In this document: piece after piece, positions 1 to 24,205 of the stretch
Layout: each line of letters opens with the position of its first letter
How positions within the stretch are numbered: position 1 is the first letter of the stretch
Made by a program: the position numbers and the translations under genes
Notes under the pieces: generated by a model
Seen by the model: only the letters and a program-made list of their open reading frames with translations
Databases searched by the model: none
What the model was told of the DNA's origin: nothing
Virus record (IMG/VR): IMGVR_UViG_3300032073_000241
Location: 1 to 24,205 of that record
DNA length: 24,205 bases
Strand: one strand, 5' to 3'
Source: a virus

Positions 1-478
1 TAACTTTTTTACCAGAGTTACCTGCTTCTTTTGCCATATAAGCTATAATATCATCAGCTTCTAACTTTTCCATCATTATTTGCTGCATTGGAAGACAGTC
101 TAAGTAGTCTTGAACTCTTAATAACTGATTAACTAACGATTCTTGTTCTTCTTCTCTTGTATCATACAGACCCCAATGAGTTATTCTAGCAGTTGCTCTT
201 TGAGCTTTATAGTTAGGATCAATATTTTTCCGATTTCCGGAACCTCCTTTACCGTCCCATACTACAACTACTCTTGTTGGATCAAATATTCTAGTTACAT
301 ACCCTAAAGAACGAAGAAACCCTACCAAGCCCCCAATATGGGCGCCTGATGGGTTCATCGCTTTGAGAAGGGAAAAACTTCGTATTAACATATTCATTGC
401 ATCTATAACAAGAATATGGTCGTTTAACTTTCTCGGTGGGGTTTCTCTTAAGTTCTTTAAAATATTTTCGTAAGCCAT
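1..478 (-). CDS. 5'-3' exonuclease, FEN / T4 RNase H-like (partial, C-terminus off the left edge)
   Basis: The reading frame starts with ATG at 478 and stays open to base 1, giving 159 residues of the N-terminal half. Metal-binding acidic motifs of the FEN/PIN-like nuclease family are visible: LVIDAMNM (Asp26), VVVWDGKGG (Asp75) followed by the basic NYKAQR stretch, and LEADDIIAYMA (Glu140, Asp142, Asp143). In T4 the related RNase H removes RNA primers and short flaps during Okazaki-fragment maturation; the same role at this phage's replication fork is inferred. Its ATG overlaps the recombinase stop codon by one base (TAATG), so translation is probably coupled. The family call is firm from the motifs. 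Whether it is closest to T4 rnh or to the T5-type exonuclease cannot be settled from half a protein. Confidence 0.85.
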   Translation of the reverse strand, partial: MAYENILKNLRETPPRKLNDHILVIDAMNMLIRSFSLLKAMNPSGAHIGGLVGFLRSLGYVTRIFDPTRVVVVWDGKGGSGNRKNIDPNYKAQRATARITHWGLYDTREEEQESLVNQLLRVQDYLDCLPMQQIMMEKLEADDIIAYMAKEAGNSGKKV

Positions 479-1548
479 TAATCTAACAAATTAGGAGTTA
501 TAGGTGTTTCCTCTAAATCTCCTTCTTCTATTAGATCGAAGTCTACTGAACCAACAAGTTTTAACCAGTGATCTTTATGAGCATCTTTATACTTATCAAT
601 CGCTCTCTTATCATCAGGTATAAATCCATGTGAAGTCATTACTACTCTACCTCGTGATTGAACTCCTCCAATATGGTTCTTTTCAACCTGTACGTTTGTT
701 CTCTTTGCAAACTCTACTTGTAAACCATTTTTGATAGCTTTAATCTTAGATGTTCCTGGGTTAGTAATATTACCGAAAGTAATTACTAATGTAGCATCAT
801 ACCACATAGACATACCTCCTTTATTCTGTAATTTAGGCATTCCCATTGGAGACTCTGGTTTCATAGTCCATACTTTATTAATTGCTACTAAAGTATTTGT
901 ATAAGCTGAATTCTCTTTTCTTGAAAGTAATATTTTCTGATTAAGATTATTACCAAATTGAGTAGACATTGCACCAGCATTCCATTCGTTGTTGTTCTTA
1001 TTAGAACGAACTGATAAATCACACGGTACTGATCCAATACTATCCCAGAAGAAACACATATCGTAAGGTAAATTACCTTTCGCTTGTTCGTCCATAAGAT
1101 CAGCAATATACACTGCTACATCTTCTATAGTATTTAATTGACCTCTATCCGCATAAAGGAAAAATCCTTCATAATCAACAACATTTCCGTCTTTATCTGT
1201 TACTTCATCGAACTGTAATCCCATCTCTTTAGCATGTTCCCAAGACCATTTCATCTCTGTTACTATGAAGACAGGGAGAATGCCCATTTTTTGAGCATTA
1301 ACCGCTGCTTCTATTAAAGCCGTAGTTTTACCTGTATCACTATGACCTCTTAGTAAAGTAATATGACCGGTTGGAATACCTGGTAAAGAAGTAATATCCT
1401 GGAAAGCTTGAGATAAAGGAATCCATCCTTGTGGTTTAAATTTAACTGAAGCGTTAGAAAAACCTTTCTTCTTTTTAAAATTACCTAGATTAAACGACTT
1501 ACGAACTGCAGCGGTCGCTCTTTGTTGTACTTCTTTCTTTTTTGCCAT
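478..1548 (-). CDS. uvsX: UvsX-like RecA-family recombinase
   Basis: This 356-residue protein carries the RecA/UvsX core. The P-loop is RGHSDTGKTT at residues 67-76, with Lys74 and Thr75 as nucleotide ligands, and a Walker B-like strand YDMCFFWDSIGSV ends at Asp169. Residues 1-30 are basic and the last 15 are acidic. Length is slightly below T4 UvsX (about 390). The protein should form ATP-dependent filaments on single-stranded DNA, pair homologous strands, and support recombination-dependent replication and repair. It lies two bases after the gp32-like gene and overlaps the exonuclease by one base, a tight replication/recombination operon. Its start lacks a Shine-Dalgarno and is preceded by AACGAATAAAA. 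A RecA-type rather than DnaB-type ATPase is favoured because of the N-terminal layout and neighbours. Confidence 0.9.
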   Translation of the reverse strand: MAKKKEVQQRATAAVRKSFNLGNFKKKKGFSNASVKFKPQGWIPLSQAFQDITSLPGIPTGHITLLRGHSDTGKTTALIEAAVNAQKMGILPVFIVTEMKWSWEHAKEMGLQFDEVTDKDGNVVDYEGFFLYADRGQLNTIEDVAVYIADLMDEQAKGNLPYDMCFFWDSIGSVPCDLSVRSNKNNNEWNAGAMSTQFGNNLNQKILLSRKENSAYTNTLVAINKVWTMKPESPMGMPKLQNKGGMSMWYDATLVITFGNITNPGTSKIKAIKNGLQVEFAKRTNVQVEKNHIGGVQSRGRVVMTSHGFIPDDKRAIDKYKDAHKDHWLKLVGSVDFDLIEEGDLEETPITPNLLD

Positions 1549-1550
1549 TT

Positions 1551-2348
1551 TTATTCGTTAAATAAGTCATCAAATTTACTCACAGTATCTTTTTTACCAC
1601 TAGTAGCAGTTTCTAAAGTAAAATCAGTTTTAGCTGCTGGCGTAGTATTATCTGTACCTCCTGGTAAAGCAGCAGGTTGATCTTCTTCTGCTGAACCTGG
1701 GTTAAGGTAATTTTGAAGTTGCTTCTTAACGAAATCATAATCATACTGAGTAAATGATTCTACAGGGTTAGGTTGTTCTTTCAACCAACTTTCTACTAAA
1801 TCATTATTATCAGATAATGGTGTTTGTTTTGGCTTAATTCTCACTGTTGTAGTAGGGTAAGGGTTTCCTGGTTGCTGTTCTACAATTAAGTCCCATCCAT
1901 TTAATACATCAGTAAAATCCCCTACATCTTCATCTTCTGCAAGAGCTAATAAAGCTTTGTAAATAGTTACTCCAAATCCCCATAATCTAACTCCTTTATC
2001 TTCTTCACCTCTAACTACTACAGGAGCAAATACTCTTGTCTTTGGGTTGATTTTTCCAGATAAAGACCAATTATCTTTGTCATTAGTTTTACGTAACTCT
2101 TTTACAAACTCTTCAATAGGATCTTGCTTACCGAAATTAGATAAGGCAATCATAGGATACTTTCCTATACCGTAGTGAAATTTTAATTCCTTGAAAGGAA
2201 ATGTAGGATCGAAAGCAGAAGGAACTATTCTAAGAACTTGTTTACCTTGCTCAGGTTTCCAAAATATTTTAGAATAATCTGTCTTTTCTCTATCCTGTCC
2301 GTTGTTGTTTAAGGCATCTAGCTTAGCCTTGATAGCATTTAAATCCAT
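1551..2348 (-). CDS. 32: gp32-like single-stranded DNA-binding protein
   Basis: The 265-residue protein begins with a short basic N-terminal arm, then the signature FWKPEQGKQVLRIVPS around residues 29-45 and LKFHYGIGKYPM, as in the OB-fold core of T4-like gp32 proteins. It ends with a low-complexity linker and an acidic tip (KFDDLFNE) of the type that recruits partner proteins. It should coat single-stranded DNA and interact with the polymerase and UvsX, whose gene follows two bases downstream. I see no cysteine anywhere, so the structural zinc site of T4 gp32 (one His, three Cys) is absent. It is shorter than T4 gp32 (301). The start is preceded by an A/T-only leader with no Shine-Dalgarno. 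Confidence 0.88.
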   Translation of the reverse strand: MDLNAIKAKLDALNNNGQDREKTDYSKIFWKPEQGKQVLRIVPSAFDPTFPFKELKFHYGIGKYPMIALSNFGKQDPIEEFVKELRKTNDKDNWSLSGKINPKTRVFAPVVVRGEEDKGVRLWGFGVTIYKALLALAEDEDVGDFTDVLNGWDLIVEQQPGNPYPTTTVRIKPKQTPLSDNNDLVESWLKEQPNPVESFTQYDYDFVKKQLQNYLNPGSAEEDQPAALPGGTDNTTPAAKTDFTLETATSGKKDTVSKFDDLFNE

Positions 2349-2376
2349 ATAACATTTATTTTTAAATATAACTTAT

Positions 2377-2390
2377 TATTAATATACGAA
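2377..2390 (-). promoter_or_regulatory. AT-rich promoter-like element before the gp32-like gene
   Basis: The coding strand reads TTCGTATATTAATA, ending 28 nt before the ATG at 2348. The first ten bases match the start of the element upstream of the gp26-like gene (TTCGTATATTTATA near 13750). It lies in the only gap before the gp32/uvsX/exonuclease run, so a promoter here is plausible, but AT-rich sequence makes chance matches easy. Confidence 0.3.
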
Positions 2391-2397
2391 AAAAATA

Positions 2398-2853
2398 TTA
2401 ACGATCCAACTCTATTATGTTAAAAAGTTTGGTGTTAATTCTTTTTAATTCTGGGCCTTTCGTAAGTAGAATACAGTTTCTGTAATCTGCCCAGTTTACT
2501 TTATAGGAAGAATCTAATTGACCATTATTTAATTCTTTTATCAATGTATTCAAAGCATTGATAGTATATAATGTATTAGTTTCTTTTTTTCTATGTACTA
2601 GAATTGTATTTTCTAGAAACGTAGACACATTCCCAAAGTCGACATTGTAGGTACAAATGTATTCGTTTTGACTTTTTGAATAAAGTACGAATATTTTATT
2701 GTATACAATGCGGTATTTTTCTTTTATAGAAGTAAGTACATCGTCTAAAGATTCCTCTGTTGAAAATGTACAAAACAGTTTATTGCTCATATCATCGTTT
2801 AAATAAACTTCGTCGAGATCATAATTCAACGAAAAATCTGTAACTGTTTGCAT
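2398..2853 (-). CDS. hypothetical protein in the replication module
   Basis: I do not recognise this 151-residue protein. It has no signal peptide, membrane segment or catalytic motif that I can see. It looks like a small mixed alpha/beta globular protein: aromatic strands (KIFVLYSKSQNEYICTYNV) in the middle, a leucine-rich helix (ALNTLIKELNNGQL) near residue 110, and a basic segment (KGPELKRINTKLF) close to the end. It sits between the family A polymerase (23 nt upstream) and the gp32-like protein (49 nt downstream), so a replication accessory role is possible by context only. A TATTTATA octamer ends only 4 nt before its ATG. The start chosen is the only ATG that uses the whole open frame after the polymerase stop. 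Confidence 0.75.
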   Translation of the reverse strand: MQTVTDFSLNYDLDEVYLNDDMSNKLFCTFSTEESLDDVLTSIKEKYRIVYNKIFVLYSKSQNEYICTYNVDFGNVSTFLENTILVHRKKETNTLYTINALNTLIKELNNGQLDSSYKVNWADYRNCILLTKGPELKRINTKLFNIIELDR

Positions 2854-2857
2854 TTCT

Positions 2858-2865
2858 TATAAATA
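2858..2865 (-). promoter_or_regulatory. TATTTATA box (weak candidate)
   Basis: The coding strand has AAATATTTATAAGAAATG. The octamer is the one repeated upstream of the structural genes, but here it ends 4 nt before the start codon. If it works as a -10 element the message would begin inside the gene or be leaderless, so this copy is the least convincing of the eight. Confidence 0.2.
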
Positions 2866-2876
2866 TTTAACTATTC

Positions 2877-4202
2877 TTATAACACTAAGTCTTTACTAAA
2901 TTTAAACTTAACTGGGTGCTTTTTATTATTTTCTAATATCTGCTGGATTTCCTGTAAAGTTTCTTTTCCATCTTCTTTAGAAAAGTCAAAAAGTATTGCA
3001 TCGTAAGTATAAAGTGCAACTTTTGTTCTTTTCTTTTGTAAATACTTTAGTACTTCTTTTAATATAAGAATATTATTTGAAGTTTCCAACGATTGCATCA
3101 TATAATTCATCAACTTAGCTGGATGCATGTCTTTTAACTCTTTTGTAAAGGGTTTTCCTGATTGTGGATTACATATGAATCCTTCATCGTTAAAACTACT
3201 CCACATTGCATCTATATATTCCTGTATTTCTTTAAATATCTTTAAATCCCTATGTTCTTCCGGTATTTTACCGTATATTGCATGAAAATTAATTTGTTTT
3301 GCTTGTTTATACTGCTCATCTGTTATATCATCAGTGCCGAAGTAATGCTTGGCGAGTTGTTTATGAGCTGATTCGTCAGTAAGTGTGTAATCAATTTGGT
3401 TGCAAAGTAAGCGCAGGTGATACCCGTCAAAATCAAACTCAACAAAGTAATCGTTTTGCGGCTTGAAGGTTTTTCTATGCCCCTCCGTGTGAGGAATAGC
3501 AGCGAAATTAACACTATTAAAAGAATTAGTGGGTCTAGATGTAGCATTGTATAGATTATATGATGTTAATATTACGTTATTATGTATGTTATAACGTGGC
3601 TCTCTTGGATTAAACTTTTTTATAAAATCATCATAATCAATACCTAATCCTTGTTGTTCTAACAAATAAAATACTGATGTAGCTGTGTTATTATAAAAGT
3701 CGAATCCTGATGGTTGTTTTATTTTAATATGTTCTTTTAATTTTTCATATAGTTCTTCAGAAGATTCGTATAATTTAGAAATAGGAATTAATTGATTTAT
3801 ATTATTATGTGTTCTAAATCTATTATAAAAGTAGTTTAACTTACTATTTAATCTTTCATACTCTAATCTTTGAAAGTACGTCATGGAGTACATTAACGAT
3901 ATATCTATTGCATCCGGTAAACTAAAATGGTAGAGCAATTCTTTCTTATCTAATGTATATAGTTTACTAGCTGCTTTTAATATTGAATAGACACGTTTTT
4001 TATCTACGTCTACTCCTTCATCATGATTTATTGGAATAATAAAGCCATGGTAACTATTTAATAGTCTAATATATACTGCGGTAGTGGTTGTAAGTTTAGG
4101 ATGAAAGTTATAATCAGAAGGTATTATTTGTACATAACAACCTAATTTTACTAAACTTTCTAAATGATTTAACTTATTTTCTTCTTCTACTATATAAAAC
4201 AT
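2877..4202 (-). CDS. Short family A (Pol I-type) DNA polymerase
   Basis: The C-terminal half of this 441-residue protein carries the family A palm and fingers. ATSRPTNSFNSVNFAAIP (220-237) matches the TGR-SS-PNLQNIP region. Motif A is EFDFDGYHLRLL with Asp257. Motif B is KQINFHAIYGK with Lys302, Phe306, Tyr310 and Gly311. Motif C is LYTYDAILFDF with Asp401. Both catalytic aspartates are present. Three usual residues differ: the motif A Glu (E. coli Glu710) is His262, and the motif C His-Asp-Glu reads Tyr-Asp-Ala. The protein is far shorter than Pol I and I see no 3'-5' exonuclease motifs in residues 1-200. It probably copies the phage genome together with the gp32-like protein, UvsX and the exonuclease nearby. 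T4 itself uses a family B polymerase. A weak Shine-Dalgarno (AAAGG, 8 nt spacing) precedes the ATG, unusual in this window. Confidence 0.82.
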   Translation of the reverse strand: MFYIVEEENKLNHLESLVKLGCYVQIIPSDYNFHPKLTTTTAVYIRLLNSYHGFIIPINHDEGVDVDKKRVYSILKAASKLYTLDKKELLYHFSLPDAIDISLMYSMTYFQRLEYERLNSKLNYFYNRFRTHNNINQLIPISKLYESSEELYEKLKEHIKIKQPSGFDFYNNTATSVFYLLEQQGLGIDYDDFIKKFNPREPRYNIHNNVILTSYNLYNATSRPTNSFNSVNFAAIPHTEGHRKTFKPQNDYFVEFDFDGYHLRLLCNQIDYTLTDESAHKQLAKHYFGTDDITDEQYKQAKQINFHAIYGKIPEEHRDLKIFKEIQEYIDAMWSSFNDEGFICNPQSGKPFTKELKDMHPAKLMNYMMQSLETSNNILILKEVLKYLQKKRTKVALYTYDAILFDFSKEDGKETLQEIQQILENNKKHPVKFKFSKDLVL

Positions 4203-4216
4203 TAATATAACCTTTC

Positions 4217-4230
4217 ATATAATATAAGAA
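4217..4230 (-). promoter_or_regulatory. AT-rich promoter-like element before the polymerase
   Basis: The coding strand reads TTCTTATATTATAT, 14 nt before the ATG at 4202. Thirteen of these bases (TTCTTATATTATA) recur exactly before the 95-residue coiled-coil gene at 16582-16594. It may be a promoter separating replication genes from the baseplate genes, but there is no terminator before it and the sequence is simple. Confidence 0.3.
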
Positions 4231-4249
4231 AAATATATTAAAGAAGCAA

Positions 4250-5230
4250 CTAGTAACTTCCTCCTCCTCCGGAATACGAAGCACCTGATCCTCCGGTTTG
4301 ACCTGTTGTAGGTTGAGACCCGGCAGTTCCGCCGTACTGTAATGTGCTTGGATCTACTTCTGCTGGTGAAATTGTTGAAGAATCTACATCTACTGTTCCA
4401 CCTATTAATACTAATTTTCTATGAAATTTTGTTTTATGTTCTGCACCTTCCATTGGTCCTTTCTCAGGGTGTATGTGATAAAAACCTTTATACTCTTGAT
4501 TTGAACCTTCAATCTTAAATCTTCCACCAGGGGTATATAAGTTAGATTGTGGTTTAAGTTTTTTAACTTTTCCAAACCTTGGTATTTTTCTTTTCAATGG
4601 AGCTTCTTGAATACTAGGTCTTACCTTTCTTATTATTCTCTCTTGTTCTGCAACTGGAAGTTCCATAAACTTATAACCTTCAACATCTGATTCTACATTT
4701 ACAAATTGACCGTAGTCTGTAATATATTGTGAAATTTCAGGCAGTTCAATAGACGCTTTATTTATATTTTCTATATTTCTTGTTGCTGCTCCTTTATATA
4801 AAAAACCACTCATAAACACATCTTTCAAAGGTTTTTCTAATATCCATTTAACTTCAACACCTTTGATATAAAGTTCAGGTTTATACCTTCTATATGTTTT
4901 TTCTTTTACTTCTACTATTTTTCCATTTCTAGTGTCTTGTAAGTAGAATCTCATAAAAAAGCCTTTTTTATATCCCTTAGGAGTAGGGTATACTATTTCA
5001 TTTTCTGCTTTTTTTAAATCACTATGTGTATCAAGAAAAGGATCTGATTCTGCTATTCTTTCTAATGTTGGGGTAAGTTTTTGCATATCCTTACCTGGTT
5101 CAGATCCTGTAAACTCTGCTCCGTCAGCAGTGGCGTGGTATGGTCCTGAGTATTCACTTCCGTCAGGTAATGTAAATTGACCTGCTGATGCAAATAATCC
5201 TTTTATTATTTTAAATGGAGGTAACCACAT
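4250..5230 (-). CDS. Virion structural protein with internal Y-x-G-x-YH repeat and Gly/Ser tail
   Basis: The 326-residue protein has two diverged copies of one short module. Residues 17-46 contain GSEYSGPYHATADGAEFTG and residues 235-265 contain NQEYKGFYHIHPEKGPMEGA. From memory, this Y-x-G-x-YH ... MxGAxH style occurs in structural proteins of marine T4-like phages. Between the copies is a mixed domain rich in Lys/Tyr. The last 25 residues are low complexity (TTGQTGGSGASYSGGGGSY), perhaps a flexible linker or assembly tail. The ATG lies one base after the hub-protein stop, so it belongs to the baseplate operon and is the last structural gene before replication genes. A baseplate or tail-tip location is inferred from context; the exact role is unknown. 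Confidence 0.72.
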   Translation of the reverse strand: MWLPPFKIIKGLFASAGQFTLPDGSEYSGPYHATADGAEFTGSEPGKDMQKLTPTLERIAESDPFLDTHSDLKKAENEIVYPTPKGYKKGFFMRFYLQDTRNGKIVEVKEKTYRRYKPELYIKGVEVKWILEKPLKDVFMSGFLYKGAATRNIENINKASIELPEISQYITDYGQFVNVESDVEGYKFMELPVAEQERIIRKVRPSIQEAPLKRKIPRFGKVKKLKPQSNLYTPGGRFKIEGSNQEYKGFYHIHPEKGPMEGAEHKTKFHRKLVLIGGTVDVDSSTISPAEVDPSTLQYGGTAGSQPTTGQTGGSGASYSGGGGSY

Positions 5231-5231
5231 A

Positions 5232-8200
5232 TTATACGAATCTTTTTTGAATAGTTCCTTTTTCTACTTTTTTAATTGCTGCTGCAAGTTCATCCTTACC
5301 TTCGGTACCTTTACCCCAAGATATATGGAAATGAGCACCAGTAGCAGCAGCGGTCAATCTTTTATATTCATCTTTAAACCTTACCTTATCATTTTCACCT
5401 GCTGCAAATGATTCAATTATATTAAGAACTTTTGTATAAGCATCAGCACTGTATGGACTTATTACAAAGTCTAGAGCTCTACCGTCTACGTGTCTACTAG
5501 TATAATTTAAACCATGATGGAATTTATCATTACCTCCGGTAAATGTTAACGTAACACCAGGTACTTCTTTTTTAACTGCGTTGATAACAGCAACTCCATA
5601 ATCTGCCATTTCTTCACTAATATCAACTTTACCTGTTTTGTTATTTGTTGCATCTAATGCACTAGTAAGTTCCCCTGATGAGTATCCTTTCTTTTTCTTT
5701 TCTACGTACCCAGCTGCTGCTATTGCTCCTCTTAATCTATTTGCATTAGGAGTTTCTTTTGGACCTTCTGCTGGAGGTGCTTCTGGAGCTTTGTAAGGTT
5801 CTTCATACTCATCTTCTATAGGTATTTCTGTATCGGGTAGATTGTACATTGCAGTAGTAATGTTAGTTTCCCATTGATTATCTAAAGAAATACTATGATC
5901 TATACCGGTAATAGAAAATCCGATTAAACCTCTACTTCTCTGTGGTAAAAGAACATCATTTATTAAAAATGCTTCTCCTATTTTCAATCCTGATATACCT
6001 CTCATGGTAAGGCTTAATTCTATAGGTAAAAGTCCACCGTTAAATGGACGTTTTTCTCCTGCTTCCCTTGTTTTACCTTCTCTTTGATCATTCAAAGCTT
6101 TCATATACTGAGCATGTGCTTGTTTTGATGATTCGAACGCTTCTGGACTGTATATCTTTTTTTGTGAAGCTATATTGACGGCTATATTTCCATTAATATA
6201 CCTGTGCCAAGGTTTAGCTATCTGTTTTAAGATATTAATATCTTTAGCTTCTTTCCAATTTTGAGATGAAGATTTTTTGTTTGTTTTAACTTCTGGTTTT
6301 ACAAGTGGTACATACCTATCAGAAACGTTTGCATTATATCTTGAAAAATTATCTATACTCTCTTCTACTTTTTGACCACTAGATGTTGCTGTTATTGCTA
6401 GCATGTTAAACATTTCATTTGATATTTTACTTTGAATATCTAACTTAGATACTTCAGTTTTTAATCCTATGATATTTAATAATGGAGGTTCACTAGAAGG
6501 TTTTTCTTTAGAAGTTCCTGCTTGTAGATCAAAACAATTATGATCTATAATAATCCATTCGTTATTATCTTCATCAAAAAAACAAGCTAAATTATTTATA
6601 CCTCCTAAAGAAGTATTTATATCACTTAACAGTCTATTAAAGAACTGAGAGACTACAGCTTTTACTTCGTGATCTTCATTAGCTTGTTCTTTAAAAGATT
6701 CCTGTATTCTTATAAGATGATCTATATTTATTAAAATTTTGTAAGGAGAATCATGTGAAAACTCATCACCAAATATAGTAGGTAAGTGTTTACTAGCTTC
6801 TCCAGCTTCTAAAGGAACTCTGTGAATGTTAGACTTTTGATAATCGTACTTCCATTTAGTAGGTTTAGGTTTAAATATGGTAGTTCCATTTTTATCTTGT
6901 AGCCCTCCGTATAAATTGATCTCTTTGGTAAATGATATATCACTACCTTTAGGATTTGATTCATAAGGTTCTCCATCTCTAAAAGGCATCACACATATAC
7001 CAGGATCATTAGAAATATGTCCGGGGAATGTTGTCATTACAGATTTATCAAATTTAGTAGAAAACTTAAGACTAATATTACCAGTGTTTTGTTTTTCAAG
7101 TATTTGTTTATTGAATACATAACAAAAATCTCTTAATGTTAAGTAATAATGTCTATCATTATTATATTGAGATTCCCCATCTTCTGTGGCTTCCCCTGCT
7201 ATAAAGAAACTGTCGCTAAAGTAAGCTCTTATCTTACTGTCGGGATATTCTTTTTCTATATACTCCGCTCTTTTTTCAGGATTTTTAAATATCTCTAATG
7301 CATCTATTAATAAGTCATCACTTGTAGTTGAAGTTTCTGCTTGATTACCGCTTTTATATTTATCTAAAGAAGTATCAGTAGAAGGAGTGTAAACTGTTTT
7401 AATAGCATCTACTACCATTCCTTCTGATAGTATATCAAGAGTACAGTCATAGCTTTGATCATTAGCTAACCTCCAACTAAAGTTTACTACTTTACCTATT
7501 ATACCGTCGTAATTGTACCCGGAGAACTCTCTGTTCTCTTTGATCATTTCTTTCATCTGTTGAACAGCAGTTACAATTTCTTTTGTTCCATCTTCATTTT
7601 CTACTTTCTTGTCTTTTAAATTACCTAGTGTAAATGTTTTTGCTATACCTAAATTATAGCTACTTATTTCTCCATTTTTATCTATATATGCCGAGTTACC
7701 CCATTCTAGTAACATTGAAAATCCTGGTCTAAAATATAAAGTTTCTAATATAGAAAGTTGGTCTGGAGTAAATGCTTTGATAGTTACGGTAGCTTTTCTT
7801 AAAGTACCGAAAGCTGATTGAGTAACAATTTTAAAATCAGTAATTCCCATCATTGGTTGAAAACCAAATTCCGGGCTATGTTCATAACTACTTTGATTAC
7901 CGAACGGATTGTATGTTTTACCGAAATCTATACCCGTTCTTCTCTCTAATTTTAATTTATTACTATCAGTAATTCTTGGATATAGCACACCTCCACTTAA
8001 TATATTACCTTGAGCTAACTGATTTCCTTGTTCAGATTTTGCTGCTTCTACACTTTCTAAATATTTTTGAGCTGCTATTTGATTTTCTATCCAACCGCTA
8101 GTAAGGTGTTTTTTAAGCGTTTCTTTATACTTTATTGTTTCCTCAGAAAGAGTTTGTGCACTTGAAGCTAAAGAAACCCATGCTCCTCGGTTATTATCAA

Positions 8201-8315
8201 CCATAAGTTGCTGTACATCTTTATCAGTAGCGCCTAGATTCTGTGCTCTATATGCTAGTTGAGTACGTACCCCTATGTTTAATGGTACTCCGTATAATTT
8301 ACCTGATTCTGCCAT
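5232..8315 (-). CDS. Baseplate hub-type protein with C-terminal M15-like peptidoglycan peptidase domain
   Basis: The 1027-residue protein has a large structural part and an enzymatic end. Residues 154-210 (PMMGITDFKIVTQ ... FRPGFSMLLEWGNSAY) look like a baseplate core domain. A Pro/Glu-rich linker (EAPPAEGPKETPNAN) separates this from a C-terminal M15/VanY-like zinc peptidase. That domain shows SRHVDGRALDF (His942, Asp949) and GAHFHISWG (His995, His997), the SxHxxGxAxD and HxH patterns of D,D- or L,D-type murein peptidases. By analogy with the lysozyme domain of T4 gp5, this would cut peptide cross-links as the tail tube passes the cell wall. It overlaps the LysM wedge gene by one base (TAATG) and precedes the repeat protein by one base, so it is tightly coupled. 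The peptidase call is good; the hub assignment is inferred from size and position. Confidence 0.78.
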   Translation of the reverse strand: MAESGKLYGVPLNIGVRTQLAYRAQNLGATDKDVQQLMVDNNRGAWVSLASSAQTLSEETIKYKETLKKHLTSGWIENQIAAQKYLESVEAAKSEQGNQLAQGNILSGGVLYPRITDSNKLKLERRTGIDFGKTYNPFGNQSSYEHSPEFGFQPMMGITDFKIVTQSAFGTLRKATVTIKAFTPDQLSILETLYFRPGFSMLLEWGNSAYIDKNGEISSYNLGIAKTFTLGNLKDKKVENEDGTKEIVTAVQQMKEMIKENREFSGYNYDGIIGKVVNFSWRLANDQSYDCTLDILSEGMVVDAIKTVYTPSTDTSLDKYKSGNQAETSTTSDDLLIDALEIFKNPEKRAEYIEKEYPDSKIRAYFSDSFFIAGEATEDGESQYNNDRHYYLTLRDFCYVFNKQILEKQNTGNISLKFSTKFDKSVMTTFPGHISNDPGICVMPFRDGEPYESNPKGSDISFTKEINLYGGLQDKNGTTIFKPKPTKWKYDYQKSNIHRVPLEAGEASKHLPTIFGDEFSHDSPYKILINIDHLIRIQESFKEQANEDHEVKAVVSQFFNRLLSDINTSLGGINNLACFFDEDNNEWIIIDHNCFDLQAGTSKEKPSSEPPLLNIIGLKTEVSKLDIQSKISNEMFNMLAITATSSGQKVEESIDNFSRYNANVSDRYVPLVKPEVKTNKKSSSQNWKEAKDINILKQIAKPWHRYINGNIAVNIASQKKIYSPEAFESSKQAHAQYMKALNDQREGKTREAGEKRPFNGGLLPIELSLTMRGISGLKIGEAFLINDVLLPQRSRGLIGFSITGIDHSISLDNQWETNITTAMYNLPDTEIPIEDEYEEPYKAPEAPPAEGPKETPNANRLRGAIAAAGYVEKKKKGYSSGELTSALDATNNKTGKVDISEEMADYGVAVINAVKKEVPGVTLTFTGGNDKFHHGLNYTSRHVDGRALDFVISPYSADAYTKVLNIIESFAAGENDKVRFKDEYKRLTAAATGAHFHISWGKGTEGKDELAAAIKKVEKGTIQKRFV

Positions 8316-8617
8316 TATCTATCAGCATTTAACTTATCATATTCTTCTATAACTGAATCCTTATTCATTGGTATTCTCATTTGAATACCGGGACGAACTG
8401 AGAGTGAGTCTCTGTTGCTGTTATTAGCTGATGCTATAATCCACCAAAGAGTAGAATCATTATAATAATCTAATGCTAATGTATCGTATCTATCACCTGC
8501 GGTTGTTATGACATAAATATCGTTAGCCGTAGGTGCGATTTCTGGGAAAATAACATTTTTAGTATAACGTTTACCTTCTCTTGTTTTAAATATACCTATT
8601 TTATTGTATCTATTCAT
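8315..8617 (-). CDS. 53: LysM-containing baseplate wedge protein (gp53-like)
   Basis: The 100-residue protein reads as one LysM-type module: VITTAGDRYDTLALDYYND, then STLWWIIASANN and RPGIQMRIPMN. T4 gp53 and the tail protein X family of other contractile tails carry such a module, in which the LysM fold serves protein-protein contacts in the baseplate rather than sugar binding. Residues about 33-90 make up the module; the N-terminal 30 are basic. The gene overlaps its upstream and downstream neighbours by one base each (TAATG at both ends), which points to coupled translation of three baseplate proteins. gp53 is the best match by size and location; a tail protein X name would also be acceptable. 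Confidence 0.8.
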   Translation of the reverse strand: MNRYNKIGIFKTREGKRYTKNVIFPEIAPTANDIYVITTAGDRYDTLALDYYNDSTLWWIIASANNSNRDSLSVRPGIQMRIPMNKDSVIEEYDKLNADR

Positions 8618-10113
8618 TATCCTGTAATTACTACTTCATCTAATTGTTGAACTTCAAAATTAGTATCATTTGCTAAATTAAAATCATCACCTATAAATAC
8701 CATGCCATTAGTTGGTGCAGATCTATGAATTGGTTGATAAGAACACTGTACGTCTAAAATAGTAGGTAGCTCTCCTCCATCATCTTCACTATGTGCCCAA
8801 GGATAATCTTTGTTCCAAGTTAAATTAATAGAAGTAAAATAACCAGGCATATTAATTAAGTAATCACCTACCGTTACCATATTAAAAGTACCTCTCATAT
8901 AGTTCTGATTCATATAATTTGGTGCGGTAGAACCAACTAATTTATTAAGCTTGTTATATATGGGTACTAATTCTCTCTGTGTATGAGCAACAACTTTAAA
9001 ATTAAATTGAATTGCTCTTGACATTCCAGAATAACTGTATAATTCTTCTGCTCTTCCAATATAATTTGTTTTACTCCAATTTCCATTAAAAGAATCACTA
9101 AAAGAATCAATATATGCTCTAAAATCTAGTCTAGTTATTAGAGGACCATCTTCGTTGCTACTTCTAGGAGCAACTGTTTTAATATTAAACTTAATTAAGT
9201 CTTTAGTATTACCGTAAAGTTCTGGAAATTGTTCTGCTTGTTCAGCCATTTTTGTGGCGAATTCAGCTAAAGAAGCTGAGACTGGCTGACGAACGGATAT
9301 TCTATCTCCATTATTTACAAATCCTTGTGCTGCTCTAGTACGTATTATCTTATTTCCTGCTGCATCTGTACTATCTTTAGAGCCTGAAAGTGTTACAGAA
9401 TGCATACCGTAGCTTAACCCTGGAACGTCTATTTTACTATTAGTTCTATATTTCAATTCATTAGGAGTTACATTCCCTCCTCCGAATATTGTCTGCAGTA
9501 AATTTTTCTGATCAGCTTTAAAGTCTGGATCTCTAACGTACTGGTCAGTATCTTTTTTATATATCTGTATAGCGCCAGGTTGTAAGTACTTACCTAATAT
9601 CTTAGATCCAACATTTATAGTTTCTGTTTTACCTTCTTCTAATGCTACAGTCTGCTCTAATATATTAGATGTTGGTATAAATCCTCCGTTTCTAGCTAAG
9701 ACGTGTCCTTGTACACCTTTTAAATATCCTGATTTACCTCCAAATCCTTCTACAAAGTGTGTACCGGTTCCATTTACAGGTATCTGTGCCGCAGTTGAAG
9801 CAATAAGTTTAGCTGTAGACCATCCTCCTGATAAAATTTGACCTGCAAAACTTCTTGAGTTACCATCAGATCTAGTTTTTATTTGAGCTTCTACTACATT
9901 TAGTGCTCCTTGATTAGCTATCCATGTTACTCCTTTTCCTGATGTCAAAAATTTTCTAAATCGGTTTAAGTCGTCTATACGATGAGTGGTAGCTTTTTCT
10001 ATACCACTTTCATTAGGAGGGTTATTTATATTTTTAGTTATAAAAGGTTTTTCCGCTCCGAAATCTGAGTATTTAAGACTCTTTAGATCTGTTTGTAAAT
10101 TAATTAACGCCAT
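8617..10113 (-). CDS. Baseplate / tail-tube-cap-like structural protein
   Basis: This 498-residue protein follows the tape measure region and precedes the gp53-like wedge protein, where tube-initiating proteins (gp48/gp54 in T4) would be expected. The C-terminal half (about 315-470) has a recognisable pattern: LDFRAYIDSFSDSFNGNW, TNYIGRAEELYSYSGMSR, HTQRELVPIYNKLNKL, TVGDYLINMPGYFTSI and WNKDYPW. I associate this with tail tube/tube-cap folds in large marine phages. The N-terminal half is Gly/Ser-rich without recognised motifs. The protein would connect the tail tube to the baseplate. That role is inferred, since the match is by pattern memory and position. The ATG is 18 nt after the previous stop, with no Shine-Dalgarno. 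Confidence 0.68.
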   Translation of the reverse strand: MALINLQTDLKSLKYSDFGAEKPFITKNINNPPNESGIEKATTHRIDDLNRFRKFLTSGKGVTWIANQGALNVVEAQIKTRSDGNSRSFAGQILSGGWSTAKLIASTAAQIPVNGTGTHFVEGFGGKSGYLKGVQGHVLARNGGFIPTSNILEQTVALEEGKTETINVGSKILGKYLQPGAIQIYKKDTDQYVRDPDFKADQKNLLQTIFGGGNVTPNELKYRTNSKIDVPGLSYGMHSVTLSGSKDSTDAAGNKIIRTRAAQGFVNNGDRISVRQPVSASLAEFATKMAEQAEQFPELYGNTKDLIKFNIKTVAPRSSNEDGPLITRLDFRAYIDSFSDSFNGNWSKTNYIGRAEELYSYSGMSRAIQFNFKVVAHTQRELVPIYNKLNKLVGSTAPNYMNQNYMRGTFNMVTVGDYLINMPGYFTSINLTWNKDYPWAHSEDDGGELPTILDVQCSYQPIHRSAPTNGMVFIGDDFNLANDTNFEVQQLDEVVITG

Positions 10114-10131
10114 AAGTAATAGAGTATACTA

Positions 10132-10320
10132 TTAAGACTTTCTAGGATCTTTTATAGAAATTTCAGTTTCATAAGAAGGATCAGGTGTTTTACCTTTCAT
10201 ACTATGAGGTGTATTTAAAACAGTCCCTTTCAAAGCATCTAATGCTTTTCCATCTCTTGCTACTAAATCTACTCCTCCTAATCCTAATGCTGAATCTTTT
10301 AATTTTTCTTTTAGTGACAT
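10132..10320 (-). CDS. Small hypothetical protein (62 aa) between tape measure and baseplate genes
   Basis: The 62-residue ORF has an amphipathic Lys-rich N-terminus (MSLKEKLKDSALGLGG) and a polar C-terminus ending in KDPRKS; no domain is recognised. It is supported as a real gene by its packing: it fills the gap between the tape measure stop and the next baseplate gene, on the same strand, and has its own TATTTATA box 17 nt before the ATG. A minor baseplate or tail component is likely from position only. Confidence 0.65.
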   Translation of the reverse strand: MSLKEKLKDSALGLGGVDLVARDGKALDALKGTVLNTPHSMKGKTPDPSYETEISIKDPRKS

Positions 10321-10337
10321 AATTTTGTGTTTTTAAT

Positions 10338-10345
10338 TATAAATA
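10338..10345 (-). promoter_or_regulatory. TATTTATA box before the baseplate genes
   Basis: The coding strand reads AAACTATTTATAATTAAAA, with the octamer ending 17 nt before the ATG at 10320. It is identical in core and similar in flanks to the copy at 16984-16991. It lies between the tape measure stop and the baseplate run, where a promoter would be useful. Function is inferred from recurrence. Confidence 0.45.
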
Positions 10346-10353
10346 GTTTATTT

Positions 10354-12690
10354 TTATGTTGTTGTTGCTGTTAATCTTTGTACTTCCCCTATTCTAAATC
10401 CATCTAGGTTAATATCTTGACCTGAAGTTCTTTCGACTGTGCTAATTAATTGTTCTAATAATGATTCAACATTACCTCCTAATTTAGTACCTCCTGCCAT
10501 AGTAATAGTATCTGCTGGATTTGTGCTTAAAGTAAAGTCATCTACATTTATAGAAGCAGAACCACCTTCTAGTCCCGTAACTCCAGTAGCATCCCCAGCC
10601 ATTAAAGCTGCGTCAATACCCATGGAAATACCTGTTCCTATACCGGGGAATAAAGAAGCTACACCGGAACCAATTTCTCCTAATGCACCTAATATATCTC
10701 CTGACATTGCTCTTTTTACTGCTAATCCAACTCCTACTATTAAACCGATAATAGGTATTTTTTTCAATAATGATTTACCTGCTGCTTTTCCAGCACCTTT
10801 ACCAATAGTTTTTAAGAAGCCTGATATTTTTTTCAAAAAACTTAAACCTTTCATTGGTAGTGCTACTAAAGGTTTAAAAGACATTTTAATTAAATTACCA
10901 ACAGTCTTTAATTTACTACTCATTTTAGTGATAAAACCTAAAGTTTCTCCTGCTGCTGATGCTATCACGCCAAAGAATCCAGTTATAGGTTCTAACGCTA
11001 TAGCTAAATCTCCAACTGCTTCTGCCATTTTTTCCATAGCTTCTTTTTGAGCTTCTGCTACAGATTTATTTTCTAATTGTCGTACTAATTCGTCATTTCC
11101 GGCTTGTTGACGAAGTTTTGCTAGTGCTTTTTCTTTAGCTTCGCCTTCTGCCATAGCATTAATACGTTTAAACTCATTCCTAACTTTTGCATCTAAGGTG
11201 TCTCCTTCTACACTGGAAAGTTCTGCCATTGCTTTTTGTTTCATAAGCATTTCAGACATCTCTTCTCGAGACATTCCCATGGCTTTAGCAACTGCTGTCT
11301 GTTGAATACGATTCATACTACCAAATTTCGCAGCTGTAATTCCTTGTTTGGCTAACTCTTGAGCCATTCCTACCATATCATTTCTTAATGCTGCCATTCT
11401 AGCTCCATCTAGGTTTAATTGTTGACCTGTTAAAAGCTCTGCTTCCATTTCAGCTCCTATAGAACTTTCATAATCTAGTAAATTTGCAGCGACACCTTCC
11501 ATTGTTGCAAAGGATAAACCTAATCTTCTTGCTTGAAATGCTGCTTGTGCTAATCCTCCAGGCATATTTGCAGTAGATAGCTGAACTGATGCTGAAGCGT
11601 TTGCAATATCTTTCATTACATCTTGATACCTAATAGCTGTACCGTTAACACTATTCTGTAACATAACTCTACCAATAAGGTCATCATTGAATTCTTTCAT
11701 ATCTTGACCTGTACCTGCTGTAACTGTTGCTAATCTAGTTGCTTCTTCTGATGTTAGACCTAATTTCTTAGTCATAGCACCTATAGTAACTAAAGTATCA
11801 TCGGATAAATCAGCTGTAATTCCTAAACCATCGGCAATACCTGCATAAGCTTCTCTAAACTGTGTGCTTGTTAATCCTTTAGTGTTAGCACTTAATGATC
11901 TAAATCTTTTATCTAAACCTCTTGCTTCTTCTCTAGTTATGTTTAAATTTCTAGCTAGGTCTGTTACATCTTGATTGGTTTTGAAAATACCTTTCATAAA
12001 GGTACCTACTGCGAAAAGCATTCCCATTTTACCTGCTGCACCTGCGAGTTGGGAAGCTCCTGCGAATAGTGCATCTCCTCCTTCTACTCCTGCTTTTCTT
12101 GCTGCTTCAGCTCCTGATTTAAATTCGCCAAATAGTTTACCTACTACTGGTATGTCTCCTACTAAATCAGACATACTATCAAAGAATTTAGTATCGTTAT
12201 TTAGTTCATCATTAACATCTTCTATTGCTTCAAAGGTACTTAAAAGTCTCTCTGCTTCATATTGAGCACTAGATAACCCTTCAACTGTTTTCATTATCTG
12301 CTTTGCTTCTTCTTCACCAGCATGTGCAGCTTTTTCTATTAAAACAGCCATTTTAGATTCTATAGCTTGAATCTGACCTTTTACAATTTTTTGTTTTTTA
12401 AGAAATTTTTCAGTATCTTTCTGGGAGGCTAATCCATCTTTGGTAAATTGAGCTATGTCAGCAGACATTTTAGATACTGAAGATACTAATTGTCCAGCTC
12501 CCTGTATTTCTGATTTAAAATCTTTAGATCCTTTGGCAATATTTTTTAAGTGATTCGATATGCTACCTAAATTCATTCCGGCTTCAGTAGCTTCTTTAGA
12601 GAATGCTTTAATATTCTCAGCCATTTCAGAAGTCGCTTTTGATGCTTCTTGTGCGTTTTTAGGATCTATATTTGGGGTCTCTTCGGCCAT
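10354..12690 (-). CDS. Tape measure protein
   Basis: The 778-residue protein has the usual tape-measure make-up. Residues 1-190 are long polar, Ala/Lys/Glu-rich helices (probable coiled coil). A central part contains Leu/Ala-rich helices such as LARNLNITREEARGLDKRF. A late hydrophobic, Gly-rich region (about 650-740, e.g. IPIIGLIVGVGLAVKRAM) could insert in or cross a membrane on ejection. It should set tail length and be packed inside the tail tube; by the common rule of about 0.15 nm per residue the tail would be near 115 nm. It directly follows the chaperone pair, as in most long-tailed phages. The ATG is 17 nt after a TATTTATA box that adjoins a terminator. Identification rests on size, composition and position. 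Confidence 0.87.
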   Translation of the reverse strand: MAEETPNIDPKNAQEASKATSEMAENIKAFSKEATEAGMNLGSISNHLKNIAKGSKDFKSEIQGAGQLVSSVSKMSADIAQFTKDGLASQKDTEKFLKKQKIVKGQIQAIESKMAVLIEKAAHAGEEEAKQIMKTVEGLSSAQYEAERLLSTFEAIEDVNDELNNDTKFFDSMSDLVGDIPVVGKLFGEFKSGAEAARKAGVEGGDALFAGASQLAGAAGKMGMLFAVGTFMKGIFKTNQDVTDLARNLNITREEARGLDKRFRSLSANTKGLTSTQFREAYAGIADGLGITADLSDDTLVTIGAMTKKLGLTSEEATRLATVTAGTGQDMKEFNDDLIGRVMLQNSVNGTAIRYQDVMKDIANASASVQLSTANMPGGLAQAAFQARRLGLSFATMEGVAANLLDYESSIGAEMEAELLTGQQLNLDGARMAALRNDMVGMAQELAKQGITAAKFGSMNRIQQTAVAKAMGMSREEMSEMLMKQKAMAELSSVEGDTLDAKVRNEFKRINAMAEGEAKEKALAKLRQQAGNDELVRQLENKSVAEAQKEAMEKMAEAVGDLAIALEPITGFFGVIASAAGETLGFITKMSSKLKTVGNLIKMSFKPLVALPMKGLSFLKKISGFLKTIGKGAGKAAGKSLLKKIPIIGLIVGVGLAVKRAMSGDILGALGEIGSGVASLFPGIGTGISMGIDAALMAGDATGVTGLEGGSASINVDDFTLSTNPADTITMAGGTKLGGNVESLLEQLISTVERTSGQDINLDGFRIGEVQRLTATTT

Positions 12691-12707
12691 TGTGTACTAT
12701 TATATAA

Positions 12708-12715
12708 TATAAATA
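12708..12715 (-). promoter_or_regulatory. TATTTATA box before the tape measure gene
   Basis: The coding strand reads CCTTTACTATTTATATTA. The octamer ends 17 nt before the ATG at 12690 and starts directly after the 3' arm of the terminator hairpin at 12718-12744. The 16-mer CCTTTACTATTTATAT recurs exactly at the other terminator-box junction, before the sheath gene. Confidence 0.5.
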
Positions 12716-12717
12716 GT

Positions 12718-12744
12718 AAAGGCTCCTATTTGTTAGAAGCCTTT
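12718..12744 (-). terminator. Hairpin terminator at the end of the chaperone pair
   Basis: On the minus strand AAAGGCTTCT and AGGAGCCTTT pair over ten positions with one G-U wobble and a 7-nt loop, followed by TTTACTATTTAT. The hairpin contains the last codons and TAG stop of the 102-residue frame. The one wobble is a C-A mismatch in plus-strand RNA, which favours minus-strand function. The U-tract is short, so termination may be partial. Confidence 0.65.
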
Positions 12745-13034
12745 GTACGATAAGTAGGTTTTATTTTAGGCTTTGCTACAGTACGTTTTTTTCGCTGGTT
12801 GTAGTGTTTTTCGTTTTCTTTATTTTCCTTATCGTAAAACTCTTTCATTTTCTGGAAAGTAAACTTTCTAAGCCATATAGGCATATTGTAAACCTCAGAC
12901 CATGTGTATCCACCTTTGCCGTGGAAAACGATTTCATGTATTGCAGTAAAAATACGTAACCTATCTGCCGGTGTCAGGCCAAAAAAAGCTGAGCCCAATG
13001 GGTAAATCGACGTCCTCCTCAACGCCGTCTTCAT
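12726..13034 (-). CDS. Second reading frame of the tail-assembly chaperone locus (gp51-like position)
   Basis: The 102-residue frame overlaps the end of the gp26-like gene by 74 nt in the +1 frame. Residues from Phe17 onward look like a real domain: FFGLTPADRLRIFTAIHEI, then GKGGYTWSEVYNMPIWLRKF, followed by a Lys/Arg-rich helix. Residues 1-16 (MKTALRRTSIYPLGSA) read as mere out-of-frame translation of its neighbour, and no Shine-Dalgarno precedes the ATG. The more likely product is a fusion made by frameshifting at the TTTTTTT run: 243 residues of the gp26-like protein plus 84 from this frame (327 in total). Such pairs directly upstream of the tape measure gene are tail-assembly chaperones (lambda G/GT, P2 E/E'). 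Independent initiation at this ATG remains possible. Confidence 0.72.
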   Translation of the reverse strand: MKTALRRTSIYPLGSAFFGLTPADRLRIFTAIHEIVFHGKGGYTWSEVYNMPIWLRKFTFQKMKEFYDKENKENEKHYNQRKKRTVAKPKIKPTYRTKASNK

Positions 13035-13710
13035 CAGTATATTTAAATGTCATATTAACATTTGGTTGTATTCTATTGTATTCTGCCCTTAAAGCTCTTG
13101 AATCTGATGCTAAAAAGTACTTATCAACAAATTCTCTAATATCTTTTTTCTCTGTAAGTCCATTAATAGAAGTAATAATATATTTCATTCTTGTTGAAAC
13201 TTCAGGAGAAGAATTTTTATTTATTTTCTTTAAACCTGCTATTTCTCTTTCTATATTTTTTTCATCTCCATGTGTAAGCAGTTTAAAAGTAACTTTATTA
13301 CCCGTAGAGGGTAATTCAAATTCAAAATTATTAGTTCCACCGTCATAGTTACTCTCATCAATTTCAATATTTTTCAATTCAGTTAAGTCTACTGTAAATT
13401 CTTCTCCAGCATATCTTATTTTATAATCTTTACCGTAAGATAATATTCTAGCTGCAATCATAATTGCATTTTTATCACCGATAAGAATTTGATTATAATC
13501 TAAATCTTTATTTACTATTAATGATTTTAACAGTTTATCAATAACTGTACCGTTCTTAATGTAGTTTTGATTAGTTAGAAGGTCTTCTTCTTTTGCTGTC
13601 ATATATTTCATCTCTAATTTTCCTGTTGCAAGGGGAGAATCAGCAGAATAAAGTAGTCCTTTTGAAGGTAATTCTATTTCTTCAGTTGGTATTGTGAACT
13701 TTGGTTCCAT
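12961..13710 (-). CDS. gp26-like baseplate-hub / tail-assembly chaperone protein
   Basis: The 249-residue protein begins IPTEEIELPSKGLLYSAD and continues LEMKYMTAKEEDLLTNQNYI, a pattern I associate with the T4 gp26 family (usual length about 200-250). It ends LPIGLSFFWPDTGR, with the FFWP close to the stop. In T4, gp26 is assigned to baseplate hub assembly. In this genome it lies between tail tube and tape measure and is overlapped by a second frame, exactly where tail-assembly chaperones are encoded in other tailed phages, so I favour a chaperone that coats the tape measure protein. It follows a strong terminator and a TATTTATA box 30 nt before the ATG. No Shine-Dalgarno is present. Confidence 0.75.
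   Translation of the reverse strand: MEPKFTIPTEEIELPSKGLLYSADSPLATGKLEMKYMTAKEEDLLTNQNYIKNGTVIDKLLKSLIVNKDLDYNQILIGDKNAIMIAARILSYGKDYKIRYAGEEFTVDLTELKNIEIDESNYDGGTNNFEFELPSTGNKVTFKLLTHGDEKNIEREIAGLKKINKNSSPEVSTRMKYIITSINGLTEKKDIREFVDKYFLASDSRALRAEYNRIQPNVNMTFKYTDEDGVEEDVDLPIGLSFFWPDTGR
12981..12987 (-). other. Candidate +1 (or -2) programmed frameshift site in the chaperone genes
   Basis: The coding strand reads AGC TTT TTT TGG in the gp26-like frame (Ser-Phe-Phe-Trp). Seven consecutive T allow the Phe tRNA on the second TTT to slip +1, or -2, onto an identical codon, entering the other frame at GGC CTG ACA (Gly-Leu-Thr). The normal frame ends six codons later at TAG. The 74-nt overlap has about 53% G+C by my hand count (39 of 74), clearly above its surroundings, as expected for sequence constrained in two frames. 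Confidence 0.6.
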
Positions 13711-13740
13711 AAATTTTATTTAGTTATAACTAGTTGTATA

Positions 13741-13748
13741 TATAAATA
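13741..13748 (-). promoter_or_regulatory. TATTTATA box before the gp26-like gene
   Basis: The coding strand reads TTTCGTATATTTATATATAC; the octamer ends 30 nt before the ATG at 13710 and begins 26 nt after the strong terminator at 13775-13798. A new transcript start is therefore needed here, which supports a promoter role. Confidence 0.5.
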
Positions 13749-13774
13749 TACGAAATTTCTTTTTTTAAACCAAC

Positions 13775-13798
13775 AAAAAACCCGGATAATTCCGGGTT
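13775..13798 (-). terminator. Strong rho-independent terminator after the tail tube gene
   Basis: On the minus strand AACCCGGA and TCCGGGTT form a perfect 8-bp stem with the loop ATTA, continuing into TTTT directly after the stem. It lies 25 nt after the tail tube stop codon. It is the clearest terminator in the window and separates highly expressed sheath/tube genes from the chaperone and tape measure genes. Confidence 0.9.
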
Positions 13799-13823
13799 CT
13801 TCAATTTTATATGTAAGTTAACT

Positions 13824-14309
13824 TTAGTAGTTTAATACACAGTAGTCCATTGCAACAGTAATTGCTACTTCTACTGGTTCATCAGATGTCCAATCGTACT
13901 GTCCGAAATCTCCATTAGTTAGTATTGCTCCTTTGATGATCCATTCACCTACAATGTCACCAACAGGTCCTAAAATATTTAGAGTTAAATCTTTTTTGTA
14001 GAAATCTGAATAACCTGCTCTACCAGTTACTGATTCGTATCCTAATCTAGCCCATTCCATAACAGCTTGAGCACCAGATGGAGTTACTGGATCATATAGA
14101 GTCATTGTTATATCTTCCCACTCTCTTTTTCCTCTAATTTTTCTATAAGAGTTAACGTGATCTAATTTTATAATGTTATCAGTGAAAGTAGGTGCTTTAA
14201 CATTCTTTACCATAAATGAAGGAATGTTTTCAACATACATTACAAATCTGTTTTGTACCTTTGGTTCAAAGGCCTTAAACATAAGTTCGCTTGGATCTAA
14301 TACTGCCAT
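13824..14309 (-). CDS. 19: Tail tube protein (gp19-like)
   Basis: The 161-residue protein matches T4 gp19 in length (163) and pattern. It has the N-terminal FEPKVQNRFVMYVENIPSFM, then VKAPTFTDNIIKLDHVNSYR, and IRGKREWEDITMTLYDPV, ending with the beta strands VEVAITVAMDYCVLNY. Stacked hexamers form the inner tube through which DNA and tape measure protein pass. It sits 41 nt after the sheath gene, the conserved gp18-gp19 order, and has its own TATTTATA box 16 nt before the ATG. A terminator follows it, consistent with a sheath/tube unit made in large amount. No Shine-Dalgarno is present; the leader is AATAAAATAAATAAAAC. Confidence 0.93.
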   Translation of the reverse strand: MAVLDPSELMFKAFEPKVQNRFVMYVENIPSFMVKNVKAPTFTDNIIKLDHVNSYRKIRGKREWEDITMTLYDPVTPSGAQAVMEWARLGYESVTGRAGYSDFYKKDLTLNILGPVGDIVGEWIIKGAILTNGDFGQYDWTSDEPVEVAITVAMDYCVLNY

Positions 14310-14325
14310 GTTTTATTTATTTTAT

Positions 14326-14333
14326 TATAAATA
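14326..14333 (-). promoter_or_regulatory. TATTTATA box before the tail tube gene
   Basis: The coding strand reads AACAATATTTATAATAAAAT, with the octamer ending 16 nt before the ATG at 14309. It lies in the 41-nt gap between the sheath and tube genes and could boost tube protein over sheath. The flanking ATAATAAA matches the copies at 16131 and 16984. Confidence 0.5.
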
Positions 14334-14350
14334 TTGTTAATTTAAATTTA

Positions 14351-16102
14351 TTATGCAAAAGTTGCTCCTGTAGGTTCAATTGTAAAGTCTAGTACTATAA
14401 ATTCTGCTGTTTTAGCTGGTTGAATAAATACTTGACCTACTAATTGATTTCTATCAACAACGTCTGCTGTGTTATTTGTGTCATCCATTACTACTCTGTA
14501 TGCATAAAGACCTTGTCTTTGTACTACTGATTCTAAGTATGGATTTACATTTGCTAAGAATCTATTTCTTGTTGCAATTGTATTTTGTTCGAAAACTAAA
14601 TTACTAGCTTGATCTCCTAAGAATTTCTTAAGCGCGATTAATAATCTTCTAACGTTTACTCTATCTAATGCTGATGCTTTAGTTTGTAATGTTTTTTGTC
14701 CAAATACTGCGATTCCTTGTCCAGGGAAAGTAGCTATTGGATTAACTTTTCCAGCATATATTGTATCTCTCTGTACTCTACTTAATTTCTGTTCTGCTTG
14801 AACAACTCCAGTGATACCTCCTCTTACTAATCCTGCTGGTGCGAACCAAGGTGCTGCAGCGCTATCGTTAAATGCATATACTCCTGGTACTACACAAGAA
14901 GCTGGTGCCCATTGAATACCTGCTCCTCCGCTTAATTGTACCCAAGGCCAGTAAGCTGCTGCATAAGAGCTATTTACTAATTTACCTTGATCTACTACAT
15001 TTGCAGTTGTGCTTCCATAAGCTACTAAATCTATTATTGCAATACAATCGCTTCTTGTTTCTGCAGCTGATATTAATGAGTCTAATACAGTTCCGTGAGA
15101 TGAATGATCATATATTAACCCTGGTGCTGCCATTACGTTAATAACGTATTCGTCTTTATTTTGCAAAATTGTAATTGCATCAGAATAATCTGCTGCTTCT
15201 AAACCTTGTGTATCGGTATTAGAAATAGCATCATTAAATGTCATAGACGGTACAACTATATTACCTCCTCCATTATAGAAAGATCCTGATTCTTCAGCTG
15301 GTAAAGATGCTGAGTAAGAATTAGTACCGTCTGAATTAACTGTGAATCCATCTGCTGCTAAGTAATCAATTGTTGGTTTTCCTACTGCTGATACATAAAC
15401 GTAGTTAGATTTATTTACAAAGTTACCTGTAGTTTTAACAAATTTTAAATTACCGTCAGTAGCTACAGTAGTAGTTTGATTACCTATTACTTTTTCTATA
15501 TAGTTATCTGAGTTAGGATCTAAATTTACATTTGTATATTGCTCTAATATTACTTTATTACTATGGTTGTCATTTCCTCTTCTAATAGATAAGGTAAATG
15601 TTCCATTATTATTATCTTTATTTGTTACTTCCCATCTAATATTATCTTTAGAACCAGATACTAATGCTCCTCCTGATCCTGCTATTTCAGTTCCATGATC
15701 TGTTGCGGATGTACCGTTATTATATATTACACCTTTTCCGTGTGTTTTCAACGTAAATGGAACACCTGCAATTAACGATGATGTTACTGCTGCACTTTGT
15801 GCTTGAGTCCAGTGTTGAGAAGCAGATACAACTCTTGTAACTAAAGCTGAATTTCCTCCTTGTTGGAAGAAGTTTTTAACTGCGATAGAAGTAAGGAATT
15901 CTCTATTAACTGAAGCTGAAGAAAAAGTCTCTCCGTATATAGCTTTATATTCGTTATATGAAGTAACTACAGTAGGTTGTTCTACTGGTCCTTTTACTGT
16001 TGGTCCTATAAATGCTGAGCTCGCATCTACTGGTGCTGGCGTTATAAAAGAAATATCATTTTCTCTTGTAAAAACACCTGGGGAAATAATTTGTTCTGCC
16101 AT
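14351..16102 (-). CDS. 18: Contractile tail sheath protein (gp18-like)
   Basis: The 583-residue protein starts AEQIISPGVFTRENDISF, the usual sheath N-terminus (PGV-x-x-x-E/D), and continues with SSAFIGPTVKGPVEQP. A Gly/Ser/Asn-rich middle (about 110-300) is the variable, surface-exposed insertion. The C-terminal domain has the conserved LDRVNVRRLLIALKKFLG and FVLDF-type end (TAEFIVLDFTIEPTG). It is shorter than T4 gp18 (659), mainly in the variable part. Hexameric rings of this protein surround the gp19-like tube and contract on infection. The gene follows a terminator and a 150-nt leader with two TATTTATA boxes, the longest gap between genes in the window, fitting strong dedicated expression. 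Confidence 0.94.
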   Translation of the reverse strand: MAEQIISPGVFTRENDISFITPAPVDASSAFIGPTVKGPVEQPTVVTSYNEYKAIYGETFSSASVNREFLTSIAVKNFFQQGGNSALVTRVVSASQHWTQAQSAAVTSSLIAGVPFTLKTHGKGVIYNNGTSATDHGTEIAGSGGALVSGSKDNIRWEVTNKDNNNGTFTLSIRRGNDNHSNKVILEQYTNVNLDPNSDNYIEKVIGNQTTTVATDGNLKFVKTTGNFVNKSNYVYVSAVGKPTIDYLAADGFTVNSDGTNSYSASLPAEESGSFYNGGGNIVVPSMTFNDAISNTDTQGLEAADYSDAITILQNKDEYVINVMAAPGLIYDHSSHGTVLDSLISAAETRSDCIAIIDLVAYGSTTANVVDQGKLVNSSYAAAYWPWVQLSGGAGIQWAPASCVVPGVYAFNDSAAAPWFAPAGLVRGGITGVVQAEQKLSRVQRDTIYAGKVNPIATFPGQGIAVFGQKTLQTKASALDRVNVRRLLIALKKFLGDQASNLVFEQNTIATRNRFLANVNPYLESVVQRQGLYAYRVVMDDTNNTADVVDRNQLVGQVFIQPAKTAEFIVLDFTIEPTGATFA

Positions 16103-16130
16103 GTCTGGTCTAATTTATTATTTAGTTTAT

Positions 16131-16138
16131 TATAAATA
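16131..16138 (-). promoter_or_regulatory. TATTTATA box, proximal, before the sheath gene
   Basis: The coding strand reads AAACGATATTTATAATAAAC, the octamer ending 28 nt before the ATG at 16102. It shares ATTTATAATAAA with the tail tube box. Confidence 0.5.
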
Positions 16139-16188
16139 TCGTTTAGGAATGTAAAACAGTGTTGTTAGAAATGTTTTTACTTCTCTTA

Positions 16189-16196
16189 TATAAATA
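16189..16196 (-). promoter_or_regulatory. TATTTATA box, distal, before the sheath gene
   Basis: The coding strand reads CCTTTACTATTTATATAAG. The octamer starts just after the terminator hairpin at 16201-16222 and lies 86 nt before the sheath ATG. It repeats 16 bases exactly from the tape measure leader. With the proximal box it gives the sheath gene two candidate promoters. Confidence 0.45.
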
Positions 16197-16200
16197 GTAA

Positions 16201-16222
16201 AGGAGGATGTAAAAACCCTCCT
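16201..16222 (-). terminator. Hairpin terminator upstream of the sheath gene
   Basis: On the minus strand AGGAGG and CCTCCT form a 6-bp stem, extendable by one G-U pair, with a T-rich 8-10 nt loop, then TTTACTATTTAT. It lies 30 nt after the stop of the 95-residue coiled-coil gene. The U-tract is short, so it may be a weak or bidirectional terminator; the plus strand also has an A/T-rich flank. Confidence 0.5.
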
Positions 16223-16252
16223 AAACTAAAAATTGTATTTAGACTATAGAAA

Positions 16253-16540
16253 CTACTCAGCTACTTCTTCAGCAACCTCTTCTTCTTGAACAGGGGCTGG
16301 TATGAATTCACCTTTAACTAAGTCGATAGAACCTATTCCATAAGCTTCTTCTAAAGACTTTGCTAGTTCTTTCTCTTCTTCCCTAAGTTCGAATAGAAAT
16401 TTTTCAGCATTTTCTCTACGCTCTTCTAATCCAATGTTTGCTAACTCAATACTTCCTAATTCAGTAACAAGTGCAGCGTTTTTTTGTTGAAGTTCTTGTA
16501 AATTTTTTACTTCTTCTTCTTTTAGCTTTTGATTTGCCAT
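16253..16540 (-). CDS. Small coiled-coil protein, unknown function
   Basis: The 95-residue protein is dominated by charged heptad-type helices over residues 1-65 (EEEVKNLQELQQKNAALVTE and AEKFLFELREEEKELAKSLE), so a dimeric or trimeric coiled coil is likely. It then has YGIGSIDLVKGEFIP and an acidic tail (EEEVAEEVAE). Proteins with this coiled coil plus YGxGxIDLxxGEF ending are, from memory, common in large marine phages without assigned function. It sits between the fibre-side genes and the sheath gene and is followed by a hairpin terminator. A virion-associated or assembly role is only a guess from position. Confidence 0.75.
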   Translation of the reverse strand: MANQKLKEEEVKNLQELQQKNAALVTELGSIELANIGLEERRENAEKFLFELREEEKELAKSLEEAYGIGSIDLVKGEFIPAPVQEEEVAEEVAE

Positions 16541-16581
16541 AATTTTAAAACTTTTAATTTATTTAATCGATTAATATTCTT

Positions 16582-16594
16582 TATAATATAAGAA
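16582..16594 (-). promoter_or_regulatory. AT-rich promoter-like element before the coiled-coil gene
   Basis: The coding strand reads TTCTTATATTATA, identical to 13 bases upstream of the polymerase gene (4218-4230). It lies 41 nt before the ATG at 16540 in a 73-nt gap. Function is suggested only by the exact recurrence. Confidence 0.3.
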
Positions 16595-16613
16595 CTATTT
16601 TTTAATATTCCAA

Positions 16614-16970
16614 CTAACTTTCAATTAATTTTGAAATAGTTGTTGGATTCTGTTTTTCTTTTATAGTACTTTTAATTGTTGCTTTATATGCTTCTACTTT
16701 AGTATTACCTAAAGATTCTGTAACCCATCCTTTAATGTCTGTGTTTGTCAGAGCAGAGAAATCTTTAAAGTCTGATAAATCATCAGTATCTATTAAAGTA
16801 ATACCGTTGCAATCGCTTACATATTCAACTCCGTCTTTAGTTTCTTTACCTGTAAGTTTCCAATGTACGGTGTGAATTACATCAGGTTTCTTATTTGTTG
16901 GGGTTTGTGCATCACTATGCTCTTTGTAAGCATCAACAGTTTTGCAATCCCAAGTGTACTTTACAGCCAT
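16614..16970 (-). CDS. Small hypothetical protein of the fibre/sheath region
   Basis: The 118-residue protein begins KYTWDCKTVDAYKEHSD and has DVIHTVHWKLTGKETKDG, a central acidic DTDDLSDFKDF segment, then IKGWVTESLGNTKVEAYKAT. The HTVHWKLT ... G ... WVTESLG pattern resembles a small unassigned family that I associate with marine phage structural regions. I have no function for it. No signal peptide or membrane segment is present. It lies between the collagen-like protein and the coiled-coil protein, with a TATTTATA box 13 nt before its ATG. A minor virion protein is the likeliest role by context. Confidence 0.72.
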   Translation of the reverse strand: MAVKYTWDCKTVDAYKEHSDAQTPTNKKPDVIHTVHWKLTGKETKDGVEYVSDCNGITLIDTDDLSDFKDFSALTNTDIKGWVTESLGNTKVEAYKATIKSTIKEKQNPTTISKLIES

Positions 16971-16983
16971 TTACTTATTTTAT

Positions 16984-16991
16984 TATAAATA
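16984..16991 (-). promoter_or_regulatory. TATTTATA box before the 118-residue protein
   Basis: The coding strand reads AAACTATTTATAATAAAAT, the octamer ending 13 nt before the ATG at 16970. Core and flanks nearly equal those of the copies at 10338 and 14326. Confidence 0.45.
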
Positions 16992-17002
16992 GTTTATATT
17001 TT

Positions 17003-17497
17003 TTATTTTACTGTTTTTAATAAACCGTCTTCAAATGTCCATGTTTCTTTACCAACTGTTTTGCTTCCTTCAAAACCACTAACTGAAGCATTACTACCAG
17101 CAGGTCCTGTAGCTCCTGTTGCTCCAGTAGCTCCTTGAGGTCCAGTAGGTCCTTGTGGACCTGTATTACCAGTATCACCTTTTGCCCCTTTTGAAGATGC
17201 TGCTGATGAATCTGTTCCAAATGCAGCTTTTACGTAAGCATGTAATTTAGCTATTTCAGCTCTCAAATCTTCTATTTGTTTAAAATAGAATTTAGATCTT
17301 AGAAACTCTGCTTCATCATTTATTAATATAGAAGGATCTGTTGCTGCATCAATAGCGGATTTTGTAGTAGAATCCATTACTAATGCTCCATTACTAAGTT
17401 GTGCTTTTTCTCCTTTAGAAGCCATATCAGATAATTCTGAAGTAGATGCTGCTTTTGTTAATTCTTTTTTTCCAAATGTACTATCTATTGTTGCCAT
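17003..17497 (-). CDS. Collagen-like tail/fibre-associated protein
   Basis: The 164-residue protein has a polar N-terminus, a helical segment (FYFKQIEDLRAEIAKLHAYV, about 71-90) and then ten Gly-x-y triplets at residues 104-134 (GAKGDTGNTGPQGPTGPQ and GATGATGATGPAG). A small C-terminal domain follows (KTVGKETWTFEDGLLKTVK). Short collagen-like stretches in phage fibres form trimeric rods; the helix before it may serve as a trimerisation coiled coil. It starts 10 nt after the giant fibre's stop codon, so both are likely made together and may occupy the same appendage. The C-terminal ETWTFEDGLLKTV pattern could be a trimer cap. Attachment to the fibre is an inference. Confidence 0.82.
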   Translation of the reverse strand: MATIDSTFGKKELTKAASTSELSDMASKGEKAQLSNGALVMDSTTKSAIDAATDPSILINDEAEFLRSKFYFKQIEDLRAEIAKLHAYVKAAFGTDSSAASSKGAKGDTGNTGPQGPTGPQGATGATGATGPAGSNASVSGFEGSKTVGKETWTFEDGLLKTVK

Positions 17498-17507
17498 TTT
17501 ATTTAGT

Positions 17508-20500
17508 TTAATTAAATTGGAATACTGCTACTGCATTCCAGTTAGTTGTTGTAGATGAAGAACAGTTTATACCGAATACTATTGCATTATCGTCTCCTAA
17601 TGCACTACCGTTCATATTTAAACCTAAGTTTAAAGGCACCCAAGTATTTCTATTTGCTGTAACGCTAAAAGAGGTGCTTGTCATTTGAGAATAACTAGTT
17701 GGATTATCTGCGTCATATATTCTTAATGTATTATTAGATCTAGAAGCATTAGCCTGGATGGACATTCCTACTAGTTTACCTGGTTTAGGTATTACATATC
17801 TTTGGTTATAACTTACATTACCAGTTAAAAATCCACTATATAAAGATAAATACCTTGTAGAAGTAGTGTTAGTAAAGAATGCAAATTGATGCATAGCTCT
17901 AGTAGCAGCCATATAAGAACTTATAGTATTACCAGCTGTCATAGGTAAGCTAGCGCTCCAATCAGCATCTTCGTAATAAGTTATTTGCGTAGTATCAGTA
18001 GAGTCAAGATTATTTTCATATGATAATGAATCTTCAAATAGATGAACTATTCCGTAAGTAGTTTTCTTTTTAATATATAACCTTACATCAGATGCAGATA
18101 TTACTTTTAAAATAAAACTGTCTTCTTCTAACATTTCAGCATTAGAAGTAGCATCACTTGCTCCAAAATCGGATACATTTCCATCAATATCAAGTATAGT
18201 TAAAGATGCTACTTGTAAGGTACTTGAAGATGTGCCTTTACGTAGTTTAATCATTATACGTGCATAACATCCAACGCCTGAGGTTTCTTCTGCAGATATC
18301 GTATACACGGCACATAAATCTGTATTATTTGCATCGTCTATATCAAATTTTGCTAATAATGCATAATACCCTGATTCTCCTGCTGCAGGTGATGCTGACC
18401 ATGCAATAGGTTTTCTTCTAATAGCTGTATGAGTTATTCCACCTACAATGTCTAGTCTTGGAGTAATTCCTGTTGTAACTGCAGGTGCAGTTGTTCCGAT
18501 ACCGACATTACCTGAAGAATCAACGCGTAATCTTTCTGATCCTCCTAAAACAATATTAAATGTATCACCGCCAGGGAATCCAAAATAAGAATGAGTATCT
18601 CCATTATGTAGTATACGATCGTTAATAATTGGTCGAGCAGATCCGTCAACTAAGAAACTACCACCGTAGGTACCAGCCCCATTGTAGGCCTGTACTTCTA
18701 AGCAACCAGAAGCGCCGGATGTGTTTACTTGTAATTGAAAAGCGTTGTAACCACTATTGTGAATTGCACCATTAGATGTGTTTCTATTGAAACCTAATCT
18801 TCCACCTGCTGTATCTTGAAGATATATAGTATCCATATTAATTATAGTACCGCCAACACTTATATTACCTGCAAAAGTTGCATCTTGAGAAGAATCTATT
18901 GTAAGAGCGGTTGTACCAGCAGTGTTAATAATAAATGTATCATTACCGCTAAATCCAAAAAGTGTATCAGGATCTCCACTGTGAGCAAGATATTCTGGGA
19001 AATATACTCTACTGCCAAATTCCGCTGTACCACCATCTGACATATCTAATGTTAGAGCAGTTATAGCAGAACTACCATCTTTACCATTGAAAATAATATC
19101 ACCATCACTTTGATTATTTTGAATAATAAGTTGTCCAAGTTCGTTTGTTATTAGGCCGTTGGTGGTGTCGTGATATATATTTAAATCATCATCATTACCA
19201 AATGATATCGCTTTATTGTCTGCCAACTTAAAATTACCTGAAGATGATACGTGTCCACTTGTATCTAAAGTTAAAACTGCAGTTGTTGAAGTACCATTTG
19301 ATCTATAGAACGTATGTGAACCGTATGCAGTACCTTTTCTTGAAACATAAGTAGTATTACCACCATTATGGCCTCTATCACCGTAGTGATTTGTACCATC
19401 TGCATCTCTAACTCTAATATCTGGAGCACCTGTTCCTACAACTTCAAGATTTACAGTTGGTGTGGTTGTTCCTATACCAACTTTACCACTACTACTAACT
19501 GTCATCATAGTAACAGAAGCAGACATGAAATTAGTTGCATCTTGAGCATGAATATCTAACATACCATTGTGGTGTGTGCCTAAATAAACTTTATCTGTAT
19601 CTCCTAATCCTTGTAAGTATAAGTAATTAGCAGCTCCTGCTGATCCTATTGCAACATGTTGTGCTGAAATGCTTGATGTATTATGTACTGTAAGTTGTCC
19701 TGATATATCAGCGTTACTGTTTACATCTAAAGGTCCTGAAAATATAGATGTATTACTATTACTAGCATCTATTTGTAAAGCTGTACCAGCGTTTGTAACA
19801 AGTTTTAAATCATAATTATTACTACCACCTAAACCTGATACTAAGTCTAAAGAGTATTGAGCCGCAACTCTACCCTCACCTGAACCAGCGCCACCTCTTA
19901 AATATAAGGCTTGATCTGTATTAGACGCTCTTCTTACAGTTAACGCACCAGCATCGTCATCTGTAATTGTTACTTTACCATCAAGAGCACTAACTCCGTT
20001 TATGTCTAGAGTTGAAGCTTCTACTTCTCCTGCAAATTGTGCTACGGTATTTGTTATATTTAATCTTTCACTTCCAGCGACATAAATTTTAAGATTACTA
20101 TCTGATTCTTCTTCTATATATGTATGACCACCAATACCATCTAATAATAACTTTCTACCTGCTGGTATTGCAAAATTAGTTGATCCTAATACAGCTACAT
20201 CAGAACTTACCATAAATCTAGCACTTCCATTACCGTATATATGAACAGGGTAAGAAGGATCTGCTGTTCCTATACCTATTCTAGAACCTGTAACTACAAG
20301 TGTGTTAGCTCCAAAGGTACCCATTGTAACAGCATCATTAGATTCTACCTCTAAGATAGGGATACCTGAGATATCACTAACAGCAAATAAAGATCCAGAT
20401 AGAGAATCTGTTACAGAGAATAATTGACCTTGTGATCCTTCTACTGATAGTATTGTACTACCTGATCCTTCTATTAAAGCTACATCATTTGTACCGGATA

Positions 20501-23500
20501 CATGTAATTTTGCTGATGGTGCTGTAATACCTACTCCTACTCTTTCAGTACTGAAATTAATGTTTAACACATTAGCAGTATCATCTCTGAATCTTAATTC
20601 TTGAGTTCCATCTTCTAGAGTTATATATGCATTTGTAACTCCTGAGTCTTGAAATTGTATTTCAGCATCACCTGAAGATGGTGATATCATTATTCCTCCT
20701 CCAGAACCTCCTACTCCTCCAACATGTAGTGTTTTACTTGGACTAGTTACTCCTCCTAACCCGGCTTTACCTGCTACAGCTAAAGACGTTCCAGTATTTG
20801 CTGGATCTAATAGGTAAGAAGAATTTGAAGAATCATAAAATGCTGCTGCAAACATACTATAACCTGAGCCTGCATGTACATTTCTATTAAAGTAAGCAGT
20901 ACCGTTTTGGGAAGCAGAAATTATTAATCCGTTATATTCACTACCACCTGTTTTGAACTTAATTGTTATGTTTTTATCGTTAGAAGTATTTCTTAATATA
21001 GTATGTCCACTTGAATTAGATAATCTACCAAATTCTGTACCACTACTTCCTTTTAGTACTATATCTTCTCCGCCTGCTTGTAATCTTAAATCATCTACAG
21101 CAGCAATGGTAAAATCACCATTACCACTTTCTGTTAAAGTAGTTGCATTTGTTCCATCGCCTGAAATGCTTATTTGTCCGTTTGATATTATTACGCTACC
21201 AGAATTGTGAACAGAATTACTTCCAGAAAATGTTACTACACCTGATTTATGTATATTCACTAGAGAAGAAGTAATATACTCTGCTTGGCCGGTGGCTGAA
21301 TATCCTATTTGGAAATTAGCAGCACCACCGCTATATCTCATACCGCTAAACCACTCATTATTATTATAAGATGTATCTAAATAAAAATGTCCTACACCTC
21401 TTCCTTCATAACCTGTCATTATAACTTGAACTGCGTTTGCAGGGGATCCAGCTGTATTAGTTGCTGTCAGGTTAAGTGTAGTTGTAGTTGCATTAGAAGT
21501 ACCAAAAGAAAAAGTTTGTCCAAAAAATTCCGCGTCTTTATTACTATCTATTATTAAAGCTGTTGATCCGCCTCCGTTTGTTGCAAATCTTAAATCATTA
21601 TTTGAACTAGCCCATATTCTAGATCTTTCTCCTGATACATCTTTGAAAAATAAGTAAGCATTTTCTGCATCTGATGAGACTGTTTGTAATCCACTCCATC
21701 CTCCTGAAGAACGTGCTATAATACTTGTATTACCAGAACCTGTAGCTATAATACTACCTCCTGCTACTGTAAACTTTTCTACAGGTACTTGTGTACCTAT
21801 ACCAACCGTTCCAGAAGCTGAGATCCATAATCTTACTGCTGAACTAGTATCATTATCTCCGGTTCTAAATTCATAGTTATTATGAACCGAACCAGATCTT
21901 CCTGACATAAACCCTAATGTATTACCAGCATATGCACTGTTAACACCTAAGTAAATTCTTGCTTCATCACCTGCTGACCCTGCAGCTCCTTCTAAAAAGA
22001 AACCATTAGAACTTCCTGAGGTTTTAATTATGCCTCTTACTTCTAAATTTCCTTGTCCTGGTGCATCTATTGTTCCGATAGAGACTTTACCTCCATATGA
22101 TTGTAAAGATAAAATACCTGAGTTACCACCGCCTGATGTTGTCTGTATTTGATATTTACCAGAAGAATCATATCTTCTAATATACATTCCATCAGTTCCA
22201 TCATTTACAATAGAAATAGGTTTATTAGTAGTTGCTCCAACATTTAATGTCATAAATGCACTTCCTCCTACTGTACTTGCAGAACCGGTATTAAACAAGT
22301 AATTGTTAGTTCTAAAATGACCGTATTGAGTACCTGAACCATTTCTAAAGTATTGTCCAGCACCTGCATCTAAATATAGAGCATTACCGGGAGATTTTAC
22401 CTGTACATAACTTGCATCACCTTGTAAAAATAAATGATTGCTACCACGTACATTAGATCCATCTTGAATATATAGATTATTAGCTGTAGAACCTGATTGA
22501 AGTATATTTCCTCCATGTACGTGTAATGCTGTATCACTACCATGAGGTGTTTCTGTTCCAATACCTACTTTAGAAGAAGATATTACCATAACACCTTGAG
22601 TATTATGAGAACCTAATCTCAATCTTGCATCTGCTCTTGAATATATAGATGCAAATCCTGAAGACCATGTTAGAGTTCCGTATACTGTATTATAACCTCC
22701 CCAGTGAGAAACTGCACTAGTAGTAGTCCAAAATCCATTTGATATAAATGGTGCTGCTGCTACAGAAAGATTTCCTGTAGAATCTGGTGTTGCAGTTGTA
22801 GTTCCAAATTTCCAACTATCTTCACTTTCATCCCAAATTAATGCTGCATTATTACCTGTACTGCCTCTTTCTACTATAATACCTGAATCATTTGCATTAG
22901 ATGAGGCACCTCTATTTAAACCTATGATATTATCTGATAAATCTAAATTAGTAGAATTAACTGTTGTAGTAGTTCCGGTTACTTCTAAATTACCTGTTAT
23001 TGTTACATTACCTGTAAAGGAAGATGATTGGTTACTATCTAATACAAGTATATTAGTCATAGTACCTGCTTGATCAGTAGCAAATTCTATTCTACTAGGA
23101 TAATCGTTTGAATCCCAAGTACCATCTGCTTTAAATTTTATTTGTGCACCATTTTCGTATCCAGAAGGATCATTACCTCTAGCTACTATCGCACCAAGAT
23201 TATTTCCATTTGAAGTAGTAGAATCGTCTCTATCGAATTGAATCTCTGGTGGGTTATTGCCGGTAGTACGGTTTCTTAAGTTAAGAGTATTGTAATGATA
23301 AGTTCTAGATGCATTTACTGATAATCTTGTGCTTCCGCTAATCTCTACTGCAAAGGCTTTACCTCCATTTTGATTTTCGTCAACTGATACATAAAATGTA
23401 GAATTACCTTGACGTAAGTGTGTAAGCATTGCAGTTGATGCACTACTACCACTAGCTTTTTCTATCTGTATACCCGTACTGGTACCAGAACCTGTAATTT

Positions 23501-24205
23501 TTAAGATATTACTTGCAGTACCTGTAATAGTAACTGCATTAGGTATATCTGCAGATGAGAAATTAAATCCGTTACCAGAAGTACCTGTTGTTGCTTTCCA
23601 TACACCTCCATAATTTCTAAACTGCCCTGTTGTACCTGAATATACATTAGAGTTAGAGAATATACCGGCAGAACCTATCCAGGCTCTATCTCCATCTGCT
23701 GCTCTGAATTTTAAGTACTGGTTATTTTGGTCATAGTATATACCAGCATGGTTTGCTGTGGAATGGGAAGGGAATGCTATAGTAGGGCTTGCTGTGGATC
23801 CAGCAGAAGAAGGAAATATTGCTCTAGAACTGAATGTTAAGTTGCCTAAACTGTCTAACATTATAGACTTATTAGTATCTCCGCCGTATCTAATATATAA
23901 ATTGTTAGCGTAACTATCTATGAAGTTTCCACTATTTCCTCCAAATACTTCTATATATTTTGAAGCTGCAGATTGGTGTACTCTAATAGATCCTGATACG
24001 TCTAATCTAGATGCTGGAGTTCCTGGTCCTACACCTAAATTACCTCCATCTTCCATAAATACTATATCTCCTCCAGCTTTTGCATGAATTGGATATGAAG
24101 TTGCTGCAGCGTTATAAAGGTAAAAATCGTTATTAGTTTCTTTATAAAGTGTCCATTTAGTAGCTCCAGTGTCTCTATAGGATAAGTATGCTCCTGCTGT
24201 TCCAG
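17508..24205 (-). CDS. Giant tail fibre protein (partial, N-terminus off the right edge)
   Basis: The frame is open from the TAA at 17508 to the right edge, so at least 2,232 residues lie in the window. The ATG at 24056 is internal: the codons before it read on in frame (...YLSYRDTGATKWTLYK... then AGGDIVFMEDGGNLGVGPGT). The protein is Gly/Ser/Thr/Asn-rich beta-helical fibre material with nine VGIGT-xx-P...L-x-V-x-G motifs. It also has a TGNLEVTGTTTTVNSTNLDL block (encoded near 22970) and one FGNDDDLNIYHDTTNG block, both typical of marine phage fibres. The C-terminal 150 residues (YNQRYVIPKPGKLVGMSIQA to the end) look like a separate, possibly receptor-binding, beta domain. No endosialidase-type self-cleaving chaperone is seen. 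It should recognise the host surface. Confidence 0.88.
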   Translation of the reverse strand, partial: GTAGAYLSYRDTGATKWTLYKETNNDFYLYNAAATSYPIHAKAGGDIVFMEDGGNLGVGPGTPASRLDVSGSIRVHQSAASKYIEVFGGNSGNFIDSYANNLYIRYGGDTNKSIMLDSLGNLTFSSRAIFPSSAGSTASPTIAFPSHSTANHAGIYYDQNNQYLKFRAADGDRAWIGSAGIFSNSNVYSGTTGQFRNYGGVWKATTGTSGNGFNFSSADIPNAVTITGTASNILKITGSGTSTGIQIEKASGSSASTAMLTHLRQGNSTFYVSVDENQNGGKAFAVEISGSTRLSVNASRTYHYNTLNLRNRTTGNNPPEIQFDRDDSTTSNGNNLGAIVARGNDPSGYENGAQIKFKADGTWDSNDYPSRIEFATDQAGTMTNILVLDSNQSSSFTGNVTITGNLEVTGTTTTVNSTNLDLSDNIIGLNRGASSNANDSGIIVERGSTGNNAALIWDESEDSWKFGTTTATPDSTGNLSVAAAPFISNGFWTTTSAVSHWGGYNTVYGTLTWSSGFASIYSRADARLRLGSHNTQGVMVISSSKVGIGTETPHGSDTALHVHGGNILQSGSTANNLYIQDGSNVRGSNHLFLQGDASYVQVKSPGNALYLDAGAGQYFRNGSGTQYGHFRTNNYLFNTGSASTVGGSAFMTLNVGATTNKPISIVNDGTDGMYIRRYDSSGKYQIQTTSGGGNSGILSLQSYGGKVSIGTIDAPGQGNLEVRGIIKTSGSSNGFFLEGAAGSAGDEARIYLGVNSAYAGNTLGFMSGRSGSVHNNYEFRTGDNDTSSAVRLWISASGTVGIGTQVPVEKFTVAGGSIIATGSGNTSIIARSSGGWSGLQTVSSDAENAYLFFKDVSGERSRIWASSNNDLRFATNGGGSTALIIDSNKDAEFFGQTFSFGTSNATTTTLNLTATNTAGSPANAVQVIMTGYEGRGVGHFYLDTSYNNNEWFSGMRYSGGAANFQIGYSATGQAEYITSSLVNIHKSGVVTFSGSNSVHNSGSVIISNGQISISGDGTNATTLTESGNGDFTIAAVDDLRLQAGGEDIVLKGSSGTEFGRLSNSSGHTILRNTSNDKNITIKFKTGGSEYNGLIISASQNGTAYFNRNVHAGSGYSMFAAAFYDSSNSSYLLDPANTGTSLAVAGKAGLGGVTSPSKTLHVGGVGGSGGGIMISPSSGDAEIQFQDSGVTNAYITLEDGTQELRFRDDTANVLNINFSTERVGVGITAPSAKLHVSGTNDVALIEGSGSTILSVEGSQGQLFSVTDSLSGSLFAVSDISGIPILEVESNDAVTMGTFGANTLVVTGSRIGIGTADPSYPVHIYGNGSARFMVSSDVAVLGSTNFAIPAGRKLLLDGIGGHTYIEEESDSNLKIYVAGSERLNITNTVAQFAGEVEASTLDINGVSALDGKVTITDDDAGALTVRRASNTDQALYLRGGAGSGEGRVAAQYSLDLVSGLGGSNNYDLKLVTNAGTALQIDASNSNTSIFSGPLDVNSNADISGQLTVHNTSSISAQHVAIGSAGAANYLYLQGLGDTDKVYLGTHHNGMLDIHAQDATNFMSASVTMMTVSSSGKVGIGTTTPTVNLEVVGTGAPDIRVRDADGTNHYGDRGHNGGNTTYVSRKGTAYGSHTFYRSNGTSTTAVLTLDTSGHVSSSGNFKLADNKAISFGNDDDLNIYHDTTNGLITNELGQLIIQNNQSDGDIIFNGKDGSSAITALTLDMSDGGTAEFGSRVYFPEYLAHSGDPDTLFGFSGNDTFIINTAGTTALTIDSSQDATFAGNISVGGTIINMDTIYLQDTAGGRLGFNRNTSNGAIHNSGYNAFQLQVNTSGASGCLEVQAYNGAGTYGGSFLVDGSARPIINDRILHNGDTHSYFGFPGGDTFNIVLGGSERLRVDSSGNVGIGTTAPAVTTGITPRLDIVGGITHTAIRRKPIAWSASPAAGESGYYALLAKFDIDDANNTDLCAVYTISAEETSGVGCYARIMIKLRKGTSSSTLQVASLTILDIDGNVSDFGASDATSNAEMLEEDSFILKVISASDVRLYIKKKTTYGIVHLFEDSLSYENNLDSTDTTQITYYEDADWSASLPMTAGNTISSYMAATRAMHQFAFFTNTTSTRYLSLYSGFLTGNVSYNQRYVIPKPGKLVGMSIQANASRSNNTLRIYDADNPTSYSQMTSTSFSVTANRNTWVPLNLGLNMNGSALGDDNAIVFGINCSSSTTTNWNAVAVFQFN
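18439..24051 (-). repeat. Nine diverged VGIGT-type repeat motifs in the tail fibre
   Basis: Protein-level repeats of the form [VIA]G[IVL]G-x-x-x-P-x-x-x-L-x-V-x-G are encoded near 24051-23999, 22571-22513, 22091-22032, 21811-21755, 20771-20706, 20545-20492, 20287-20231, 19485-19428 and 18511-18439. Examples are VGIGTQVPVEKFTVAGG and VGVGITAPSAKLHVSG. Spacing is irregular (about 200 to 1,500 nt) and the DNA has diverged, so these are structural modules of the fibre shaft, not recent tandem duplications. Confidence 0.8.

Follow-up and report, generated by a model that had tools for sequence, protein, structure and literature searches.

Frameshifting in tail assembly chaperone (TAC) genes is a classic feature of long-tailed phages. 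In lambda, as in TAC-N/TAC-NC pairs generally, a gene lying between those for the tail tube and the tape measure protein yields gpG and, by a slip near the end of this first gene, a minor C-terminally extended form, gpGT. In T4, the two forms, gp26 and gp51, are encoded by separate genes on opposite strands. For T4-like phages, PMC12846349 describes poly-T -1 signals in TAC-N genes as known, citing Vladimirov et al. 2022. As far as its title and its citations convey, that work (Vladimirov, Gautam and Davidson 2022, Virology 566:9-15; cited in PMC10885494 and PMC12846349) identifies the TACs of T4-like phages, and the title suggests that they are made by a mechanism other than frameshifting. 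Natural +1 sites are found in release factor 2 genes, where CUU_U is used mostly and UUU_U in a few species (PMC5009743).

Here we analyse a locus on the minus strand of a 24,205-base IMG/VR virus fragment (the window), which very probably encodes a TAC pair of a T4-superfamily myovirus, TAC-N of 249 aa and TAC-NC of 327 aa, by programmed ribosomal frameshifting. As with the lambda gene, it is flanked by tail tube and tape measure genes, with a predicted minor extended form arising near the end of the first gene; in comparison with T4, one gene plus a frameshift would make both forms.

Layout of the locus and identity of its two domains

Gene 1 and a second ORF, which is +1 relative to it, share 74 nt (12961-13034), just as a preliminary description of the window had it (Table 1). 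On the minus strand, the 3' end of gene 1 reads CCC ATT GGG CTC AGC TTT TTT TGG CCT GAC ACC GGC AGA TAG. The G+C content of the overlap, put earlier at about 53%, was computed as 52.7% versus 33.7% for the window, where a 74-nt stretch is this G+C-rich in just 0.5% of cases. If one base is omitted at the site, the translation is the fusion of 327 residues foreseen in the same description, while a -2 shift would give 328. A tail tube gene and a sheath-like gene lie upstream of gene 1 and a long tape-measure-like gene downstream, so that the window holds the order tail tube, TAC, tape measure that marks a TAC pair. The Flavobacterium phage immuto has a matching annotated order, in which the syntenic gene is annotated as tail tape measure protein.

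Table 1 Features of the TAC locus in the window
Feature	Position	Strand	Basis or remark
Gene 1, TAC-N (short form, 249 aa, T4 gp26-like)	12961..13710	-	ORF, PHROGs, Pfam, AlphaFold2 model
Second ORF, 102 aa	12726-13034	-	ORF; +1 relative to gene 1
Slip site TTT TTT T (T7 run)	12981..12987	-	YTT YTT T invariant in 167 relatives
First Phe codon	12985-12987	-	Sequence
Second Phe codon	12982-12984	-	Sequence
TGG after the slip codons	12979-12981	-	Sequence
Codon before the run, AGC	12988..12990	-	Third base never T across the +1 lineage
Gene 1 stop TAG	12961..12963	-	6 codons past the second slip codon
+1-frame C-terminal extension (FFGLTPADR..., 85 codons + stop), TAC-NC-specific	12726..12983	-	Selection, profile matches, model
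TAC-NC, predicted frameshift product, 327 residues	12729..13710	-	Translation skipping one base at the site
GAGGAGG, purine element resembling a Shine-Dalgarno sequence, 26 nt 5' of the T run	13014..13020	-	Synonymous signal common to relatives
Tail tube protein, upstream neighbour	13824..14309	-	phrog_4542, E 1.9e-21
Tape-measure-like protein, 778 aa, downstream neighbour	10354..12690	-	Position, length, immuto synteny

Gene 1 matches phrog_150, 'baseplate hub', in PHROGs with an E-value of 4.5e-14, and it scores 32.1 bits against Pfam T4_baseplate (PF12322), above the cut-off of 24.5, which places it in the family of T4 gp26 and gp51. The PF12322 or gp26-type domain is present in both of these T4 proteins, and, judged from sequence, gp51 looks like a gp26-type protein carrying a C-terminal extension. 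We modelled gene 1 and the second domain as two separate parts rather than as the 327-residue fusion. The AlphaFold2 model of gene 1 (pLDDT 90) recovered just three PDB entries at Z of at least 2, with moderate values: YqbN (3klu; 5.5), which we take to be a TAC-type protein, the HK97 TAC (2ob9; 5.0), whose first-domain fold is similar to the model, and PLE ORF19 (3.8). These matches give gene 1 a TAC-type fold, although Foldseek alone returned an E-value of 0.46 for 2ob9. The last of the three entries, 5ir0 (ORF19 of a V. cholerae PICI-like element), bears a weak likeness to the gene 1 model over 76 residues, and this satellite-element protein may possibly be a chaperone mimic.

The second domain was compared at the profile level. 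With hhalign, the +1 domain aligned to the -1 domain of cyanophage homologues over 50 columns (E 7e-6), and the cyanophage domain aligned to residues 206-244 of T4 gp51 (E 3e-4), both being single-pair E-values of modest probability; hhalign of the +1 domain directly to the T4 gp51 sequence alone gave no useful match. In a blind scan of 38,880 PHROGs with 31 members, the most frequently matched families were 'tail assembly chaperone', for 9, and 'baseplate hub assembly catalyst', for 7, all weakly, the latter figure matching the seven members that hit phrog_634 (best E 0.0087). A PDB profile search with the second domain found nothing meaningful, and Foldseek of its all-helical model (pLDDT 80) against BFVD gave no significant match. 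On these weak scores, the second domain may be related in sequence to the C-terminal part of T4 gp51. The locus had been described as a gp26/gp51-like pair. The gp26 assignment of gene 1 stands by Pfam and profile, but gp51 does not fit as the small partner, since gp51 itself has a gp26-type domain; the second frame lacks a direct gp51 match and would correspond to the C-terminal part of gp51 alone.

Elsewhere in the window, a 441-aa ORF (2877-4202, minus strand) carries, by eye, a motif like the palm of family A DNA polymerases (FDGYHLRLL...) and adjoins UvsX-like and gp32-like ORFs, which is unusual for a T4-type gene set. A 164-aa ORF (17003-17497, minus strand) contains collagen-like GPQGPTGPQGATG repeats and adjoins a repetitive putative fibre protein of 2,182 aa (17508-24056, minus strand).

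Conservation of the slip site and selection on the second frame

Relatives were gathered from IMG/VR, GTDB contigs and isolate phages, and 167 loci with a +1 arrangement were examined. The two slip codons are TTT TTT in 156 of them, TTT CTT in 8 and CTT TTT in 3; immuto has the site TTT CTT TGG. They are followed by TGG in 164 loci (TAC in 2, TTC in 1), and CCT comes next in 165. All 167 have the gene 1 stop 3-10 codons past the second slip codon, as well as a second ORF, in the +1 frame, that extends 67-116 codons beyond the site. TTT TTT TGG and a +1 ORF are present even in Rhodothermus phage RM378, whose identity is 27%; its gp26 as a query in IMG/VR recovered just itself. Additionally, we scanned with the 15-mer TTTTTTTGGCCTGAC alone, and 118 of the 119 contigs found carried a gene 1 homologue, a set that partly overlaps with the 167 relatives. 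A narrower pattern with a fixed TA spacing was not specific and picked up an unrelated long ORF in seven contigs. Chance does not account for the site and the overlap: all 167 relatives share the site and its frame relation, and the motif alone retrieves the gene. The alignment proposed in the preliminary description has thus been borne out for the T run, the frame relation and the Phe-Phe junction alike. By sequence, the locus combines a shift-prone codon capable of +1 re-pairing with a conserved +1 ORF, as in programmed +1 frameshifting, and a C-terminal extension in another frame accessible near the end of gene 1, as in TAC pairs.

Homopolymers are error-prone in sequencing, and a run of six T's in place of seven would make a single in-frame gene, which had been named earlier as the observation that would overturn the frameshift. 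We rejected such a sequencing or assembly error, whose probability we regard as negligible: the run and the frame relation recur in well over 200 independent contigs and in the isolates immuto, Mel-JY01 and RM378, non-homopolymer variants are among them, and frame 0 always stops 3-10 codons later.

The base preceding the run is under a strong restriction. The third base of this codon is T in none of the 167 relatives and in none of the 118 loci of the motif-first set, while codon usage predicts a T-ending codon in 48.8 of 91. AAC occurs 54 times and AAT never, AGC 22 times and AGT never, GAC 14 times and GAT never, against background usages of 0.67 for AAT, 0.73 for AGT and 0.76 for GAT, and the tree implies at least 42 changes of this codon. 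A T at this position would create T_TTT_TTT, a heptamer for -1 tandem slippage. Similarly, the first Phe codon is never TTC, where 18.4 of 91 were expected, and it therefore appears to take part in the slip.

The second frame was next considered as a protein in its own right. Codons past the gene 1 stop show a pN/pS of 0.34 in the +1 frame versus 1.46 and 1.27 in the two alternative frames; for codons 10-32, which precede the usual first Met, the values are 0.27 versus 1.37 and 1.77. These ratios are indicative of purifying selection acting on the +1 frame once gene 1 has ended. Within the first 30 codons from Phe-Phe, 165 loci contain no +1-frame stop at all, while just upstream stops are frequent (at codon -2 in 25 loci, -4 in 27 and -8 in 33). 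The +1-frame sequence is conserved from Phe-Phe onward and not upstream of it, in agreement with the earlier view that the domain begins there and that what precedes it is noise.

These patterns bear on whether the second frame could be a separate gene with a start of its own, for example the ATG at 13034, and not be joined to gene 1. The window does have an ATG 17 codons before Phe-Phe, and 97 of the 167 relatives retain some start codon upstream of the site. In 70 of the 167, however, the +1 frame is free of ATG, GTG and TTG from its last stop up to the run, a stop sits two codons ahead of Phe-Phe in 25, and the first start codon downstream lies most often at codon 34. In L024, L034 and L063 the open stretch of the +1 frame starts about one codon or less from the run, which largely refutes an independent start, and a gene with its own start would need neither the T run, nor the frame phase, nor the missing T before the run. 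We consequently rejected a separate gene as very improbable; relatives with a conserved independent start, which had been named as a second ground for refutation, were not among the 167. Judged by its sequence context, the C-terminal extension would be reachable by frameshifting only.

For immuto, databases carry just the last 36 aa of the extension, as a 'hypothetical protein' (locus L001, 3916-4026), which is the end of the +1 ORF read from an internal Met; this misannotation is corrected here.

We also looked for stimulators. RNAalifold on the relatives gave no consensus pseudoknot or hairpin, RNA fold z-scores near the site were just slightly below those of controls, and a Shine-Dalgarno-like element at the 3-nt spacing of prfB was not found in the +1 loci. 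To our knowledge, not every +1 site needs a stimulator, a Shine-Dalgarno sequence or RNA structure being common and not obligatory. Further upstream, codons -11 and -10 are GAG 68 times versus GAA 9 times, at a background GAG usage of 0.21, and there is a peak of GGAG, GAGG or AGGA at -36 to -25 (54-55 of 91 loci), too far away for a ribosome at the slip site to be affected directly through its anti-Shine-Dalgarno sequence. G/C-ending codons are also in excess over the 40 nt leading up to the slip site, both in the window and in L003-L082, a signal at the synonymous level.

Direction of the shift and the cyanophage counterparts

We propose that most ribosomes would translate gene 1 to its stop, yielding TAC-N of 249 aa, while in a minority at AGC UUU UUU UGG the Phe-tRNA would re-pair one base further on. 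This re-pairing would be UUU to UUU, and in the variants UUU to UUC or, for a Leu-tRNA, CUU to UUU. The slip would occur while the next codon is decoded slowly, and the shifted ribosomes would go on in the +1 frame through GGC CUG AC to make TAC-NC of 327 aa with its extra helical domain. By analogy with lambda gpG/gpGT, TAC-N and TAC-NC may together coat the tape measure protein, with the extra domain recruiting the tail tube protein. We infer from these comparisons that ribosomes actually shift here, as well as the direction, the efficiency and the TAC function. The programmed frameshift put forward in the preliminary description is supported by the site, frame and selection evidence in the relatives; its wording of +1 or -2 is narrowed to a probable +1.

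The direction is probably +1. In a -2 shift at the same locus, which we regard as unlikely though worth weighing, the Phe-tRNA would move back two bases and the product would read SFFFGLT, with one extra Phe and 328 aa. Such a shift would re-pair perfectly on TTT TTT, would account for a first Phe codon that is never TTC, and would tolerate both TTT CTT and CTT TTT; phage Mu is also known to shift by -2 (PMC5009743). A simple +1 slip on the second codon would not explain the constraint on the first, which fits either +1 slippage at the first codon or -2 slippage at the second. Against -2, such shifts are rare, the TTT CTT and CTT TTT variants keep good +1 re-pairing as well, and in the sister lineage GXN1 (TTC TTT C) a -2 slip at the second codon would be mismatched while a +1 slip would be matched. 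On sequence grounds, +1 is favoured over -2. The predicted junction peptide of the window phage is ...IGLSFFGLTPADR for +1 and ...IGLSFFFGLTPADR for -2.

Alternatively, the polymerase might slip at the T7, giving mRNAs with an added or lost U from which the fusion would be translated in frame. Most loci have seven T's, and homopolymers can slip in RNA synthesis. Yet eight TTTCTTT and three CTTTTTT loci retain the same frame relation and downstream ORF, and these C's inside the run weaken transcriptional slippage as an explanation. Moreover, the better-slipping runs of 8 T's are avoided: none of the 167 loci has a T directly before the run, and just one locus (L256) lengthens it downstream. We judge transcriptional slippage highly improbable, and retain ribosomal frameshifting.

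The cyanophage homologues show a different arrangement. All 80 of the 80 IMG/VR loci have T_TTT_TTN and an ORF of 62-69 residues in the -1 frame, so these relatives appear, from sequence, to step back one base at the corresponding place. The gp26-like genes of the Kyanoviridae-like loci (L086, L174-L253) end in T_TTT_TT(C/G/A), and the group has a peak of Shine-Dalgarno-like GAGG/GGAG 13-18 nt upstream. S-SCSM1 (L085) retains this heptamer, yet its second ORF lies in the other frame. The SP-15/LIS04-like sister lineages also have a +1 ORF, with a less regular site: in L091, L092, L386 and L387 (Streptococcus GXN1, Listeria LIS04 and SP-15-like), the gp26-like gene is followed by a +1 ORF, and the site is TTY TTT (C/A)xx (A/C/G)CC (C/A)GA TTY, in which the slip codon is ambiguous.

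On the gene 1 tree, on which the long branches of T4, RM378 and Atu_ph07 are poorly placed, the +1 and -1 loci separate with one change of mode, counting those two states alone. With slightly more confidence than doubt, we suggest that a whole branch of the T4 superfamily uses +1 for the TAC gene while its cyanophage-side orthologues shift by -1. The frame of the second domain would then determine the direction, and a single base, the one ahead of the poly-U, would police it (T in every -1 case and in no +1 case), with neither RNA structure nor a Shine-Dalgarno sequence close by. As part of this suggestion, the +1 branch would span phages of Bacteroidota-type hosts, of Rhodothermus and of Microcystis and, by frame relation, those like Bacillus SP-15 and Listeria LIS04. 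The hosts of the +1 group are likely mainly Bacteroidetes-type bacteria.

Comparison with known systems

Bacteroidota rarely use Shine-Dalgarno sequences. F. johnsoniae has a low reported efficiency at the prfB +1 motif (PMC12421855). Because the likely hosts seldom use such sequences and F. johnsoniae shifts poorly at this motif, a strong +1 site from these phages would be a useful tool. By comparative evidence, hundreds of environmental T4-superfamily phages bear the less common +1 kind of shift while their cyanophage cousins bear -1, and the presence or absence of a T before the run offers a clean, testable rule for direction. If the +1/-1 branch reading is true, it amounts to a natural experiment on the switching of frameshift direction within one gene.

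TAC frameshifting, and +1 shifting in a few phages, are both already known, and it is a conserved +1 class in the T4 superfamily that looks undescribed; our search, which was thin on subscription papers, found no published report of one. The novelty suggested in the preliminary description stands to this extent, and falls for -1 poly-T sites, which PMC12846349 records in other T4-like TACs.

Compared with lambda, which shifts -1 at a site of its own, the locus here has a +1 second ORF and the site UUU YUU UGG. With T4 gp26 and gp51, gene 1 shares the PF12322 family. The Kyanoviridae gp26/gp51 genes are closer, with a homologous first gene, a related second domain and U-rich Phe codons just before the stop as here, but theirs is a -1 arrangement with an invariable T before the run and a Shine-Dalgarno-like element at the spacing given above, in contrast to +1 here. 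The site itself is most like CUU_UGA of prfB, in that a shift-prone YUU_U is followed by a slow codon, and the variant CUU UGG C is one base away from CUU UGA C. It differs from prfB in having the sense codon UGG in place of the stop UGA, in the absence of a Shine-Dalgarno sequence at the 3-nt spacing, and in the protein encoded. Listeria phages PSA, A118 and A500 shift +1 at CCC_UGA in a tail gene, a proline site in another gene, and the archaeal myovirus HSTV-2, compared here by description, likely has a +1 TAC (PMC5009743). Like the locus described here, these phages use +1 shifting for structural or tail genes of tailed phages.
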